Below, piece by piece: positions 1 to 64,000 of a stretch of 64,000 bases of DNA (position 1 is the stretch's first letter; each line of letters begins with the position of its first letter). The notes beneath the pieces were generated by a model that saw nothing but the letters and a program-made list of their open reading frames with translations, had not been told where the DNA came from and did no database searches. The stretch lies in assembly GCF_000373925.1 (NCBI RefSeq), contig NZ_KB892801.1, positions 1 through 64,000 on the forward strand. Reading direction: 5' to 3'. The position numbers and the translations under genes are program-made. Origin of the DNA: Actinopolymorpha alba DSM 45243 (GTDB lineage Bacteria; Actinomycetota; Actinomycetes; Propionibacteriales; Actinopolymorphaceae).

Positions 1-1
1 G

Positions 2-754
2 CCTGCGGAGTATGGGCCTTGGCAGACGGTGTATGGCCTGTTTCGCCGTTGGTAGCGGGATGGCACCTGGGCGCGGGTCCTGGCCGGGTTGCAGGCCTGT
101 GCCGATGCGGCTGGGTTGATCACCTGGGATGTGAGCGTGGATTCCACGATTGCCAGGGCGCACCAGCATGCGGCCGGAGCCCGGAAAAGGGGGATCTGCA
201 AGCCGAACCACCAGGCGGCCTGGCCGGCGTCGGCGGGATCGAGCCGGCTGATCACGCGTTGGGACGCTCCCGCGGCGGCTGGACCACGAAACTCCATCTG
301 GGTTGTGAGCAAGGCCGCAAGCCGCTGTCGATCCTGGTCACCGCCGGGCAGCGTGGCGACACCCCCGCAGTTCCAGGCGGTGCTGGACGGCATCAGCGTG
401 GCCCGCCCCGGCCCAGGCCGCCCTCAATGTCGTCCCGACCGGGTGCTGGCTGACAGGGCCTACAGCTCCCGCGCAAACCGGGTCTACCTGCGGCGACGCG
501 GCATCCGGGCAACCATCCCGGTCAAAGTCGATCAGGCCGCCCACCGCCGCAACCGCGGCTCCCGCGGCGGGCGACCACCCGCCTTCGACTCCGATATCTA
601 CAAGCAGCGACACGCCGTCGAATGCGGCATCAACCTGCTCAAGCAGCGTCGCGCCGTAGCCACCCGATACGACAAACTCGCCGTCCGCTACCAGGCCACC
701 ATCCACATCGCCGCCATCGACACCTGGCTCCGCGACCTCGAACGACACTTATGA
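2..754 (+). pseudogene. IS5-family transposase remnant, 5' end outside window
   Basis: Conceptual translation gives a DDE transposase of the IS5 type: [20 protein letters not shown], then [19 protein letters not shown], then [16 protein letters not shown] and, near the end, an [20 protein letters not shown] motif. It cannot be read in one frame. A TAG at 53-55 replaces the usual Gln of a RRWQRDGTW-like stretch. The middle third is in a different frame from the flanks, with one switch near 200-245 and a return at the C run 362-366, which has one C too many. The N-terminus lies left of the window. The sequence tatgaaacacggcctag just after the stop resembles an IS terminus ending at CTAG, which is inference. 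No other copy is in the window. Confidence 0.85.
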
Positions 755-915
755 AACACGGCCTAGTGACTGAAGTCAGCTTGGGTGTACCAGGCGGGCT
801 CTACCAGGCGCTCGCCGACTGGGCCGAATGGGCCAGGTCGGCGCCGCTCGCGACCGGCGAGACCACGCCCGAAGAGACCGCCACCGAAGCGTCCACGCCC
901 GGCAAACCCCGGCCG

Positions 916-1515
916 TCAGGATCGCGTCGTACGGCGTGACGACCTTCGCCGCCGGTCTCGTGGCGCGGTGAGGATTTCGATCAGCGCGGACAGTCGCGGG
1001 GCCGGGTCGAAGGCCGGGTCGGGCGAGGCTAGCTGGTGCAGGAGAAGGCCGTCGAACAGATCCAGGAGGAGCGCGGCGTCGTCGCGTGGGTCGCTCGAGC
1101 CGACCTCCTCCAGCCATCCCGCGGCCCAGGTCAGGACGTGCTCGCGGGTGAGGGTGAGGTGCTCCTGTAGGGAGGGGGCCTGCGCCGCCTCGATGAAGAG
1201 GGCGTAGCGGGCGAGGGTGAGCGTACGCCGCGGCCCGGTCGCGTCGACGGCGAACTCCGCGAGGGCGTCGGTCAACCCCGCGGCCGTGGTCGGCCTGGCC
1301 GTCGTGGCGATCTCTTCCCAGATCGATTGTTCTCTGGCGGTGAAGCGTTCGACGATCGCTTTGACGAGCGCGTCCCTGGTGCGGAAATAGTTTGAGGTCG
1401 AACCAGCGGGTACGCCGGCGGCGGCGTCGACCGCGCGATGGGTGAGTCGGCGCGCTCCATGCTCTCCAAGCACGGAAATCGCTGCGTCAAGGAGTTCCTC
1501 CCGGCGGGACGTCAT
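916..1515 (-). CDS. TetR/AcrR-family transcriptional regulator
   Basis: 199-aa protein with an N-terminal TetR helix-turn-helix at about residues 6-55 (RREELLDAAISVLGEHGARR then LTHRAVDAAAGVPAGSTSNY and FRTRDALVKAI) and an all-helical ligand-binding C-terminal part. The last roughly 15 residues are Arg/Ser-rich and may be disordered. The ATG at 1513-1515 faces the FAD monooxygenase that starts at 1562, with only 46 bp between them. A perfect palindrome lies in that gap, so this protein most likely represses itself and the monooxygenase until an inducer, perhaps the enzyme's substrate, binds. This is the standard arrangement for TetR-regulated flavin monooxygenases. The ligand cannot be told from sequence. 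Confidence 0.9.
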   Translation of the reverse strand: MTSRREELLDAAISVLGEHGARRLTHRAVDAAAGVPAGSTSNYFRTRDALVKAIVERFTAREQSIWEEIATTARPTTAAGLTDALAEFAVDATGPRRTLTLARYALFIEAAQAPSLQEHLTLTREHVLTWAAGWLEEVGSSDPRDDAALLLDLFDGLLLHQLASPDPAFDPAPRLSALIEILTAPRDRRRRSSRRTTRS

Positions 1516-1535
1516 CAGCGCATGCTATCGATGGC

Positions 1536-1549
1536 ACTACAGATGTAGT
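1536..1549. promoter_or_regulatory. Palindromic operator for the TetR gene at 916-1515
   Basis: ACTACA-GA-TGTAGT is a perfect 6-bp inverted repeat around a 2-bp centre, 20 bp from the TetR start and 12 bp from the monooxygenase start. Size and position fit a TetR operator controlling both divergent genes. Binding is inferred. Confidence 0.65.
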
Positions 1550-1561
1550 AACCTTGCGCTC

Positions 1562-2626
1562 ATGCGAGGAACAGCAGCGATCGTGGGTGGTGGAGTCGGC
1601 GGGTTGGCAGTGGGCGCGGCCCTTGCGACCAATGGGTGGCAGGTCGCGATCTTCGAGCGGGATGCCGGGCCAGCCGTGACCGGCACGGCCCTTGGCATGT
1701 GGCCGTCCGCGCTGGCCGCGCTCGATCACCTCGGCGTCGGCGCCAGGGTCCGCGCCCTTGGTACGCCGCAGGCCGCGGCCGTCTTCAGTCGTCCCGACGG
1801 CACCCGGATCGGATCGCTCGACGTCAAGGGCCTACGGCGGCGTACCGGCGAATCCGTCCACCTGCTCTCAAGACCCGCGCTCCTCGGCCTGCTGCGCGCG
1901 GGCGTGCCAGAATCCGCGTTGCGGTTCGGCTCGGCGATCGCCGATGCCAGTGCCCTCCAGAAGGACTACGACGTGGTCGTCGCGGCGGACGGCATCTTCT
2001 CCGGTACGCGCGAGGCGCTGTTCGGCGCGCGATTCGGCGCTCGCTACACCGGCATCACCGCCTGGCGGGGCCAGATCGACACGATGCCGACCGAGTCGCT
2101 GATCGAGACCTGGGGCAGGGGCGGGAAGTTCGGTGTCACCCCGCAGGAAGATGGTCGCACCAACTGGTACGCGACGACTGTGGCACCAGAACGCGCCTTC
2201 ACGCCGGGCCGCGAACGCGCCGCGCTGCGGGAGCTCTTCGGCAGCTGGCATGGTGGTGTGCGCGGTGTCCTCGACGCCATCGTGGAGGAGGGCATCTTTC
2301 GCCACGATCTCTACGTCGTACCCCCGTTGCCGACGTACGTCCGGGACACCGTCGCCCTCATCGGAGACGCCGCACACGCGATGACTCCCGATCTTGGCCG
2401 CGGCGCCTGCGAGGCGCTCATCGACGCGGTGACTCTCGCCCAGTGTCTGGACGCGCACTCCAGTGTCGTCGGCGGCCTGCGTGCGTATGACCAGCGGCGG
2501 CGGCGACCGACGCAACGTCTCGCGGTGGTCGCCTCGACCGCCTCCCGCCTCACCCGTTGGACTCGGGCGTTGTGGCTGCGGAACGCCCTGCTCCGACTGA
2601 GCCTGCTCGCGCCGACTCCCGCCTGA
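1562..2626 (+). CDS. FAD-dependent monooxygenase (PHBH-like fold)
   Basis: 354-aa flavoprotein of the p-hydroxybenzoate hydroxylase / UbiH-like class. The FAD-binding GxGxxG is at the extreme N-terminus (AIVGGGVGGLAVGAAL) and the second FAD motif GDAAHAMTPDLGRGACEALI is near residue 275. Such enzymes use NAD(P)H and O2 to hydroxylate or epoxidise small organic substrates. The ATG at 1562 is chosen over in-frame starts further upstream because it places the Rossmann glycines at the N-terminus and leaves the operator outside the gene. It probably belongs to a small TetR-controlled catabolic or detoxification unit. The 3' end overlaps the convergent epimerase by 77 bp. The substrate is unknown. 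Confidence 0.88.
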   Translation: MRGTAAIVGGGVGGLAVGAALATNGWQVAIFERDAGPAVTGTALGMWPSALAALDHLGVGARVRALGTPQAAAVFSRPDGTRIGSLDVKGLRRRTGESVHLLSRPALLGLLRAGVPESALRFGSAIADASALQKDYDVVVAADGIFSGTREALFGARFGARYTGITAWRGQIDTMPTESLIETWGRGGKFGVTPQEDGRTNWYATTVAPERAFTPGRERAALRELFGSWHGGVRGVLDAIVEEGIFRHDLYVVPPLPTYVRDTVALIGDAAHAMTPDLGRGACEALIDAVTLAQCLDAHSSVVGGLRAYDQRRRRPTQRLAVVASTASRLTRWTRALWLRNALLRLSLLAPTPA

Positions 2627-3581
2627 CCGGGGGCCTGGAATCCATCCGCTGCCGGTGCCATTCCACCTGTGATGCCAGCCCCTCCGCCAAACCCACGGAC
2701 GGAATCCAGCCGAGCAGTCGCTCCGCCTGCTCGCAGGTGGCCCACGTCTCGCTCACGTCGCCGGCCTGCTCGGGTGTTCTCGTGACCTGGAGGGGTTCCT
2801 CGGCGATCTGTGTGAGCAGGGCGAGTACGCCGTTGACGGTCGTGCGGGTTCCGCCGGCGACGTTGAGCACCGTCGCGGGTGGCAGGTCGACCTCCGTCGC
2901 GAGCAGGTTGGCCCGCACCACGTCGTCGACGTGGGTGAAGTCGCGGACCTGCTCACCGTCGCCGTACAACTGGATCTCGGTCCGCCCGAGGGCGGCCTCG
3001 ATGAACCGGTGGAACGCCATGTCGGGGCGCTGTCTTGGACCGTAGACCGTGAAGTACCGCAGGGCGACCGTGGGCACGTCCCAGTTTCTGCCGTACGTAC
3101 CGCAGAGGTGTTCGCCGGCGAGCTTGGTCACGCCGTACGGGCTGAACGGCCGGGGGATCGTGTTCTCTGACGTGGGGTAGCTCGGCGCGTTGCCGTACAC
3201 CGAGGAGCTCGACGCGTAGACGAACCTGCGCACCCCCACCTGGCGGGCGGCCTCGAGGAGGCGCTGGGTGGCGAGCACGTTGTGTTCAACGTAATCGACG
3301 AAGCCGGGCCCCCACGACGGTCGTACGCCGGGAATTCCGGCCTGGTGCAGGACGATATCGGTGCCGGTCAGCAGGTCGGTCAGGTCGGCGAACCGCAGGT
3401 CCGTCTCGATCAGCCGGAAATTGGCGGCCTGGCGCAGTTTCCGGAGATTCTGCTCCTTCATGACGCGGCTGTAGTTGCCGGTGAAGGTGTCAATGCCCAC
3501 CAATTCGTCGGCGCGCGGTAACAGGTATTCGGCGATGTGACTTCCAATAAATCCGGCGACGCCGGTGACGAGATATCGCAT
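2550..3581 (-). CDS. NAD-dependent epimerase/dehydratase (extended SDR, UDP-sugar epimerase type)
   Basis: 343-aa extended short-chain dehydrogenase. It has the N-terminal NAD-binding GVAGFIG motif, the SSSSVYG catalytic Ser region near residue 125, the catalytic YGVTK near residue 150 and a YGPRQRPDMA substrate loop. This is the signature of UDP-glucose/glucuronate 4-epimerases and dTDP-glucose-type dehydratases; the text does not decide which. It probably supplies a nucleotide sugar to the divergent glycosyltransferase operon at 4056. The ATG at 3579-3581 follows a G-rich ribosome-binding site. About 30 basic residues after the fold (RPPVRRESARAG onward) run over the 3' end of the convergent monooxygenase and may be a disordered tail. 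Confidence 0.9.
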   Translation of the reverse strand: MRYLVTGVAGFIGSHIAEYLLPRADELVGIDTFTGNYSRVMKEQNLRKLRQAANFRLIETDLRFADLTDLLTGTDIVLHQAGIPGVRPSWGPGFVDYVEHNVLATQRLLEAARQVGVRRFVYASSSSVYGNAPSYPTSENTIPRPFSPYGVTKLAGEHLCGTYGRNWDVPTVALRYFTVYGPRQRPDMAFHRFIEAALGRTEIQLYGDGEQVRDFTHVDDVVRANLLATEVDLPPATVLNVAGGTRTTVNGVLALLTQIAEEPLQVTRTPEQAGDVSETWATCEQAERLLGWIPSVGLAEGLASQVEWHRQRMDSRPPVRRESARAGSVGAGRSAATTPESNG

Positions 3582-4055
3582 GGTCCCCCCCGCGTGCTGA
3601 TGCTGTTACCCGCGTCCTGCTGCTGTTCTCCCGAGATGCTGATGGCGGCCATTCGCCAGCCTGGTCATCAGTCTGGTCATCCGCCGTCGTGGCTGGCGAC
3701 GCGGATTCGCGGCGAGCCGTTCAAAACGCTAACGGGCTTGGAGTGCGGCCTGCGCGTATTCATAGAAATCGGTGCCGTTTCCAATTTTGCGGGCTGGTAA
3801 AGGCGCTTCCTGTGGAAGCTGTCGAGGCGGCTGCCGGGCGCCGGCGGTGAGAGTTCCCTCATGCCGACCGGGCCGCGGGTGAACTCGGAATGAACGGCAA
3901 TCGGCCGGGGAATGGCAGACGTATGGCGCCGTAAATACGGTTGCACAGAATTACCTGGGCAACGGAAATACCCTTCCAAAGGGTGGCGGCTTGGGGGTGG
4001 GAATGATGAGGCGATACCCGGCGAACGTTCGCGCACACCGATTCCGGGAAGAGTC
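3582..4055. promoter_or_regulatory. Divergent intergenic region of the glycan cluster
   Basis: 474 bp between the epimerase and the seven-gene operon, with no convincing gene. An open frame reaches upstream of 4056 from 3912, but it lacks family similarity and a ribosome-binding site. Base composition becomes AT-richer near 3880-3980, a plausible promoter zone for the operon. A short near-repeat (tggtcatcag / tggtcatccg) lies at 3663-3683. No named operator was recognised. Confidence 0.5.
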
Positions 4056-5366
4056 ATGGTGAACACCTCTGAGGAAGCGCGGTTGCTCGTCTATACGCAG
4101 GACGGTCTCGGCCTTGGTCACCTGCGGCGGACGACCCTTCTCGCGACGGAGTTCCTCCGCAGCCGGCCCTATGCCAGCACGCTCACGATCTCGGACTCCC
4201 CGCTCGGGCAGTTCTTCACGGCGTCCAGCGGCCATGACTATCTGAAGCTGCCGTCCATCCGGAAGACCGCGCCGGGCCGCTGGCAGCCGATCGCGCTCGC
4301 GTCGCCGTTCGACGACGTCCTCGCGCTGCGCCGCGAGATCATCCGGAGCGCGGTGCTGAAGTTCCAGCCGCACGTCCTGCTCGTCGACCACATGCCGAGC
4401 GGCGCGATGGGCGAACTCGTGCCGGCGCTGGAGGCGATCCGGTCCAGGCCGGTGCGCGTGGTGCTCGGGCTGCGCGACATCCTCGACGCCCCGGCGACGG
4501 TCCGCCGGCGCTGGCGGCTGGAGGGCGCGTTCGAGGCGGTCGAGCGCTTCTACGACGACGTTCTCGTGTACGGCTCCCGTGACGTCTTCGACGTGGCGGC
4601 GGAGTACGGCTGGCCGGCCGAGGCGAGCCGGCGTATCCGCTACTGCGGGTACGTGTGCTCACCGCCCGGTGGGCACACGTCGGATCAGATCCGCCGGCGC
4701 TACCTGCTGAACCGGCCCGACGACGCACTCATCGTCGCCATGGCCGGTGGGGGAGCCGACGCGTTCCCGCTCTTCGACGCCCTGCTGCGCGCCGTACCCC
4801 GGCTCACCGCCCACCGCCCGTGCACGGTCGTCATCGTCACCGGGCCGTTCCTGCCCGAGGTGGAGCGGCTCGCGCTGCGCCGACGGGCGCGAGACCTGCC
4901 GGTGCATGTCATCACGTCGGTACCCGACTCGCTGAGCTACCTCGGTGCCGCCGACGTGGTCGTCGGCATGGCGGGCTACAACACGACGTCGGAGATCCTG
5001 AGCCTGCGCAAGCCGGCGTTGCTGGTGCCGCGCCGCGGTCCGAGTGCGGAGCAGCAGATGAGGGCCCGGCTGTTCGCCGAACGCGGGTGGGTGCGCTGGG
5101 TCTCTCCGGACCACCTGGACGCGGACGCGGTCGGCGACGCCGTACTGGGGATCTTCGCCGGCGCGGGTGGGCCACCGCTGTCGGCGCCCGACCTCAACGG
5201 CCGGCAGGTGGCGGCGGAGCGGTTGCTCGCCGGTCTCCAGGAAGTAGTGCCCACAGAACCCCCAGCGGCCACGACACCCGGGTCGCGGGAGAACGGCACG
5301 CCGAAGGTCCGGGCGGCGGTTCGCCACGCGGCGCGCGTGGATCGGCCACTGTTGGCTGAGGGGTAG
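4056..5366 (+). CDS. MurG-like (GT-B) glycosyltransferase
   Basis: 436-aa GT-B glycosyltransferase of the MurG / predicted glycosyl transferase (COG4671-like) type. The N-terminal domain opens with LLVYTQDGLGLGHLRRTT, the glycine-rich acceptor-side loop GLGHLRR. The C-terminal domain carries MAGYNTTSEILSLRKPALLV followed by PRRGPSAEQQMRA, matching the nucleotide-sugar donor site of MurG-like enzymes. The ATG at 4056 follows gggaagag at a normal distance; the longer in-frame extension is not family-like. It is the first gene of the coupled operon, and its stop lies 2 bp before the next start. Donor and acceptor are unknown; the donor may come from the divergent epimerase. Confidence 0.88.
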   Translation: MVNTSEEARLLVYTQDGLGLGHLRRTTLLATEFLRSRPYASTLTISDSPLGQFFTASSGHDYLKLPSIRKTAPGRWQPIALASPFDDVLALRREIIRSAVLKFQPHVLLVDHMPSGAMGELVPALEAIRSRPVRVVLGLRDILDAPATVRRRWRLEGAFEAVERFYDDVLVYGSRDVFDVAAEYGWPAEASRRIRYCGYVCSPPGGHTSDQIRRRYLLNRPDDALIVAMAGGGADAFPLFDALLRAVPRLTAHRPCTVVIVTGPFLPEVERLALRRRARDLPVHVITSVPDSLSYLGAADVVVGMAGYNTTSEILSLRKPALLVPRRGPSAEQQMRARLFAERGWVRWVSPDHLDADAVGDAVLGIFAGAGGPPLSAPDLNGRQVAAERLLAGLQEVVPTEPPAATTPGSRENGTPKVRAAVRHAARVDRPLLAEG

Positions 5367-5368
5367 CC

Positions 5369-6679
5369 GTGGCCAGTCCGTCCCTTGCCACCCCCCGCGA
5401 GCTGGGCTTTCTCGCCGCCGGTCCGCACGCCGTCGAGGGTGTACGCCGGGCGGTGACCGACCCGCTGCGGCACGGGCTCGCGCCCCTGCTGGACCGGTGC
5501 CTGCCCGACGGGGTCACGGCGGCGCGTCCACGCCTCCTGCGGACGAAGTACAAGCCCAACCGGAAGCTCACCGCCTACTACGCGATGCAAGTCCCTGACC
5601 ACCGGTCGCAGGCGCCGCGCCACCTGGCGGTCACCTGGTCCGTGGCTCCCGCCGATCCGGCCGAGACCGCGGAACCGTCGCTCCTGGAGGAGGCGGCGTA
5701 CCGGCGCGGTGTGGCGGCGCCGTTCCGGCGGCTCGCCGCGACCTCCCCGGACGGCTGCGTCTCCCTCGCGATCGCCCCGGTCGATCCGGCGTTCCCGCGC
5801 CTGGTCGGCCTGTACGCGGCGGCCGACGACGTCACCACCGTGCGGTTCCGGCCCGGCCAGCGGCACGTGCTCCGCGTGGTGATGCCGCCACCCGACGCCG
5901 GAGTGGCGTTCGTCAAGGCGTACCGCGACGGCACCGGCGAACGCGCGGTCGCCGTCGCCCAGGCGTGGGACGCGCTGCTGGCCGACGGGTGTCCGGGGGT
6001 ACGGACGGCCCGCGTGCTCAGGTACGCCGCCGCGGACCGGGCGGTGTGGTGGGCGGGTGAGCCAGGCGAGCCGCTGTGGCGGTGCCTCACCGACGGTACG
6101 GCGGTACGACGGTTGCCGCGCCTCGTCGGTCAGGCGCTGCGGGTGCTGCACGAGCACACCCCCGAGCAGGTGCTGCCCCACTATGAGACGGCCACCGAGA
6201 TCGCCACCACCATCCGGGCGTCCGGGCACATCGGGCTGCTCCTCCCGCCGGTGGGCGAGCGGCTCCGCCGGTTGATCTCGCGGGTCGTCGCCTGCCTGGA
6301 CCAGCTGCCCACCGAACCCCCGCGCCTCACCCACGGCGACCTGAAGTGCGACAACCTGCTCTCCACCGGCGTGGAGGTACGCGCGATCGACCTGGACCGC
6401 GCGGCCATCGCCGACCCCGCCCTCGACCTGGGCAAGTTCATCGCCGACCTGCGCTGGTGGTGCGCCCTGCTCGGGGCGGACGCGGAGGTGGCGGTCGCGG
6501 CGTTCCTCGAGGGGTACGTCGAGCAGTACAGCGGATGCGGTCTGGACCGGCTCGCCCGGGCCCGGGCGCTGGCCGCGTTGTTTCAGGTGAAGCTGGTCGC
6601 GCGCCGCGTCGCCGTGCACGACCCGGCGTGGGCGGTCCTCGTCTCCAGGGGCATGGACCTTGCCGAGGTCGCCGTATGA
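5369..6679 (+). CDS. APH/maltokinase-like phosphotransferase with canonical catalytic loop
   Basis: 436-aa protein of the aminoglycoside phosphotransferase (APH) fold. The catalytic loop THGDLKCDN near residues 320-328 has the full HxDxxxxN pattern, and the Mg-binding AIDLDRAAIADPALDLG follows near 340. Upstream are two N-lobe-like modules, one with KYKPNRKLTAYYAM near residue 55 and one with RFRPGQRHVLRVV near 158, ending in FVKAYRD, which carries the putative ATP-binding Lys. The GTG start at 5369 lies 2 bp after the previous stop behind a gctgagggg ribosome-binding site. It is the only kinase in this operon that keeps the metal-binding Asn, so it is the most clearly active one. The substrate is unknown; a sugar or glycan is suggested by the two neighbouring glycosyltransferases. 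Confidence 0.82.
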   Translation: MASPSLATPRELGFLAAGPHAVEGVRRAVTDPLRHGLAPLLDRCLPDGVTAARPRLLRTKYKPNRKLTAYYAMQVPDHRSQAPRHLAVTWSVAPADPAETAEPSLLEEAAYRRGVAAPFRRLAATSPDGCVSLAIAPVDPAFPRLVGLYAAADDVTTVRFRPGQRHVLRVVMPPPDAGVAFVKAYRDGTGERAVAVAQAWDALLADGCPGVRTARVLRYAAADRAVWWAGEPGEPLWRCLTDGTAVRRLPRLVGQALRVLHEHTPEQVLPHYETATEIATTIRASGHIGLLLPPVGERLRRLISRVVACLDQLPTEPPRLTHGDLKCDNLLSTGVEVRAIDLDRAAIADPALDLGKFIADLRWWCALLGADAEVAVAAFLEGYVEQYSGCGLDRLARARALAALFQVKLVARRVAVHDPAWAVLVSRGMDLAEVAV

Positions 6680-6755
6680 GCGAGCGGAGCGAGCGGATCA
6701 TCCAATACAGCGTCTCGAGTGCCTCATGCGCGCCCGGAGCGAAGCGAGGACGTGC
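6680..6755 (+). repeat. Spacer with gagcggagcgagc / gagcgaagcgagg repeat motifs
   Basis: The only real gap in the operon. It holds agcgagcggagcgagcgg at its left end and cggagcgaagcgagg at its right end, just before the next start. Related gagcggagcgagc and ggaacgaagcgac strings recur at 13340-13430 inside the linker of the ABC fusion gene. The right part also supplies the ribosome-binding site for the ATG at 6756. Confidence 0.55.
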
Positions 6756-8972
6756 ATGAGAAGGGATCCGCGACCGCGACCGCTCGCCGACCTGGACCCG
6801 GCGCTGCCGCGGCTGGCCGGCACGCTGGCCGAGGCGAGACCGGGCTGGACCCTGCACGACGCCTCCTGGCGGCCGGGCGAACGCTGCCTCCTGGCGTACC
6901 GGATCGCGCCGCCACCATCGTCTGGCCAGGTCCCGACGTTCGTGGCGGTGGAGGTCACACCGGACGGCGTGGTCCGGCGCGACCTGCGTGAAGACCCGGG
7001 CCTGCCGGGCGTGGCGCAGGCCGCCGACGAGACCGTGGTGCGCGACCGGCTCGCCGAACTCGGCGTACGCGACGTCCACTCCTGCACGGTGGAGCCGGTG
7101 CGGTACCGGCCCGGCTCACGGGCGGTGCTGCGGTACGACATCGAGACCGGTGCCGGTGCCCTGCGGATGTACGCCAAGGTGCTCGGTGGTTCGGGTCGAC
7201 GGGCGGCGTACGCCGTCCCCGAAGCTCTGGCCACCTCGGCCCCACCCGGTCTGCTGCCTGACCTGCTGGCCGCCTGGCCGGACCGGCGCGTCCTCCTGCA
7301 CCGGGCCGTCGAGGGCCGGCAGCTGTCGGCGGTGTTCGGCGACTGCGGCGTTCCGTCCGCGACGAAGCTGCGCCTGGCCTACCAACTGGGCGACCTGCTC
7401 GCCCGCCTGCACGCGGCGGAAGCTGCGGCTCCCATCCGTACGCCGGCCGAGGCGCTCCAAGCCGTGGGTGAGTCGCTGGCGATCGTGCGGTACGCCGACC
7501 TGCACCTCGCACAGCGGCTGACCAGGGTGGTCGACCGGCTCGCGGCACCGATCCCGTGGGACGGCGCCTGCGTCCTCGGCCACGGTGGGTTCCGGCCCGG
7601 CCAGGTGATCCTCACCGGCCGGCGGCTGACGCTGCTCGACCTCGACAGCGCCTGCACGTGTGATCCCGAACGGGATCTCGCGACCGCAATGGCCCACCTC
7701 ACCTGGCAGGGCATCCGGCGGCCGCGGGACAGCGCGACGTTCGACGCGGCTGGTCGGGCGTTCGTCGCGGGGTACGAACGCCGCTCGGGTCCGGTCGACG
7801 CCCACGCCCTTCTGTGGTGGCGGCTGCTCGCGCTGGTGCGGGTCGCCGTTCGCCGCTACCGCCGGCTCGAGATCGCGGACTGGGAGTACCTGCCGCGGCT
7901 GGTGGAGGGAGTCGAGCGGCTGCTCTCGGACCTGCCCCTGCGCGCCGTGCGCGGGCGTCCGCTCGCCGAGTGCCTCCTCGACCGGCATCAGATGACGCGG
8001 ATCCTCCGCCCGTCGCTCACGCCGGTCGCCGCCGATCCCGGCGCGCTCGAGATCACCGCCGTCCGCCCACTCCACCAGGCACCGGGGCGCCGCACCGTCG
8101 TGGGGTACGCCGTCCGAGGCCTGGAGAAGGGAACGCCCGTCGCGCTCGTCGGCAAGCTCTTCGTCGAGCCGTACCGCGCGACCCTTGCGGACGCGAACCT
8201 TCGCGCGCTCGCGGACGGGCCGTTCAAGGACGGAGTCCTGCGGGTGCCCGAGCCGCTCCCGTCTCCCCTCGATCAGGGGCTGGTGCTCTACCGACGGTCG
8301 GGGGGAGTACCCCTGGACCAGCTGGACGGTCCCGCCGAGGTGGCCGGGGTGCGGGCCGCGGCGCGCTGGCTCGCGCGGCTGCACGGGTCTGACGTACTCC
8401 TGTCCCGGCGGCTCGACCTCGACGCCGAGGCGACGAACTGCCACGCGTGGGCGGGCCTGGTCGCCGACCGGGAACCAGACCTGCGCCTGATGGCGTGCCG
8501 GCTCGCCGACCGCTGGGCCGGGATCGTGAAGGACCGCTGGTTCGCGGCCAGAACGCCCATCCACAAGGACTTCCACGCCGGCCACGTCCTGCTCGGCGGT
8601 GTGGTTCCGGCCCCTCCCGGGCTTCGCCCGGCTGGGCCCACCCCCACCACCTCAGGGGTGACGGTGGTCGACCTGGACGAGGCCCGGATGGGTGACCCGG
8701 CCCTGGACGTGGCGCATTTCTGTGCCTACCTCGATCTGCGGGCCGGTCCAGAGCGAGCCGGGGTCCTCAGGCGGGTATTCCGCAAGGAGTACGCCGCGGT
8801 GGCCGATCCACCCGACGCCGATCGGGCCGCGGTGTTCGGTGCGTACGCCTGGCTCAAGATCGCCAAGCAGCTCGTGATGGGAACCGGCCCGCACCCCGTA
8901 CTCGACGACCGCCGGCGTGGTCCAAAGGTGGCCCATGCCCTGGAGATGGGGTTGAGATGCCTCGACACGTGA
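6756..8972 (+). CDS. Double APH-like protein (degenerate kinase plus second kinase-like domain)
   Basis: 738-aa protein made of two successive APH-like units. Unit one (about 1-410) has the SWRPGERCLLAYRI and VRYRPGSRAVLRYDI modules. Its catalytic loop reads GHGGFRPGQ near residue 276, so the catalytic Asp is Gly and the Asn is Gln, while LLDLDSA is kept; it is probably a pseudokinase. Unit two (about 430-738) has a single N-lobe (GRRTVVGYAV, VALVGKLFV), then IHKDFHAGH near 603, where Asp is kept and Asn is His, and VVDLDEARMGDPALD. The ATG at 6756 follows gcgagga; the frame is open further upstream but repeat-derived. About 22 residues between the loop and the Mg motif of unit two are encoded by a palindromic repeat (8601-8645). 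The 3' end overlaps the GT4 gene by 16 bp. Confidence 0.78.
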   Translation: MRRDPRPRPLADLDPALPRLAGTLAEARPGWTLHDASWRPGERCLLAYRIAPPPSSGQVPTFVAVEVTPDGVVRRDLREDPGLPGVAQAADETVVRDRLAELGVRDVHSCTVEPVRYRPGSRAVLRYDIETGAGALRMYAKVLGGSGRRAAYAVPEALATSAPPGLLPDLLAAWPDRRVLLHRAVEGRQLSAVFGDCGVPSATKLRLAYQLGDLLARLHAAEAAAPIRTPAEALQAVGESLAIVRYADLHLAQRLTRVVDRLAAPIPWDGACVLGHGGFRPGQVILTGRRLTLLDLDSACTCDPERDLATAMAHLTWQGIRRPRDSATFDAAGRAFVAGYERRSGPVDAHALLWWRLLALVRVAVRRYRRLEIADWEYLPRLVEGVERLLSDLPLRAVRGRPLAECLLDRHQMTRILRPSLTPVAADPGALEITAVRPLHQAPGRRTVVGYAVRGLEKGTPVALVGKLFVEPYRATLADANLRALADGPFKDGVLRVPEPLPSPLDQGLVLYRRSGGVPLDQLDGPAEVAGVRAAARWLARLHGSDVLLSRRLDLDAEATNCHAWAGLVADREPDLRLMACRLADRWAGIVKDRWFAARTPIHKDFHAGHVLLGGVVPAPPGLRPAGPTPTTSGVTVVDLDEARMGDPALDVAHFCAYLDLRAGPERAGVLRRVFRKEYAAVADPPDADRAAVFGAYAWLKIAKQLVMGTGPHPVLDDRRRGPKVAHALEMGLRCLDT
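8601..8645 (+). repeat. Interspersed palindromic repeat, copy 1, in frame inside a CDS
   Basis: 45 bp starting gtggttccggcccc, with a central hairpin ccgggc-ttc-gcccgg, ending gggcccaccccc. It matches 19675-19719 without gaps, with 5 mismatches. It encodes a Pro/Gly-rich loop in the double APH-like protein and keeps the frame. Confidence 0.8.
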
Positions 8973-10240
8973 TCCTTGTCGTCCGCAGCTGGCCGCGCCT
9001 GTCGCAGACGTTCATCCTCAACGAGGTCCTCGCCCTCGAACGCCGCGGCCTCGCGTTGACCGTCGTCAGCCTGGTGCGCTCGCGGGAGCGGCACCGGCAG
9101 CCCCAGGTCGACCAGGTGCGGGCGCGAGTGCGGTTCCTCGACGACCGGGGCCCCGCGGCGATCTGGGCCCGGATCACCGATCATCTGGCCGCGTTCGCCG
9201 GCGCTCCCGGCCGGTATCTCGCGACGTTCTTCTTCGCGCTGACCCGACCGTGGCTCGGCGGCGGGTACGCGACCTGCTCGGCGCTGCGCAGCTTCGGTCA
9301 CGGTGTCCAGGTCGCGGCCCTGGCCGGGCGCCTGCGCCGCGCGGGCGAGGGCCACCCGCACCTGCACGCCCACTTCGCCCACGATCCGGCGCTGGTCGGG
9401 ATGCTCGCACGCCGGCTCACCGGACTGCCGTTCAGCTTCACCGCGCACGCCCGCGACCTCTACCAGACCTCGCCCCGGGCCCTGATCGCCCGAGCCGCCG
9501 AGGCGAAGGTGCTCGTCACCTGCTGCCGGGCGAACGCGGACTACATCGCGCGGACCATCCCGACGCGGGTCCGCCCGCTCGTCCGCGTCATCCACCACGG
9601 TGTCGAGCTTGACCAGCTGACGCCGTCGCGCACCGGACCGGCCGGGACGAACGGCGCCCAGGCGAAGGTCCTCTCGGTCGGCCGGCTGGTGGAGAAGAAG
9701 GGGTTCGACGACCTGCTACGCGCCTGCGCCCGCCTCGCGGAAGCCGGCCACGCCTTCTCGCTCGACATCTACGGCGACGGGCCCCTTCGGCCGGAGCTGA
9801 CCGCTCTGGTGGACCGGCTCCGCCTGGGATCGCACGTGACGTTCCACGGCGAGCGGGACAGGAACGAGATCGTCCGCGCGCTGGCCACCGCCGACGTCTT
9901 CGCGCTGACCCCGTGCGTGACCGGCGACGGTGACCGCGACGGCATCCCGAACGTCCTTGTGGAGGCGATGGCCTGCGGCTTACCCGTCGTCACCACCTCG
10001 GCCGGCGGGATCCCGGAACTCGTCCGGGACGGTGACAACGGCCTGCTCGCCTCACCCGGTGACGTCGCCGCCATCGCCGCGCACCTCGCCGCCCTGCTGG
10101 CGGATCCGGAGGCGCGGCGGGAGTTGGGTGCGCGTGGGCGGCACACCGTGGAGTCGGGGTACGACGTCGACGCGGCCGCCGCGGCGCTCGACGCCATTTT
10201 CCGTCCACAGACGGCCGTGCCGGCGGGGGTGCGCCCGTGA
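8957..10240 (+). CDS. Glycosyltransferase family 4 (group 1)
   Basis: 427-aa retaining GT-B glycosyltransferase. The start SWPRLSQTFILNEVLALERR is typical of exopolysaccharide enzymes such as colanic-acid WcaL-like proteins. HAHFAHDPA and FTAHARDLYQ belong to the acceptor domain. The C-terminal domain has VLSVGRLVEKKGFDDLL, IYGDGPLRPEL and DGIPNVLVEAMACGLPVV, covering the phosphate-binding loop and the second Glu of the EX7E motif. The ATG at 8957 lies inside the end of the previous gene, and the stop shares GTGA with the next start, so translation is coupled on both sides. It probably adds a sugar to the glycan the operon makes; donor and linkage are unknown. Confidence 0.92.
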   Translation: MPRHVILVVRSWPRLSQTFILNEVLALERRGLALTVVSLVRSRERHRQPQVDQVRARVRFLDDRGPAAIWARITDHLAAFAGAPGRYLATFFFALTRPWLGGGYATCSALRSFGHGVQVAALAGRLRRAGEGHPHLHAHFAHDPALVGMLARRLTGLPFSFTAHARDLYQTSPRALIARAAEAKVLVTCCRANADYIARTIPTRVRPLVRVIHHGVELDQLTPSRTGPAGTNGAQAKVLSVGRLVEKKGFDDLLRACARLAEAGHAFSLDIYGDGPLRPELTALVDRLRLGSHVTFHGERDRNEIVRALATADVFALTPCVTGDGDRDGIPNVLVEAMACGLPVVTTSAGGIPELVRDGDNGLLASPGDVAAIAAHLAALLADPEARRELGARGRHTVESGYDVDAAAAALDAIFRPQTAVPAGVRP

Positions 10241-11529
10241 CCCCTGAGTCAATGCGATTCGCCGAAGCGCTGCGGCCACGGGTGATGGGACCCCGCCTGG
10301 CCGCGGCGCTGCGCGGGGACACCCGGACCTGCCACGTCCTCGACGCGAAGTACGAGCCGGGCAAGCGCGCCCTGGTGTTGTACGACTACGGCGGCCGGCT
10401 GGTCCGTGGTGACCTGCTCCCCGCCGCCGGCGACCCGGCGTCCGACAGCGCGGCGTCCGACAGCACCGCGTACGACAGCACCGCGTACGACAGCACGGCG
10501 GTGGTTGAGCCCGGCGTCCGCTTGTCCGTCTTCCCGCACGACCCCGACCTGCCGTCGCTGCCGCGCGCTCTCGACCCCGGCACGTACGCGACGGTGCTCG
10601 GCGCCAACGACGGTGCGCGGACCGGGACCTGCCGGGTCCGCCTGCTGAGGTACCGGCCCGGCAAGCGGGTGACGGTGTACGTGTGGCGGCGGTCCGGCAG
10701 TGGCGCTGAGGGCTACGTCGCGAAGGTCTACCACGACCCGGGCAAGGCCGAGGCGGTGGCGGCGGAGGCGAAGGCGCTCGACGGCGGGCGCCGGCCGGCG
10801 GGGGTACTCCGGCTCGCGGCGCCCGTCGCCCACGTTCGTGACCTGGCTCTGCTGGTGCAACGCGCGGTCCGCGGGGTCCCGCTCGACCAGCTGGTCACCG
10901 GCGGGCTGGGCCGGGCCGAGGCGGGGATCGGACTCGCCGCCCGCGCGCTCGCCGAACTCCACGACCGGCCGGTCATCAGCGGGCGCGAACGCCCGGTCGA
11001 CCGCGAACTCCGTCGCTTCGGGGCCCGCGCCGCCCGGATCGCCGAAGTGAACCCCGCCCTCGGTGCCGCACTGACCGCGCTCGCGGACCGGCTCATCCGG
11101 CTCCAGCCGAGCATCACGCCAGGGCCTGCCGGCCTGGTGCACGGAGACTGCAAGCCGAGCCAGTTCATGGTCGCGAAGGACCACGTCTTCCTGCTCGACC
11201 TCGATCACTGCGGCGTCGCCGATCCGGCCAGCGACCTCGGAACCTTCCTCGCCACCCTGCGGCAGCACCGGGCGCGGCACCGGCTGGCCGGCACCGACCG
11301 GCCGCCCGCCTGGCAGTGGATCGCCCTCGGCGAGCGGTTCCTCACCACCTACCTGACCGTGCGGCGCGAGCCGTCCCTGCGTTCGGCGGCGCGGTGGTAC
11401 GAAGCCGTCGCGCTCGAACGCAAGGCGCTGCGCTGCTTCGCCCGGGCACCGCGGTCACCGCTTGCCGGGGTGCTCGTCTCTGAGGCGCAGCTGTGCCTCG
11501 ACCGGCTCGAAGGAGGAGAAGAACGGTGA
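10237..11529 (+). CDS. APH-like phosphotransferase with HGDxxPxQ loop
   Basis: 430-aa APH-fold protein with two N-lobe-like modules (DAKYEPGKRALVLYDY near residue 30, then LLRYRPGKRVTVYVW near 135, followed by YVAKVYHDPGKAEA). The catalytic loop LVHGDCKPSQF is near residue 302, with Gln where APH enzymes have Asn, and FLLDLDHCGVADPASDLG follows. Gln at this position also occurs in maltokinases, so loss of activity should not be assumed. A four-unit tandem 15-bp repeat (10441-10500) inserts DSAAS and DSTAY units between the modules. The GTG start shares GTGA with the upstream stop; an ATG at 10252 is an alternative. The stop again shares GTGA with the next gene. Confidence 0.8.
   Translation: MTPESMRFAEALRPRVMGPRLAAALRGDTRTCHVLDAKYEPGKRALVLYDYGGRLVRGDLLPAAGDPASDSAASDSTAYDSTAYDSTAVVEPGVRLSVFPHDPDLPSLPRALDPGTYATVLGANDGARTGTCRVRLLRYRPGKRVTVYVWRRSGSGAEGYVAKVYHDPGKAEAVAAEAKALDGGRRPAGVLRLAAPVAHVRDLALLVQRAVRGVPLDQLVTGGLGRAEAGIGLAARALAELHDRPVISGRERPVDRELRRFGARAARIAEVNPALGAALTALADRLIRLQPSITPGPAGLVHGDCKPSQFMVAKDHVFLLDLDHCGVADPASDLGTFLATLRQHRARHRLAGTDRPPAWQWIALGERFLTTYLTVRREPSLRSAARWYEAVALERKALRCFARAPRSPLAGVLVSEAQLCLDRLEGGEER
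10441..10500 (+). repeat. Tandem 15-bp repeat encoding DSTAY pentapeptides
   Basis: Four consecutive 15-bp units with consensus tacgacagcaccgcg encode DSAAS, DSTAS, the DSTAY type and a final DSTAV. They lie in a loop between the two N-lobe modules of the APH-like protein. A length that is a multiple of three lets the copy number vary without a frameshift. Confidence 0.9.
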
Positions 11530-14500
11530 CGACCACGACGACGCGACCGGCGCCGGTCGCACCGTCGGCTACCCGGGCCGAGCGCAAGGTCGGCGACTTC
11601 CGCCGCACGGTACGCCTCTTCCGGCAGTTCAAGGGCGGCAGCAAGGTGTACGTCGGCGCGATCGCCCTGCTCGTCTTCGAGTCCCTCACCGCGATCGCCG
11701 AGCCGTACCCGATCGCCTACCTGGTCGACTTCCTGCAGAACGCACAGCCGAGCCTGCGGACGACGCTCGGCCTGCCGGCGTTCCTCTCCTCCGAGCGGAC
11801 GGAGACGTTCGTCGTGTTGACGATCGGGATCGTCCTGATCGCCGCGATCAACAGCGCGGCCGACTCGTTCGCCGAGGTCTGCATGGCGCGTGGCGGCCGG
11901 GCGTTCGGCTACAACGTGCGGGTCGCGATGTACTCCCACCTGCAGCGGCTGTCGCTGGCCTACCACGACAAGAAGCGCACCGGTGACGTGCTGACCCGGG
12001 TGACCGGCGACGTGCTCGTCCTGGAGGACTTCATCATCGGGTCGGTCAGCAACATCCTCGGCAGTGGGTTGGTCCTGATCGGCACGTTCGGCGTCCTGCT
12101 CTACCAGAGCTGGAACGTCGCGCTGGTGGCGCTCGTGGTCGTGCCCCTGCTGGCGGTCATCTCGACGTACTTCTCCCGCCGGATCAAGGCGGCGTCGAAG
12201 ACGCAGCGTTCCAGGGAGGGCGAGCTGGCCTCGACCGCCCAGGAGATGCTGACCTCGATCCGGCTGATCCAGAGCTACGGGCGTGGACGGGTGGACCTCC
12301 GGAGGTTCTCCGACCAGACCGCGCAGAGCATGCGCGCCTCCCTGCGGACCGCCAACGTCCAGGCGAAGTTCAGCTTCGTGATCGCGCTCGCCGAGGCGCT
12401 CGCCATCTGCGCCGTCGTCTGGATCGGTGTCTTCCTGCTCGACCGCCGCGCGCTCACCATCGGCACGCTGGTGCTGCTCATCCTGCTGCTGCAGAACATG
12501 TTCAAGCCGGCCCGCAAGATCGTCAGCGAGTGGTACAAGATCGGCAAGGTCTTCGCCAGCGTGGAGCGGATCGCCGACCTCCTCGACCGCGAGGAAGGTG
12601 TCCGCGACGAGCCCGATGCCACCGCCGCGCCGCCGCTCAAGGGCCGGCTCACCTTCCGGCGGGTGAGCTTCAGCTATCCGGCCGAGCACGCCGACGGGTC
12701 ACCGGCCGAGGAGCGGGCGGCCGTGCTGCGTGCCGTCGACTTCGAGGTGTCGCCCGGTGAGATCGTCGCGCTCGTCGGGCAGAGCGGCGCGGGCAAGAGC
12801 ACGATCGCCCAGTTGGTGCCGCGCCTGTATGACCCGACAGACGGCGCGGTGCTCGTCGACGGCCTCGACGTACGCAGCCTGACGCTCAGCTCCGTACGCC
12901 GCCAGGTGAGTCTGGTGCTCCAGGACACGGTGTTGCTCAGCGGCACGGTCGCTGAGAACATCGGGTACGGCGTCGAGAACGCCACCCCCGAACGCATCGA
13001 GGCCGCCGCCCGGGCCGCCAACGCCCACGAGTTCATCGAGCGGCTGCCGGACGGCTACGACACGATGCTCGCCGAGCGGGGCACGACGCTCTCGGGCGGC
13101 CAGCGCCAGCGACTCGCGATCGCCCGCGCCTTCATCCGCGAGACACCGATCCTCATCCTCGACGAGCCCACCACCGGGCTGGACGCCGAGTCGACACAGC
13201 AGGTCCTCGAGGCGCTCCGCAGCCTGATGCGGGGTCGAACGACGCTCATCATCTCCCACGACCCCGAACTGATCCGGTGCGCGGACCGCACCCTGGTGAT
13301 CGCCGGCGGCACCGTCGCCGAGCGGGGCGACCGAGGCGAGCAGGGTGAGCGGAGCGAGCAAGGCGAGCGGGACCGGAGGCGCACGGGCAGGCATCGCCGA
13401 CAACCCGCCAAGGAACGAAGCGACGCCGGCACGCACGGGTACCAGTCGTCCGAACTCGCTTCGCCGCTGCGCTCCCGACTACCCGGGCTCTCCTTTGCGG
13501 TCGACCCGGAACGTGCCGGCCAGGAGATCGAACGCCGGATGCTGGCCGGCGACGCGACCGCACGGCTCGAGGACGTACGGGTGGAGAAGCTGTGGTACCA
13601 CCCCGACGGCACCTGCTCGCTGCGGTACGCCGTGCGGCTCGGAGGTACGGACGGCGGTACGGACGGCGGTGACCGCGCGCGGCCTGAGCACACGGTGCTC
13701 GCGCGGGTCCATCCCGACGACGAGGCCGCGGCGGCGTACCTTGCCGAGCGCGTCGGCCCGCTCGCCGCCCTCGACGGCGCGGGTGGCGCGGATGGCGCGG
13801 GCCGCAACGGCCGCGGCCGGTTCGGCGGTCTGTGGCGGCAGCAGGGCGTGGTGGTCCCCGGGACCGGTCTCGCGCTGCATCCGTTCCCGCTCGACCCGGC
13901 GCTCGTGACCCTGCCCCTGGCGGTCGACCCGGCGGTGGTCGCGAAGGCCCTGCGGGACCACCTCCCTGATGCCCACGGGCGCGCCAAGGACGAGTGGACC
14001 GTCCACGTCGTCCACCACCCGCGCGAGGGCGGCTGCGTCCTCCGCTTCGACGGCGGGCCGAGGCGAGCAGGCGGGTCCGGCATACCTTCGACAGACAGCG
14101 GGGTGACGGTGTTCGGCAAGGTGTACGGCGACGGGCGCGGACAGATCACCGCGGCCACCCTCCAGGCGCTGGCCGCACCGCCGGTACGCGCCACCAGCGC
14201 CAACGGCGACCTCCGGGTACCCCGGCTGGTCGGCTACGTACCAGACCTCCGGCTCCTCTTCACCGGGGTCGTTCCGGGCGAGCCGCTGCTGCGCGCGGGA
14301 TCATGGGCCTGGTCGGCTGGCCGGGCGGAACCAGCGGCACACGGCGTCCTCGACATGATGACGGCGGCCGGGCGCCTGCTCGCCGAACTCCACCGCCGCC
14401 GGGTACTCCGACTCCGCCCGTACAGCCGGGCCGACGAACTCGGCGCGCTGGCGGGCGAGGCCGACCGGATCGAACCGGTCTGGCCCGACCTTGCCGAGCG

Positions 14501-14957
14501 GGCCCGCCAGCGGTTGGCGCTCCTGCACGAGCGGGCGCGCTCTGTGGCCGAGTCCTGGCGGGTGCTCTGCCACGGTGACTTCACTCCCGCGCAGATCCTC
14601 GCCAGTGCCGGCGGGCTGGCGCTGGTCGACTTCGACACCGTCTGCCGGGCCGAACCAGCGCTGGATCTCGGGCGCTTCCTCGCCCACCTGCAACTCGCGG
14701 GCGTGAAGGCGGGCGGGACGGAGGCGTGGCCGCTGCTCGACGAGCTGTCGGGCGCCTTCCTGCGGGCGTACGCCGAGGCCTCGACACCGTGGGCAGAGCT
14801 CGACCGGCCGCTACTGGACCGGGTGGCGCTGTATCGGGACGCCAGCCTGCTGCGGACAGCTCTCCACGGCTGCCGCCAACTCAAGGACGCCCGGATGAAG
14901 CTCGCGCTCGCGATGCTCGACGACACCGACGACTGGACCCGGAGGATCCGCTCATGA
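11526..14957 (+). CDS. ABC exporter (fused TMD-NBD) with C-terminal APH-like kinase domain
   Basis: 1143-aa fusion. Residues about 20-320 are a type-I exporter membrane domain that starts FRRTVRLFRQFKGGSKVYVG. The nucleotide-binding domain (about 350-600) has Walker A GQSGAGKST near 417, signature LSGGQRQRLAIARAF near 521 and Walker B ILILDEPTTGLDAES near 544. A charged linker (ERGDRGEQGERSEQGERD) follows. The APH-like part has LWYHPDGTCSLRYAV, FGKVYGDGRGQ, catalytic loop LCHGDFTPAQILA near 1016 and LVDFDTVCRAEPALDLGRF. The transporter half alone matches the usual length of MsbA/LmrA-like exporters, so the roughly 540 extra residues are a true addition. The GTG at 11526 sits in a GTGA overlap behind a strong aggagg site. 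The fusion suggests that phosphorylation and export of the product are physically linked; this is inference. Confidence 0.88.
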   Translation: MTTTTTRPAPVAPSATRAERKVGDFRRTVRLFRQFKGGSKVYVGAIALLVFESLTAIAEPYPIAYLVDFLQNAQPSLRTTLGLPAFLSSERTETFVVLTIGIVLIAAINSAADSFAEVCMARGGRAFGYNVRVAMYSHLQRLSLAYHDKKRTGDVLTRVTGDVLVLEDFIIGSVSNILGSGLVLIGTFGVLLYQSWNVALVALVVVPLLAVISTYFSRRIKAASKTQRSREGELASTAQEMLTSIRLIQSYGRGRVDLRRFSDQTAQSMRASLRTANVQAKFSFVIALAEALAICAVVWIGVFLLDRRALTIGTLVLLILLLQNMFKPARKIVSEWYKIGKVFASVERIADLLDREEGVRDEPDATAAPPLKGRLTFRRVSFSYPAEHADGSPAEERAAVLRAVDFEVSPGEIVALVGQSGAGKSTIAQLVPRLYDPTDGAVLVDGLDVRSLTLSSVRRQVSLVLQDTVLLSGTVAENIGYGVENATPERIEAAARAANAHEFIERLPDGYDTMLAERGTTLSGGQRQRLAIARAFIRETPILILDEPTTGLDAESTQQVLEALRSLMRGRTTLIISHDPELIRCADRTLVIAGGTVAERGDRGEQGERSEQGERDRRRTGRHRRQPAKERSDAGTHGYQSSELASPLRSRLPGLSFAVDPERAGQEIERRMLAGDATARLEDVRVEKLWYHPDGTCSLRYAVRLGGTDGGTDGGDRARPEHTVLARVHPDDEAAAAYLAERVGPLAALDGAGGADGAGRNGRGRFGGLWRQQGVVVPGTGLALHPFPLDPALVTLPLAVDPAVVAKALRDHLPDAHGRAKDEWTVHVVHHPREGGCVLRFDGGPRRAGGSGIPSTDSGVTVFGKVYGDGRGQITAATLQALAAPPVRATSANGDLRVPRLVGYVPDLRLLFTGVVPGEPLLRAGSWAWSAGRAEPAAHGVLDMMTAAGRLLAELHRRRVLRLRPYSRADELGALAGEADRIEPVWPDLAERARQRLALLHERARSVAESWRVLCHGDFTPAQILASAGGLALVDFDTVCRAEPALDLGRFLAHLQLAGVKAGGTEAWPLLDELSGAFLRAYAEASTPWAELDRPLLDRVALYRDASLLRTALHGCRQLKDARMKLALAMLDDTDDWTRRIRS

Positions 14958-16411
14958 TGCCGCTGCTCGACGACGATGTGGTCGTCTCCTCGCTGGAGGA
15001 ATTCGCGTCTCTACCGGACTGGCTCGCTGCCGGCATGCTGCCCGATCGGGTGGAGTCGGCGTTGCGGCGGGAGGTTCCGGAGTTGGCGGACGGCCGCCTC
15101 ACGCTGCTCTCCTGTACGCCGCAGAGGTTGCGCGCCAAGGGCAACGAATGGCTTGCCCGCTACCGCCTCGAGGTGGCCGAGCCCGGTGGGGCGCCGCGGG
15201 AGGTCGTCCTCGTCGGCAACCTGCGGCCGCCGTCGACCGGCGGACCCGAGCCCGACCACGCGCAGCGGCGGGGACCGCTGTCGAGTCCGGAGTTCGGCGA
15301 ACCCGGCTGGAGCTGCTGGCTACCCGACCTCCGCCTCGAACTCCGCGTCCAGGTCGCCGACGAGGCGTTGCCGTCCCTGCCGTCGCTGGTCGAACCCGCA
15401 GCCGCGGGCCGGCTGCTCCAGCGCGTACTCCGGGAGGCGGGCTATGGCGACGCGGTGGTCGAGGACTGTACGCCCGACGTGGTCCGCTACAAGCCGGGCA
15501 GCCGGTGCACGGTGGTGACGAGCGTGCGGTACGCCGACAGCCGCGCCAGTCGCGGGCTGCCCGACCCGGTCGTGGTCAAGACCCACCAGGGTGACAAGGG
15601 GAGTACCGCGTGGGAGGCGATGCGGGCGCTGTGGGAGACACCACTCGCGCAGGGTACGGCGGTCCGGCTGGCGGAGCCGTTGGCGTACCTGCCGGACGAA
15701 CGGATCCTCGTACAGGGTCCGATCCCGGGCGACAAGACGTTGAAGGAACTCGCCCGGGAGGCGATCAGCGACGGGGGTACTCGCGAGGTGGGCCGCCTGC
15801 GCGACGCGCTCGCCCAGACCGCCGGCGCGCTGGCCGCCCTGCACTCCTGCGGTGCGGTGTATGGCCGGACCGCGACCTTCGAAGAGGAAGTCGACGAGGT
15901 CGAGGAGGTCGTGGGGCGGCTCGCCCAGTCGGTGCCCGCACTGCGGCCGGCCGCGGGTCCGTTGCTCGCGCGGATGCGGGAGTGCGCGAAGGAGTTGCCG
16001 GCCGACCCGGTGGTCTGCGCCCACCATGACTTCCGCCCGGCGCAGGTCCTTCTGGACGGGGGAGCCGTCGGCTTCATCGACTTCGACGGGTCGTGCATGG
16101 CCGAACCCGCCCTCGACCTCGGGCGGTTCCGGGCCAAGCTGCGAGACATCGGGATCAGCGTCCTGGCGGCCACCGGCCAGCCGCTGACCGGCGAACCGCT
16201 GGCCCGCAACCTCGGGTTGCTCGACGACCTGTGCGAGGGGTTCCTCGCGGCGTACCAGGAGCAGGCGAAGGTGTCGCGCGAGCGGGTCCTGCTGTGGGAG
16301 ACGTGCGACCTGGTCACCGCGATGCTGCACGCCTGGACCAAGGTGCGGCTCGCGCGGATCGGCCCACGGCTGACGGTACTCATCCACCAGCTTCGTACGG
16401 TCCGGTTCTAA
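14954..16411 (+). CDS. APH-like phosphotransferase, last gene of the operon
   Basis: 485-aa APH-fold protein. The first N-lobe-like module is diverged (GNEWLARYRLEV, REVVLVGNLRPP). The second is typical: VRYKPGSRCTVVTSVRYAD, then VVVKTHQGDKGS with the likely ATP-binding Lys. The catalytic loop CAHHDFRPAQVLL near residue 357 keeps the Asp and has Gln for Asn, and FIDFDGSCMAEPALDLGRF follows. Its pattern is closest to the kinase half of the preceding ABC fusion, which suggests duplication inside the operon. The ATG at 14954 shares ATGA with the upstream stop and follows ggagga. The gene is closed by the hairpin at 16417-16454. Substrate unknown. Confidence 0.82.
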   Translation: MMPLLDDDVVVSSLEEFASLPDWLAAGMLPDRVESALRREVPELADGRLTLLSCTPQRLRAKGNEWLARYRLEVAEPGGAPREVVLVGNLRPPSTGGPEPDHAQRRGPLSSPEFGEPGWSCWLPDLRLELRVQVADEALPSLPSLVEPAAAGRLLQRVLREAGYGDAVVEDCTPDVVRYKPGSRCTVVTSVRYADSRASRGLPDPVVVKTHQGDKGSTAWEAMRALWETPLAQGTAVRLAEPLAYLPDERILVQGPIPGDKTLKELAREAISDGGTREVGRLRDALAQTAGALAALHSCGAVYGRTATFEEEVDEVEEVVGRLAQSVPALRPAAGPLLARMRECAKELPADPVVCAHHDFRPAQVLLDGGAVGFIDFDGSCMAEPALDLGRFRAKLRDIGISVLAATGQPLTGEPLARNLGLLDDLCEGFLAAYQEQAKVSRERVLLWETCDLVTAMLHAWTKVRLARIGPRLTVLIHQLRTVRF

Positions 16412-16416
16412 CCCGG

Positions 16417-16454
16417 CGTGGGACGGGCCCGCCTGTCGGCCGGCCCGTCCCACG
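16417..16454. terminator. Strong hairpin terminator between convergent genes
   Basis: Perfect 13-bp inverted repeat cgtgggacgggcc / ggcccgtcccacg with a 12-nt loop. It sits 5 bp after the stop of the glycan operon and ends next to the stop of the convergent DivIVA-like gene. It probably works in both directions. Confidence 0.85.
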
Positions 16455-17129
16455 TCACGGGCGACGGTCGGTGGGGAACTGCGGAAGCTGGTCGAGTTCC
16501 GCGTGCCAGTTCACTTCGCTGTCCGAAGTGAGTTCACGGCCGCCGGTCAGTTGGGGGACGTCGCCGAGTTTGTCGACCTGCTCGGCCAGCGCATCCAGCA
16601 CTGAACGCAGCTGCACCTGTGCGACCCGGGCGAACGTCCGGACGTACTCCACCTCCGGTATCGGCGTGGCGTAGCCACGCGCCGCCCCATCGGTGCCCGC
16701 CATGGGCGGCGCCTCCCGTGCGGCGGCCTCGGCGGCGTCGGCGGCATTCTGTGCCTGCTGCAGGATCTCCCGCTGCTGGGCCCGGGCCGCGGTCATCAGG
16801 TCGCGAGCATGCTGGACGGCCTCGGCCACCAGACGGTCGGCGACCTGCTGGGCCTGGCTGAACAACGCCACCGCATGCGAATTGATCTCGGTGGGCTCCT
16901 GCGTCTGGGTCTGGGTCTGCTCGGCCCTCACGGCCCTCCGCAGCCGGTCGATCTCGGCGCGCAGAGCGCCGCGCTCTGCGTCGGCCGCCTCGATCTCGGA
17001 CGCCAGGATGTCCAGGAACTCGCGGACCTCGGTTTCGTCCAGGCCACGGATCCGGTGGGAGAAGGTCGCGTTACGGACCGCACCGGGGGATCTGCGTGAG
17101 GCAGCGGGAATGCGGGAGATATCTGTCAC
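16455..17129 (-). CDS. DivIVA-domain protein
   Basis: 224-aa protein with the DivIVA/Wag31-like N-terminal segment FSHRIRGLDETEVREFLDIL (about residues 23-43) followed by a long heptad-rich coiled coil (IEAADAERGALRAEIDRLRR, then AEAVQHARDLMTAARAQQRE). DivIVA proteins bind curved membrane and organise polar growth or septation. This one is shorter and more diverged than the essential Wag31 and is probably an accessory scaffold. A TQTQTQ stretch and an Ala-rich stretch interrupt the coil. The GTG start at 17127-17129 shares GTGA with the flavohaemoprotein stop, so it is the third gene of the globin operon, an unusual partner for NO detoxification genes. Confidence 0.85.
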   Translation of the reverse strand: MTDISRIPAASRRSPGAVRNATFSHRIRGLDETEVREFLDILASEIEAADAERGALRAEIDRLRRAVRAEQTQTQTQEPTEINSHAVALFSQAQQVADRLVAEAVQHARDLMTAARAQQREILQQAQNAADAAEAAAREAPPMAGTDGAARGYATPIPEVEYVRTFARVAQVQLRSVLDALAEQVDKLGDVPQLTGGRELTSDSEVNWHAELDQLPQFPTDRRP

Positions 17130-18298
17130 TTCTCGTCACCTGGCCTGCTGGCTTCATCCTGTGGACGGTTGCTGTCGCCGTACGGAGAAAACTCCTCGTA
17201 CTTGATGGCGCTTCGCCGGATCCCCGCGCGGGTCAGCTCGGACACCGTGTGCTCGACCATCTGCGGTGCCCCGCAGACCATCGCAGACCATCCGTGCCAG
17301 GACTGGCTGCGAGCCGCGGCAGTGCCGACCAGACCGCGTGGGCCGGGATAGGAGGTGTCGTCCGAGACGACGCCGGCGTATTGGAACCACGGCCGCTGGC
17401 TGAGCTGTGACAGGCGCTCGCGCTCGTAGAGGTTCCACGGCATCCGGGCGCCGTGGAAGAGCCGCACGTTGGGGCCGCTCCCGTGTGCCTGCCAGTCGCG
17501 GTCGATCTGTTCGAGCACCGCGCGCAGTGGCGCGAGGCCGGTCCCGCCCGCGACCATCAGGATGTCGCGGTGCTCGCCGTCCGGCCGGGTCAACCGCTCA
17601 CCGACCGGGGCGCCGAGACGGACGGTCTCGCCGACCCGGCTGGAGCGGACGATCGCGCCACTGACCTGTCCGCCGTCCACCAGCTGCACGTGGAGCTCGA
17701 GCGAGCCGTCCTCGCGGGGAGCGTTGGCCGGGCTGTAGTAGCGCCACAGTCGCGGCCGCTGGGGCACCTCCATCGCGAACGACTGGCCGGGGACGAAGGG
17801 GTACGGCTGCTGGGGGCGCAGCTGCAGCACCGTCACATCCATCGTCCGGCGTTCCACGGAGACGATGTCCGCCGACCACCAGGCCGGGGTGGTAGCCGCT
17901 GCTTCCTCCGCCGCCTGCACCATCACCTTGGCGATGAGGCCGTACGCCGCCGCCCAGTCGGCGGCGAGCCCTTCCGTCCACGCCGGTCCGAGGAAGTGCC
18001 GCAGCGTCGCGAGCAACGACGCACCCACGGCGCTGTAGTGCTCCGCGATGACCGAGAACCGTCGATGATCCCGACCGAGTTGCTGGATGAACGGCACCAC
18101 GTCATCCAGGTGCTCGACGTTGCTCACAACCCGGCCGAGCGCGCCGACGAGCTTGTCCCGCTGCGCCGACATGGAGATGGGGAACATCGCCCGGAGATCG
18201 GGATGGGAGAGGAACAGGTGTGAATAGAAGAACAGCGGCACCTCGTCACCGGATTTGGCGACCTGCTGCCAGCTCTCTTGTAACGCGGCCGTATCCAT
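17126..18298 (-). CDS. Flavohaemoprotein-like globin (globin-FAD-NAD reductase)
   Basis: 390-aa three-domain protein. The globin domain (1-140) has a B10 Tyr in LFFYSHLFL (Y25), an E-helix Gln in MSAQRDKL and the proximal His in LGRDHRRFS (H78). The ferredoxin-reductase FAD domain (about 150-250) has the flavin motif LWRYYSPAN. The NAD domain has VAGGTGLAPLRAVLEQ and a C-terminal VCGAPQMVEHT. This is the layout of flavohaemoglobins (NO dioxygenases), which turn NO and O2 into nitrate using NADH. Sequence outside the globin core resembles the actinobacterial variant more than E. coli Hmp, so a variant activity is possible. It lies 5 bp after the truncated haemoglobin gene and overlaps the DivIVA-like gene. 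Confidence 0.88.
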   Translation of the reverse strand: MDTAALQESWQQVAKSGDEVPLFFYSHLFLSHPDLRAMFPISMSAQRDKLVGALGRVVSNVEHLDDVVPFIQQLGRDHRRFSVIAEHYSAVGASLLATLRHFLGPAWTEGLAADWAAAYGLIAKVMVQAAEEAAATTPAWWSADIVSVERRTMDVTVLQLRPQQPYPFVPGQSFAMEVPQRPRLWRYYSPANAPREDGSLELHVQLVDGGQVSGAIVRSSRVGETVRLGAPVGERLTRPDGEHRDILMVAGGTGLAPLRAVLEQIDRDWQAHGSGPNVRLFHGARMPWNLYERERLSQLSQRPWFQYAGVVSDDTSYPGPRGLVGTAAARSQSWHGWSAMVCGAPQMVEHTVSELTRAGIRRSAIKYEEFSPYGDSNRPQDEASRPGDEK

Positions 18299-18303
18299 GA
18301 CGA

Positions 18304-18696
18304 TCAGATGACTCCGACGTTGACGACGTCTTTCTCGGTGGTGGCGAGTGCGCCGCCGACGCGTCCGATGATGTCTGGATCGACGTTCGCCTCCTCCAGG
18401 GCGGTGACCAGGTAGCTCGCCACCAACTGGAAGTCCGCGCGAGTGATCTTCAGGTCGGCGTGTGCGGTGCTCAGGTCTTTGCCGGCGTACTCCGCGGGGC
18501 CGCCCAGCACCTGCGAGATGAGCAGAACCTGATGGCGCTTGAGGCGCGGCATGTCAACCGTGGTGAAGAAAGGATCGAGCTTCGGATCGCTGCGCACGAG
18601 TTCGTAAAAGCGCTCGACCACCGCTCCCACCGCGGACGCACCGCCGATCCGGTCGTAGTCACTCGGCGTGGTCGATTCGGAAACGTGCTTGGCCAT
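18304..18696 (-). CDS. glbN: Group I truncated haemoglobin (trHbN type)
   Basis: 130-aa 2-on-2 globin. Landmarks are YDRIGGASAVGAVVERFYEL (B10 Tyr at residue 31), the GGPAEYAGKDL loop and STAHADLKI with the proximal His at residue 79. Mycobacterial trHbN proteins oxidise NO to nitrate and bind O2 tightly. The ATG at 18694-18696 is chosen because it follows gaaggacc and starts the family's normal length; an open frame extends some 140 codons upstream without similarity. It is the first gene of a three-gene operon with the flavohaemoprotein, giving two potential NO-consuming globins under one promoter. No NsrR-like site was recognised upstream. Confidence 0.88.
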   Translation of the reverse strand: MAKHVSESTTPSDYDRIGGASAVGAVVERFYELVRSDPKLDPFFTTVDMPRLKRHQVLLISQVLGGPAEYAGKDLSTAHADLKITRADFQLVASYLVTALEEANVDPDIIGRVGGALATTEKDVVNVGVI

Positions 18697-18851
18697 GGGG
18701 GTCCTTCGTCTCGTTCCGGCCCCCGTGATCACGCAATTGCTACCAGCGCTTTGTGGAGAGGCGCAACCTCGCGACCGGTATGCCCAGATTGGTCGGGGTG
18801 TCGCCGTAGCGCGTGATCGCGACGAATAGGGCAGGATGTCGGCGTCGCCGG

Positions 18852-21035
18852 TCACCCCCTGATGAGCAGGTCGGTGACGCGATAGGAATTGGCGAAGATG
18901 GTGAGCACCGGGTTGACCCCGCCGTTGGTCACGTGGATCGAGCCGTCGGCGATGCGGAGGTTGGCGTGTCCCCAGACCCGACCGTGCGGGTCGACCACGG
19001 AGGTCGCGGGGTCCGAGCCCATCCGGCAGGTCCCCGCCTGATGTTGTCCCGCGCTGGGTCCGCGCCCCACACCACCGGTCGGGGCGGTCCGGACCGCGCC
19101 ACTCGCGGCGAGCCATTCGACCGCCCGCTGCTGGAGCATCCGCGCGGTCGGCCGGTCGACGTCCAGAACGCCACCTGACAGCCGCGCCACCGGGATCCCG
19201 AACTCATCCCTCACCCGCGGGTCCACGGTGACCCGTGAGTGCGGACTCGGTGTCTCCTGGAGGGGGCCCATCACGAGCGTCGTCCGCTGGTAGGACTCCC
19301 GCATCCCGTCCTTGGCCGCCGGGCCGTACGCCGGGATCAGGCCGGTCGAGGTCAGCATGGCGTACGTCGCCAGCGGCATCGGGACGAAGTCGTTGGCCAG
19401 CATCCCGCCGCCGACCATCCCATCGTTGCCGTGCCGGAAGTCGTGGGTCGCGATGGTGGGACCCGGGCCGGTGCTGTCCTGCACGACGTCCTCGAACACC
19501 CCGAGCGCGCCGGCATAGACGTGCCCCTGCAGGTGGCGTCCCACCTGGTCGTGGTTGTTGCCCAGGCCGTGCGGCTCGCGAGCGGAACCGCTGACGAGCA
19601 GGAGCCGAGCGGTCTCGATGGCGCCGGCGGCGAGGATCACCTGGTCGGCGGTGATGGTACGCCGGCGTACCGGTGTGGTTCCGGCCCCGCTCGGGCCTCG
19701 CCCGTCCGGGCCCACCCCCGCCTCGCTATTGAGGCTGGTCACCAGGGCGACTCCGCTCACCCGGCCGTCGTCGGAGGTGACCACGCGTTCGACCCGCGTT
19801 CCGGTGAGCAGGTCGCAGCGGCCGGTCGCGAGGGCGCGCGGCACGACCGTGTTGTGGCTGCCGTTCTTGGCGTCCTCGGGGCAGCCGAAGCCGACGCACT
19901 GGCCGCACCGCACGCAGGCCGGCCGCCCGTTGAAGGGGCGGGAGTTGATGAGCAGCGGGACGCGGCCCGTCGACCAGCCGAGGCTGCGTGCCCCCGCCGC
20001 GAGCCGGGCGCCGGAGAGGTTCCCCGCCACGGGCGGCAGCGGGTAGCCCCGTGCCCGCCGACCCGCGCCGGTAAGTCCGTGCGGGTCTCCGGCCACCCCG
20101 AGTTCCCATTCCGCGCGGTCGTAGTAGGGCTCCAGGTCGTCGTAGGAGATCGGCCAGTCCGCCATCGAACTCCCCGCGGGCACGCCGTACGTGCTGGCCA
20201 TCACGAAGTCCGCCGGCACGAACCGCCAGGCCTGGGCGCCGTACACCCGGGTCCCGCCGCCCACGGTCATCGCGTTGTTGTTCCACCGCGGGTCGGTGGG
20301 CGCGATCGTGTGTTCACCATCGACCGCGTACACCCGTGGGTTGCCCGCGGCCGGCGGCCCCGCGACCTGGGCGTAGCCGAACAACGCGCGGTGGCTGCGC
20401 AGGTGGTCACCGCGCAGGTCGCCGGTGGAGAGCCAGTCTCCGCGTTCCACCGCAAGGACGTGGTAGCCCGCTTCCGCGAGCAGGCAGGCGGCCACGCCAC
20501 CACCGGCGCCAACCCCCACCACCACGGCGTCGTAATGCGACCGGACCTCGTCGAACCCAGGTAGGTCGGGGCGCTGGTCGGCCGGGGGCGTCACCGTCGT
20601 GCCGGGCCGCAGCGGCTGGAAGCCGACCATCCGCCAGGAGACCGCGTCCCGGTTACCGCCGTTACCGGGATCGGCGTAGAACCCTTGTGTGGTAAGGGAA
20701 ATCATCAACTGGACGAACTCCGCCGGCGGGGTCGACCAGGTGGCACGGGGGTCGCCCGTGCGGAGCCGGGCCAGAATCTCGTCGCACTGGTCGGCGTCGA
20801 GAGCGGCGAATCCCGCCGCGCCGTAGCCCAGCCGCGCCTCCTCGTCGAGGCCGGCAAGGCCAGCGGCGATGAGGGGTACGCGGTCAGGGAGTTCGGTCAG
20901 CAGGATCCGCTGGAGGAAGTCGCCGACGCCCGCCTCCCAACCGGAGGGACTCGTGTCGGCCGGGATCAGCCGGTCGACGAGGGTCCGCAGCGCCGGGTGC
21001 TCGACCAGGCGTTCCACGTCGTGGGCCTCGGTCAT
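18852..21035 (-). CDS. GMC-family oxidoreductase with N-terminal gluconate-2-dehydrogenase subunit-3-like domain
   Basis: 727-aa flavoenzyme. The first roughly 160 residues (ALRTLVDRLIPADTSPSGWE to STPPAEFVQLMISLTTQGFY) look like the small helical subunit 3 of membrane gluconate 2-dehydrogenases. The FAD site VVVGVGAGGGVAACLLAEAG follows near 171, then the GMC core. CVRCGQCVGFGCPEDAKNGS is a Cys-rich motif of GMC sugar and alcohol dehydrogenases. The end has HQAGTCRMGSDPATSVVDPH and NGGVNPVLTIFANSYR, the active-site region. It probably oxidises a sugar or alcohol. The ATG at 21035 follows aggaggaacgacc. A 45-bp palindromic repeat is embedded in frame (19675-19719). It is transcribed divergently from the Ser/Thr kinase. 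Confidence 0.85.
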   Translation of the reverse strand: MTEAHDVERLVEHPALRTLVDRLIPADTSPSGWEAGVGDFLQRILLTELPDRVPLIAAGLAGLDEEARLGYGAAGFAALDADQCDEILARLRTGDPRATWSTPPAEFVQLMISLTTQGFYADPGNGGNRDAVSWRMVGFQPLRPGTTVTPPADQRPDLPGFDEVRSHYDAVVVGVGAGGGVAACLLAEAGYHVLAVERGDWLSTGDLRGDHLRSHRALFGYAQVAGPPAAGNPRVYAVDGEHTIAPTDPRWNNNAMTVGGGTRVYGAQAWRFVPADFVMASTYGVPAGSSMADWPISYDDLEPYYDRAEWELGVAGDPHGLTGAGRRARGYPLPPVAGNLSGARLAAGARSLGWSTGRVPLLINSRPFNGRPACVRCGQCVGFGCPEDAKNGSHNTVVPRALATGRCDLLTGTRVERVVTSDDGRVSGVALVTSLNSEAGVGPDGRGPSGAGTTPVRRRTITADQVILAAGAIETARLLLVSGSAREPHGLGNNHDQVGRHLQGHVYAGALGVFEDVVQDSTGPGPTIATHDFRHGNDGMVGGGMLANDFVPMPLATYAMLTSTGLIPAYGPAAKDGMRESYQRTTLVMGPLQETPSPHSRVTVDPRVRDEFGIPVARLSGGVLDVDRPTARMLQQRAVEWLAASGAVRTAPTGGVGRGPSAGQHQAGTCRMGSDPATSVVDPHGRVWGHANLRIADGSIHVTNGGVNPVLTIFANSYRVTDLLIRG
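19675..19719 (+). repeat. Interspersed palindromic repeat, copy 2, in frame inside a CDS
   Basis: Starts gtggttccggcccc, has a central hairpin cgggc-ctc-gcccg and ends gggcccaccccc. It is 40/45 identical to 8601-8645. Here it lies antisense within the GMC oxidoreductase, where it encodes the AGVGPDGRGPSGAGTTPV loop before a conserved strand. Confidence 0.8.
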
Positions 21036-21220
21036 CGTGGTCGTTCCTCCTGCCGTGGGGTGTCCAGTCGTTGAACCGGCGGACAAGGTGTTTGGGTACG
21101 GCGACTAGGCTTTCAGTTTGGGTGGGGAGGTCCCCCGAACGCGATCCGACATCACAGGCGCCTGCTGTCAGGCTGCCCGCAGGTCGGCGTCGCCTCGGGG
21201 CAGTGGGATGGGGAGTGGAC

Positions 21221-23077
21221 ATGAGCGAGGGCGACCAGCTGATTGCTGGCCGTTACCGCCTGAACGATCGGCTCGGAAGTGGCGGGATGGGAGTCGTTTG
21301 GCGGGCGCATGATGAACGCCTGAACCGCGAGGTGGCGGTCAAACGCCTTCTCCTTCCGGCCTATCTCACCGGCAGCCAGGCTGAGGAAGCCAAGCTCCGG
21401 GCGATGCGCGAGAGCCGGATCGCCGCGCGCATCCAGCACCCGAACGTCATCGCGATCTTCGACGTTGTCGAGGATGATGGCCACCCCTGCCTGGTCATGG
21501 AGTATCTCCCTTCCAAGAGTTTGTCGGAGGTGCTCGCCGAGCGGGGCAGGCTTTCGCCTGAGGAAGTGGCCCACATCGGCGCGCAGGCCGCGACCGCGCT
21601 GGCGTCGGCGCACGCGGCCGGCGTGGTGCACCGCGACATCAAGCCCGGCAACGTGCTGATGGCCGACAACGGCACGGTCAAGATCGCTGACTTCGGGATC
21701 GCCCGCGCACCCGGCGACGTCACGGTGACCGCGACCGGACTCATCTCAGGTACGCCCGCCTACCTCTCGCCCGAGGTGGCGAGGGGCCAGTCGGCCACCT
21801 TCGCCTCCGACATCTTCTCGCTCGGGTCGACGCTCTACACGGCGGTCGAGGGACGGCCGCCGTTCGGGCCGAGCGACAACGCCATCGCCCTCCTGTATCG
21901 CGTCGCCTCCGGGCAGTTCGATCCGCCCCGGCAGGCGGGTCCGTTGACCCGACTGCTCCACGATCTGCTCAATCCCAGCCCCCGGTACCGGCCGTCGGCG
22001 TGGGTGGCGGGCCGGGCTCTCGCCTCGATCGCCGCCGCTCGCCTCTCCGCCGCGCGGGGGCTGTCCGCCGTACCCGCGAACTGGCAGGAAACCGTCACCC
22101 TCGCGCGCCCCGAGAAGCCCGAGACGGTGGTCGAGGCTTCGCCCACTGTGATGGCGAGCGAGCCGACGGTGGTGGCGGCGGCGCCTGCTGAAGCCGAAGT
22201 CAAAGCCGAGCCGGCTGAGGACGGGGCCGCCACCAACGAAGCCACCAACGAGGACTTGCCTGCCGTCACCACTCACGCGGAACAGGGAAGCACCGACGAA
22301 CCTGCGAGCGACCCGAAACAGGGCAACGAAACAGTAGTGAGCAGGGACGCGGACCCGATCCCTGACCCGGAACGAATCCCTGACGGGGAAGGAATCCCTG
22401 ACCAGGAACAGTTCGCGGATCCGGAGCAGCCGGGCCACCCGGGGCAGAGCGGCGAGCAGGAGCAGAGCGGCGATCAGGAGCAGGGGAGCCGCAAACGCCT
22501 GCTCTGGTTGACGATCGGCGTGGCGGCGGTCCTCGTCGTCGCCGGAGTCTCGCTGGCGATGGCCTTCGATCGGGTGCGCACTGACCGCAATGCCGAACCC
22601 GCCGTGTCGGGTACTCCCCGTACGTCGGCCAGCACGCACCGCACGACGACACCCTCACCAGCGCCGCCCAGCCGGCCGGCACGCACCACGCCCGCGCCGA
22701 CGAGCCCGACGGCCAGCGTCCCGACGTCCGCGAATCCCACGCCGAGCAGGACGCCCTCCCCGCGTACCACCGCTCCCGCGACGTCGCGTGCCCAGGCGGT
22801 CAGCGACTACTACGCGCTCATGCCCGGGAACCTCCAGGGCGGCTGGTCCCGGCTGTCCCCGAGGTACCAGAGGCAGGCGGGTGGCTTCGCCAGTTACCGC
22901 GGTTTCTGGTCGGGGATGCGAGCGGTGGGGGCGTCCAACGTCGTGGCGAGGGGCAACCGGGTCGAGGCGACGGTGACCTACACCCGCAGGAGCGGCTCGA
23001 CGGTTCGGGAGCGCCGGGTGTTCTCGCTCATCCAGCAGAACGGCCGCTGGCTCATCGACGCGTCAAGCATCCTCTGA
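21221..23077 (+). CDS. Membrane Ser/Thr protein kinase with extracellular NTF2-like domain
   Basis: 618-aa PknB-type kinase. The catalytic domain (about 11-275) has GSGGMG, the VAVKRL lysine (K41), VVHRDIKPGNVLM with HRD at 137-139, ADFGIA (157-159) and GTPAYLSPE. An acidic juxtamembrane region contains degenerate DPERIPDGEGIPDQEQ repeats, then a membrane helix near 425-448 (LTIGVAAVLVVAGVSLAMAF), a Pro/Thr-rich wall-spanning stretch, and a roughly 90-aa extracellular domain from SDYYALMPGNLQGGWSRLSP to the end. That domain looks like an NTF2/SnoaL-type fold instead of the PASTA repeats of PknB, so the sensed ligand probably differs. The ATG at 21221 follows ggggag; the longer open frame upstream is not family-like. 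Confidence 0.92.
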   Translation: MSEGDQLIAGRYRLNDRLGSGGMGVVWRAHDERLNREVAVKRLLLPAYLTGSQAEEAKLRAMRESRIAARIQHPNVIAIFDVVEDDGHPCLVMEYLPSKSLSEVLAERGRLSPEEVAHIGAQAATALASAHAAGVVHRDIKPGNVLMADNGTVKIADFGIARAPGDVTVTATGLISGTPAYLSPEVARGQSATFASDIFSLGSTLYTAVEGRPPFGPSDNAIALLYRVASGQFDPPRQAGPLTRLLHDLLNPSPRYRPSAWVAGRALASIAAARLSAARGLSAVPANWQETVTLARPEKPETVVEASPTVMASEPTVVAAAPAEAEVKAEPAEDGAATNEATNEDLPAVTTHAEQGSTDEPASDPKQGNETVVSRDADPIPDPERIPDGEGIPDQEQFADPEQPGHPGQSGEQEQSGDQEQGSRKRLLWLTIGVAAVLVVAGVSLAMAFDRVRTDRNAEPAVSGTPRTSASTHRTTTPSPAPPSRPARTTPAPTSPTASVPTSANPTPSRTPSPRTTAPATSRAQAVSDYYALMPGNLQGGWSRLSPRYQRQAGGFASYRGFWSGMRAVGASNVVARGNRVEATVTYTRRSGSTVRERRVFSLIQQNGRWLIDASSIL

Positions 23078-23197
23078 GGCGGCCCGGTAGGCCCCGTTTC
23101 AGGTGTGTCATCGCCCCCGACCAGAGGGCAACCCCGGGTTGTCATAGGAATGTCGGCCAAGAGGCCGAGAAACCTCTGACAACTCGACCAGGCCCGG

Positions 23198-23938
23198 TCA
23201 GGTGAGGGCGTGGCGGATCCACACGTTTGGTTCGACGTACGCCGCATAGTCGTGGCTGGCCATGCAGTGCACGGGCACCAGGGCACCCGGCACCTCCACC
23301 AGCCCGTCGGCGTCGAACGGCAGACCCGTCCACGCCCGCCACTGGTCCAGCGAGCCGGCGACCACCATCGAGGCCGGCGCGATCGAGTCGATCACTCCAC
23401 CCGCGCGGACGTGGGTACGCAGCCAGGGGTCGCCCGGCAGCCCGTCCTCGCGGGTCCGGAACGCGTACTCCCGCATGGGTGTCGCGGGCTCGAGGTGCTT
23501 CGCGGTGGGACGTACCGGCGCGATGAGTTCCTTGAAGCCACGTGCCCCGGCGTTGTCGCGAATCGCGGCGACCATGGCGCTGGAGAGGCCGCGACCTTGG
23601 TAGTCGGCCCGGATCGTGATGTCGATGGCGCTCACGATGTCGGGCTGGATGTCTCGGCGTTGGTCGGAGAACGCCCACATCAGCACCTGATCCCAGCCGG
23701 TCGGCGGCAGGGCACCCCGGCCTGGTGCCGCCAGCGCGAAGGGCACGCTGTGGCCGCGGGCCACGACCTCGGCGTTCTCGTCGGTGGCCACCAGCGTGAA
23801 GTCCGGGAAAGTGGCGGCGAGCCGGCCGAAGTGTGCCCAGCCCACCGGGTCGTTCAGGATGAACTCCGGCCAGGTGTCGGGCATCCGGGCCATCGGGTCG
23901 GAGAGTTCCGGGCGCTCGGTGAGGGTCGTAATGTGCAC
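23198..23938 (-). CDS. GNAT-family N-acetyltransferase
   Basis: 246-aa protein with a GNAT acetyl-CoA signature: AIDITIRADYQGRGLSSAMV, where QGRGLS is motif A, then AAIRDNAGARGFKELIAPVR. N-terminal to it is WPEFILNDPVGWAHFGRLAA, a segment seen in an actinobacterial acetyltransferase subgroup. The acceptor is unknown. A GTG at 23936-23938 is the likeliest start although no clear ribosome-binding site precedes it; a TTG 57 bp further upstream is the alternative. It stands alone between the kinase (convergent) and the TetR gene (same strand, 79 bp upstream). Confidence 0.78.
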   Translation of the reverse strand: MHITTLTERPELSDPMARMPDTWPEFILNDPVGWAHFGRLAATFPDFTLVATDENAEVVARGHSVPFALAAPGRGALPPTGWDQVLMWAFSDQRRDIQPDIVSAIDITIRADYQGRGLSSAMVAAIRDNAGARGFKELIAPVRPTAKHLEPATPMREYAFRTREDGLPGDPWLRTHVRAGGVIDSIAPASMVVAGSLDQWRAWTGLPFDADGLVEVPGALVPVHCMASHDYAAYVEPNVWIRHALT

Positions 23939-24016
23939 CGGCGGAGTGTATCCAGGGGCGGTGCGGCGACGCCCGCCATTAATCAGGCGCTGCAACCAGG
24001 CGCTGTCCGGCGGGCG

Positions 24017-24820
24017 CTATGCGGGGGAGCGGGACTCGACGAGCGTCTGGATGCCGTCAAGGATGCGTTGCAGTCCGAACTCGAACGCCTGGGTGGGGTC
24101 GTGCACCGAGCCGTACGCCGCTCCCACCGCCTGGCCGACCCTCGACGCTGCCGGATACCTGCTGGCGTCGCTCATCCTGGCGAGGATCGGGGCGTGTGCT
24201 GACCACCACTGCTCGTCGGTCAGGTCGGTGAGCCGGGCGGTCTGACCGACTTCCACGGCAAGGCGTGCGGTGGCTTCGACGTGTCCGGCGACGAGGGTGA
24301 GGACCGCGTCCATCTCGAGGTCGGTGAGCCCGATGCCGTCGACGGTCCGGAGTTCGTGGTCGTACTTCGCGATCGCGTTCGGACCCAGCACCGGACGAGC
24401 CGTCCCGACCTGTAGCAGCCAGGGGTGCCGTTGCAGGAGCGACCAGTTCTGCCGGGCAACCCGCTCGAGCCGATCGCGCCAGCCGCCGCCCGTTCCGGTG
24501 TCGTGAGTGTCCTGGGTCTCGCCGGTGCTCGCGGCGTCGCTCGCCGGCTCGGCGTACACCGTGTCGACCATGACGTCGATGAGCTCGGCCTTGCCGGGAA
24601 CGTAGGTGTACAGCGACATCGTTCCGACGCCGAGCCGCTCGGCGACCCGTCGCATCGACAGCGCGCCCAGCCCGTCGCTGTCGGCGAGGTCGATCGCGGC
24701 CCGCACGATCCGGTCGACGTTCAGCTCGGGTTTGCCCTTGCGGCTCGACCGCTCCCGGGTCCGCCACAGCAGGGCCAGGCTGCGGGCCGGGTCTCCGGCG
24801 CTGGTGTGCTCGATCGTCAT
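24017..24820 (-). CDS. TetR-family regulator (TetR_C-type ligand domain)
   Basis: 267-aa regulator. A roughly 30-residue lead is followed by the DNA-binding domain LNVDRIVRAAIDLADSDGLG, then ALSMRRVAERLGVGTMSLYT, and a C-terminal domain containing VARQNWSLLQRHPWLLQVGT, which resembles the tetracycline-repressor C-terminal class. The ATG at 24818-24820 is 94 bp from the divergent nitroreductase start, with a large palindrome between them. It probably represses the nitroreductase-helicase-SWIM operon and itself. A TGETQDTHDTGTGGG insert in the ligand domain looks low-complexity. Ligand unknown. Confidence 0.88.
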   Translation of the reverse strand: MTIEHTSAGDPARSLALLWRTRERSSRKGKPELNVDRIVRAAIDLADSDGLGALSMRRVAERLGVGTMSLYTYVPGKAELIDVMVDTVYAEPASDAASTGETQDTHDTGTGGGWRDRLERVARQNWSLLQRHPWLLQVGTARPVLGPNAIAKYDHELRTVDGIGLTDLEMDAVLTLVAGHVEATARLAVEVGQTARLTDLTDEQWWSAHAPILARMSDASRYPAASRVGQAVGAAYGSVHDPTQAFEFGLQRILDGIQTLVESRSPA

Positions 24821-24844
24821 CTGCGTGGGCCCCCCGAGTTTGGC

Positions 24845-24871
24845 GGCGTACCGTACCCTGTACCGTACGCC
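24845..24871. promoter_or_regulatory. Extended palindromic operator of the TetR gene at 24017-24820
   Basis: 27 bp made of half-site GGCGTACnGTAC, a 3-bp centre and its mirror GTACnGTACGCC. Every position except the two n and the centre is symmetric. Another cgtacg unit follows at once. It lies between the TetR start and the nitroreductase start, as expected for a TetR operator that can hold two dimers. Confidence 0.7.
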
Positions 24872-24914
24872 GTACGATAGCAAGCCGTCTACCGCCCTCC
24901 GGAGGCCACCCCGC

Positions 24915-25370
24915 ATGCAGTCCGCAGCACCGAATCCCTCGCCGCCGCGCTGGCTCAAACCCATGAACAAACTGTTCATCGCCCTGCAGCGGGGCGGCTT
25001 CAGCCTCGGCGGGATGCGGCTCCTGACCGTGGTGGGGCGGCGCAGCGGGAAGCCGCGTACGACCCCGATCACGCTGATGACGCTGGAGGGGGGGAGGTAC
25101 GTCGTGGGCGGGTTCCCGGGCGCCGACTGGGTCAAGAACGCCCGCGCCGCCGGCGTCGGCACACTCTCCAGCGGTCGCCGCAAGGAGCACGTGCGGCTCG
25201 TGGAGCTACCGGTCGAGGAGGCGCGGCCGGTGCTGTCCGCGTTCTCGCGCGAGGTCCCCAGCGGCGTCTCGATGATGAGAGACGCGGGCTTGGTGGACAA
25301 GGGCACGCCGGAGGAGTTCGAGGCGCTCGCCGGCCGCTGCGCGGTGTTCCGGATCGACTCGGCCGGGTGA
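24915..25370 (+). CDS. Deazaflavin (F420)-dependent nitroreductase-family protein
   Basis: 151-aa split-beta-barrel protein. MRLLTVVGRRSGKPRTTPIT and GGRYVVGGFPGADWVKNARA are the signature of the actinobacterial Ddn/FDOR-A family, which uses F420H2 to reduce quinones, nitroimidazoles and other substrates. The size equals that of Ddn-like proteins. The ATG at 24915 (MQSAAPNPSPP) is preferred; ATG 24963 (MNKLFIALQ) is possible. The end overlaps the SNF2 gene by 4 bp (GTGA), so it leads an operon that is otherwise chromatin- or RNA-helicase-like; the link may be only regulatory. Confidence 0.85.
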   Translation: MQSAAPNPSPPRWLKPMNKLFIALQRGGFSLGGMRLLTVVGRRSGKPRTTPITLMTLEGGRYVVGGFPGADWVKNARAAGVGTLSSGRRKEHVRLVELPVEEARPVLSAFSREVPSGVSMMRDAGLVDKGTPEEFEALAGRCAVFRIDSAG

Positions 25371-28183
25371 GTGTCATCGAGCTGCGGAGCGAGGAGTTGC
25401 TGGGCTGCGCGGTGGTGTTCGAACCCTCGGATCCACCGCGCGCTGGAACGGTGATCTTCCAGGAGTCGGACGGCGGTGTCGTACGCCTCCCGGTCGGCGA
25501 CGCGGTGCCCACGCTGCTGCGGGCTACCCGGGATCGGTGGGCGCCGACCGCCCACCCGACCGTGGCGTTCTGGGGTGCGGCCACGGTCGTCGCGCTGCGG
25601 TTGGTGGCCGGTGGCCGCATGCTGCCCGCGGTCTCTGTCTACGGGTTCGACGCCTGGCGGGTCGGACCGCTGGAGCCGGCCGACAGTGCTCGGATCCGGG
25701 AGCTGGCCGCGACGGTGTCGACCACGCCGGAACTCCTGCACGCCTTCCTTGACGCGGTGGCGGACAGCCTGGCGCGCACGCCGGCCTCGGAATGGGCGGC
25801 TGGTGGCCCGGCCTTCGCCGCCGTCGAGCCGCAGCGGGTTCCTGAGATGCGAGGGTGGGCGGCCGAGCTCGCGGCCGGCCCGACCATGCCTGTCGACGAG
25901 CCGGCCGGGTTCCGGGTCTCGCTGCGCGTGGACATGACGGAGCCCTCAGGCGCACACGGTGGGCAGGCGGAGGAGGTGGCCTTCCGGGCCGTCGTACAAC
26001 TGCACAGCCTGGCCGATCCGGCGCGCGTCATCGAGGCTGGCGCACTGTGGTCGGCGGAGGGCGGTGTTCCCGTGGACTTCGGGGCGCGGGCTCGGATCGA
26101 CACGGTGCTCGCGGTCCGGAGGATCGCGGGAGTGTGGGCGCCGCTGGGGCGGCTGCTGGAGGAGGCCGTTCCGGCGCAGGTCGCGCTCGCCGACGAGGAG
26201 GTCGCCGAACTCCTCGGTGATGCGGGCGCCCGTCTGGCCGCGATGGGCGTCGAGGTGCACTGGCCGAAGTCCCTGGGACGGGAGCTGACCGCGACCGCCG
26301 TCGTCGGCACCGCGGACGCCGGCACCGCGATCGCCGGCCGTCAGCCCGATCCCACCGGCGTTCCCACGTTCTTCGGCGGCGACCAGCTGCTGAGGTTCGA
26401 CTGGCAGGTGGCGTTGCGGGGCGAGCCGCTCACCGAGGCGGAGCTGGAGCTGCTCGCCGAAACCCACCGCCCGGTCGTACGCCTTCGCGACCAGTGGATG
26501 CTGGTCGACCCGGGACTTCGCCGCAAGGCCCGGGAGCGGGTGTTGAAACCGCTGACCGCGATCGACGCGCTCGCCGCCACCCTCGCGGGCACGGCAGAGG
26601 TCGAGGGCGAACGCGTCCAGGTCGCGGCGACGGGCTGGCTCGAGGCGTTGCGGGCACGGATCGCCGATCCCGACAGGGAGGGTGCGGCCGTCGAGCCGGT
26701 CCAAGCACCCGCGGGCCTGGCCGCCACCCTGCGCGACTACCAGCTGCGGGGCCTTCGGTGGTTGGTCCGCATGACCTCGCTGGGGCTGGGCTGCTGTCTC
26801 GCCGACGACATGGGCCTCGGCAAGACGATCACGCTCATCGCGCTCCATCTGCATCGGCAGGGCGAGCCCGGTCCCACGCTGGTCGTCTGCCCGGCATCCC
26901 TGCTCGGTAACTGGGAGCGGGAGATCACGCGGTTCGCGCCGGGAACGCCGGTACGCAGGTTTCACGGGGCTGACCGGTCGCTCGCGGGGGCCGAGGAGGG
27001 CTTCGTTCTCACGACGTACGGCACGATGCGACTCGACGCCGACCGGCTCGGCGCCCATCAGTGGGGGCTGATCGTCGCCGACGAGGCGCAGCACGTGAAG
27101 AACCCCACGTCAGACACCGCCAAGGCGCTGCGCCGGGTGAGCGACAGCCTGGGCCCCGCGGGCGCCCGGATCGCGCTCACCGGCACACCCGTGGAGAACT
27201 CCCTCTCCGAACTCTGGGCGATCCTCGACTGGACCACCCCCGGCCTGCTCGGTCCGCTGGGCGCCTTCCGGGCCCGCTGGTCCGGAGCTGGCGACGCCGG
27301 CCCTGACTCACCGCCTGGCGAGCTGGACCGCCTGTCCCGGTTGGTTCGTCCGTTCCTGCTGCGCCGCCGTAAGTCCGACCCGGGCATCGCACCGGAGCTG
27401 CCACCCAAGACCGAGACCGACCAGCTGGTCGCGCTGACGCGGGAGCAGGCGGCGTTGTACGAAGCCTGCGTACGCGAGACGATGGCGCGGATCCAGGCCT
27501 CCACCGGGATGGAGCGGCGCGGCCTCATCCTGGCGTTGCTCACGTCGTTGAAGCAGATCTGCAACCACCCGGCGCAGTACCTCAAGGAGGATCCGCCAGG
27601 CCGCCTTGACGCCCGGTCGGGGAAGCTCGAGTTGCTCGACGAACTCCTCGACACGATCCTCGCGGAGGACGGCGCGGTGCTGGTCTTCACGCAGTACGTC
27701 GCCATGGCGCGGCTCCTCCACCAGCACCTGGACAAGCGGGGCGTCCCCGCGCAGCTGCTCCACGGCGGCACGCCCGTCCGGCAGCGGGACGAGATGGTGC
27801 GTCGGTTCCAGGCGAGCCCGGACGGTGCGCCCGTCTTCCTGCTCTCCCTGAAGGCCGCCGGCACCGGACTCAACCTCACCCGTGCCGACCACGTCATCCA
27901 TTACGACCGCTGGTGGAATCCCGCGGTCGAGGCGCAGGCCACGGACCGGGCCTACCGCATCGGCCAGACCCGGCCCGTGCAGGTTCACCGGTTGATCGCC
28001 GAGGGCACGGTCGAGGACCGGATCGCCGCGATGCTCCAGGCCAAGCGCGCACTCGCGGAGGCGGTGTTGAGCGTGGGCGAGGCGGCGCTGACCGAGCTGT
28101 CAGACACCGAACTCGCCGACCTGATCGAACTCCAGGCCGGCACTAACGCCAGCGATGCGAGCCGTGGGGGTACGAAGCGATGA
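25367..28183 (+). CDS. SNF2-family DEAD/DEAH-box ATPase
   Basis: 938-aa Swi2/Snf2 ATPase. The N-terminal roughly 450 residues include the bacterial SNF2-associated domain. The ATPase core has ADDMGLGKTITLIALHLHRQ (motif I), VADEAQHVKN (motif II, DEAQ), ALTGTPVENSLSELWAILDW (motif III), and C-terminal LKAAGTGLNLTRADHVIHYD and QATDRAYRIGQTRPVQVHRL (motifs V and VI). The whole is the usual size of actinobacterial SNF2 proteins paired with SWIM zinc-finger proteins. The GTG at 25367 and the ATGA overlap at its end couple it to both neighbours. It probably remodels protein-DNA complexes; the target is unknown. Confidence 0.93.
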   Translation: MSVIELRSEELLGCAVVFEPSDPPRAGTVIFQESDGGVVRLPVGDAVPTLLRATRDRWAPTAHPTVAFWGAATVVALRLVAGGRMLPAVSVYGFDAWRVGPLEPADSARIRELAATVSTTPELLHAFLDAVADSLARTPASEWAAGGPAFAAVEPQRVPEMRGWAAELAAGPTMPVDEPAGFRVSLRVDMTEPSGAHGGQAEEVAFRAVVQLHSLADPARVIEAGALWSAEGGVPVDFGARARIDTVLAVRRIAGVWAPLGRLLEEAVPAQVALADEEVAELLGDAGARLAAMGVEVHWPKSLGRELTATAVVGTADAGTAIAGRQPDPTGVPTFFGGDQLLRFDWQVALRGEPLTEAELELLAETHRPVVRLRDQWMLVDPGLRRKARERVLKPLTAIDALAATLAGTAEVEGERVQVAATGWLEALRARIADPDREGAAVEPVQAPAGLAATLRDYQLRGLRWLVRMTSLGLGCCLADDMGLGKTITLIALHLHRQGEPGPTLVVCPASLLGNWEREITRFAPGTPVRRFHGADRSLAGAEEGFVLTTYGTMRLDADRLGAHQWGLIVADEAQHVKNPTSDTAKALRRVSDSLGPAGARIALTGTPVENSLSELWAILDWTTPGLLGPLGAFRARWSGAGDAGPDSPPGELDRLSRLVRPFLLRRRKSDPGIAPELPPKTETDQLVALTREQAALYEACVRETMARIQASTGMERRGLILALLTSLKQICNHPAQYLKEDPPGRLDARSGKLELLDELLDTILAEDGAVLVFTQYVAMARLLHQHLDKRGVPAQLLHGGTPVRQRDEMVRRFQASPDGAPVFLLSLKAAGTGLNLTRADHVIHYDRWWNPAVEAQATDRAYRIGQTRPVQVHRLIAEGTVEDRIAAMLQAKRALAEAVLSVGEAALTELSDTELADLIELQAGTNASDASRGGTKR

Positions 28184-29046
28184 GTGACGACGACCGGGTG
28201 CGGGGATTCCCCGCCTTCGTACCCCAACGAGGCCGGCGCAGGTCGACCCGCGGCCAGTCGTGGTGGGCCCGGGCCTGGGTGAGCGCGATGGAGGAGACCT
28301 CGCTCGACGGGGAGCAGTTACGGCGGGGACGCAGGTACGCCTCCCTCGGACACGTTGGCACGATCACGGTCAGCCCTGGCCGGATCGCCGCGCCCGTACA
28401 CGACGGCAACCAGCATCTGCCGTACGACACCGTCGTCTATGTGACGGAGCTGACCGACGCCGAGTGGGAGCGGTTCCTCGACGAGGTGGCGCGGAAGGCC
28501 GGGCACCTCGCGGCGCTTCTCGACAAGGACATGCCGCATGACCTGGTGCACGCGGCCGCCGATGCGGGCGTTCGCCTGTTGCCCAGTGTCGGCGACCTCG
28601 AACCCGAGTGCAGCTGCCCCGACTGGGAGCTTCCGTGCAAGCATGCCGCCGCCTTGTCGTACCAAGGGTCGTGGCTCCTGGACGAGGACCCGTTCGTGCT
28701 GCTCCTGATGCGCGGGCGGGGGGAGCGGGAGTTTCTGGATGAGCTGGCGCGGCGCAATGCGTCGGCGCCGGGCATTGATCCGGAAGGGCTGGCGTGGCTG
28801 GTCAAGGATGCGGCCGCGCGGGCCGGTGCACTCCTCGCCGCGGCCGACCCGGGCGAGCTGACGTATCCGCGTGACCGTTGGCGGGACGGCGTACGCCTGG
28901 CGGCGACCCACCAGGACCCTCGGCTTTCCGCCCGGCTGGAGGAGGCGAGCGGGCGACCGTCCTCCGAATGGGCCCGCGCCATCCGTGCCTGGGAGCAGGC
29001 GGGTCAGGCCGGACTCGAAGCCCTTGAGCATGTCGAGCGCGAATAG
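28180..29046 (+). CDS. SWIM zinc-finger protein, SNF2 partner
   Basis: 288-aa protein with a SWIM motif CSCPDWELPCKHAAAL (CxC...CxH) near residues 143-158, a small zinc module for protein or nucleic-acid binding. The N-terminal RSTRGQSWWARAWVSAMEET is characteristic of the SWIM proteins encoded next to bacterial SNF2 ATPases. The ATG overlaps the SNF2 stop by 4 bp (ATGA), so the two are very likely made together and form a complex; this is inferred from conserved pairing. Confidence 0.92.
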   Translation: MSDDDRVRGFPAFVPQRGRRRSTRGQSWWARAWVSAMEETSLDGEQLRRGRRYASLGHVGTITVSPGRIAAPVHDGNQHLPYDTVVYVTELTDAEWERFLDEVARKAGHLAALLDKDMPHDLVHAAADAGVRLLPSVGDLEPECSCPDWELPCKHAAALSYQGSWLLDEDPFVLLLMRGRGEREFLDELARRNASAPGIDPEGLAWLVKDAAARAGALLAAADPGELTYPRDRWRDGVRLAATHQDPRLSARLEEASGRPSSEWARAIRAWEQAGQAGLEALEHVERE

Positions 29047-29068
29047 AGGTTTGTGCGAGGCGCCCCGG

Positions 29069-29119
29069 CCATGATCATGAAGGATTTTCGTCGCTATTTG
29101 ACCAGAATCCTTCATGATT
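29069..29119. repeat. Intergenic palindromic repeat, family B copy 1 (possible terminator of the SWIM gene)
   Basis: A 13-bp stem atcatgaaggatt / aatccttcatgat (29074-29086 / 29106-29118) encloses ttcgtcgctatttgaccag. Bases 29069-29112 match the reverse complement of 50599-50642 at 40 of 44 positions. Located 23 bp after the SWIM stop, it may also act as a terminator. Two near-identical strings, ggccacatgtctcat (29131) and ggccatttgtctcac (29183), follow. Confidence 0.75.
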
Positions 29120-29192
29120 CTTGGACTCGCGGCCACATGTCTCATCATCCAGACGACCCGCGGTTCGAGGCGCGCTACGGCGGCCATTTGTC

Positions 29193-29432
29193 TCACGTAC
29201 GGATAAGCAACACGCCGTCGATGTAGCGAAGGATGTCCTCGGCTGTTCCCTCTCGTAGGACGATCTCGTAGACCCGCGCTCGCTGCTGGCGATCAGACAG
29301 GTCGAATTCGTGGTCTGGTGCCGACCAATTCAGGTGTAGTGGGAGCCGAACCCGTGCGAACGCCGCCGCCAACGACAATCGCGGGAGCTTAAGCGGGACG
29401 GGGATCAAGCGGCCCTCGCGCGACCGGATCAC
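29193..29432 (-). CDS. Short conserved ORF, probably C-terminally truncated
   Basis: 79 aa: LSLAAAFARVRLPLHLNWSA then FDLSDRQQRARVYEIVLREG and ILRYIDGVLL. I have seen this type of sequence in small actinobacterial proteins encoded beside AbiEii-like nucleotidyltransferases, where they continue after the YIDGxLL motif. Here the frame ends seven residues later, in a stop formed by the repeat-like string tgagacaaatggccgcc, so the repeat may have cut it short. No nucleotidyltransferase is next to it. The GTG start at 29430-29432 lies 3 bp after the GT2 stop without a clear ribosome-binding site. Function unknown. Confidence 0.45.
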   Translation of the reverse strand: MIRSREGRLIPVPLKLPRLSLAAAFARVRLPLHLNWSAPDHEFDLSDRQQRARVYEIVLREGTAEDILRYIDGVLLIRT

Positions 29433-29435
29433 GTT

Positions 29436-30353
29436 TCAAACGATGGGTGGGCGTCCCAGCAGGGTCATCCGCCAGACGGTCCGCCAGCGCATCGGCCGGC
29501 GCGGCCCGCAGCCTTTCCGCCACCCCTCCACGAATCCGCCGAACCACGCGCGCAGGCCGGCCAGCGGCGGGCGGCGTACGACCGTGATGAGGATCCAGAT
29601 GCCGAGGTAGATCGGGATCAGCACCGCCGGGAGGTGGCGGCGGGCCAGCCAGACCCGGTTGCGGGCGTTCATGCGGTAGTAGAGCGCGTGCCGGGCGGGG
29701 GAGGTCCGCGGATGCTGGAGCAGGATGTCGGGGCGGTAGTCGATCCGCCAGCCGTCGTCCAGGGCCCGCCAGGCGAGGTCGGTCTCCTCGTGCGCCCAGA
29801 AGAACTCCTCGGGCCACCCGCCATTGCGGTCGAGCACCGACATGCGGACGGCGTTACCGCCGCCGAGGAAGGTGGTCACCTCCGACGCCCGGAGCGGATC
29901 GCGGGCGCGCAGGCGGGGAATGTGCCGGCGCTGGGTCGTACCCGTCTCGTCGGCGATACGGAAACTGATGATGCCGAGCGTCGGGTCGCAGGCGAACGCC
30001 GAGCGGACCTTGTTGACCGTACGCGGGTCGGGCAGGAGCCCGTCGTCGTCGAGAAACATCACCACGTCGACGTCACCATGCTCGCGAAGCCTCGCCAGGG
30101 CGGCGTTGCGGCCACCCGGCAGGCCGAGGTTGCGGGGGAGTTCGATGGCTTCGACGCCCGCCGGAAGGCCGTGAAGCTGTGTGCCGTTGCCGACGACCAC
30201 GATCCGCGCCGGGGCGCTCACCTGCGCGCCGACCGAGTCGAGGGCGGCCGCGAGTTCGGCCGGCCGATCGCCCAGCGTCACGAGCACCACCGCGAGTCTG
30301 AGTTCGGAGGCCGGCGCGGGACGGGACGCCGTCCTGACTGGGCTGTACGTCAC
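29436..30353 (-). CDS. Glycosyltransferase family 2
   Basis: 305-aa GT-A glycosyltransferase. The start RLAVVLVTLGDRPAELAAAL is the nucleotide-binding strand, VVMFLDDDGLLPDP carries the DxD metal motif (LDDD), and FFWAHEETDLAWRALDDGWR contains the catalytic-base region. A hydrophobic C-terminal segment (LIPIYLGIWILITVV) suggests membrane anchoring. Rhamnosyl- and other cell-surface sugar transferases look like this. The GTG at 30351-30353 follows cggaggggg. It stands apart from the 4-16 kb glycan operon; whether it contributes to the same product is unknown. Confidence 0.88.
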   Translation of the reverse strand: MTYSPVRTASRPAPASELRLAVVLVTLGDRPAELAAALDSVGAQVSAPARIVVVGNGTQLHGLPAGVEAIELPRNLGLPGGRNAALARLREHGDVDVVMFLDDDGLLPDPRTVNKVRSAFACDPTLGIISFRIADETGTTQRRHIPRLRARDPLRASEVTTFLGGGNAVRMSVLDRNGGWPEEFFWAHEETDLAWRALDDGWRIDYRPDILLQHPRTSPARHALYYRMNARNRVWLARRHLPAVLIPIYLGIWILITVVRRPPLAGLRAWFGGFVEGWRKGCGPRRPMRWRTVWRMTLLGRPPIV

Positions 30354-30443
30354 TATGACCCCCTCCGGCGCGTGGCGACACGGTGATACGGCGATGAAAT
30401 ACCCCGCAACGGATCGTAACGAACCGAGGTGGGGGATACGGTC

Positions 30444-31568
30444 TCAACCCGACTGCCCCTGGCTCAGGCGGTCGATGATCGCCGCCGTCACGCTCGCGGT
30501 GCCGTGGCGTGGCTGGCCCGCGGCGGTGAGTTCGATGGCGCCGTCGGCGAACGCGGACCGGACCGCCGAGCGGATCTGGTCGGCGACCTTTGCCAGGCCC
30601 AGATGGTCGAGCATCAGCGCTCCGGCGAGGATCTGCGAGGTCGGGTTGGCGAGGTTGCGGCCGGCGATGGTGGGCGCGCTTCCGTGGATGGGTTCGAAGT
30701 ACGCGTGCCGGTCGCCGATGTTCGCGGCAGGACACATCCCGAGCCCTCCGACGGTGGCCGCGCCCAGGTCGCTGAGGATGTCACCCAGAAAGTTCTCGGT
30801 GACGAGTACGTCGAAGTGCGACGGATCCATCACCAGGTCGTGCGCGGCCGCGTCGGCGTAGCGGAAGTCCGGCTCGATGTTCGGGAACTCCTCGGCCACC
30901 TCGACGAAGATCTCCCGGAAGAAGGCGAAGCTTCGCAGGACGTTGCTCTTGTCGACACAGGTGACCCGTCGTTGCCCGTCGGCGGGTGCGCCACCGCGCA
31001 CCTCGGCCAGCCCGAACGCGTACCTCACCACCCGCTCGACGCCCGGCCTGGTCATGAACAACTGGTCGCACATGGCGTGCTGGTTTCCGATCCCGAGCCC
31101 GCGGGAGAGATACAGCCCTTCGGTGTTCTCGCGGACGATCACGTAGTCGATGTCGCCGTCCCGGTAGGTCGTCGGCGTTCGTACGCCGGGCAGCAGCGTG
31201 ATCGGGCGGACGTTCGCGTAGGTGTCGAGGCCGTTCCGGAGTACGCCGCCCAGCACGCCCGCCTCGGTCCCGTCGGGTCGGCGTACGTCCGGCAGACCCA
31301 CCGGCCCCTTGAGGATGGCGTCGTAGGTGTCCCGCAGCGCGGTGAGGGTTTCCTCGGCGAGGTTGGTGCCGGTACGCCGATAGGTCTGCGCACCGCCATC
31401 CTCGTAGCCGAAGGTGAGCTCGACCGTCGTGCCGCGCACCGCTCCGGCCAGCACCTCCCGGGCGCTCTCCACGAGTTCGGGGCCGATCCCGTCGCCGGGG
31501 ATGAGCGCGATCCGGTAGGTGCGTGCGGTGGCGGGCCGTGTCGTGCGTACGTCGTTCACCCGGACCAT
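30444..31568 (-). CDS. Isocitrate/isopropylmalate dehydrogenase-family protein
   Basis: 374-aa beta-decarboxylating dehydrogenase. YRIALIPGDGIGPELVESAR is the N-terminal hallmark, VIVRENTEGLYLSRG and CVDKSNVLRS are substrate and cofactor segments, and TENFLGDILSDLGAATVGGL then FEPIHGSAPTIAGRNLANPT is the family signature region. Such enzymes oxidise (R)-malate-type 2-hydroxy acids with NAD: 3-isopropylmalate, tartrate, D-malate or isocitrate. No leucine genes are adjacent, so a tartrate/D-malate-type role is as likely as LeuB. The ATG is at 31566-31568. It diverges from the RidA-like gene, which may share its control. Confidence 0.88.
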   Translation of the reverse strand: MVRVNDVRTTRPATARTYRIALIPGDGIGPELVESAREVLAGAVRGTTVELTFGYEDGGAQTYRRTGTNLAEETLTALRDTYDAILKGPVGLPDVRRPDGTEAGVLGGVLRNGLDTYANVRPITLLPGVRTPTTYRDGDIDYVIVRENTEGLYLSRGLGIGNQHAMCDQLFMTRPGVERVVRYAFGLAEVRGGAPADGQRRVTCVDKSNVLRSFAFFREIFVEVAEEFPNIEPDFRYADAAAHDLVMDPSHFDVLVTENFLGDILSDLGAATVGGLGMCPAANIGDRHAYFEPIHGSAPTIAGRNLANPTSQILAGALMLDHLGLAKVADQIRSAVRSAFADGAIELTAAGQPRHGTASVTAAIIDRLSQGQSG

Positions 31569-31758
31569 AATTCCGTGCCAGGCTCACCCAGGCGGGCACA
31601 TTTCTTCGGTGACATGGTTGTGCCGAGTTTCACCGGCCATGCTGAGGGAGTGACCGCGGAGGTGCGCAGCGATGGGTAGCTCCACACCCCCGCTGGGAGA
31701 GTACTTCCCTCCTCGTGATAATCCGAATCACCGGAACTTCGACCTCTTTTCGGCAACG

Positions 31759-31776
31759 GATTTGGTGTGCCAAATC
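31759..31776. promoter_or_regulatory. Palindrome upstream of the RidA-like gene
   Basis: GATTTGG-TGTG-CCAAATC is a perfect 7-bp inverted repeat with a 4-bp centre, 28 bp before the RidA-like ATG. It looks like an operator of a GntR- or LacI-type regulator. No such regulator is adjacent. Confidence 0.55.
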
Positions 31777-31804
31777 GGCAGTGTTTCGTGCATAATCCCT
31801 GGCC

Positions 31805-32221
31805 ATGTCGATCTCTCGCATCAACCCTGCGGACCTGCACGCAACCCCGGGCTATCACCACGTCACGGTCGTGGAAGCTGGCCGGTTGGCCTTCCTTGCC
31901 GGTCAGTGTCCGCTTGACCGATCTGGCACGGTAGTGGGCGTCGGCGATATCGACGCACAGGTCGACCAGGTAGCGGCCAATTTGACCGCACTTGGCGCGG
32001 TCGGTGCGGGTCCTGACCAGGTGGTGCGATCCGTGATTTACGTCGCGAGCAACGACCGAGCGGTTCTCGCCGCCGTATGGCGCCGTTTCAATGAGTCGGC
32101 GTTAGCCGCGGCCTTTACGACCGCGAGCACGTTGCTTGGCGTCGCACAGTTGGGATTTCTGGACCAGCTCGTGGAACTGGACCTCACCGCGGCGGTGGCT
32201 GGCTGGCGCGGAGATCAGTGA
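31805..32221 (+). CDS. RidA/YjgF-family protein
   Basis: 138-aa Rid-family protein (INPADLHATPGYHHVTVVEA, AFLAGQCPLDRSG, LTALGAVGAGPDQVVRSVIY). Active RidA enzymes hydrolyse reactive enamine/imine intermediates using a conserved Arg near the C-terminal strand (RPARSxVEV-type). Here the matching stretch is AFTTASTLLGVAQLGFLDQL, which lacks that Arg, so the protein is probably a divergent Rid subfamily and may not be an imine deaminase. The ATG at 31805 is 237 bp from the divergent dehydrogenase. The 3' end overlaps the convergent beta-helix gene by 38 bp. Confidence 0.85.
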   Translation: MSISRINPADLHATPGYHHVTVVEAGRLAFLAGQCPLDRSGTVVGVGDIDAQVDQVAANLTALGAVGAGPDQVVRSVIYVASNDRAVLAAVWRRFNESALAAAFTTASTLLGVAQLGFLDQLVELDLTAAVAGWRGDQ

Positions 32222-33677
32222 TCCGTTGGTTGATCTCCGCGGGTGTTGGTACGCGAGGCAAGGCTGGCTTGACGTGCTGTTGCTGAGTGGTGCCAATCTT
32301 GACCTGTGAAGCCGCGCCACCGCGGAATGCCTGGTCGGTGGCGGCGGAGAAGTCGTCGGTGCCGATCCGGAACCACGCCGTCCTGTCGTTCTTGCTGACG
32401 TACTGTCCGACCCGGCAGACATATGCCGCCTGTTTTGTGCCTCGTTTGAGGCGGACGGAGCCGAGCGTCCAGGAATTGCCGGTGTCCCGGCTCGCCACCG
32501 CCGCCACAGGGGGGAATTCCGGATGCCAGGGGTCGACGACCGTGATGTCATCCAGCAGGACGCCAGAATTGTCGTACCACAGTGACACCCCGAACGGCCG
32601 GCATTCCTTGATGTGAGTCCCGGTGACGGTGACGCCGCGAGTCAGGTAGAGCTGGACCCCGCCAGCGGTGGTGTTCCTGTCGCCCGGGCGACCCAGGGCG
32701 TCAATTCCGCTTCCCATCCGGGCGATGCTGCCGCCGATGATGTGGCCGGTGGAGCGTTCGACGGTGTTGTCCCTCCTGCCCGCGCCCACGATCCTGATCC
32801 CCGACCCCTTCGATCCGTCATCCACCTCCCCGTCGATGTCGAGGTGGGCGGCAAGAATGTCGAGCGGTGCGTATGTATCGACGCCCTGAGGATCAGGAGA
32901 GGGAACCGCGGCGAAACCATGGTAGCTGTTGGTGATGCGGGTGCCGAGGGCATGAATCCTCGCGCCACCATGGGTGTCGATCGCTTCCCAGGGAACCGAG
33001 TCGATTTCCCCGCCCCATACCCAGCAGTTGTCGCAGCGCGGATCCTCGGTGAGGTTGGTAAGGCGCCAGCGGTTGAAGGCGATGCCGTACGACTGCATGA
33101 ATCCGTTCTTGGGAATTCCGGTGAGCCGGCGAACGGTCGGATTCCAGTGGTGTACGTCAGCGCAGGAGAAATGGTCGAGGCCGGCGTACTGCACGTCTTC
33201 GACCACGACGTCAAGCGTCACGAGATGACGCGCCCACCGGGCGTAGAGCCCGCCATAACCCCAGTCCCGGAAGGTGACGTCGTGTAGGAAGAGGTTTTCG
33301 AACCAACGCTCCGGTGTCCCGGTGACGTGAAGGGCGCGTCCGTTGGGTTCGTACGTCGTACCCTGGGGACCGCGGAACGTCAGGCCGGCGACAACTGTCC
33401 CGCTGGCACCGCCCTCGAGGCGGATACCAGTCGTGTCAGATGCGGTCTGGACGAGTTCAGCTCCGTAGCCGAGATGGCGGAGCGGCTTGTTGAGGGTGAT
33501 GGGTGCGGTGAGTTTGAACGCACGATCGGGGGTATACCAGATCTCGTCTCCGGCTGCGGCCTTGTCGAAGACGCCGGCCAGCGTTTCCGTATCGTCGTCG
33601 ACACCATTTCCGGCCGCGCCCTCGGCGACAACATCCCATCGTCGGGCCCGCGGTCGGGCCTTTCCCGGATCGACCAT
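32184..33677 (-). CDS. Right-handed beta-helix (pectate-lyase-like) protein
   Basis: 497-aa protein. An N-terminal segment of the pectate-lyase-3/tailspike type (WDVVAEGAAGNGVDDDTETL) is followed by turns of parallel beta-helix: GIRLEGGASGTVVAGLTFRG, GGLYARWARHLVTLDVVVED, GSGIRIVGAGRRDNTVERST, GVQLYLTRGVTVTGTHIKEC. Such proteins bind or cut polysaccharides. No signal peptide or membrane segment is visible, so its location is unclear; prophage tailspike ancestry is possible but no phage genes surround it. The ATG at 33675-33677 follows aggagggtttc, and the longer open frame upstream is not similar to the family. Confidence 0.82.
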   Translation of the reverse strand: MVDPGKARPRARRWDVVAEGAAGNGVDDDTETLAGVFDKAAAGDEIWYTPDRAFKLTAPITLNKPLRHLGYGAELVQTASDTTGIRLEGGASGTVVAGLTFRGPQGTTYEPNGRALHVTGTPERWFENLFLHDVTFRDWGYGGLYARWARHLVTLDVVVEDVQYAGLDHFSCADVHHWNPTVRRLTGIPKNGFMQSYGIAFNRWRLTNLTEDPRCDNCWVWGGEIDSVPWEAIDTHGGARIHALGTRITNSYHGFAAVPSPDPQGVDTYAPLDILAAHLDIDGEVDDGSKGSGIRIVGAGRRDNTVERSTGHIIGGSIARMGSGIDALGRPGDRNTTAGGVQLYLTRGVTVTGTHIKECRPFGVSLWYDNSGVLLDDITVVDPWHPEFPPVAAVASRDTGNSWTLGSVRLKRGTKQAAYVCRVGQYVSKNDRTAWFRIGTDDFSAATDQAFRGGAASQVKIGTTQQQHVKPALPRVPTPAEINQRITDLRASQPPPR

Positions 33678-33867
33678 GAAACCCTCCTGTGCCGAACTGC
33701 GTACGAGGGTTTCTACTGTGCCAGATTGATCGTCCGAGCGCTGGTTGGCCTTGCCCCGCGTCTCACCGTAGCGAGGGATCGGTCGTGCTGGAAGCGCCTT
33801 GTAAATAAGGCGGTTTCGCGGTCGTCGCCGGTTGCGAGTATGATCGTGATCAGCTAAACTCGAACGT

Positions 33868-35619
33868 ATGAGCGACGGCGATGGTGTGCGGACCTCTCCG
33901 CTCCCGCCCGGGTTTGCTGAGATGCTTCCCGGTCCGGGGTTGGCGGTGGCGTTCGCTGCTGTCGACCAGTCGGCGTGTAACGGGTTCGAGTTGGGGGAGC
34001 TGGTTCGTGCCGCGCGGAAGCTCGCTTGCTGGGCTGAGTACCTGAGTCTTGGTGCTGTGAATGCGTTGGCGCACTGCCCGCCCTGCTTCAAAGACGATGA
34101 GGCGGAACGGTCATCTCAGCCAGAGCCGCGTGCGGCTGAGCTGCTGGCGCCGCTGTTGGGGTGGACCAACTACCGCGCCGACCAGTTCATGCTCATCGCC
34201 CTCGCCCTGACGGACCTGCCCAACACTCGTGGGGCGTTGGAACGCGGTGAACTCGAATACGCTGAGGTTCGCACGATCGTCGACCGGCTCAGCCTTCTCT
34301 CTCCGGCTGACCGCGCTTTGGTGGATGCGGCGATCTTCCCCGAGGTGTTGAAACTACGGGGCGGGCTGCTACGGCTCTACATCGAAGCCGAAACCATCAA
34401 GATCAACCCCGAAGCGGCGAAAGAACGCCACAAGAGGGCCCGCGGAGACCGTGGTGTGGCCGTCTACCCCGACGTGGACAACGTCTCTACCCTCCGCCTC
34501 CATGGCATCTCCCACGACCAAGCCGCCCAAGCCTGGGCCTACATCGATGCGATCGCCCGCACCGAGAAGGCACGCGGGGACGAACGCACCCTCCCCCAAC
34601 TACGCGCCGACATCGCCGTCTCCATCCTCTCCGGCGAAGCCGACGTGATCATCTGCGACGGACCGCCTGAAGCTGACGGAGAGGAGAACCCTTCCGGCGA
34701 GGACTGCGAATGCGAGAAGGGTGACGGGAAGAAGGGTGACGGGAAGAACGGCGACGACGCCGGCCCGTGTCAAGGTCCCTTTGACGACCTGCTCGACGAG
34801 CAGGACCAGGCCAACAATCCTGCGGAAGCTGAGCAGGATGGGTGCCCGCACACTGGGTGCGACCACGAGCACCACCTCGAGGGTTGCCCGTGTGAGGACT
34901 GCAAACCCGCCACTTACACCCACCCCCTCGACCAGCCCCGACGTCAGGCCCGCAATGACGGCGCGACCGGCGAGGGCGCCGCGGCCCTGAGAGGCCGCGA
35001 ACCCGGAAGCGGTCGGGGTGAGGACGGTGATCGGGAACCGATCCCCGAGCAGGAGATCCCTCTTGCGTTCCGGTCCTGGAGAGCTGCGGTCAAGGCGAAG
35101 CTTCAGCTGAATGTGCCGATCACGACACTGTTCGAGCTGGCGGAGCGGCCCGCGGAGCTTGGCGGGTTCGGGCCGGTGCTCACCGAAGTAGCGCGGCGGT
35201 TGATCGCGAACCATCTGGATAATCCGGATGCGATGTTCGCGATCGGTGTCACCCATCCGGTGACGGGGCAGTTGTTGAGTCTGCATCCGATGGCGCAACG
35301 TTTCTTACGCGGTCTTCCAGCGGAGTTCGTGCAGTCGTTGAACCAGCGCTGCACCTGGATGCTCTGTAGGCGCCCAGCGATCTCCTGCGACCTCGACCAC
35401 ACCAAACCGTACGCTCAAGGCGGCGAAACCTCGGTCGAAAACGTGGCACCACTGTGCCGTCGCCACCACCGCGTGAAAACTGAAGGCGACTGGAAAGTCG
35501 AGCAAACCAGCCCAGGACACCTCACCTACACCGATCCGCACAGCCGGCAGTACCAGGTGACCCCACTCCGCCTCACCGATTCCGTAGAACCCGACGATCC
35601 CGATCCCCCACCGTTCTAA
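33868..35619 (+). CDS. DUF222 / HNH endonuclease protein (REP13E12-like)
   Basis: 583-aa protein. The N-terminal DUF222 region runs to about residue 280 (VDQSACNGFELGELVRAARK, LTDLPNTRGALERGELEYAE), followed by an acidic, Cys/His-bearing insert (EDCECEKGDGKKGDG; GCPHTGCDHEHHLEGCPCED) and a C-terminal HNH nuclease: CTWMLCRRPAISCDLDHTKP, then NVAPLCRRHHRVK, with DH, N and HH of the motif present. These proteins are repeated in actinobacterial genomes and are thought to be selfish or repair-related; the function is not established. This copy is intact. The ATG at 33868 is the start shared with copy 2. Confidence 0.92.
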   Translation: MSDGDGVRTSPLPPGFAEMLPGPGLAVAFAAVDQSACNGFELGELVRAARKLACWAEYLSLGAVNALAHCPPCFKDDEAERSSQPEPRAAELLAPLLGWTNYRADQFMLIALALTDLPNTRGALERGELEYAEVRTIVDRLSLLSPADRALVDAAIFPEVLKLRGGLLRLYIEAETIKINPEAAKERHKRARGDRGVAVYPDVDNVSTLRLHGISHDQAAQAWAYIDAIARTEKARGDERTLPQLRADIAVSILSGEADVIICDGPPEADGEENPSGEDCECEKGDGKKGDGKNGDDAGPCQGPFDDLLDEQDQANNPAEAEQDGCPHTGCDHEHHLEGCPCEDCKPATYTHPLDQPRRQARNDGATGEGAAALRGREPGSGRGEDGDREPIPEQEIPLAFRSWRAAVKAKLQLNVPITTLFELAERPAELGGFGPVLTEVARRLIANHLDNPDAMFAIGVTHPVTGQLLSLHPMAQRFLRGLPAEFVQSLNQRCTWMLCRRPAISCDLDHTKPYAQGGETSVENVAPLCRRHHRVKTEGDWKVEQTSPGHLTYTDPHSRQYQVTPLRLTDSVEPDDPDPPPF

Positions 35620-35650
35620 CCAGCACGGGAAAGCGGGACAAGCAAACAAG

Positions 35651-35698
35651 CCGGCAGGCTCGAAAACCCTTACAAAGAAGGGCTATCGAGCCTGCCGG
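35651..35698. terminator. Hairpin ending the DUF222-HNH element, copy 1
   Basis: 13-bp perfect stem ccggcaggctcga / tcgagcctgccgg, with a second nested stem (aaccctt / aagggct, one mismatch). It is 32 bp after the stop. The same hairpin with a different inner stem ends copy 2. Confidence 0.85.
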
Positions 35699-35719
35699 CA
35701 TGCCTGAGACGGGGTGGGG

Positions 35720-36178
35720 CTACGACGAGGTGGGATGGCGGAGGCTGGTGGCGTGGTGGGCGAGTCCTTCGGCGCAGGCCTTGATGAAGTCCCCGAGCAC
35801 CCGGCGGTAAAGCCATCCCGTGCCCGGCACCTTCGCGTCGAACGTCGAATGCCAGTGGATCGAGCAGCCGCCATTGCTGGGCTCGAGGTCGACGTTCGCC
35901 CGATAGTCGCGGAGAGGCAGGCCGGACATCAATGCGTAGCCGTAGCGTCGCCCGGGGATGAGTTCGACAACCTGCTCGTAGCTGGCGATTTTCTGGCCAC
36001 GCCATCTACTACGGAAGACCCGGACCGAGCCCAGACCAGAGGGATCGCCGGCCTCGGAAAGCTCGAACGACTCGAACGGCGACCACTCCGGCCAGGTCGT
36101 ACCGTCCACCAGGAGCGCATACACGGCATCCGGGTCGGCGTTCGCCTGCACGTTCACGTCGATGCGGTGGCGGCCCAC
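35720..36178 (-). CDS. SRPBCC-family protein (polyketide cyclase/START-like)
   Basis: 152-aa single-domain protein: HRIDVNVQANADPDAVYALL, TTWPEWSPFESFELSEAG, then SIHWHSTFDAKVPGTGWLYR. This is the usual size and layout of SRPBCC ligand-binding proteins, which bind lipids or aromatic compounds; catalysis is uncertain. The GTG at 36176-36178 is chosen because gaggaggacgct precedes it at ideal spacing and it leaves the TetR palindrome outside the gene; an ATG at 36217 would put the operator inside. It diverges from the TetR gene at 36230 and is the likely regulated target. Confidence 0.82.
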   Translation of the reverse strand: MGRHRIDVNVQANADPDAVYALLVDGTTWPEWSPFESFELSEAGDPSGLGSVRVFRSRWRGQKIASYEQVVELIPGRRYGYALMSGLPLRDYRANVDLEPSNGGCSIHWHSTFDAKVPGTGWLYRRVLGDFIKACAEGLAHHATSLRHPTSS

Positions 36179-36202
36179 AGCGTCCTCCTCGTATGAACCA
36201 AG

Positions 36203-36216
36203 TGGTACACGTACCA
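36203..36216. promoter_or_regulatory. TetR operator between the SRPBCC and TetR genes
   Basis: TGGTAC-AC-GTACCA is a perfect 6-bp inverted repeat, followed by a related ggtacg at 36220. It lies 25 bp from the SRPBCC start and 14 bp from the TetR start. Confidence 0.68.
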
Positions 36217-36229
36217 TACGGTACGCACT

Positions 36230-36961
36230 ATGGAAGGAACAGCGGGCGTGGCGGGGGCAGAAGCGGCCGAGACAAACGTGGCCGAAACAGAGCTGGCCGA
36301 AACAGAGCTGGCCGAGACAAAGCTGGGTGAGACAGAGCTGGACGGGACAAACGTGGCCGAGCGCGAGCCGGCGAGCGCGAAGGACCGGCTGCTGCGGGCA
36401 GCGGTCGAGCAGGTAGCCGTGCAGGGGGTGAGCGGTCTCAGCCTCAGGCAGCTGGCCGCCGCTCTCGGGACCAGCCACCGGATGCTCATCTACCACTTCG
36501 GCTCCAAGGAGGGCCTCCTCGTCGAGCTCCTCCGCGTGGTCGAACGCCAGCAGCGCGACGCGCTCGCCGACCTCCGGCGTGACCTGGATGCCGCCAGTAC
36601 CCCCGGAACGACGGATGCCCGCGAGGCGGCGGTCGAGATCGCCCGGAGGTTCTGGCGCCGGCTGGCCGACCCCGCGCTCTGGCCGTACGAACGCCTCTTC
36701 TTCGAGGTCTATGGCCAGGCCCTGCGGGAGGGTTCCCCGATGGCGTCCCTGCTCGAGGGCATCGTCGACTCCTGGCTCGATCCCCTCACGGAGCTGACCC
36801 GCCGGCTCGGCGTTCCTTCGCCAGTGGCCCGCGATCACGCTCGGCTCGGCCTCGCGGTCACCCGAGGGCTCCTCCTCGACCTGCTGGCCACCGGTGACCG
36901 CGCCGGCGCCGACCGTGCGATGGAGGCCTTCATCGCGACCAGCCGCGTACTGCCGACCTGA
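36230..36961 (+). CDS. TetR-family regulator with repetitive N-terminal extension
   Basis: 243-aa regulator. Residues 13-42 consist of pentapeptide repeats (AETNV, AETEL, AETEL, AETKL, GETEL, DGTNV) encoded by six 15-bp units. The DNA-binding domain follows: SAKDRLLRAAVEQVAVQGVS, then LSLRQLAAALGTSHRMLIYH and FGSKEGLLVEL, with a C-terminal ligand domain. The acidic, Thr-rich leader is not part of the fold and is unusual in TetR proteins. A GTG or ATG downstream of the repeats is not obvious, so the leader is probably translated. It likely represses itself and the SRPBCC gene. Confidence 0.88.
   Translation: MEGTAGVAGAEAAETNVAETELAETELAETKLGETELDGTNVAEREPASAKDRLLRAAVEQVAVQGVSGLSLRQLAAALGTSHRMLIYHFGSKEGLLVELLRVVERQQRDALADLRRDLDAASTPGTTDAREAAVEIARRFWRRLADPALWPYERLFFEVYGQALREGSPMASLLEGIVDSWLDPLTELTRRLGVPSPVARDHARLGLAVTRGLLLDLLATGDRAGADRAMEAFIATSRVLPT
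36266..36355 (+). repeat. Tandem 15-bp repeat in the TetR gene
   Basis: Six consecutive 15-bp units with core gccgaaacagagctg encode AETEL-type pentapeptides. Two units are identical; the first and the last but one share the gacaaacgtg ending. Confidence 0.9.
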
Positions 36962-37058
36962 CCGTCTCCGCATCACCCACCCGGGGTGATGCGGAGGCTG
37001 GCGAAGCGGTCCGACTCTTGAGCCGTACGCCGCTACGGCCGATGGGAGCCTGGCCGCG

Positions 37059-38813
37059 GTGGACGGCGCTGGCTGCGGTGGACGGCAGTGGCGCGGAGAG
37101 CGCACGCTGGCGGGGTTGAGGGGGCTGGCTGCGGTGGGCCGGTGGAAGGCGCTCATAGTCCTGGGCACTGCGCAGTTCCTGATGGTGCTTGACACCTCGG
37201 TGATGAACGTCTCGGTCAGCCAGCTGGTCAAGGAGTTCGATACCGAGGTCACCGCCATCCAGGCGGTCATCACGCTCTACACGCTGGTGATGGCGGCGTT
37301 CATGATCGCCGGCGGCAAGGCCGGCGATCTGTGGGGCCGGCGGCGGATGTTCACCGTCGGTCTGATCGTGTACGGCGTGGGGTCCGCGATCACAGCGACG
37401 GCACCGGTCCTCGGCTTGCTCGCCCTCGGATGGTCGGTCATCGAGGGGTTCGGGGCTGCCCTGGTGCTGCCCGCGCTCGCCGCGCTCGTCGGCGGCAACT
37501 ACGCGGGACGGGAACGAGCGGTCGCGTACGGCGTGATCGGCGGGCTCGCCGGCGCGGGTATCGCGGTCGGTCCGCTCCTCGGCGGCTGGGTGACGACGTA
37601 CCTCACCTGGCGGCTCGTCTTCGCCGGCGAGGTCGTTCTCGTCGTCGTACTCCTCCTGCTCGTGGGTTGGATCCGGGAGGCGCCACGACCGGAGAGCCGG
37701 CCGCAGTTCGACGGGGTGGGTGCCGCGCTCTCCGCGCTGGGCCTCGCGATGGTCGTACTGGGAGTGCTGCAGAGCAGCAGTTGGGGCTGGCTCAAGCCAC
37801 GGAACTCACCCGTCACGATCTTCGGTTTCTCGCTCACGCCGTTCGTCATCGCCGCCGGGCTGGTGACGCTCGGGTTGTTCCGGATGTGGGAACGACGCCG
37901 CGAGGAGCGGCGGCAGACGCCGTTGATCAGGTTCGAGCTGTTCGGCATCGCGCCGCTGCGGTCGGGCCTGTGGGTGCTGCTCGCCCAGAACCTCATCCTG
38001 CTCGGCATCTTCTTCACGATCCCGCTGTACCTGCAGATCGTGCAGGGCTTCGACGCGTTCCAGACCGGGCTCCGGCTGCTGCCGGCCTCGATCACGATGC
38101 TGGTGGCGGCGATGAGTGGACCGCTGCTCGGGCGGATCGCGAGCCCGCGCCGGGTGGTTCGAGTGGGCCTGCTCGTGCTGCTCGTCGCGACGCTGTGGCT
38201 GCTCGCGACGATCCAGCCGAAGATCGACAACACATCGTTCGCGCTGGCGATGGGCCTGCTCGGCATCGGCATGGGGCTGCTCGCCTCACAGCTGGGGAAC
38301 GTCGTCCAGTCCAGCGTCGGTGAGTCGGCCCGCAGCGAGGTGGGCGGGCTGCAGTACACCGCCCAGAACCTCGGCTCCTCGCTCGGCACCGCCCTGATCG
38401 GTTCGATCCTGATCGGTGCCCTGACCGCCGCCGTCACCCACGAGCTCAGCGTGAGCAGGCAGCTGTCCGCGACGGTGAAGCAACAGCTAGGGATCGCGCT
38501 GGAAGCCGGTGTGAACTTCGTCTCGACCGGGCAGGTCCGCGCCTCACTGGAGCACGCCGGTGTACCACCCGACCAGGTGAACGTGGTCGTCAACAGTTAT
38601 GCCCAGGCACAGCTGGTGGGTTTGAAGATCGCGCTGCTCACGGCCGCGGCGATCGCGCTGGCCAGCCTCTGGCTGACCGCCGGACTGCCGGGCACGAAAC
38701 AGGCCGGCGGGGAACGGATGTCCCCGCCGGCCCAAGATCCGGCAACAGCCGGTCAGCCCCCGCTCTTGCGACGGAACGAACGCTTGCTCCGAGCGGGTCC
38801 GAAGCCGTCCTGA
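37059..38813 (+). CDS. MFS transporter, DHA2 (EmrB/QacA-like)
   Basis: About 584-aa membrane transporter with roughly 14 helices. Marks are FLMVLDTSVMNVSVSQLVKE (TM1 with the D-x-S motif), GGKAGDLWGRRRMFTVGLIV (motif A), and GAGIAVGPLLGGWVTTYLTW (motif C region). DHA2 pumps use the proton gradient to expel drugs, antiseptics or natural products. The start is uncertain: GTG 37059 gives a 25-residue lead; GTG 37134 (VGRWKALIV), after a gaggggg stretch, may be the real one. It lies 97 bp after the TetR gene on the same strand, but whether that regulator controls it is unknown. The end overlaps the convergent DUF5302 gene by 61 bp. Confidence 0.88.
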   Translation: MDGAGCGGRQWRGERTLAGLRGLAAVGRWKALIVLGTAQFLMVLDTSVMNVSVSQLVKEFDTEVTAIQAVITLYTLVMAAFMIAGGKAGDLWGRRRMFTVGLIVYGVGSAITATAPVLGLLALGWSVIEGFGAALVLPALAALVGGNYAGRERAVAYGVIGGLAGAGIAVGPLLGGWVTTYLTWRLVFAGEVVLVVVLLLLVGWIREAPRPESRPQFDGVGAALSALGLAMVVLGVLQSSSWGWLKPRNSPVTIFGFSLTPFVIAAGLVTLGLFRMWERRREERRQTPLIRFELFGIAPLRSGLWVLLAQNLILLGIFFTIPLYLQIVQGFDAFQTGLRLLPASITMLVAAMSGPLLGRIASPRRVVRVGLLVLLVATLWLLATIQPKIDNTSFALAMGLLGIGMGLLASQLGNVVQSSVGESARSEVGGLQYTAQNLGSSLGTALIGSILIGALTAAVTHELSVSRQLSATVKQQLGIALEAGVNFVSTGQVRASLEHAGVPPDQVNVVVNSYAQAQLVGLKIALLTAAAIALASLWLTAGLPGTKQAGGERMSPPAQDPATAGQPPLLRRNERLLRAGPKPS

Positions 38814-39025
38814 ACCTTCGAGGAGGTCAGGTTGGCGTCGGCCTCCCGGCGGTCGTGGTGTTGGCGCCGCTTGCGATCCAGGCTCTCGCGGAACTTGCGG
38901 CGTACGTCTTCCTCTGATTCTTCTGAGCCCGCTGCGTCCGGGCTGGAAGGCTCCTCGCCCGAGGCCGCCTCCGCGGGCGATTCTGCGGGCGATGCTTCGT
39001 CGTGCGTCTGATCTTGGCCAAGCAT
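38753..39025 (-). CDS. DUF5302-family small protein
   Basis: 90-aa hydrophilic protein. An acidic N-terminus is followed by EEDVRRKFRESLDRKRRQHH and a C-terminal KRSFRRKSGG, the pattern of the actinobacterial DUF5302 family, whose function is unknown. The ATG is at 39023-39025. Its 3' end lies inside the end of the convergent MFS gene; this overlap and the strong family C-terminus argue that both frames are real. Confidence 0.82.
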   Translation of the reverse strand: MLGQDQTHDEASPAESPAEAASGEEPSSPDAAGSEESEEDVRRKFRESLDRKRRQHHDRREADANLTSSKVQDGFGPARSKRSFRRKSGG

Positions 39026-39092
39026 GGTTCCAGCCTGGCATGCTTCACCGCTCCACGCGAGACCATTTCGTCCTGAGTTTCAGTATCGAGCC

Positions 39093-40616
39093 TCAGGTTC
39101 GTACGCCAGTTCGGTCTCGTCCGGGCTGACGCAGGACGGCGAACGCCACGACGAGGGCCGCGACGAGGAGGCCCGCGCCCACGCCGAACGCGAGCCGGTA
39201 GCCGCCGGTCAGGGCCTCGGCCTGGCTGCCACCGACCGCGAGCAGGTCGTCACTGTGGGCCGCCGCCAACGTCAACAGCACCGCGACCCCCAACGCACCA
39301 CCGATCTGCTGGGTGGTCGAGAACAGCCCGGAGGCAAGACCGGCATCGTCGTTCCGCGCTCCTGACATGCCGAGCGCGGTCAGTGCCGGGAGAGCGAGGC
39401 CGAAGCCGCCACCGAGCAACATCACCGGAAGCAGATCGGTGACGTAGTCCGCGTGGACAGGGATGCGAGCGAGCAGGCCGAGCAGCCCGACCAGGAGGAG
39501 GAGCCCCGTCAACAGGACCTTGCGCTCGCCGAAGCGTGCGTTCAGGCGGGCGGAAACGCCCAGCGACACCACGCCGATGACGACTGCCGCCGGGAGCATC
39601 GCCAGACCGGTCCGGGCGGCGCCGTACCCCAGCACCTTCTGCAGGTAGAGCGCAAGGACGAACTGGAACGAGAACAGCGCGGCCACCATGAGGATCTGGA
39701 CCAGGTTGGCCCCCGAGACGCTGCGCGACCGGAAGATCCGTAGTGGCATGAGCGGCGTCCGGGCGGTGGCCTGGCGGATGACGAACCCGGCGAGCAGGGC
39801 GGCGGCGAGGGCGCCCAGGCCGAGCGTGGACGCCGAGGTCCAGCCGTACTCCTCGACCCTGACCACGGTGAAGATCCCGAGCATCAGTCCGGCGGTGACG
39901 AGCAGCGCGCCGATGACGTCGGCGCCGGCCGCGAGTCCCAGCCCTCGATCGGCGGGCAGTACCCGCGCGGCGACCACGAAGGTCACCAGCCCGATCGGCA
40001 GGTTGATGAGGAAGATCCAGTGCCAGCTGAGTACGTCGGTGAGTACGCCGCCGAGCACCGAACCGATCGATGCACCGGCCGCGCCGGTGAAGCTGAACAC
40101 CGCGATCGCCTTCGCCCGCTCGCGCGGCTCGGTGAACAGCGTGACGAGGATGCCCAGGCTGACGGCGGAGGCCATCGCACTGCCCACGCCCTGGAGGAAC
40201 CGCGCCGCGATCAGGGTCGCGGGCGAGGTGGCCAGGCCCGCCAGGAGCGAGGCCGCGGTGAACACCGCGGTCCCGGCCAGGAACATCCGCTGGCGGCTGA
40301 CCAGGTCGCCGAGGCGGCCGGCCAGCAGGAGCAGGCTGCCGAACGCGATCAGGTACGCGTTGACGACCCAGCTCAGGCTGGCCGGGGAGAAGTCGAGGTC
40401 CTGCTGGATGGCCGGCATAGCCACGGTCACGACGCTGCCGTCGAGGACGGTCATGAGCATGCCGGTGGCAAGCACGCTGAGGGCGAGCCAGCGGGATCGG
40501 GAAACGGTGGCCGATCGGGCGTCAGACGGAACTGGCGAGGGAGCCTCAGTTGGCGGCGGGGCCGGAGATGGTGGCGGGGCCGGAGATGGCGAGGCGGCCG
40601 GAGACGGAGCGGACAT
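39093..40616 (-). CDS. MFS transporter, DHA2 (multidrug efflux type)
   Basis: 507-aa transporter of the 14-helix DHA2 class. SVLATGMLMTVLDGSVVTVA is TM1, LAGRLGDLVSRQRMFLAGTA is motif A, and GASIGSVLGGVLTDVLSWHW is the motif C region. The first roughly 38 residues are Ser/Pro-rich (PSPAPPPSPAPPPTEAPSPV) and cytoplasmic. The ATG at 40616 follows caggagag, which can be sequestered by a perfect hairpin (40624-40648). The MarR gene lies directly upstream on the same strand, and a palindrome sits in between, so a MarR-controlled drug pump is likely. Confidence 0.9.
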   Translation of the reverse strand: MSAPSPAASPSPAPPPSPAPPPTEAPSPVPSDARSATVSRSRWLALSVLATGMLMTVLDGSVVTVAMPAIQQDLDFSPASLSWVVNAYLIAFGSLLLLAGRLGDLVSRQRMFLAGTAVFTAASLLAGLATSPATLIAARFLQGVGSAMASAVSLGILVTLFTEPRERAKAIAVFSFTGAAGASIGSVLGGVLTDVLSWHWIFLINLPIGLVTFVVAARVLPADRGLGLAAGADVIGALLVTAGLMLGIFTVVRVEEYGWTSASTLGLGALAAALLAGFVIRQATARTPLMPLRIFRSRSVSGANLVQILMVAALFSFQFVLALYLQKVLGYGAARTGLAMLPAAVVIGVVSLGVSARLNARFGERKVLLTGLLLLVGLLGLLARIPVHADYVTDLLPVMLLGGGFGLALPALTALGMSGARNDDAGLASGLFSTTQQIGGALGVAVLLTLAAAHSDDLLAVGGSQAEALTGGYRLAFGVGAGLLVAALVVAFAVLRQPGRDRTGVRT

Positions 40617-40623
40617 GCGATCT

Positions 40624-40648
40624 CTCCTGTCAGTCGAAACGACAGGAG
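40624..40648 (-). promoter_or_regulatory. Leader hairpin that can sequester the MFS ribosome-binding site
   Basis: On the minus-strand mRNA the arms ctcctgtc and gacaggag (8 bp, 9-nt loop) pair perfectly. The downstream arm contains the Shine-Dalgarno sequence aggag, 8 nt before the ATG. Folding would block initiation. This is a structural prediction only. Confidence 0.55.
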
Positions 40649-40658
40649 GGACCGTAGC

Positions 40659-40682
40659 AGATAGTTCTGTTAGAGACTATCT
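40659..40682. promoter_or_regulatory. Palindrome between MarR and MFS genes (candidate MarR operator)
   Basis: agatagt and actatct form perfect 7-bp arms around a 10-bp centre, 43 bp upstream of the MFS start. Size and location fit a MarR-family site. Confidence 0.6.
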
Positions 40683-40726
40683 ACCTCGGGTCTAACTCGG
40701 ATCGGAACCGGGTTCGACCGCGCGTC

Positions 40727-41212
40727 CTACCTCTGGTGCTGGCGAGCCCGCCTCGCTGTCTGGCCCTGGTCGACCCGGGCCAGCTGCCCGGTCGCGAGGT
40801 GGTTCAGGATGCGCAGGAAGACCTCGCGGTCCGCTTCGGGGAGTGCCGCCAGGGCCTCCCTGTGGACGCGGTCGACGATCTCCTGGCTCTTCCTCGCGAC
40901 CCGGGTGCCCTCTTCGGTGACCGCGATGATCCGGGCGCGCCGGTCCTGGCTGGAGGGGCGGCGTTCGGCGAGTCCGGCCTTCTCCAGGGCGTCCACCGTC
41001 ACGACCATGGTGGTCTTGTCCATGTCGCCGATCTCGGCGAGCTGGATCTGGGTGCGTTCCTCCTCCAGCGCGTGGACAAGGACGCAGTGCATGCGCGCGG
41101 TGAGGCCGATCTCGGCGAGCGCGGCTGCCATCTGGGTACGCAGGACGTGGCTGGTGTGGTCGAGGAGGTACGACAGGTCCGGCTCGGTGCGGGTGGGTGC
41201 CATGGCGGTCAT
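40727..41212 (-). CDS. MarR-family transcriptional regulator
   Basis: 161-aa winged-helix regulator: LSYLLDHTSHVLRTQMAAAL, GLTARMHCVLVHALEEERTQ, IQLAEIGDMDKTTMVVTVDA (recognition helix), and GLAERRPSSQDRRARIIAVT (wing with the DxRxR motif). The ATG at 41212 (MTAMAPTR) or 41203 gives the normal family length; longer frames upstream are not similar. It probably represses the MFS pump downstream on the same strand, with the palindrome at 40659 as candidate site. Confidence 0.88.
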   Translation of the reverse strand: MTAMAPTRTEPDLSYLLDHTSHVLRTQMAAALAEIGLTARMHCVLVHALEEERTQIQLAEIGDMDKTTMVVTVDALEKAGLAERRPSSQDRRARIIAVTEEGTRVARKSQEIVDRVHREALAALPEADREVFLRILNHLATGQLARVDQGQTARRARQHQR

Positions 41213-41311
41213 GCGTACCAGCGTAGCGATTGGATCCGTGACAGATAATCCAGAAGAAGACCGGCATTCCGCTCGATCGGGACCGCATCGGAAACCCCTG
41301 CCGGTCCAGCC

Positions 41312-41342
41312 ATAGATTGTCGGCGAACGTGAGATTGTCGGC
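41312..41342. promoter_or_regulatory. Direct repeats upstream of the disulfide-reductase-like gene
   Basis: agattgtcggc occurs at 41314-41324 and again at 41332-41342, 18 bp apart. The first copy is part of atagattgtc, which also occurs at 44686-44695 upstream of the GH15 gene. Possibly a shared regulator site. Confidence 0.45.
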
Positions 41343-41394
41343 ATATGTGCGCCAGCCGGGACGGCTGGTTCGACCGAGGAGGAGGCGGGGCGCG

Positions 41395-42804
41395 ATGCCG
41401 GCGACGGTGGCGACGTCCGATCTGGACGTGGATGTGGTCGTGATCGGTGCCGGACCGGCCGGCGAGACGGCGGCGGGGCGTTGTGCGGACGCCGGGCTCG
41501 CGGTGGCGATCGTCGAGCGGGAGTTGGTCGGCGGCGAGTGTTCGTACTGGGGTTGTATCCCGAGCAAGACACTGATCCGGCCGGGCGACATCGTGGCGGC
41601 CGCGCGCCGGGCCCCGGGCGCCGCCGAGGCGGTGACCGGGAACGTCGACGCCGCCGCGGCGTTCGCCCAGCGCGACTACATGACCAACAACTGGAACGAC
41701 GCGGGACAACTCGGCTGGCTTGACGACAAGGGGATCGTGTTCGTACGCGGTACCGCCCGGCTGGCCGGCGAGCGTGTCGTGGAGGTCGAAACCGCCGAGG
41801 GTGGCAAGCAGAGGTTGACGGCGCGCCGGGCGGTGGTCCTCGCCACTGGTACGACACCGCTGATGCCCCCGATCGACGGCCTCGCCGACGTGCGTCCATG
41901 GAACAACCGCACCATCACCGCCGCCAAGCAGGTGCCGCGCCGGCTGCTCGTCCTCGGCGGAGGAGCCGTGGGTACGGAGATGACGCAGGCCTGCCGCCGC
42001 CTGGGCAGCGAGGAGGTGACCATCGTCGACGGCGCGCCGCGGTTGCTGTCCCGTGAGGAGCCGTTCGTCGGCGAGGAGGTGCGGGCCGCCTTTGAGGCAG
42101 AGGGAATTCGCGTCCACACCGGCGTACGCGCGAATGCGGTGCGGCGCGAGGGTGACGGCCCGGTGGTCGCCACGCTGTCAGACGGTCGGCAGCTCACGGC
42201 GGACGAGATCCTGGTCGCGGTCGGACGCCGGCCGGCCACGACGCGGGTGGGGCTGGAGACCGTGGGGCTCACGCCGGGGGAGCACGTCCAGGTCGATGCC
42301 CGGATGCGCGCCACTGGCGTGCCCGGCGACTGGCTCTACGCGATCGGCGACTGCAACGGGCGGGCGCTGCTCACGCACATGGGCAAGTATCACGGCCGGG
42401 TGGTCGGCGACGTTATTGCTGGACGTGACGTCGGCGCCGGCGCGACCGACGTGGTGCCGCGCGTGACGTTCACCGATCCGCAGGTGTGTGCGGTCGGGAT
42501 GACCGAGGCGGACGCGGTTGCCGCGGGGCTGCAGATCCGTTGTGTGACGTACGGAACGGGCAACGTGGCTGGTGCGTACGTGCAGGGGAACGGCATCACG
42601 GGCACGAGCAAGCTCGTCGTGGACACGCAACGCCGGGTTGTCATCGGTGCGACGTTCACCGGGCCTGGCATCCAGGAACTCCTGCACTCGGCCACGGTGG
42701 CGATCGTGGGACGCGTCGACCTTGCCGACCTCTGGCATGCGGTCCCGTCGTTTCCCACGGTGAGCGAGGTGTGGCTGCGCCTCCTGGAGGCGTACGGCCT
42801 GTGA
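41395..42804 (+). CDS. Pyridine nucleotide-disulfide oxidoreductase (lipoamide/mercuric reductase-like)
   Basis: 469-aa class-I flavin disulfide reductase. The FAD site is VVVIGAGPAGETAAGRCADA, the redox pair sits in GGECSYWGCIPSKTL (CxxxxC), the NAD site is RLLVLGGGAVGTEMTQACRR and YAIGDCNGRALLTHMGKYH binds flavin. The C-terminal active-site motif HPT...E is altered to HAVPSFPTVSE, so it is probably not a true lipoamide dehydrogenase. No E1/E2 or mer genes are adjacent. The ATG at 41395 follows gaggaggaggcggggcg; the frame upstream contains the promoter repeats. It diverges from the MarR gene. Confidence 0.9.
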   Translation: MPATVATSDLDVDVVVIGAGPAGETAAGRCADAGLAVAIVERELVGGECSYWGCIPSKTLIRPGDIVAAARRAPGAAEAVTGNVDAAAAFAQRDYMTNNWNDAGQLGWLDDKGIVFVRGTARLAGERVVEVETAEGGKQRLTARRAVVLATGTTPLMPPIDGLADVRPWNNRTITAAKQVPRRLLVLGGGAVGTEMTQACRRLGSEEVTIVDGAPRLLSREEPFVGEEVRAAFEAEGIRVHTGVRANAVRREGDGPVVATLSDGRQLTADEILVAVGRRPATTRVGLETVGLTPGEHVQVDARMRATGVPGDWLYAIGDCNGRALLTHMGKYHGRVVGDVIAGRDVGAGATDVVPRVTFTDPQVCAVGMTEADAVAAGLQIRCVTYGTGNVAGAYVQGNGITGTSKLVVDTQRRVVIGATFTGPGIQELLHSATVAIVGRVDLADLWHAVPSFPTVSEVWLRLLEAYGL

Positions 42805-42814
42805 CAGCGGAGTT

Positions 42815-44656
42815 TTACCGGGGCTCGTTGGTCGCGGCGGCGTTCTCCGCCTGGCTGATCTCCCAGGCCGCGTTGATGAGACCGATGTGACTGAACGCCT
42901 GCGGGAAGTTGCCGAGGAGTTCGTGGCTCACGGGATCGACCTCCTCCGCGAGCAGGCCGACATCGTTGGCATGTGCGGCGGCGCGTTCGAAGACCGCGTG
43001 CGCCCGATCAATCTGGCCTGACAGTGCGAGGGTGTGGGCGAGCCAGAACGTACACATGAGGAAGGTGCCCTCCTCGCCGGCCAGACCGTCAACCCCGCCT
43101 TGCGTGTGGTAGCGGTGGACCAGGCCCTGGTCGTCGGTGAGACGTTCACTGATCGCGTCGATCGTCTTGAGCATGCGCGGATCATCGGCGGGCAGGAAAC
43201 GGACGATGGGCAAGGTGAGAGCGGAGGCGTCGAGTTCGCGGGAGCCGAAGTATTGCGTGAACGCGCCGACTTCGTCATTCCAGCCATCCCTGAGGATAGT
43301 GCGGCGAATCTCGTCGCGAGTTCTCCGCCAGGTGTCGACCCGGTCAGCTGCGCCGAGCAGAGGGCCAAGCGCGAGGGCGCGGTCGAGCGCCGCCCAGCAC
43401 ATCACCTTCGAATGCAGGAAATGCTTGGGGGCGCTGCGTACCTCCCAGATTCCGTGGTCGGTCTCACGCCAACGTTCGGCGGCGGCGTCCGCACAGTCCA
43501 CGAGGAAGCGGCGGGTCTCGTCGTCGATGCCGGTGAGGTAGTCCGCGAGTCGATCGGCCGCGCAGAGAATCTCGCCGTACACGTCGATCTGCCGCTGGTC
43601 CCACGCGCCGTTGCCGATACGGACAGGACGGCTGCCCCTCCAGCCGCGAAGATGTGGCAACGTGCGTTCGGACAGGTCGCGTTCGCCGCCCACGCCGAAC
43701 ATGATCGGAAGCCACTTTTCCGTGCTCAGCGAGGGGGCGGCGGCCGTGAGGAAGGCGAAGAAGTCGTTCGCCTCGTCGGGGCAGGCAGCGACCCAGAGCG
43801 CTTCCAGGGTGAGGCTCGCATCGCGTACCCAGCTGTAGCGGTAGTCCCAGTTGCGTTCGCCGCCTTCCGCCTCCGGCAGGGAGGTCGTGGCGGCTGCCAC
43901 GATGGCGCCGGTGGGTTGGAAGGTCAGGGCCTGGAGTACGCGCCCGCTGTGGTGGACGTGGTGGTGCCACGGTCCGACGTAGGCCTGGTGGAGATCTGAC
44001 CAGGAGCGCCAGGCCGCGATGGTGGAGTCCAGCCGGTCGGCGAGCTCGGCCTGCTCCCAGACCCGAGCGGGTGGTTGCTCGAGAGTCGAGCAGTGCAAGC
44101 CAAAATAGAGCGTCGTACCAGCATCGATGGTGACATCCGCGACGGCCCCGTCGTGACCGATGTCGAGCCTGACCGGCGTGGTGAGCACCAGCAGGCGGGC
44201 GCCCGTGCGGGCGGTTACGCCGCTCGTTGTCTCGGTGAGGATGGGGTTGATGAGGCCGTATTCCGGTCGTGGGTGGTACGCGATGTGGATGGGGACGCTG
44301 CCTTGTGTGCAGTGAAGACGACGGATCACCAGATGTGGAACGTCGGCGCCGAGCCGGTGCCCCGCATTGTCGTGGCCGAGCGCGAACGCGTCAGTGAGAA
44401 CGACCGTCCCTGATCCGGTGTGGAACGTCGTCTCCAGCACCATCGTCTGGTCGAGGTAGCGTCGGCTCGTCTCGAACCATCCCGAGGGACGGATCGACCA
44501 GTGGCCGGCATTGTCGTCGAGCAGGCGGGCGAAAATCGACGGGCTGTCGAATCTCGGAGAGCACAACCAGTCGAGCGAGCCGTGGTGGCTGACCAGGGCC
44601 GCGGAATGCCGATCGGAAAGAATCGCGTAATCGGCGATGGGTGTCGTACTCATCAT
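42815..44656 (-). CDS. Glycoside hydrolase family 15 protein (glucoamylase/trehalase-like)
   Basis: 613-aa GH15 enzyme. An N-terminal beta-sandwich (IADYAILSDRHSAALVSHHG, DWLCSPRFDSPSIFARLLDD) is followed by the alpha-toroid: NWDYRYSWVRDASLTLEALW, HGIWEVRSAPKHFLHSKVMC with the first catalytic Glu, and GLLAEEVDPVSHELLGNFPQ with the second. Cytoplasmic members in actinobacteria include trehalases and glucoamylases; the substrate cannot be decided here. No signal peptide. The ATG is at 44654-44656, with a second Met at once. The stop is 10 bp from the convergent oxidoreductase stop. Confidence 0.92.
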   Translation of the reverse strand: MMSTTPIADYAILSDRHSAALVSHHGSLDWLCSPRFDSPSIFARLLDDNAGHWSIRPSGWFETSRRYLDQTMVLETTFHTGSGTVVLTDAFALGHDNAGHRLGADVPHLVIRRLHCTQGSVPIHIAYHPRPEYGLINPILTETTSGVTARTGARLLVLTTPVRLDIGHDGAVADVTIDAGTTLYFGLHCSTLEQPPARVWEQAELADRLDSTIAAWRSWSDLHQAYVGPWHHHVHHSGRVLQALTFQPTGAIVAAATTSLPEAEGGERNWDYRYSWVRDASLTLEALWVAACPDEANDFFAFLTAAAPSLSTEKWLPIMFGVGGERDLSERTLPHLRGWRGSRPVRIGNGAWDQRQIDVYGEILCAADRLADYLTGIDDETRRFLVDCADAAAERWRETDHGIWEVRSAPKHFLHSKVMCWAALDRALALGPLLGAADRVDTWRRTRDEIRRTILRDGWNDEVGAFTQYFGSRELDASALTLPIVRFLPADDPRMLKTIDAISERLTDDQGLVHRYHTQGGVDGLAGEEGTFLMCTFWLAHTLALSGQIDRAHAVFERAAAHANDVGLLAEEVDPVSHELLGNFPQAFSHIGLINAAWEISQAENAAATNEPR

Positions 44657-45356
44657 GTGCTCGCGGTGGGCTATCTCATAGACGGATAGATTGTCTTTGT
44701 GTCTACCAAATGTTCAGTTCGGGTTAGGACCGTTGAGTTCATGAAATGAAGCGATTGTGTGGCCGATTGGTTCGTTTCTGCTGCCTTCTGTTGGGCTTCA
44801 CTTTGACTTCTTCGGAAGCCTTGACGGGGCAGTTGGGCGGTGCCTAGGCTCAGGCGCCAGAGGCGCAGGTGAACAGCAATGTCGGCCCCCTCTCCGCCTG
44901 ATGCCTGCGCCTCTAACCATGTTCTCTCAGGTGCGGCCATGCTCTGTCATGCGTGATCATGGGCAGCATCGGATGTCTGTTCCTCCAGCATGCTCCGCCG
45001 TTGGAGTCGGGGTTTGTGATTCCCGGCCGCTGACGTCTGGTGCTTCGTCGGATCCCCTTGTCTTGGGCGCAGTTGGCCGCCGGCAGCGGTGAGCATCCGG
45101 AACTACCGCGGTTGATCAACTTCGCCGGAGCAGCGGGCCATGATGAAGGCGCGGCCTTATGTCTCAGCATCCGGGTAGGCAAGGTGTGCGCCCTGAGGCC
45201 TATTGAGAACGTCCGCCGTTCGGCTCCGCCGCCACAGGGGGGCGTTTGGGTGGGCCCCCACGGCGAGCCGCCAGTTGACTCACGGGCCGGACGGCCTGGG
45301 ACTGGTCTATGCGAGATCGCTCGCGGGGCTTTCGGTGACTCGGTGATGGAAGCGCG
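44657..45356. other. 700-bp gene-free region
   Basis: No frame here looks coding. It contains the likely GH15 promoter with atagattgtc at 44686-44695 and the arms tagac / gtcta around it. An 11-bp perfect inverted repeat agaggcgcagg / cctgcgcctct lies at 44859-44869 / 44904-44914. The right end is next to the DUF222-HNH element copy 2. Low-complexity frames on both strands around 44913-45386 lack ribosome-binding sites and family similarity. Confidence 0.6.
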
Positions 45357-45405
45357 CCGGCAGGCTCGATAACCCTTTGTTTTCAAGGGTTCTCGAGCCT
45401 GCCGG
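45357..45405. terminator. Hairpin ending the DUF222-HNH element, copy 2
   Basis: Stem ccggcaggctcga / tcgagcctgccgg with nested aaccctttg / caagggtt pairing, 33 bp after the pseudogene stop on the minus strand. It matches 35651-35698 in outer stem and position. Confidence 0.85.
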
Positions 45406-45438
45406 TTTGTTTGCTGTCCCGCATCTTCCCGGGTCCAG

Positions 45439-47153
45439 CTAGAACGGCGGCGGGTCCGGATCGTCGGGTTCGACGGGGTCGGTGAGGCGTGGTGGCGTGA
45501 CCGTGTATTGCCGGCTGTGCGGGTCGGTGTACTGGAAATGGCCTGGGCTGGTTTGTTCGACTTTCCAGTCGCCTTCGGTTTTGACTCGGTGGTGGCGGCG
45601 GCACAGTGGCGCCACGTTGTTCACCGAGGTTTCGCCACCCTCGGAGTAAGCCTTCGTATGGTCAAGGTCGCAGGAGATCGCTGGGCGTCGACACAGCATC
45701 CAGGTGCAGCGCTGGTTGAGTGACTGCACAAACTCCGCCGGAAGACCGCGTAAGAAGCGTTTCGACAGCGGATGCAGGCTCAACAACTGCCCGGTCACCG
45801 GGTGCGTGATACCGATGGCGAACATCGCGTCGGGGTTGTCGAGATGGTTCGCGATCAGCCGCCGCGCTACTTCGGTGAGCACGGGCCCGAACCCGCCAAG
45901 CTCGGCTGGCCGTTCCGCCAGCTCGAACAGGGTCGTGATCGGCACATTCAGCTGAAGCTTCGCCTTGATCGCCGCCTTCCAGGACCGGAACGCGAGCGGG
46001 ATCTCCTGCTCGGCAAGGTCGCCCTCGCCGGGGATCCTCTCGCGGGACCCGCTGTCGCTGCTGGGTCGACGTGCTGGCCGGTCCAACGGATGCGTGTAGG
46101 TGGCGGGCTTGCAGTCCTCACACGGGCACCCCACAAGGTGGTGATCGTGGTCGCATCCGGTGTGCCGGCACCCGTCCGCCATGCTGCCTGAGTCGTGTTC
46201 AGCGTCGGCCTGGGAAGAGCTGTCAGCGTTGTCCTGCTCGTCGAGCGGGTCGTCAAAGGATCCTTGACGGGCGCTGGAGTCGTCGCTGTTCTCCCCGTCG
46301 TCCTTCTCGCAGGTGCAGTCTTCGCCGGGAGGGTTTTCCTCTCTACCGGCTTCGGGTGTGCTGTCGCAGATGAGGACGTCTGCCTGGCCGGACAGGATGG
46401 AGATGGCGATGTCAGCGCGCAATTGCGGGAGGGTGCGTTCGTCCCCGCGTGCTTTCTCGGTGCGGGCGATGGCGTCGAGGTATGCCCAGGCTTGGGCGGC
46501 TTGGTCGTGGGGATGCCGTGGAGGCGGAGGATGGAGACGTTGTCGATGTCGGGGTAGACGGCCACGCCCCGGTCGTCGCGAGCCCTCTTGTGCCGCTCTT
46601 TCGCAGCCTCGGGGTTGATCTTCACGATTTCGGCTTCGACATAGAGCCGCAACAGCCCACCCCGCAGTTTCAGCACCTCGGGGAAGATCGCCTCATCCAC
46701 CGCCGCGCGGTCAGCCGGAGGGAGCGAAGCGAGCCGGTCGACGATCGTCCGCACCTCAGAGAACTCCAACTCCCCGCGTTCCATGGCCTGCCGGGTGTTG
46801 GGCAAGTCAGTCACGGCCAAGGCAATGAACATGAACTGATCAGCGCGGTAGTTGGTCCACCCCAACATCGGCGCAAGCAGCTCAGCCGCGCGTGGCTCCG
46901 GCACAGACGAGCGTTCCGCCTCATCGTCCTTGAAGCAGGGCGGGCAGTGCGCCAGAATCTGTGTGTCGCCAAGGCTCAACGCCTCAGCCCAGCGAGCAAC
47001 CTTCCGACCCGCGCGGACCAGCTCCCCCACCTCAAACCCGTTACAGGCAGACCGATCGACGCCAGCAAGCGCGGCCACCAACTCCGGACCGGGAAGCATC
47101 TCAGCAAACCCGGGCGGGAGCGGAGAGATCCGCACACCATCGCCGTCGCTCAT
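45439..47153 (-). pseudogene. DUF222 / HNH endonuclease gene, frameshifted copy
   Basis: The N-terminal part (47153 down to about 46516) and C-terminal part (from about 46510 to 45439) are in different frames. Alignment with the intact copy shows one missing base: the intact gene has ggcatctcccacgacc where this copy has ggcatccccacgacc (plus-strand ggtcgtggggatgcc near 46502-46516). After the shift the first frame runs on as nonsense (TPSPAPRKHAGTNAPS) to 45948. The second half keeps a complete HNH motif (CDLDHTKAYSEGGETSVNNV, PLCRRHHRVK). Few other differences have built up, so inactivation is recent, or the base is a sequencing error. Confidence 0.85.
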
Positions 47154-47360
47154 GTGTTCGAATTTAGCCGATCAAGATCATGGTTCGCAACCGGCGAGGA
47201 CGTCGAAACCCCTTATTTACAAGGAGATTCACTTCTTTGCCTGAGTGGTCGCAGACCGGACCCTCAGCCCTGGGCGGCAGCCAGCCGGCAGCCTGGCCGG
47301 GAGCCAGTCTAGCCGGGCCTGACTGGACGCGGAAATGCCGACGACCGCGACCATGGCAGC

Positions 47361-47396
47361 GATCCCGATCCCGATCCCGATCCCGATCGCGATGCC
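47361..47396. repeat. Hexanucleotide tandem repeat (gatccc)
   Basis: Four perfect gatccc units followed by gatcgc and gatgcc, in a gene-free stretch between the DUF222 element and the DUF1707 gene. Confidence 0.9.
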
Positions 47397-47407
47397 GAGC
47401 GCCGCCT

Positions 47408-47492
47408 GACCGGCTCGGATCCGGGGCCGAGGCCAGCCCGGGGGTCGGGCTCGGGTTGTCGATCGTCCGGTCTGTCGTGCACGCGCACGGGG
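47408..47492 (+). pseudogene. Possible histidine-kinase C-terminal remnant
   Basis: Frame 2 reads GVGLGLSIVRSVVHAHG, which matches the G2 box and end of the HATPase domain of sensor kinases. Nothing upstream or downstream continues the domain. The 490-bp interval 47154-47644 otherwise holds the hexamer repeat and two ggcgtacgcc palindromes. Confidence 0.45.
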
Positions 47493-47566
47493 TGAGGTCC
47501 GGGCGATCCCAGGACGGGCGGCGGCCTGGTCGTGCGGGTCGTTCTTTGGGAGTCCCCGCCGGAGGG

Positions 47567-47590
47567 GGCGTACGCCCCAGGGCGTACGCC
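47567..47590. promoter_or_regulatory. Tandem ggcgtacgcc palindromes upstream of the DUF1707 gene
   Basis: Two identical 10-bp perfect palindromes start at 47567 and 47581, 55-78 bp before the DUF1707 start. Possibly an operator; no regulator is assigned. Confidence 0.4.
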
Positions 47591-47644
47591 GAGTGCATCC
47601 GGCAAGCTGATGCCGACCCCCGCGGCGCGCGCGAGCATGGGCTC

Positions 47645-48109
47645 ATGACGACCCAACACCCGATCCGGGCCTCCGACGCCGAACGCGACGCTTTCGCACG
47701 CCGGATCCAGTCGGCTGCGGCCGAGGGACGGCTGACGCTGGAGGAGGCCGACGAACGCCTCGGTGGCGTGTACGCCAGCAGGTTCCGTCATGACCTCGAT
47801 CCGCTCGTCGCGGATCTGCCGGCCGACCAGGGCGTGCCCGAGCGGCTCGCTCCAGACGCGGCGAGCCGAGTCGACGCGCCCTCGCCGGCTACGCCAGCGA
47901 GGCCGGCCGCGTTCCCCACGAACAACCGCGCGCTGGCGATCCATGCCGTCGTGGTCACGCTGCTCTCGGTGATGCTGGTCGAGCGATGGGTCATTTCTGG
48001 AGTTCCATACTTTTGGCCCATGTTTCCGATGTTCTGGCTCGGACTCAGCCTCTTCGTCCACGCCATTCTTCGGCGCCGGAATGACATGGCCCGGTGGAGC
48101 CGCGGCTGA
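47645..48109 (+). CDS. DUF1707 protein with two C-terminal membrane helices
   Basis: 154-aa protein. The DUF1707 segment PIRASDAERDAFARRIQSAA then EGRLTLEEADERLGGVYASR and LDPLVADLP (residues about 5-60) is common at the N-terminus of small actinobacterial membrane proteins and is thought to be a regulatory or binding module. A Pro/Ala-rich linker leads to two helices (AIHAVVVTLLSVMLVERWVI; PMFPMFWLGLSLFVHAILRR), the short two-helix anchor often joined to this module. The ATG at 47645 starts directly with the module; the frame upstream is repeat-derived. Function unknown. Confidence 0.85.
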   Translation: MTTQHPIRASDAERDAFARRIQSAAAEGRLTLEEADERLGGVYASRFRHDLDPLVADLPADQGVPERLAPDAASRVDAPSPATPARPAAFPTNNRALAIHAVVVTLLSVMLVERWVISGVPYFWPMFPMFWLGLSLFVHAILRRRNDMARWSRG

Positions 48110-48234
48110 GTCGGCGATATCGCTCACTCGCCGGCCTAGCCTGACAACGCCCTTCGAAATCGTTATGTCGCCCGTGTTTGTCATTTTGTGACACGGGCAT
48201 GCATTCCCCGGGATCGACGTTCAGGGGATGCGCG

Positions 48235-49941
48235 ATGGCGATCGGATCACGCACCGAGCCGCGGCCGGCAAGTCGGCGGCGCAACCTGGGCACGACGGTG
48301 GTCAGGTGGATGACCTCCACTGACCACAAGGTCATTGGGCAACTTTATCTCATCACGTCATTCTCGTTCTTTCTCGTCGGCGGCGTGATGGCCATGATTA
48401 TCCGGGCCGAGTTGGCGCTACCAGGCGCGCAGATCCTCACCGGCCGGAGTGGCCCTGAGATCTACAACCAGCTCTTCACCATTCACGGCACGATCATGTT
48501 GTTGTTGTTCGCGACGCCGCTGTTCGTCGGTTTCGCGAACGTCATCATGCCGTTGCAGATCGGCGCTCCGGACGTCGCCTTTCCCCGGCTCAACATGCTG
48601 AGCTACTGGATGTTCCTGTTCGGCGGCCTGATCGTCCTGTCGGGATTCCTCACGCCCTCGGGCGCGGCTGACTTCGGGTGGACGGCGTACTCAACTCTCA
48701 ACAGCCAGGCGCGCGCACCGTCGATCGGCGCGGACCTGTGGGTGATGGGGTTGTACCTGTCCGGGCTCGGCACCATTCTCGGCGCGGTCAACTTCATCAC
48801 GACGATCTTCTGCCTGCGGGCACCCGGCATGACGATGTTCCGGATGCCGATCTTCACCTGGAACACGCTGATCACCAGCGTCATGGTGATCATGGCGTTC
48901 CCGGTGCTGGCGGCGATCCTGCTCGAACTCGAAGCCGACCGGAGGTTCGGTGCCCAGGTCTTCGAGGCCAGCCACGGCGGGCCCATCCTGTGGCAGCATC
49001 TGTTCTGGTTCTTCGGTCATCCCGAGGTTTACATCATTGCTCTGCCGTTCTTCGGGATCATTACCGAGATCATCCCGGTGTTCAGCCGCAAGCCGTTGTT
49101 CGGCTACATCGGCATGGTGGCGGCGACGATTGCGATCGCCCTGCTGTCGATGGCGGTGTGGGCCCACCACATGTTCACCACGGGCGCGGTCTACCGTCCC
49201 TTCTTCTCGCTCATGACGTTCTTCATCGCCGTACCGACCGGCATCAAGTTCTTCAACTGGATCGGCACGATGTGGCGAGGTTCGTTGACCTTCGAGACGC
49301 CGATGCTGTGGGCGATCGGCTTCCTCGTCACCTTCTTGTTCGGCGGGCTGACGGGAGTGATCCTCGCGTCACCGCCGCTGGATTTCCAGGTCCAGGACAC
49401 CTATTTCGTGGTCGGCCACTTCCACTACGTGGTCTTCGGCACGGTGGTCTTCGCGATGTTCGGTGGGTTCTACTTCTGGTGGCCGAAGATGACCGGCCGG
49501 ATGCTGAACGAACGGCTCGGACAAATTCATTTCTGGACGCTCTTCGTGGGATTCCAGGTAACCTTCTTCGTACAACACTGGCTTGGTGCGGAAGGAATGC
49601 AGCGGCGAATATTCGACTATCTTCCGGAGGACGGCTTCACCACGCTCAACACCGTGTCCTCGATCGGAGCCTTCCTGCTGGGAATGTCGACCCTGCCGTT
49701 CCTCCTCAACGTCGTCCAGTCTCGCCGGAGCCCAAGGGTGGAGGTGGACGACCCGTGGGGATGGGGGCGTTCCCTCGAATGGGCCACGGCCTGCCCGGCG
49801 CCACGACACAATTTCACGTCGCTGCCGCGCATCCGGACGGAGAGCCCGGCGTTCGATCTTCACCATCCAGAAGTTGCCAGGCTTGAGCTGGAGCAGTACA
49901 CCAGCGCAAGAACGTCAGAGGAACGCGGGGGAATGACATAG
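48235..49941 (+). CDS. ctaD: Cytochrome c oxidase subunit I (aa3-type)
   Basis: 568-aa haem-copper oxidase subunit with 12 helices. The haem a His is in [20 protein letters not shown], the CuB His and cross-linked Tyr in [15 protein letters not shown], two CuB His in [12 protein letters not shown] and the haem His pair in [14 protein letters not shown], so the active site is complete. It belongs to the terminal oxidase that reduces O2 to water and pumps protons. No subunit II, III or qcr gene is nearby, so this is a stand-alone copy, probably a paralogue of one in the main cta-qcr cluster. The ATG at 48235 follows cagggg; an earlier in-frame start is unlikely. Confidence 0.93.
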
Positions 49942-49987
49942 CCGAGTGGCGTGTCGCGTTCCTTTGCTTGAGGGGGGAGAAATACGC

Positions 49988-50491
49988 ATGACCCAGAAGT
50001 ACACGCTTGGCGGGGGGACTCGGCTTGACCTAGGTTCGGAGCAGCTCAGTGCTCTGGTCAGCCATATCCCGACGCAGCGGCGGCAGGACGAGGAGCAGGC
50101 TGACCCGCCGACGCAGGTGCGGGCCGACGTTCCTGAGTCGGACCAGCGGAACGACAACGGTTCAGAAACTGACCAGCAGAATAGCAGCGGTTCAGAAACT
50201 GGCCAGCAGAATGGCAGCGGTTCAGAAACTGACCAGCGGAACGGCGCCGACGCTGATCAGCGCGACACCACGGGGGCTGACCGTCCAGGCGAGGTCTCCG
50301 GCGGGGTACGGGTTGCCCTGACCAAGCCGGGGCGGGGCCGCCCGTCCCTCGGTGGGCAGGGGCGCTCGCCGCAGGTGACGTTCCGCGCGCCGCCGGCCCT
50401 GCGCGCGAAGGCGGCCGAACGCGCCGCCCGCGACGGCAAGACGGTGTCCCAGCTGGCGCGTGAAGCGTTCGAGATGTACCTCACCAGCTAG
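49988..50491 (+). CDS. Ribbon-helix-helix protein with internal decapeptide repeats
   Basis: 167-aa protein. A short N-terminal part (YTLGGGTRLDLGSEQLSALV) is followed by repeats built on GSETDQQNSS encoded by 30-bp units (copies at 50159, 50189 and 50219, plus a degenerate one before), then a basic GRGRPSLGGQGRSPQ and a C-terminal ribbon-helix-helix domain, VTFRAPPALRAKAAERAARD then GKTVSQLAREAFEMYL. RHH proteins are DNA-binding repressors or antitoxins; no toxin gene is adjacent. The ATG at 49988 follows gaggggggagaaat. It is the only gene between ctaD and a strong terminator. Confidence 0.82.
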   Translation: MTQKYTLGGGTRLDLGSEQLSALVSHIPTQRRQDEEQADPPTQVRADVPESDQRNDNGSETDQQNSSGSETGQQNGSGSETDQRNGADADQRDTTGADRPGEVSGGVRVALTKPGRGRPSLGGQGRSPQVTFRAPPALRAKAAERAARDGKTVSQLAREAFEMYLTS

Positions 50492-50521
50492 CCAGCACCA
50501 CGACCAACCGGCAGCCCTTAC

Positions 50522-50564
50522 CTGGCGGAGGTGGCTCGGCCCCAGCCCGAGCCACCTCCGCCAG
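50522..50564. terminator. Strong hairpin terminator after the RHH gene
   Basis: Perfect 18-bp stem ctggcggaggtggctcgg / ccgagccacctccgccag with a 7-nt loop, 31 bp after the stop. An almost identical core (cttggcggagg / cctccgccaag) forms the hairpin at 60568-60615. Confidence 0.88.
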
Positions 50565-50598
50565 CTCATTCGGAGTCAGGGCACGCAATGTGAGACAG

Positions 50599-50642
50599 AA
50601 GAATTTTGGTCAGATAGCGACGAAAATCCTTCACGATCATGG
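50599..50642. repeat. Intergenic palindromic repeat, family B copy 2
   Basis: Reverse complement of 29069-29112 with 4 mismatches in 44. It is preceded by aatgtgagacagaag, which also occurs at 60120-60134. It lies between the RHH terminator and the end of cydC. Confidence 0.75.
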
Positions 50643-50708
50643 CCCGACCAGCCGGATGCGGCGGAGACGTGCGGAATAGCAGCCTCGCCGTTCGGCTTCC
50701 CGCGGCCC

Positions 50709-52535
50709 CTACAACTCAGGTGTGGCCAGGGGTGAGTGGCGGGTAAGGAGGGCGCTGGAGATCTGCATGGTCGGCGCGTCCGCCCGCACGTTGTCCTTGG
50801 CCGCGGACCGCAGCCACATCCGGCGGTAGGGCCCGTCTGTGTGGATGAGTTCGGTGGGGGCGCCGCGCTGGATCACCCGACCGCCGGCGAGCACGATGAT
50901 CTCGTCAACGACCCCGAGGCCGGCCAGCCGGTGTGTGACGAGCAGGGTGGTCCGTCCCTGCGTGGCAACCAGCAGGTCGCGCATGAGGGCGTCCGCGGTG
51001 GCCTCGTCGACGTGGGCGGTGGGTTCGTCGAGCAGGAGTACGGCGGGATCGGCGAGCAGCGCCCGGGCCAGGGCCAGCCGTTGCCGTTCACCTCCTGAGA
51101 GTCGTACTCCTCGCTCGCCCACCGGAGTGTCAAGGCGGCTTGGCAGCCGGCCCACCCACCGCCACATCCGCGCCTTCTGCAGGGCCTCCGCCAGTTCGCT
51201 CTCGGTCGCGTCAGGACGCGCCAGCAGGAGGTTGTGGCGGATCGTGCTGTCGAACAGGTGCGCGTCCTGCGTACACGCGGCGATCGCCTGCCGCCGCGCG
51301 CCGTCCTCGAGGTCGGCCAGGTCGACGCCAAAGCCGCCGCTGCCCACGAGCCTGATCTGGCCCGACTCCGGCGCGAGGAACCCGAGAAGGGCCGTCACCA
51401 GGGTGCTCTTGCCGGCGCCGCTCTCGCCCACCACCGCGATCCGCCGGCCCGGTGTGAGAGTGAGGTCGAGGTCGTGGAGGGCGGGTGCCGCCGCGCCCGG
51501 CCAGCGGGCGGTGAGTCCTCTGACCTCCAACGACAAGGATCCGAAGGGAACCGGAAGGTGGCCACCCGGAGTGGCCGGGCGCGGGAGGTCGGCGAGCGCT
51601 CGAAGGCGCCCGACGGCCCGCATACCGCGGGAAAGATGTTGCGCCGCGAGCGGCAGCGGCGCGGTGAGTTCGAACGCCGCCAGTGGGGTGAGCACCAGGA
51701 CGGCGAGAACGACGCCGGAGATCCGCCCGGACTGGACAGCGGGAATTCCGACCAGCAACTCGCCCAGCATGGTGAGCCCCAGCGCGGCGGTCGACACGGC
51801 GGCCGCGATTCCGGTGCCGGTGGCGGCCCGCTGCGCCAGGGCGGTGAGCTCGCGGTCCTGGCGGTCAAGGCGGTCGAGCCAACGTCCCGTTGCCCGGTGC
51901 GCGGTCAGGTCGGCCACGCCGTTCAGCAGTTCCACCACCGTCTCCGACAGCGCACCGCGTGCGGGCGCGAGGCTCCGGTCGGCCCGGCCAGCAGCGGCCA
52001 GGACCGCCGCGGGTGCGACGAGACCGGCGACCAGCAGGCCGATGAGGACGACGACGCCGGCCGCTGGGAGCAGTACGCCGATGAGCAGCACGCTCGCGCC
52101 CCCGGTGATCAGGGCGACGGCTACCGGCAGCAGCGAGCGCACGAGAAGGTCCTGCACGGCGTCCACGTCACTCACGACGCGGGCCAGCAGATCGCCGCCG
52201 CGAAGCCGCCCCAGCCCGGCCGGTGCCGCCCGCTCGAGGTCTTCGTACACCGCCACCCTCGTCCGCGCCATCACGCGGAACGCGGCATCGTGGCTGACCA
52301 GGCGTTCGCAGTAACGCAGCACGCCCCGCCCGACGCCGAAGACGCGGACACATGCGATCGCGAGGGCGAGGACCGGCGGTTGCTCGGCTGCCCGGGAGAC
52401 CAGCCAGGCGGCGGTCGCGACGAGCCCGATCGCGCAGCCCAGCGCGGCCGACCCGAGGACCGCGGCCCCGAGCAGGCGGACGACCTCAGGACGCGCTGCC
52501 CGCAGCAGCCACCACAGGTCCTTCGTGTCGATCAC
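50709..52535 (-). CDS. cydC: Thiol reductant ABC exporter subunit CydC
   Basis: 608-aa half-transporter. The membrane domain (about 1-320; LWWLLRAARPEVVRLLGAAV, FGVGRGVLRYCERLVSHDAA) is typical of CydC. The nucleotide-binding domain has Walker A GESGAGKSTLV, CTQDAHLFDSTIRHNLLLAR, signature VRLSGGERQRLALARALLAD and Walker B AVLLLDEPTAHVDE. CydDC exports cysteine and glutathione to the outside and is needed to assemble cytochrome bd. The GTG at 52533-52535 shares GTGA with the cydD stop; the much longer frame upstream is the cydD shadow. cydAB is not in the window. Confidence 0.9.
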   Translation of the reverse strand: MIDTKDLWWLLRAARPEVVRLLGAAVLGSAALGCAIGLVATAAWLVSRAAEQPPVLALAIACVRVFGVGRGVLRYCERLVSHDAAFRVMARTRVAVYEDLERAAPAGLGRLRGGDLLARVVSDVDAVQDLLVRSLLPVAVALITGGASVLLIGVLLPAAGVVVLIGLLVAGLVAPAAVLAAAGRADRSLAPARGALSETVVELLNGVADLTAHRATGRWLDRLDRQDRELTALAQRAATGTGIAAAVSTAALGLTMLGELLVGIPAVQSGRISGVVLAVLVLTPLAAFELTAPLPLAAQHLSRGMRAVGRLRALADLPRPATPGGHLPVPFGSLSLEVRGLTARWPGAAAPALHDLDLTLTPGRRIAVVGESGAGKSTLVTALLGFLAPESGQIRLVGSGGFGVDLADLEDGARRQAIAACTQDAHLFDSTIRHNLLLARPDATESELAEALQKARMWRWVGRLPSRLDTPVGERGVRLSGGERQRLALARALLADPAVLLLDEPTAHVDEATADALMRDLLVATQGRTTLLVTHRLAGLGVVDEIIVLAGGRVIQRGAPTELIHTDGPYRRMWLRSAAKDNVRADAPTMQISSALLTRHSPLATPEL

Positions 52536-54199
52536 GCCGCCACCCCCACGTGGTCGAGGCGTACGACGTGCTGGCAGAGGCGCAGCAGACCGGGCCGGTG
52601 AGTAACGAGGACGACGGTCCGGCCGACCAGTAGTCGCGGGAAGGTCGCGAGCAGCGCCGCCTCCGTCTCGGGATCGACGCCTTCGGTGGGTTCGTCGAGC
52701 AGGAGAAGGGGAGCGTCGCTGAGGAGCGCGCGGGCAAGGGCGATCCGGCGCCGTTGGCCGGCCGACACGCCGTACCCACGCTCGCCGAGTTCCAGGGTGA
52801 GGGGTACGTCGACGGCGGCGGCTCGCGCGATGGCGGCGACGGTGGAGTCGTCGACCTGCGGATGGCGCAGCCGGATGTTGTCGGCGACCGTACCGGCGAA
52901 GAGCACGGGGTCCTGGGGCAGCCATCCGACGCGGGCCCGCCAGGCGTCGAGGTCGAGGTCGGCCAGGTCGTGTCCGTTGACAAGGACCCGCCCGCTGTCC
53001 GGCGTGACGAACCCGAGCAGGAGCCCGAGGACCGTGGACTTGCCGGCTCCGCTGGGTGCGACCAGCCCCGTGACCTGCCCGGGCGTGAACTCCAGCGACA
53101 ACCGGTCGAGCAGCGGGTGCGCGCGGTCGGAGCCCAGCACCGTCACGTCGTCCAGACGGATGAGCGCACTGCGCGGATCGGCGGCCGGCCCGCCAGCGTG
53201 GTCGCTCCGCCGGCGGTCGGTGGTGCCCTGACCGACGCCAGCGGCGTCCTGCTCGAGTACGTCGAAGACCTGGCCCGCGGCGGCCAGCCCCTCGACGCTC
53301 GCGTGGTAGTGCGCGGCGGCCTGCCGCAGCGGAAGGTAGGCCTCGGGGGCGACGATCAGGACGAGCAGCGCGGTCCGCAGGTCGAGCTGACCGTCGACCA
53401 GCCGCAGCCCCACTCCCACGGCCACCATCGCGACCGACAAGGTGGCGAGGAGTTCGAGGACGAACGACGACAGGAACGCCAACCGCAGGGTCGACAGGCT
53501 CGCCCGGCGTTGCTGGTCGGCCAGCTTGCGGATCATGGTGACCTGCGCGCGGGAACGCCCGAACGCCTTGAGCGTGCCGAGCCCCGACAGGATGTCCAGG
53601 AAATGGTGCGCGAGGGCCTGCAGGGTGGTCCACTGGCGATCCATGCGCCGCCTGCTGACAACACCGACGAGCACCATGAACGCCGGGATGAGCGGCACGG
53701 TCAGGATCACGACCAGCGCGCTCGTCTGGTCCGCCGCCAGCAGCGTTCCGGCGACGGCGAGCGGGATCAGGCCGGCGAGGACCAGCTGCGGCAGGTAGCG
53801 CGCGAAGTATCCGTCCAGCGCGTCGACGCCGCGGCTCGCGAGGGTCGCCAACTCACCGCTGCGTTCGCCGGACAGCCAGCGGGGTCCGAGGCGTACCACG
53901 TGGTGGAGGAGAAGCTGACGCAACTCCTTCTTGACGGCGGCGGAGGTACGCTGCGCCGCCCACTCCGTCGCGAACGCCAGGCCCGCCCGGGCGGCGACGA
54001 CAAGTACCAGCAGCCCGAGCGGCCCGGCGAGTGCCGCGAGTCCGCGGTCGTCGAGGAACGCCGCGCTGATCATCGTGGCCAGCAGCGCTGCCTGAGCGAG
54101 GACGAGGCCGGCTTGAGCGATGCCGATGCCGACCGTGGTGCCGAGGTGAGCACGCCCGGCCCGCGCATGCCGGAGCAGGCGGGGGTCAAAGGGGCGCAT
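52532..54199 (-). CDS. cydD: Thiol reductant ABC exporter subunit CydD
   Basis: 555-aa partner of CydC. The membrane domain includes VRLGPRWLSGERSGELATLA and FLDILSGLGTLKAFGRSRAQ, the latter characteristic of CydD. The nucleotide-binding domain has APSGAGKSTVLGLLLGF, WLPQDPVLFAGTVADNIRLR, signature GVSAGQRRRIALARALLSD (the usual LSGGQ is VSAGQ) and LLLLDEPTEGVDPE. The ATG is at 54197-54199. It is the first gene of the pair and diverges from a second ABC exporter system 420 bp away. Confidence 0.9.
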   Translation of the reverse strand: MRPFDPRLLRHARAGRAHLGTTVGIGIAQAGLVLAQAALLATMISAAFLDDRGLAALAGPLGLLVLVVAARAGLAFATEWAAQRTSAAVKKELRQLLLHHVVRLGPRWLSGERSGELATLASRGVDALDGYFARYLPQLVLAGLIPLAVAGTLLAADQTSALVVILTVPLIPAFMVLVGVVSRRRMDRQWTTLQALAHHFLDILSGLGTLKAFGRSRAQVTMIRKLADQQRRASLSTLRLAFLSSFVLELLATLSVAMVAVGVGLRLVDGQLDLRTALLVLIVAPEAYLPLRQAAAHYHASVEGLAAAGQVFDVLEQDAAGVGQGTTDRRRSDHAGGPAADPRSALIRLDDVTVLGSDRAHPLLDRLSLEFTPGQVTGLVAPSGAGKSTVLGLLLGFVTPDSGRVLVNGHDLADLDLDAWRARVGWLPQDPVLFAGTVADNIRLRHPQVDDSTVAAIARAAAVDVPLTLELGERGYGVSAGQRRRIALARALLSDAPLLLLDEPTEGVDPETEAALLATFPRLLVGRTVVLVTHRPGLLRLCQHVVRLDHVGVAA

Positions 54200-54618
54200 C
54201 AGGCCGCCTCAGGCGGACTGAGGGTCGCGGCAGGGGCGGGCCCCATCTTTGATAGGGGCCGGAACGGCGCAAGGTACGCCGATACGGATGCGGTGTGCAC
54301 AGTGCGGCCGAACTCCGGGTCGATGGTCGGGGTCAGTCGGGTGGAGCGTAAGGAACGCTGTGATCATGCTCGGCGCGACGGCCGTCGTCATCCCCGTGGT
54401 GGCCCGGACCTCGCTGCGGATGGACAATTCACTTCACGTACTTAGAGGGCTACAGACCGTACCAGTTCTGGAAGAGATCCGCCGCCGCTGCCACAGCCAC
54501 TCACGCGGCCGCCAGCGACGACGGCGCGCGGTAAATGGGGTGCGGGGCCGCCGCGCCGTCGCCCAGAGTGGCCTGGCTGGTCCTCTGCCCGCCAGCCCAA
54601 ACCCGGGAGGCACCCGCC
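54200..54618. promoter_or_regulatory. Divergent intergenic region between two ABC transporter operons
   Basis: 419 bp with no convincing gene. A small palindrome ccgcctcaggcgg lies near 54204-54216, just before cydD. Open frames on the plus strand here are high-GC extensions of the exporter gene without a fitting ribosome-binding site. A Rex-like ttgtgaa site for redox control of cydDC was looked for and not found. Confidence 0.45.
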
Positions 54619-56460
54619 GTGCAGGTCCCGTTCTTCACCTCGGTCCGCCTCCTCGTCTCCACGATCCTCCGTACCACTCCCGCCCGCTCGTCGGCGTTCC
54701 TCGTCCTTGCGGTGGTCACCGGGCTGCTCCCTCCCGCGGTGATCGCGGCAAGTGGGCTCGCCGTGGCGCGGGCGCCGGCCGCCGTCGACGCCGGGCTCGG
54801 CTCGCCGGAAGGCCAGCGACTGCTCGCCGCTCTGGTGCTCGTCGGCGTCTTCTTCGCGGCCGGCCAGGCGCTCGGGCCGGTCCGGAACGCGCTGGGCACG
54901 TCCATCGGTTCGGCGGTCGTCCACCACCTGCGTCAGCGCCTCCTCGCCGCCACGCTCGCACCCGCGGGCATCGGCCATCTCGAGGACCCCGAGGTGGCCG
55001 ACGAGATCCAGCGCGGGCGCGAGATCGAGTGGGACGTCGGCCCGATGACCCGGATCGTCGAGGAGTTCGGCCGGGTGGTCACTTCCGTCACGACGGCCCT
55101 CGGCGGATCGGTCCTGCTGGTCGGTCTCGCCTGGTGGGCGCCGCTTGTGCTGCTCGGGTCGGTCGGGCTGATCCACCTGTGGATGCACGACGACGAACGG
55201 CTCGAGACCGACCAGAAGGAGGAGTACACCATCCTCCAGAGGCGGGCGGACTACTTCCGTGACCTCGCGCTGGATCCGCCGGCGGCGAAGGAGACCCGGT
55301 TGTTCGGTCTGGTCGACTTCCTCGCCGGTGAGGCCCGGCGCCATCGACTGGATTTCCTCTCCCATCTGTGGCGGGCCCGTCGCGCCCAACGAGGACCCGT
55401 CCTGCGCGCGCTGGCGACGGTCGCGGTCGCGAACCTGGCCGTGTTCGGGTGGCTTGCCGCGCAGACCCTCGCTGGACAGGTGAGCGCGGGTGAACTGACC
55501 GTCTACGTCCAGGCGATCCTGGCCGTGACGGTCGTCGGCGACATCGAGCTGTGGTGGGCCTACCAGGGAGCCGCCGCCATCCCGCACATCCTCAGGTTGG
55601 AGCGGGTGACGCTGACACCGCGGACGCGGCTTTCTGGCTCGGCTTCCGCGGCTGGAACGCCGGCAGGGGAGGTGCGGTTCGCCGGCGTACGTTTCAGCTA
55701 TCCCGATGCCGCGCAACCCGTCCTTGACGGTCTGGAGCTCACCATCCCGGCAGGTGGGTCCCTCGCGATCGTGGGGGAGAACGGCGCTGGCAAGACGACC
55801 TTGCTCAAGCTGCTCGCCCGGTTGTACGACCCGGATGAGGGCGCGATCCTCGTCGATGGCCGGGACCTACGGGAGTACGCGCCGAACTCCTGGCGGAGCC
55901 AGATCTCCGTTGTTTTCCAGGACTTCGTGCGCTACGAGCTCACCGCCCGCGACAACGTTGCCTTCGGGCGTCCGGGTGAGCTCGACGGTGACGAGGCACT
56001 GCACGCGGCGGCCCGCCGGGCGGGTGCGCTCGATCTGATCGAGGGGCTGCCGTCGGGATGGGACACCGTGCTCGCTCGGCAGTACCGCGGTGGCAGCGAC
56101 CTGTCCGGCGGCCAGTGGCAGCGGATCGCGCTCGCCCGGGCGTTGCGCGCGACGCAGGGCGGGGCGCGCCTGCTGGTCCTCGACGAGCCCACCGCCAACC
56201 TTGATGTGCGTGCCGAGGTCGAACTCTTCGAGAGCCTCCTCCAGGACAAGGGCGGCGCGGGAATCCCTGCCGGTACGACCACTCTGCTGGTCACCCACCG
56301 GTTGTCGAGCGTGCGGCACGTCGACCGGATCTGTGTGTTGAGCGGCGGCCGGGTGATTGAGGACGGGTCCCACGAGGAACTGCTCGCCGCCGGAGGTGCG
56401 TACGCACGGATGTTCCGCCTGCAGGCTGACAGGTTCACGAGCGGAGTGAGCAATGCCTGA
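54619..56460 (+). CDS. ABC exporter subunit 1 (TMD-NBD half transporter)
   Basis: 613-aa half-transporter. The membrane domain spans about 10-330; FQDFVRYELTARDNVAFG marks the Q-loop. The nucleotide-binding domain has VGENGAGKTTLLKLLARLYD, signature GSDLSGGQWQRIALARALRA and LLVLDEPTANLDVRAE. The SGGQWQ signature and the VRYELT-type Q-loop are features of lantibiotic/peptide exporters such as NisT and of related actinobacterial pairs. The GTG at 54619 follows gggaggcacc. The stop overlaps the next gene by 8 bp. No peptide precursor gene was recognised beside it, so the cargo is unknown. Confidence 0.88.
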   Translation: MQVPFFTSVRLLVSTILRTTPARSSAFLVLAVVTGLLPPAVIAASGLAVARAPAAVDAGLGSPEGQRLLAALVLVGVFFAAGQALGPVRNALGTSIGSAVVHHLRQRLLAATLAPAGIGHLEDPEVADEIQRGREIEWDVGPMTRIVEEFGRVVTSVTTALGGSVLLVGLAWWAPLVLLGSVGLIHLWMHDDERLETDQKEEYTILQRRADYFRDLALDPPAAKETRLFGLVDFLAGEARRHRLDFLSHLWRARRAQRGPVLRALATVAVANLAVFGWLAAQTLAGQVSAGELTVYVQAILAVTVVGDIELWWAYQGAAAIPHILRLERVTLTPRTRLSGSASAAGTPAGEVRFAGVRFSYPDAAQPVLDGLELTIPAGGSLAIVGENGAGKTTLLKLLARLYDPDEGAILVDGRDLREYAPNSWRSQISVVFQDFVRYELTARDNVAFGRPGELDGDEALHAAARRAGALDLIEGLPSGWDTVLARQYRGGSDLSGGQWQRIALARALRATQGGARLLVLDEPTANLDVRAEVELFESLLQDKGGAGIPAGTTTLLVTHRLSSVRHVDRICVLSGGRVIEDGSHEELLAAGGAYARMFRLQADRFTSGVSNA

Positions 56461-58345
56461 ACGACACGCGGCTGAAGGTGGCAAGGAAGCCTTGCCTGGG
56501 CTGTTCCGCACGCTGGTCTACGTCGTCTGGACGGCGTTCCGCTCTGATCGGCGGATCGCGGTGGCGGCGCTCGGGCTCATTCCGCTGGCCTGGTTGACCG
56601 GCACGGTCTTCGCGTGGTGGCTCAAGTTGCTGGTGGACGCGGCCCTCGACCACGACCGCGATGCCATCGTCTTCGCGGTCGCCGGACTGGTGATCAGCCA
56701 GGTGGCCGGTTGGGCGAGCAGCGCGATCGGGAGGCGCCTGAACCGCACCTTCCGGGAGAAGGCCGGTGCCACTCTGGAGACCGAGCTGATCCGCAGGTCC
56801 GCGGGCACGCCCACGATCCAGCACCTGGAACGCCCCGAGTATCTCGACAAGCTCGATCCGCTGCGAAAGGAAACCTGGATCGTCCACTGGACGCTTGAAT
56901 CGTTGGCCGAAACGCTTGGCGTGGTCGCCCAGACCGCCCTCACGATCGGGTTGCTCGCCAGTGTCCATCCGGCGCTCGTACTGCTGCCGGTCTTCGGCGT
57001 ACCCGCACTGCTGGTGGGCCGAGCGTCGGCGATCCGCGAGCGCTCCGCACAGGAGGCGATGGGCGAAGATCGGCGGCGTCAACGACACCTTGTCAACCTG
57101 GGAACGAATGCCTCGCCAGGTAAGGAGATCCGGGTCTTCGGGCTGGCGGACCAGCTGCTCGCACTGAGCGGTGCGGCGTGGCGGCGCGAGCATGCGATCC
57201 GTACCCGCGTGGCGTGGCTCGGTGCGGGCTGGCAGGCGTTCGCGTCGGCGTTCTTCGCGGTCGGTTTCGTCGGTGCGCTCCTGCTGGTAGCGGCGGGAGT
57301 GGCGTCCGGCCAGGCGAGCGTGGGTGACTTCGCGCTCGCACTGGTGTTGGCGGCTACGATGAGCGCCAACCTCAGGGTCGCGGTCGGCATGTTCGAGTGG
57401 TTGGTTGGGTGCCTGGCGATCGGAGCCCGCTATCTGTGGCTGGTCGACCATGCGCGGGAGGAAGACCGCCGGAGAACCGCTCAGTTGCCAGGTCGGTCGA
57501 CGGCCGGATCGGTCAAGCTGGTCAAGTCGGTTGAGCCGGTTGCTCCGGCCGTTCCGGCCATTCCGGCCCGCCTGCGGGTGGGAATCGAGGTGCGCGACCT
57601 CAGCTTCCGCTATCCCGGAACGCCCAGCCTGATCCTTGACAAGGTGTCCTTGACGCTACCGGCGGGCAGTGTCGTAGCGTTCGTCGGAGACAACGGTGCC
57701 GGCAAGACGACGTTCGTCAAACTGCTGTGCGGGATGTACGAACCCACCGAGGGCGGCATCTTCGTCGACGGTCACGATCTCGCCGGCCTCGACCTGCGCA
57801 GCTGGCGCGAACGTTGCACCGGTGCGTTCCAGGATCACGCGAGGTTCGAACTCGCCCTGGGCGAGGCCGTCATGCTCGGGGACCTTCGACGACGCGACGA
57901 TCCCGAGGCTGCCCATCGCGCGCTGGCGGCGGCGGGCGCCGCGGACCTGGCCCAATCGCTGCCGGACGGACTTCGTACCCAGCTCGGCGCGACCTGGCCG
58001 GGTGGCACCGAACTCTCAGGCGGGCAATGGCAGAAGGTCGCGCTGGCCCGTGGCCTGATGCGCGAGGAGCCGTTGCTCACGGTCCTCGACGAGCCGACCG
58101 CGAGCCTGGATGCCCAGACCGAGGACACGCTCTTCGCGCGGTACGCCGCGGCGGCGCGCAGGGAACGAAACGCCAACGGAGTCACGCTTCTCGTCTCGCA
58201 CCGGTTCTCCACGGTCCGCAGTGCCGACCACATCGTGGTGCTTTCCGGCGGGACCGTCGTGGAGTACGGCACCCACGACGAGCTGATCGACCGGGCCGGT
58301 ACATACGCCGAGCTCTATGAGCTGCAGGCGCGGGGATATCGCTAA
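56453..58345 (+). CDS. ABC exporter subunit 2 (TMD-NBD half transporter)
   Basis: 630-aa partner of the preceding subunit. IAVAALGLIPLAWLTGTVFA is TM1. The nucleotide-binding domain has VGDNGAGKTTFVKLLCGMYE, GAFQDHARFELALGEAVMLG, signature GTELSGGQWQKVALARGLMR and LLTVLDEPTASLDAQTE. A repeat-like VKLVKSVEPVAPAVPAIPAR linker joins the domains. The ATG lies 8 bp inside the end of subunit 1, so a heterodimer is very likely. The phosphatase gene starts 17 bp after it. Confidence 0.9.
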   Translation: MPERHAAEGGKEALPGLFRTLVYVVWTAFRSDRRIAVAALGLIPLAWLTGTVFAWWLKLLVDAALDHDRDAIVFAVAGLVISQVAGWASSAIGRRLNRTFREKAGATLETELIRRSAGTPTIQHLERPEYLDKLDPLRKETWIVHWTLESLAETLGVVAQTALTIGLLASVHPALVLLPVFGVPALLVGRASAIRERSAQEAMGEDRRRQRHLVNLGTNASPGKEIRVFGLADQLLALSGAAWRREHAIRTRVAWLGAGWQAFASAFFAVGFVGALLLVAAGVASGQASVGDFALALVLAATMSANLRVAVGMFEWLVGCLAIGARYLWLVDHAREEDRRRTAQLPGRSTAGSVKLVKSVEPVAPAVPAIPARLRVGIEVRDLSFRYPGTPSLILDKVSLTLPAGSVVAFVGDNGAGKTTFVKLLCGMYEPTEGGIFVDGHDLAGLDLRSWRERCTGAFQDHARFELALGEAVMLGDLRRRDDPEAAHRALAAAGAADLAQSLPDGLRTQLGATWPGGTELSGGQWQKVALARGLMREEPLLTVLDEPTASLDAQTEDTLFARYAAAARRERNANGVTLLVSHRFSTVRSADHIVVLSGGTVVEYGTHDELIDRAGTYAELYELQARGYR

Positions 58346-58361
58346 GGCTTAGGCTCGCCGT

Positions 58362-58793
58362 GTGACGGCATTGTGGGAGCCGACGGCGGCGGGCGTACTC
58401 GAGTTGCCCTCGGGCAGGTTGGTGCGCGGGCGCGGACTTCGCCGACCGTTGCCGGAAGGTCCGTTGCCCACGTTCGCGCTCTATCTGTTGGGACGCCGGC
58501 CACCCCGGGTCAGCTGGGAGAGCCGATGGATCCGGTGGCCCGACTTCTGGCTGCCGTCCGACCGCGCGGCGATGGCTGAGGCCTTACGGGAAGCGTTGGC
58601 ACGCGCCGATGGCGAACGCGTCGAGATCGCCTGCGCCGGCGGACACGGAAGGACCGGCACGGCTCTGGCCTGCCTCGCTGTCCTCGACGGCGTACCCCCG
58701 CACCATGCCGTCGGCTACGTACGCAGGCACTACGCGGCGCGCGCCGTCGAGACGCCCTGGCAACGCCGCTTCGTCGCCCGCTTCCAGCCCTGA
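58362..58793 (+). CDS. Small Cys-based protein phosphatase-like protein
   Basis: 143-aa protein with VEIACAGGHGRTGTALACLA, a CxxxxxR(T) P-loop of the dual-specificity/tyrosine phosphatase fold (CAGGHGRTG, near residues 90-98). FWLPSDRAAMAEALREALAR precedes it, where the general-acid Asp loop would be (WPDFW). The GTG at 58362 is 17 bp after the ABC exporter, so it may belong to that operon. Substrate unknown; a phosphoprotein or a phosphosugar are both possible. Confidence 0.8.
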   Translation: MTALWEPTAAGVLELPSGRLVRGRGLRRPLPEGPLPTFALYLLGRRPPRVSWESRWIRWPDFWLPSDRAAMAEALREALARADGERVEIACAGGHGRTGTALACLAVLDGVPPHHAVGYVRRHYAARAVETPWQRRFVARFQP

Positions 58794-58828
58794 CCCGGCC
58801 GCGGCGCTGACGTCGTCCTCGTCAGTCG

Positions 58829-59314
58829 TCAGAGGTAGGTGTGGTCCTCGGCTGCCTCGCGGGCCTCGTGACCGGGCCGCGGGGGAGGGAGTTCGTCATC
58901 GGGCAGGCGCTCCCTGGACGCCGGGTGCTCGACGAGGGCGAGGACCCGGCTGGCCATGAAGCGGGCGGTCCTGACTGCTGTGCCCCCGCGCGTCACCTCG
59001 CTCACCTCGACGATGCCGCGTCCGGTGGTGATCTCCACGCGCCGGCCGTTGCGGGTGGCGGTGACGTCGTACGTACGCGTCTGGCCGCCCGCGTCGATGA
59101 CAATCTCAACCCGATCGCCCCTCATTCTTCGATAGTCGTCGATCCTCGCGCAGTCGTCCAGGGGTCGACCCGCTGGCAGCAAGCGGCCGAATCGGCCGTA
59201 CGGCTTCAGCCCGGCGATCCGGCCGATTAGCTTGCGAATCCGGCGGGGCCGCTCGCGGGGGAGTTTCGCGGCTGAATTCCTCGTCGAGTCCGCCAGCGTT
59301 TCGTCGAGGTTCAT
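58829..59314 (-). CDS. Conserved hypothetical protein
   Basis: 161-aa protein not recognised as a named family. The core RVEIVIDAGGQTRTYDVTAT then NGRRVEITTGRGIVEVSEVT and ARFMASRVLALVEHP is a compact beta-rich unit that looks conserved. The N-terminal 60 residues are basic (RERPRRIRKLIGRIAGLKPY). The ATG at 59312-59314 is in a direct repeat (gttcgtcgaggttca region); the ATG at 59126 (MRGDRVEIVID) is an alternative start that keeps only the core. It is convergent with the phosphatase. Confidence 0.6.
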   Translation of the reverse strand: MNLDETLADSTRNSAAKLPRERPRRIRKLIGRIAGLKPYGRFGRLLPAGRPLDDCARIDDYRRMRGDRVEIVIDAGGQTRTYDVTATRNGRRVEITTGRGIVEVSEVTRGGTAVRTARFMASRVLALVEHPASRERLPDDELPPPRPGHEAREAAEDHTYL

Positions 59315-59347
59315 GGAGTTCGTCGAGGTTCAAGGAGGCAGGCCAGC

Positions 59348-59893
59348 ATGCGTATCTCCACCTTCGTCGCCAGCATCGCGGCATCCGTGCTGACCCTCGC
59401 GGTCGGGGCGGGGCCGGCACTTGCCGCTGGCGCCCCGCCCGCGACGTCGACATCAGGGTCGCCGGGTGTCGTCCGGCCGATGGTCACCAAGCTCAGCCAC
59501 GCCGACGCCACGAGCCGGCTCCGCGCGGCCGGCATCACCTGGTCGTCCAGCGGCGGTTGCAGCAACCGCAACAACCCCACGTGTACGTCGTTCGAGCAAG
59601 TCAACCTTGACACCATCCGGGGCATCATCACGCTCAAGAACGCCAGCGGCTGCGCCGTCAACGTCACCGGCGGCACCGAAACCGGCCATGCCGGCGGCAC
59701 GTACAGCCACTGGAACGGTTACAAGCTCGACATCAGTATCTATACCTGCGTCAGCAACTACATCACCCGCACCTTCACCTTCATCGGGTATCGCAGCGAC
59801 GGCGCCGCGATGTACCGCTCGGCGGCCGGAAACATCTATGCCCGGGAAGGCAACCACTGGGACATCACCTATTACAACTGCGGCGGTTGCTGA
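59348..59893 (+). CDS. Secreted M15-like (D,D-peptidase-type) protein
   Basis: 181-aa exported protein. The signal peptide is MRISTFVASIAASVLTLAVG to GPALAAG, with cleavage near residue 27. The mature domain contains TGGTETGHAGGTYSHWNGYK followed by LDIS, then EGNHWDITYYNCGGC. The spacing H-x6-D (HWNGYKLD) and ExxHW matches the zinc ligands and catalytic Glu of the M15/VanY-VanX peptidase fold, so it may cleave peptidoglycan cross-link peptides. This assignment rests on motif shape only. Several Cys (GGCSNRNNPTC, ASGCAV, IYTCVS, YNCGGC) could form disulfides. The ATG follows aaggaggcaggcc. Confidence 0.7.
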   Translation: MRISTFVASIAASVLTLAVGAGPALAAGAPPATSTSGSPGVVRPMVTKLSHADATSRLRAAGITWSSSGGCSNRNNPTCTSFEQVNLDTIRGIITLKNASGCAVNVTGGTETGHAGGTYSHWNGYKLDISIYTCVSNYITRTFTFIGYRSDGAAMYRSAAGNIYAREGNHWDITYYNCGGC

Positions 59894-60003
59894 CCGATCC
59901 ACACCCGCTTTCCCGATTCCGCGATGCCGGCACCGACAATCCAAGCCGTCCAGGCCGACGCACCTTCACCAAATCGGGTGTGCCGTGGGTGGCGTCTGGT
60001 GGT

Positions 60004-60129
60004 GTCTCGCATTGTGTACACCTTCTGCGGCACGAGGCGGGGCATGTTCCCACCAGGCAAGGCAAATTTTCCTTGTGAGGTGGGGAGTTGCCGCGTGACG
60101 TCCGCCAATGGGTGTACACAATGTGAGAC
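60004..60129. repeat. 126-bp imperfect palindrome (structured element)
   Basis: Outer arms gtctcgcattgtgtacacc (60004-60022) and ggtgtacacaatgtgagac (60111-60129) pair with one mismatch in 19. Inner arms gcggca / tgccgc (60027 / 60089) and ttcccaccaggcaagg with its partner at 60071-60086 continue the fold. It could be a small MITE-like element or a folded RNA. It lies in a 755-bp gene-free stretch (59894-60648). Confidence 0.65.
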
Positions 60130-60197
60130 AGAAGCTTGCGTCTCGCTATCCGATACGACTGGGTGTACGCCATTTGAGACGGGCGCTGTATTCAGCA

Positions 60198-60247
60198 AGA
60201 TCGTGAAAACTTAAGGGGGTTATAGCACCCCAAAATCTTCACGATCT
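60198..60247. repeat. Nested hairpin agatcgtgaa / ttcacgatct
   Basis: 10-bp perfect outer stem with an inner ggggt / acccc stem (60216-60220 / 60227-60231). The outer arm resembles the ends of repeat family B (gatcgtgaagg). Confidence 0.7.
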
Positions 60248-60479
60248 GCGATGGCCCGCCCATCCGAGGATGCCGAGCCCGCCTGCCGCCGGACCTCACG
60301 CGGCAATTTCTCTTGTATGGGGGTCTTCCGCGTACCACCCCGGAGAAGGCGTAGAAAAAGTAAAACGCCACCCGCGGCACGACCAGTATGGCGGTCCAGG
60401 GTTTTGCCTGATGCAAGGCGCCCACCGGGGTTTCGAGTATCCACCGAAGTGTTTTAAACAAGCCTCCGAGTGCGTCCGC

Positions 60480-60531
60480 GACTTGTCCGAAGGTTCTCCG
60501 CGTGGAGGGGCGTCAATCCTTCGGACAAGTC
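60480..60531. repeat. 14-bp inverted repeat, gacttgtccgaagg
   Basis: Perfect arms gacttgtccgaagg (60480-60493) and ccttcggacaagtc (60518-60531) with a 24-nt loop, in the gene-free stretch upstream of the terminator of the Eis-like gene. Confidence 0.75.
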
Positions 60532-60567
60532 CACGATCGCGGGCCGGACGGCTACGAGGTTGCGGTG

Positions 60568-60615
60568 ACTTGGCGGAGGAGTTTCGGCATAGAAGCCGAG
60601 ACACCTCCGCCAAGT
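60568..60615. terminator. Hairpin terminator of the Eis-like gene
   Basis: 12-bp perfect stem acttggcggagg / cctccgccaagt with an inner tcggc / gccga stem, 34 bp after the minus-strand stop. The core is shared with the terminator at 50522-50564. Confidence 0.75.
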
Positions 60616-60648
60616 CGCGTCCCGCTGCCTTCACCCCACAGGGGTCTT

Positions 60649-61908
60649 TCAGAAGGAGGAGAAGAGGTACGGCGCCGCGGGCGGGAACAGCGTGGCGAGC
60701 GCTGTACGACTCTCTGGCTCCGCGACCGCGTATCCCTGCAGCACAAGCTCTTCCGGATCGAGCACGCCGTAGACCAGCGCGGCCAGCCCGTGTGAGGTGA
60801 GCGTCGCGGTAGGCGTACCGCCCCTCCTCACCTCGAGCGACCCGCTTGAGCCGTCCAGGGTCCAGATGCCGCCCACGAACGGATCGTCGACCACCTCGAC
60901 CGTGACCCGGGAAGGGCCAGCGCCGATGCCGGCGAGCCCTTCGACGGAGAGCACCCGTCCCATCGGGGCGCTGTGTGTGGGGCTTGCGACCTTCGTCTCC
61001 TCGGCATAGTGAACGTCGACGTACCAGAGGTCGGGCCGCTCGTCCGGCGGGAGTTCGAAGGTGAACGCGGAGAACTGATCGAGGTGCCGTCCCAACCATT
61101 GCAGCAGCAGGGTCCGCGCGATGTGGCCGCGGCTCAGCAGGGCGGCGCCTTCGAGGTCCTGGCCGAAGCCGGTCGTCCGGTAGAGCAGCGCACCGGTGAT
61201 CTCGCCCTCCTGGCGGGCGAAGACCACCCAGTGGTCATTGTCGTCGCGAAGCTGCGCGGCCGACTCGGGCGGGGACACCGAGAAGCCATGCCGCTCGCCC
61301 AGCAGGCGTTCGACGAAGCCGGAGTAGTCGTCATACACCTCGCCGATGCGATGGAACGTCACCTCGCCCGGGACGTCGGCCCGCACCACCCGGTCCAGCC
61401 CGGCCGGAAAGAGCCGGATCCGCCGCGCCTTGGGGAATCCGACGTACCCGAAGCGCTCATAGAACGACTGCCGGAACGGATACAGCGTGCTGACCGCGTG
61501 GCCGGCGTCCCGCATCTCACCGTGCAGTTGGGTGAGGAGGGCGCGGATGTGGCCGCGACGGCGGGCCATCGGGTGGGTCGCGACGCCGCTCACTCCGAGC
61601 ATCCCGACCGTGCGGCCGCGGACGTTCTGCCGCATGGGCAGGCCTTCGACGGTCGCCTCGGCGACCTCGTCACCGAAGGCGACCAGGATCGTGTTGCGCT
61701 CGTGGTAGTGAAGCGAACGTCGCCAGCGTTCTTCGGCCTCGACCGGGTGCGGTGACCGGATGAAGGCGTACGACTGGAGCGGCAACGCCGTCGTCAGGAG
61801 TTCCTCGCCGTGGACCCGCCGGATCGTGCTCGCGGAGCCTGCCGTCGCCGGCGTACCTGTGCTTCTCGCTGGCGTACCCGTGGTGGTGCCCGTCGTTTCG
61901 ATGCTCAC
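60649..61908 (-). CDS. Eis-like GNAT acetyltransferase
   Basis: 419-aa protein of the Eis (enhanced intracellular survival) type. An N-terminal GNAT domain has GMLGVSGVATHPMARRRGHI then RALLTQLHG (acetyl-CoA loop) and YPFRQSFYERFGYVGFPKAR, followed by the second GNAT-like region and the C-terminal sterol-carrier-like domain. The chain ends in Phe, whose carboxylate is the general base in Eis. Eis enzymes acetylate aminoglycosides or protein lysines. The GTG at 61906-61908 gives a Thr/Gly-rich lead (ETTGTTTGTPARSTGTPATA) that may be untranslated. Confidence 0.87.
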   Translation of the reverse strand: MSIETTGTTTGTPARSTGTPATAGSASTIRRVHGEELLTTALPLQSYAFIRSPHPVEAEERWRRSLHYHERNTILVAFGDEVAEATVEGLPMRQNVRGRTVGMLGVSGVATHPMARRRGHIRALLTQLHGEMRDAGHAVSTLYPFRQSFYERFGYVGFPKARRIRLFPAGLDRVVRADVPGEVTFHRIGEVYDDYSGFVERLLGERHGFSVSPPESAAQLRDDNDHWVVFARQEGEITGALLYRTTGFGQDLEGAALLSRGHIARTLLLQWLGRHLDQFSAFTFELPPDERPDLWYVDVHYAEETKVASPTHSAPMGRVLSVEGLAGIGAGPSRVTVEVVDDPFVGGIWTLDGSSGSLEVRRGGTPTATLTSHGLAALVYGVLDPEELVLQGYAVAEPESRTALATLFPPAAPYLFSSF

Positions 61909-61960
61909 GGCTGGCGAGACTAGCCGTCAGCGCGTGGTGTGGGCACCCCCCATTCCTGCT

Positions 61961-62011
61961 GTCCGACCCGCTCACGTGTCCGACCCGCTCACGTGTCCGA
62001 CCCGCTCACGT
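61961..62011. repeat. 17-bp tandem repeat running into the AraC 3' end
   Basis: Three perfect copies of gtccgacccgctcacgt (61961, 61978, 61995). The last copy contains the stop of the AraC gene (TGA complement at 62006-62008), so the gene end has been shaped by the repeat. Confidence 0.9.
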
Positions 62012-62920
62012 GTCCGGCTCAGCGGTCGGGCGGAGCCGGCGGCGGTACTCGCTCGGGGTGAGCCCGACAAGGGTACGGAACCGCCGGGCGAAGTAGGTCG
62101 GATCCGGCCACCCCACAAGAGCACCGACCCGGGCGACGGGTGTCGTACCGCCAGCCAGCAGCCCGGCCGCCTTCTCGGCGCGCAGCCGGGCCAGGTAGGC
62201 GATCGGTGGAACCCCGAGGTCGCGCCGGAAGAGCCGGGAGAGGTACGCCGGATCCAGGCTCACCAGGCGCGCGATCTCCTCCACCTGCCAGGGGTGTTCC
62301 GGTGCCGCGTCGAGTCGGCCGGCGGCTTCGGAGACGGCCGGATGCGGACCCCGAGGCTCGTGCGGGTGCGGCCCGGTGGACCCCGCCGCGGGCAGACCCG
62401 CGACGAGTTGGCCGAGGACTGTGAGTAGCTGGCCGAGCAGGAGTACCCGGTCGTGGGGGCGTTCGGCGATCCGCCGTTCCAGAACACTGATCGACGCGAC
62501 GGCCTCACGAGCGGCCAAGGCCGAGATCTCGACCGCAAGGACGCCTTGACAGTGTGGCGCGAGTGGCCCCGACCAGAGCAGGTCGGAGACCTCGGGTTCC
62601 TCGCGCAGAAACGCCACGTCCCGTAGCAGCGTCGAAGGAGAAAGGCAGGTGTTGGCGACGACCAGCCCACGGCAGCCGGCGAACCCGTGCCAGGTGCCCG
62701 GTCGCAGGACGAACACCTGACCCGCGCTCACCGAGGTAGCGCCGTGGGCGCACACGTGCGTGCCGGTACCAGCGCCGACGACGGCGATCTCCAGGAAGTC
62801 ATGGCTGTGGATCTCGCTGTCACCGGCGAGGGTGGCGACGTTGGCGAAGAGAGGGAACGCGGCCGCGCGGAACAACTCGCGCTCGCGGTAGATCGGCGCC
62901 GGTGGTTGCCCTGCGGACAC
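62006..62920 (-). CDS. AraC-family transcriptional regulator
   Basis: 304-aa regulator. An N-terminal cupin sensor (FPLFANVATLAGDSEIHSHD, FLEIAVVGAGTGTHVCAHGA, VFVLRPGTWHGFAGCRG) is followed by two helix-turn-helix units at the C-terminus: WQVEEIARLVSLDPAYLSRL, FRRDLGVPPIAYL and GALVGWPDPTYFARRFRTLV, GLTPSEYRRRL. Such proteins sense a small molecule, often a sugar. The GTG is at 62918-62920. It diverges from the PhyH gene and is its probable activator. Confidence 0.9.
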   Translation of the reverse strand: MSAGQPPAPIYRERELFRAAAFPLFANVATLAGDSEIHSHDFLEIAVVGAGTGTHVCAHGATSVSAGQVFVLRPGTWHGFAGCRGLVVANTCLSPSTLLRDVAFLREEPEVSDLLWSGPLAPHCQGVLAVEISALAAREAVASISVLERRIAERPHDRVLLLGQLLTVLGQLVAGLPAAGSTGPHPHEPRGPHPAVSEAAGRLDAAPEHPWQVEEIARLVSLDPAYLSRLFRRDLGVPPIAYLARLRAEKAAGLLAGGTTPVARVGALVGWPDPTYFARRFRTLVGLTPSEYRRRLRPTAEPDT

Positions 62921-62970
62921 GTCAGGATCGTACGAGCGTTGGTCCGGATCTGCCTAGCTATCGGTACCCC

Positions 62971-63040
62971 CTCACGTGAGGGTAGGAGGCAGGGCACCAT
63001 CCATCTCCCTTTCGACAGGACCATCCCCATTTCGATAGGA
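62971..63040. promoter_or_regulatory. AraC/PhyH control region
   Basis: A perfect 14-bp palindrome ccctcacgtgaggg lies at 62971-62984. Two direct repeats tttcgacagga (63010-63020) and tttcgatagga (63030-63040), 20 bp apart, end just before the PhyH start. Direct repeats at this spacing suit an AraC dimer. Confidence 0.5.
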
Positions 63041-63048
63041 GGGGCGCG

Positions 63049-63852
63049 ATGACCGGAAGCACGTCGCAGGAACGCTGGACCGACCTCGATGCGGCCGGCG
63101 CGGTGAATCAGCGCGTTGTCGACGACTATCGCCGGGACGGATTCGTCCGAGTCCGTGGCATCCTCGAGCCGGCCGAGGTCACGCGGTTCAAGGCCGCGGC
63201 CGAGGCGTATCTCGCGGCACACCGCTCCGAGAACTTCTCCAGGGACGCGGTGTTCACCCAACTCGTCAATGTCTGGCCGCGCGACCCCACGATCGCCGAG
63301 CTCACCCTCCATCCCAGGATCGCCCGGGTCGCTGAGCAGTTGGCCGGCATCCCGCTCCGCATCTGGCACGACCACATGCTCGTCAAGGAGCCTCACAACA
63401 ACGTGGCGACGGAGTTCCACCAGGACCGGCCCTACTGGCCGCACGCCAGTGACCGGCACTCGCTGTCAGCGTGGGTCGCCCTCGTCGACGTACCCTTCGA
63501 GCGCGGTTGTATGACCTTCCTGCCTGGTACGCAGAACCTCACGGGGTTTCGGCCGCAGAACCTCCACGACGAGGAGGATCTGTTCACGGTCGATCCGTCG
63601 TTGCGCTGGCGGCCGCGGGTCACGGTCCCGCTGCGGGCCGGCGACTGCACATTCCACTCCAGCTACACCGGTCACATGGCGCTGCCCAACCGCACCGACC
63701 AGGCCAGGTTCGCGCACGTCACGATCTACATGGACGCCGACACGGTGTACGCGGGTACGCCGCACGTCGTCACCGATCCGCTCGGCCTGGCCGCCGGAGA
63801 CCGGCTTGACGGCGAGACGTTTCCGCGGCCGTGGGGGACCACGGGTGGGTGA
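63049..63852 (+). CDS. Phytanoyl-CoA dioxygenase (PhyH)-family protein
   Basis: 267-aa Fe(II)/2-oxoglutarate dioxygenase-like protein. VVDDYRRDGFVRVRGILEPA is the usual start and TEFHQDRPYWPH carries the HxD iron motif. CTFHSSYTGHMALPNRTDQA then RFAHVTIYM contains the distal His and the Arg that holds 2-oxoglutarate. Family members hydroxylate diverse small molecules. The ATG at 63049 follows gataggagg. Control by the divergent AraC protein is likely, which suggests an inducible catabolic or tailoring step; the substrate is unknown. Confidence 0.88.
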   Translation: MTGSTSQERWTDLDAAGAVNQRVVDDYRRDGFVRVRGILEPAEVTRFKAAAEAYLAAHRSENFSRDAVFTQLVNVWPRDPTIAELTLHPRIARVAEQLAGIPLRIWHDHMLVKEPHNNVATEFHQDRPYWPHASDRHSLSAWVALVDVPFERGCMTFLPGTQNLTGFRPQNLHDEEDLFTVDPSLRWRPRVTVPLRAGDCTFHSSYTGHMALPNRTDQARFAHVTIYMDADTVYAGTPHVVTDPLGLAAGDRLDGETFPRPWGTTGG

Positions 63853-64000
63853 CCTTCTTCGAAATCACATTGGTGTGGTTCAGCGGTGCGCGGCCGGGTT
63901 GACCAGAGCTGGTCCTGCCCCAGGCGTTTCATCTGATCACGTGGATAGGTACGTTCCGACCGTCAGGAGATGATCGTCTTACCTGGGGCCGCCGCGAGGA
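63853..64000. other. Right edge, no gene recognised
   Basis: 148 bp without a supported gene. A plus-strand frame at the very end (GTFRPSGDDRLTWG) could be the start of something outside the window. Confidence 0.4.

Follow-up and report, generated by a model that had tools for sequence, protein, structure and literature searches.

Two inverted DUF222-HNH units and the segment between them

Within the window (the whole 64,000-nucleotide stretch of Actinopolymorpha alba DSM 45243 DNA that was analysed), two DUF222-HNH units lie in inverted orientation and bracket ~9.7 kb, as the first-pass annotation had reported. The common left mark and right hairpin that it described were likewise found at both units. 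The features are as follows.

33791-35702 (+): unit 1, a complete DUF222-HNH unit from dyad to hairpin (sequence comparison)
33791-33815 (+): left dyad of unit 1, of the type GAA-n3-CCTTGTAAATAAGG-n3-TTC, core at 33797-33810
33832-33860 (+): promoter-like site of unit 1, TTGCGA, 17-nt spacer, TAAACT, ending 7 nt before the ATG (read from sequence)
33868-35619 (+): intact 583-aa DUF222-HNH protein of unit 1 (PF02720 and PF01844 profile matches)
35650-35699 (+): right hairpin of unit 1, CCGGCAGGCTCGA...TCGAGCCTGCCGG, core CCCTTACAAAGAAGGG (pattern search, folding)
35703-45351: segment between the units, outside the repeat, ~9.65 kb, with TetR, two MFS, oxidoreductase and GH15 genes
36230-36961: TetR gene
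37059-38813 and 39093-40616: MFS genes
41317-42804: frame of a pyridine nucleotide-disulphide oxidoreductase
42815-44656: GH15 gene
45352-47230 (-): unit 2, inverted and frameshifted by a 1-nt deletion near 46505 (sequence comparison)
45357-45405 (-): right hairpin of unit 2, core CCCTTGAAAACAAAGGG (pattern search, folding)
45439-47153 (-): frameshifted coding sequence of unit 2, N-terminal frame from 47153 and HNH frame ending at 45439
47206-47230 (-): left dyad of unit 2, core at 47211-47224 (pattern search)

Each unit follows the same order, from a dyad with the core CCTTGTAAATAAGG through a promoter-like pair and the coding sequence to a strong hairpin that closes ~80 nt past the stop codon. 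The promoter-like site of unit 1 has a leaderless-like layout as read from its spacing, and this layout recurs in most of 28 left ends from the same genome. Both right hairpins have a folding energy of -40 kcal/mol (z -8.2 and -9.6). The two units are 82.1% identical over 1856 aligned columns, with ungapped blocks at 79-86% and a longest identical run of 44 nt, and the flanks of one are unrelated to those of the other, as first described. Such proximity would also arise by chance: for 40 randomly placed units, 2.3 pairs of neighbours within 12 kb of each other are expected, and the window pair is not special by position.

The first-pass annotation proposed that the bracketed segment could flip, a claim that the comparison with relatives did not bear out. 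The window and four congeners agree in the order and orientation of RidA, a short conserved ORF, DUF1707 and ctaD, and a fifth relative (G003) has the short ORF, GH15, DUF1707 and ctaD arranged as in the window; we assign the name DUF1707 by reading the protein rather than by a search. Since gene order and orientation match those of the relatives, the segment shows no inversion. That the unit pair exists as an invertible switch, flipping the 9.7-kb segment to control its pumps, is thus very improbable: inverted 1.9-kb arms at 82% identity do exist, but the segment is oriented as in relatives that carry no units, the longest identical run is short, and two units this close need no special explanation. 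A genome with 30-40 units also holds many inverted pairs besides this one.

In the relatives checked, the interval from RidA or GH15 to ctaD holds no DUF222 gene, so both window units are present in the window lineage but missing from the corresponding locus of those relatives. To that extent the empty sites looked for in relatives exist, but no clean one was found at base level; for unit 2 against G003, the flanks did not align near the insertion. The short conserved ORF lies between the two MFS genes (38760-38970, minus strand) and adjoins RidA in congeners, its best 58-64 nt being 86-90% identical to theirs. The conserved stretch at 38857-38914 was considered as a tRNA or other RNA, for which ARAGORN and Rfam gave no match, and it reads as a short ORF.

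A multicopy family with fixed ends

The window belongs to a genome assembly (G000) of 7.98 Mb in 127 contigs, in which a search for further units with the same ends returned many. BLAST located 40 main places, some being half units where a contig break divides a copy, and 28 distinct left ends with unrelated flanks could be read; we estimate ~30-40 copies. At least 26 of the 254 contig ends fall inside units, so the family breaks the assembly, the true copy number is uncertain, and short-read assemblies undercount the family. A genome_contigs scan with the single protein as query returned nothing.

The core CCTTGTAAATAAGG occurs exactly at 10 places in the genome, all 10 upstream of a unit; with up to one mismatch there are 30 sites, of which 27 are at units and 1 precedes another DUF222 gene, and the reversed control pattern has none. 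The right-hairpin pattern has 21 genome sites, against 0 for its control. The left mark proves to be the core of a longer dyad, GAAnnnCCTTGTAAATAAGGnnnTTC, and in the window species the conserved part begins at the GAA of this dyad and ends a few bases past the hairpin, fixed ends that are common to the copies by both left-end reading and per-position information. Among left ends of the window species the dyad shows no covariation beyond composition, which argues for a dyad rather than a selected hairpin. The core of the right hairpin is often like that of the left (CCTTGAAAACAAGG versus CCTTGTAAATAAGG), and a related core, CCTTGnAAAnAAGG, occurs at both ends in the window species; this likeness suggests that one recogniser may serve both unit ends.

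These common ends bear on simple segmental duplication, in which the gene would have been copied merely by lying within the duplicated stretch. Three other units (L168, L169 and L172) have in common 78-153 nt of right flank beyond the hairpin, unlike the remaining units, which may be a further repeat or reflect a duplication that included flanking sequence. However, the flanks of the window pair lack homology and the same ends recur at dozens of further units, which makes such a duplication extremely improbable as the origin of the pair. Neither of the two outcomes that the first-pass annotation named as refuting its reading was thus observed.

The dyad core also occurs, as CCTTGTAAACAAGG and CCTTGAAAACAAGG, upstream of very different DUF222-like proteins (L085, at G000 C39:95776, and L049, in G025), one of which belongs to another bacterial family. 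The exact left mark is mostly absent at the several other DUF222 subfamilies checked. A second multicopy DUF222 subfamily of ~434 aa is present in G000 (L221, L222, L227, L229 and L231, on contigs C106, C46, C25, C58 and C40), its promoter regions closely resembling one another and its flanks being unrelated; several members are preceded by a hairpin of the type GGGGGCACCCTTG...CAAGGGTGCCCCC. In G007, from another genus of the same family, there are at least 17 DUF222 matches (L234-L240); the majority are 420-aa genes that closely resemble one another and here, too, homology stops near the stop codon.

Concerted evolution and site occupancy in congeners

We read 52 units in four congeners (G001, G002, G004 and G005) and defined 15 shared loci by flanks on both sides, measuring identity over the last 510 nt of the units. 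Cross-species pairs at a shared locus (n=41) have a mean unit identity of 82.5%, and unrelated cross-species pairs (n=955) one of 82.6%; within-species pairs (n=330) average 87.1% and reach 99%. In 40 of 42 cases a unit's nearest neighbour comes from its own species, and it is never the ortholog. The flanks of shared-locus pairs average 87.8% identity, higher than that of the units in 39 of 40 cases. In trees, units cluster near-perfectly by species and hardly by locus: mapped as a trait, species requires 4 changes, against a minimum of 3 and a shuffled value of 28, and locus requires 38, against a minimum of 14. The control gene ctaD has the normal, opposite pattern in the same genomes, with orthologs at 94.1% and same-species paralogs at 82.1%.

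At several loci (0, 3, 7 and 11) the sequence just past the stop codon aligns base for base in two species, which indicates that the place was inherited while its content was replaced. Recombination is also evident within genomes: in a PHI-type test 0 of 200 permutations reached the observed value in each of the four genomes tested, G000 included, and mosaicism among units is strong in all of them. The locus-versus-species test applies to the congeners, and for the window species the evidence is mosaicism. The comparison demonstrates gene conversion, or an equivalent replacement process, confined to the unit. At the level of sequence comparison, then, copies hold their places and are rewritten from one another, so that those within one genome stay alike, and gene conversion between resident copies, as read from these alignments, is the strongest signal in the data.

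The ends themselves differ between lineages. Congener repeats end at the stop codon: information per position is 1.5-1.9 bits up to there, 0.4-1.3 bits at the base that follows and near zero a few bases further. The right hairpin is absent in congeners, and thus represents an addition specific to the window's lineage, while the left dyad is conserved as a CTTGTGGGTAAGGGGTTTC-like sequence. Three congener units (L129, L130 and L145) lack the usual promoter; what precedes their start instead is other sequence with a Shine-Dalgarno-like GAGGAGAGGGAC.

The species differ in which sites are occupied, and the absences are real. At one congener site G001 and G005 carry a unit and G002 and G004 do not, and another site is vacant in G004; a unit on contig C2 of the window species is absent from three congeners, along with neighbouring DNA. 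Read at base level, two presence/absence sites in the congeners have imprecise junctions that carry no target-site duplication. At one vacant site the beginning of the following gene is missing, which points to deletion.

The first-pass annotation had described a discrete unit that moved or was copied. The repeated unit, its fixed ends and its many sites hold; as neither a target-site duplication nor a clean vacant site was found, the data do not establish conventional transposition. The corresponding explanation is a true transposon, whose dyad and right hairpin would be termini worked by the DUF222-HNH protein or another enzyme as copies jump. Consistent with it are the fixed ends, the unrelated flanks of 28 distinct left ends, the related core CCTTGnAAAnAAGG at both ends in the window species and sites unoccupied in relatives. 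Nevertheless, we consider it unlikely, given the imprecise vacant sites, the long times for which many sites have been common to species, and a right hairpin that congeners lack. In addition, ten complete G000 units are 79.5-87.2% identical with no near-identical recent copies among them, although an assembly could hide identical ones.

The protein, a proposed mechanism and its setting

The 583-aa protein matches PF02720 (DUF222) at 35.4 bits (cut-off 24.4) and PF01844 (HNH) at 25.0 bits (cut-off 21.4); searches of NCBIfam and PADLOC gave no match. Across 37 proteins, some less than 20% identical, C495, C500, H511, N525, C530, H533 and H534 are invariant, and 12 of the 13 invariant columns fall at positions 478-571, in or adjoining the HNH domain. 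Among intact G000 copies the HNH part has a dN/dS of 0.07 and the DUF222 part one of 0.17, ratios that indicate strong purifying selection on the HNH domain. By sequence this domain is nearest to IscB (E 1e-5), and among solved structures IscB and McrA-type nucleases come closest to it. The predicted fold of DUF222 has a mean pLDDT of 88.9; in VIA-align ParB, Noc and KorB fill the 12 best rows (Z 9.1-6.4), ahead of the first unrelated row at Z 5.8, and Foldseek gave no significant match for the same model. A likeness to the ParB/Noc/KorB DNA-binding domain is therefore suggestive, since on a helical model a Z of ~9 may reflect a common arrangement. ParB/Noc/KorB proteins bind palindromes, and the predicted ParB-like fold would fit the palindrome at the left end of the unit.

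We propose a multicopy chromosomal DUF222-HNH family that evolves in concert because its nuclease binds the dyad and cuts copies that are repaired from their sisters, an account that is on balance probable. Copies would sit for long periods at stable places and be repeatedly overwritten from sister copies by gene conversion, new places being occupied and lost more slowly than copies are overwritten. The N-terminal DUF222 domain would recognise the palindromic dyad at the left end and perhaps, in the window species, the similar core of the right hairpin; lying ~20 bp upstream of the promoter, the dyad could serve autoregulation as well. The C-terminal IscB/McrA-like HNH domain would then nick or cut one copy, host recombination would repair it from another, and misrepair could create new sites. 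The data show the many copies, their fixed ends, their homogenization across a species, recombination among them, selection for the HNH domain and an occupancy that differs between species; that DUF222 recognises DNA, that sister copies are cut and that cutting drives conversion and spread are the steps that we infer. The occurrence of the left mark before divergent DUF222 genes and the near absence of the units from the phages and plasmids searched speak for this mechanism; the lack of the exact mark at several other subfamilies, and two base-level vacant sites with imprecise junctions, at least one deletion-like, speak against it.

RecA-dependent conversion between any repeats could, however, homogenize copies without a nuclease. 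The family may accordingly be passive, a host gene homogenized by ordinary RecA-dependent conversion in which its own nuclease is uninvolved, the role of the HNH protein lying elsewhere. Conversion between long repeats needs homology alone, dN/dS far under 1 fits a useful host protein, and in M. tuberculosis conversion of REP13E12 occurs alongside that of the PE/PPE and esx families, which encode no nuclease (PMC13061034). We regard this explanation as somewhat unlikely, because near-complete loss of the locus signal at 15 loci is extreme for dispersed copies that are 80-90% identical, and because occupied places differ between genomes.

The proposed cut-and-repair family resembles several known systems in part. 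Its known counterpart is the REP13E12 (13E12) family of M. tuberculosis, which is of the same kind, with dispersed multicopy DUF222-HNH units and gene conversion, but that family has 14 annotated genes in H37Rv compared with the ~30-40 copies here, and the present units are bounded by a conserved left dyad and a right hairpin. A phiRv1-type prophage attachment site is reported for the REP13E12 repeat. As in HNH homing endonucleases, an HNH nuclease gene would be copied by break repair; in contrast to them, the units have no intron or intein, interrupted host gene or shown recognition of an empty target, and conversion is between resident copies. IscB and IS200/IS605-type elements provide the nearest HNH by sequence and have hairpins near their ends, yet no RuvC-like part, TnpA or guide RNA was identified in the units, whose ends are a dyad upstream of the promoter and a hairpin past the stop. 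Likeness to ParB, Noc and KorB concerns the predicted fold of DUF222 residues 52-182; unlike in those proteins, DUF222 is joined to an HNH nuclease, and neither sequence similarity nor a CTPase domain was found. REP13E12 is reported as a leading gene conversion hotspot of M. tuberculosis, with 87 events (PMC13061034), and its units have been listed as REP13E12/HNH endonuclease/DUF222 repeats (PMC10589994). Twenty-six concertedly evolving prokaryotic genes, mostly members of complexes or pathways, have been described in a paper whose main text contains neither 'endonuclease' nor '13E12' (PMC6053082); there too same-species paralogs are closer than orthologs, but the present case is a dispersed nuclease family. 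Cross-species erasure of locus identity, exact ends, the dyad and the ParB-like fold are unreported for DUF222 in the open-access literature searched, most subscription papers lying outside that scope, and as far as checked they are new.

DUF222-HNH genes occur in 104 of 117 genomes of the order and are present in M. tuberculosis. The species comparison directly answers part of the question of how they spread and what they do, in that copies stay put and are rewritten from each other, and the dyad together with the ParB-like fold makes binding and cutting simply testable. It is conceivable, though quite doubtful, that the units are self-propagating elements of a new kind, in which a ParB-like domain finds its own palindrome, HNH cuts sister copies and misrepair seeds new sites. 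Were this so, conversion would keep every copy in the genome alike and intact, and the family would amount to a gene drive between copies within one chromosome, operating without transposase, intron or intein.
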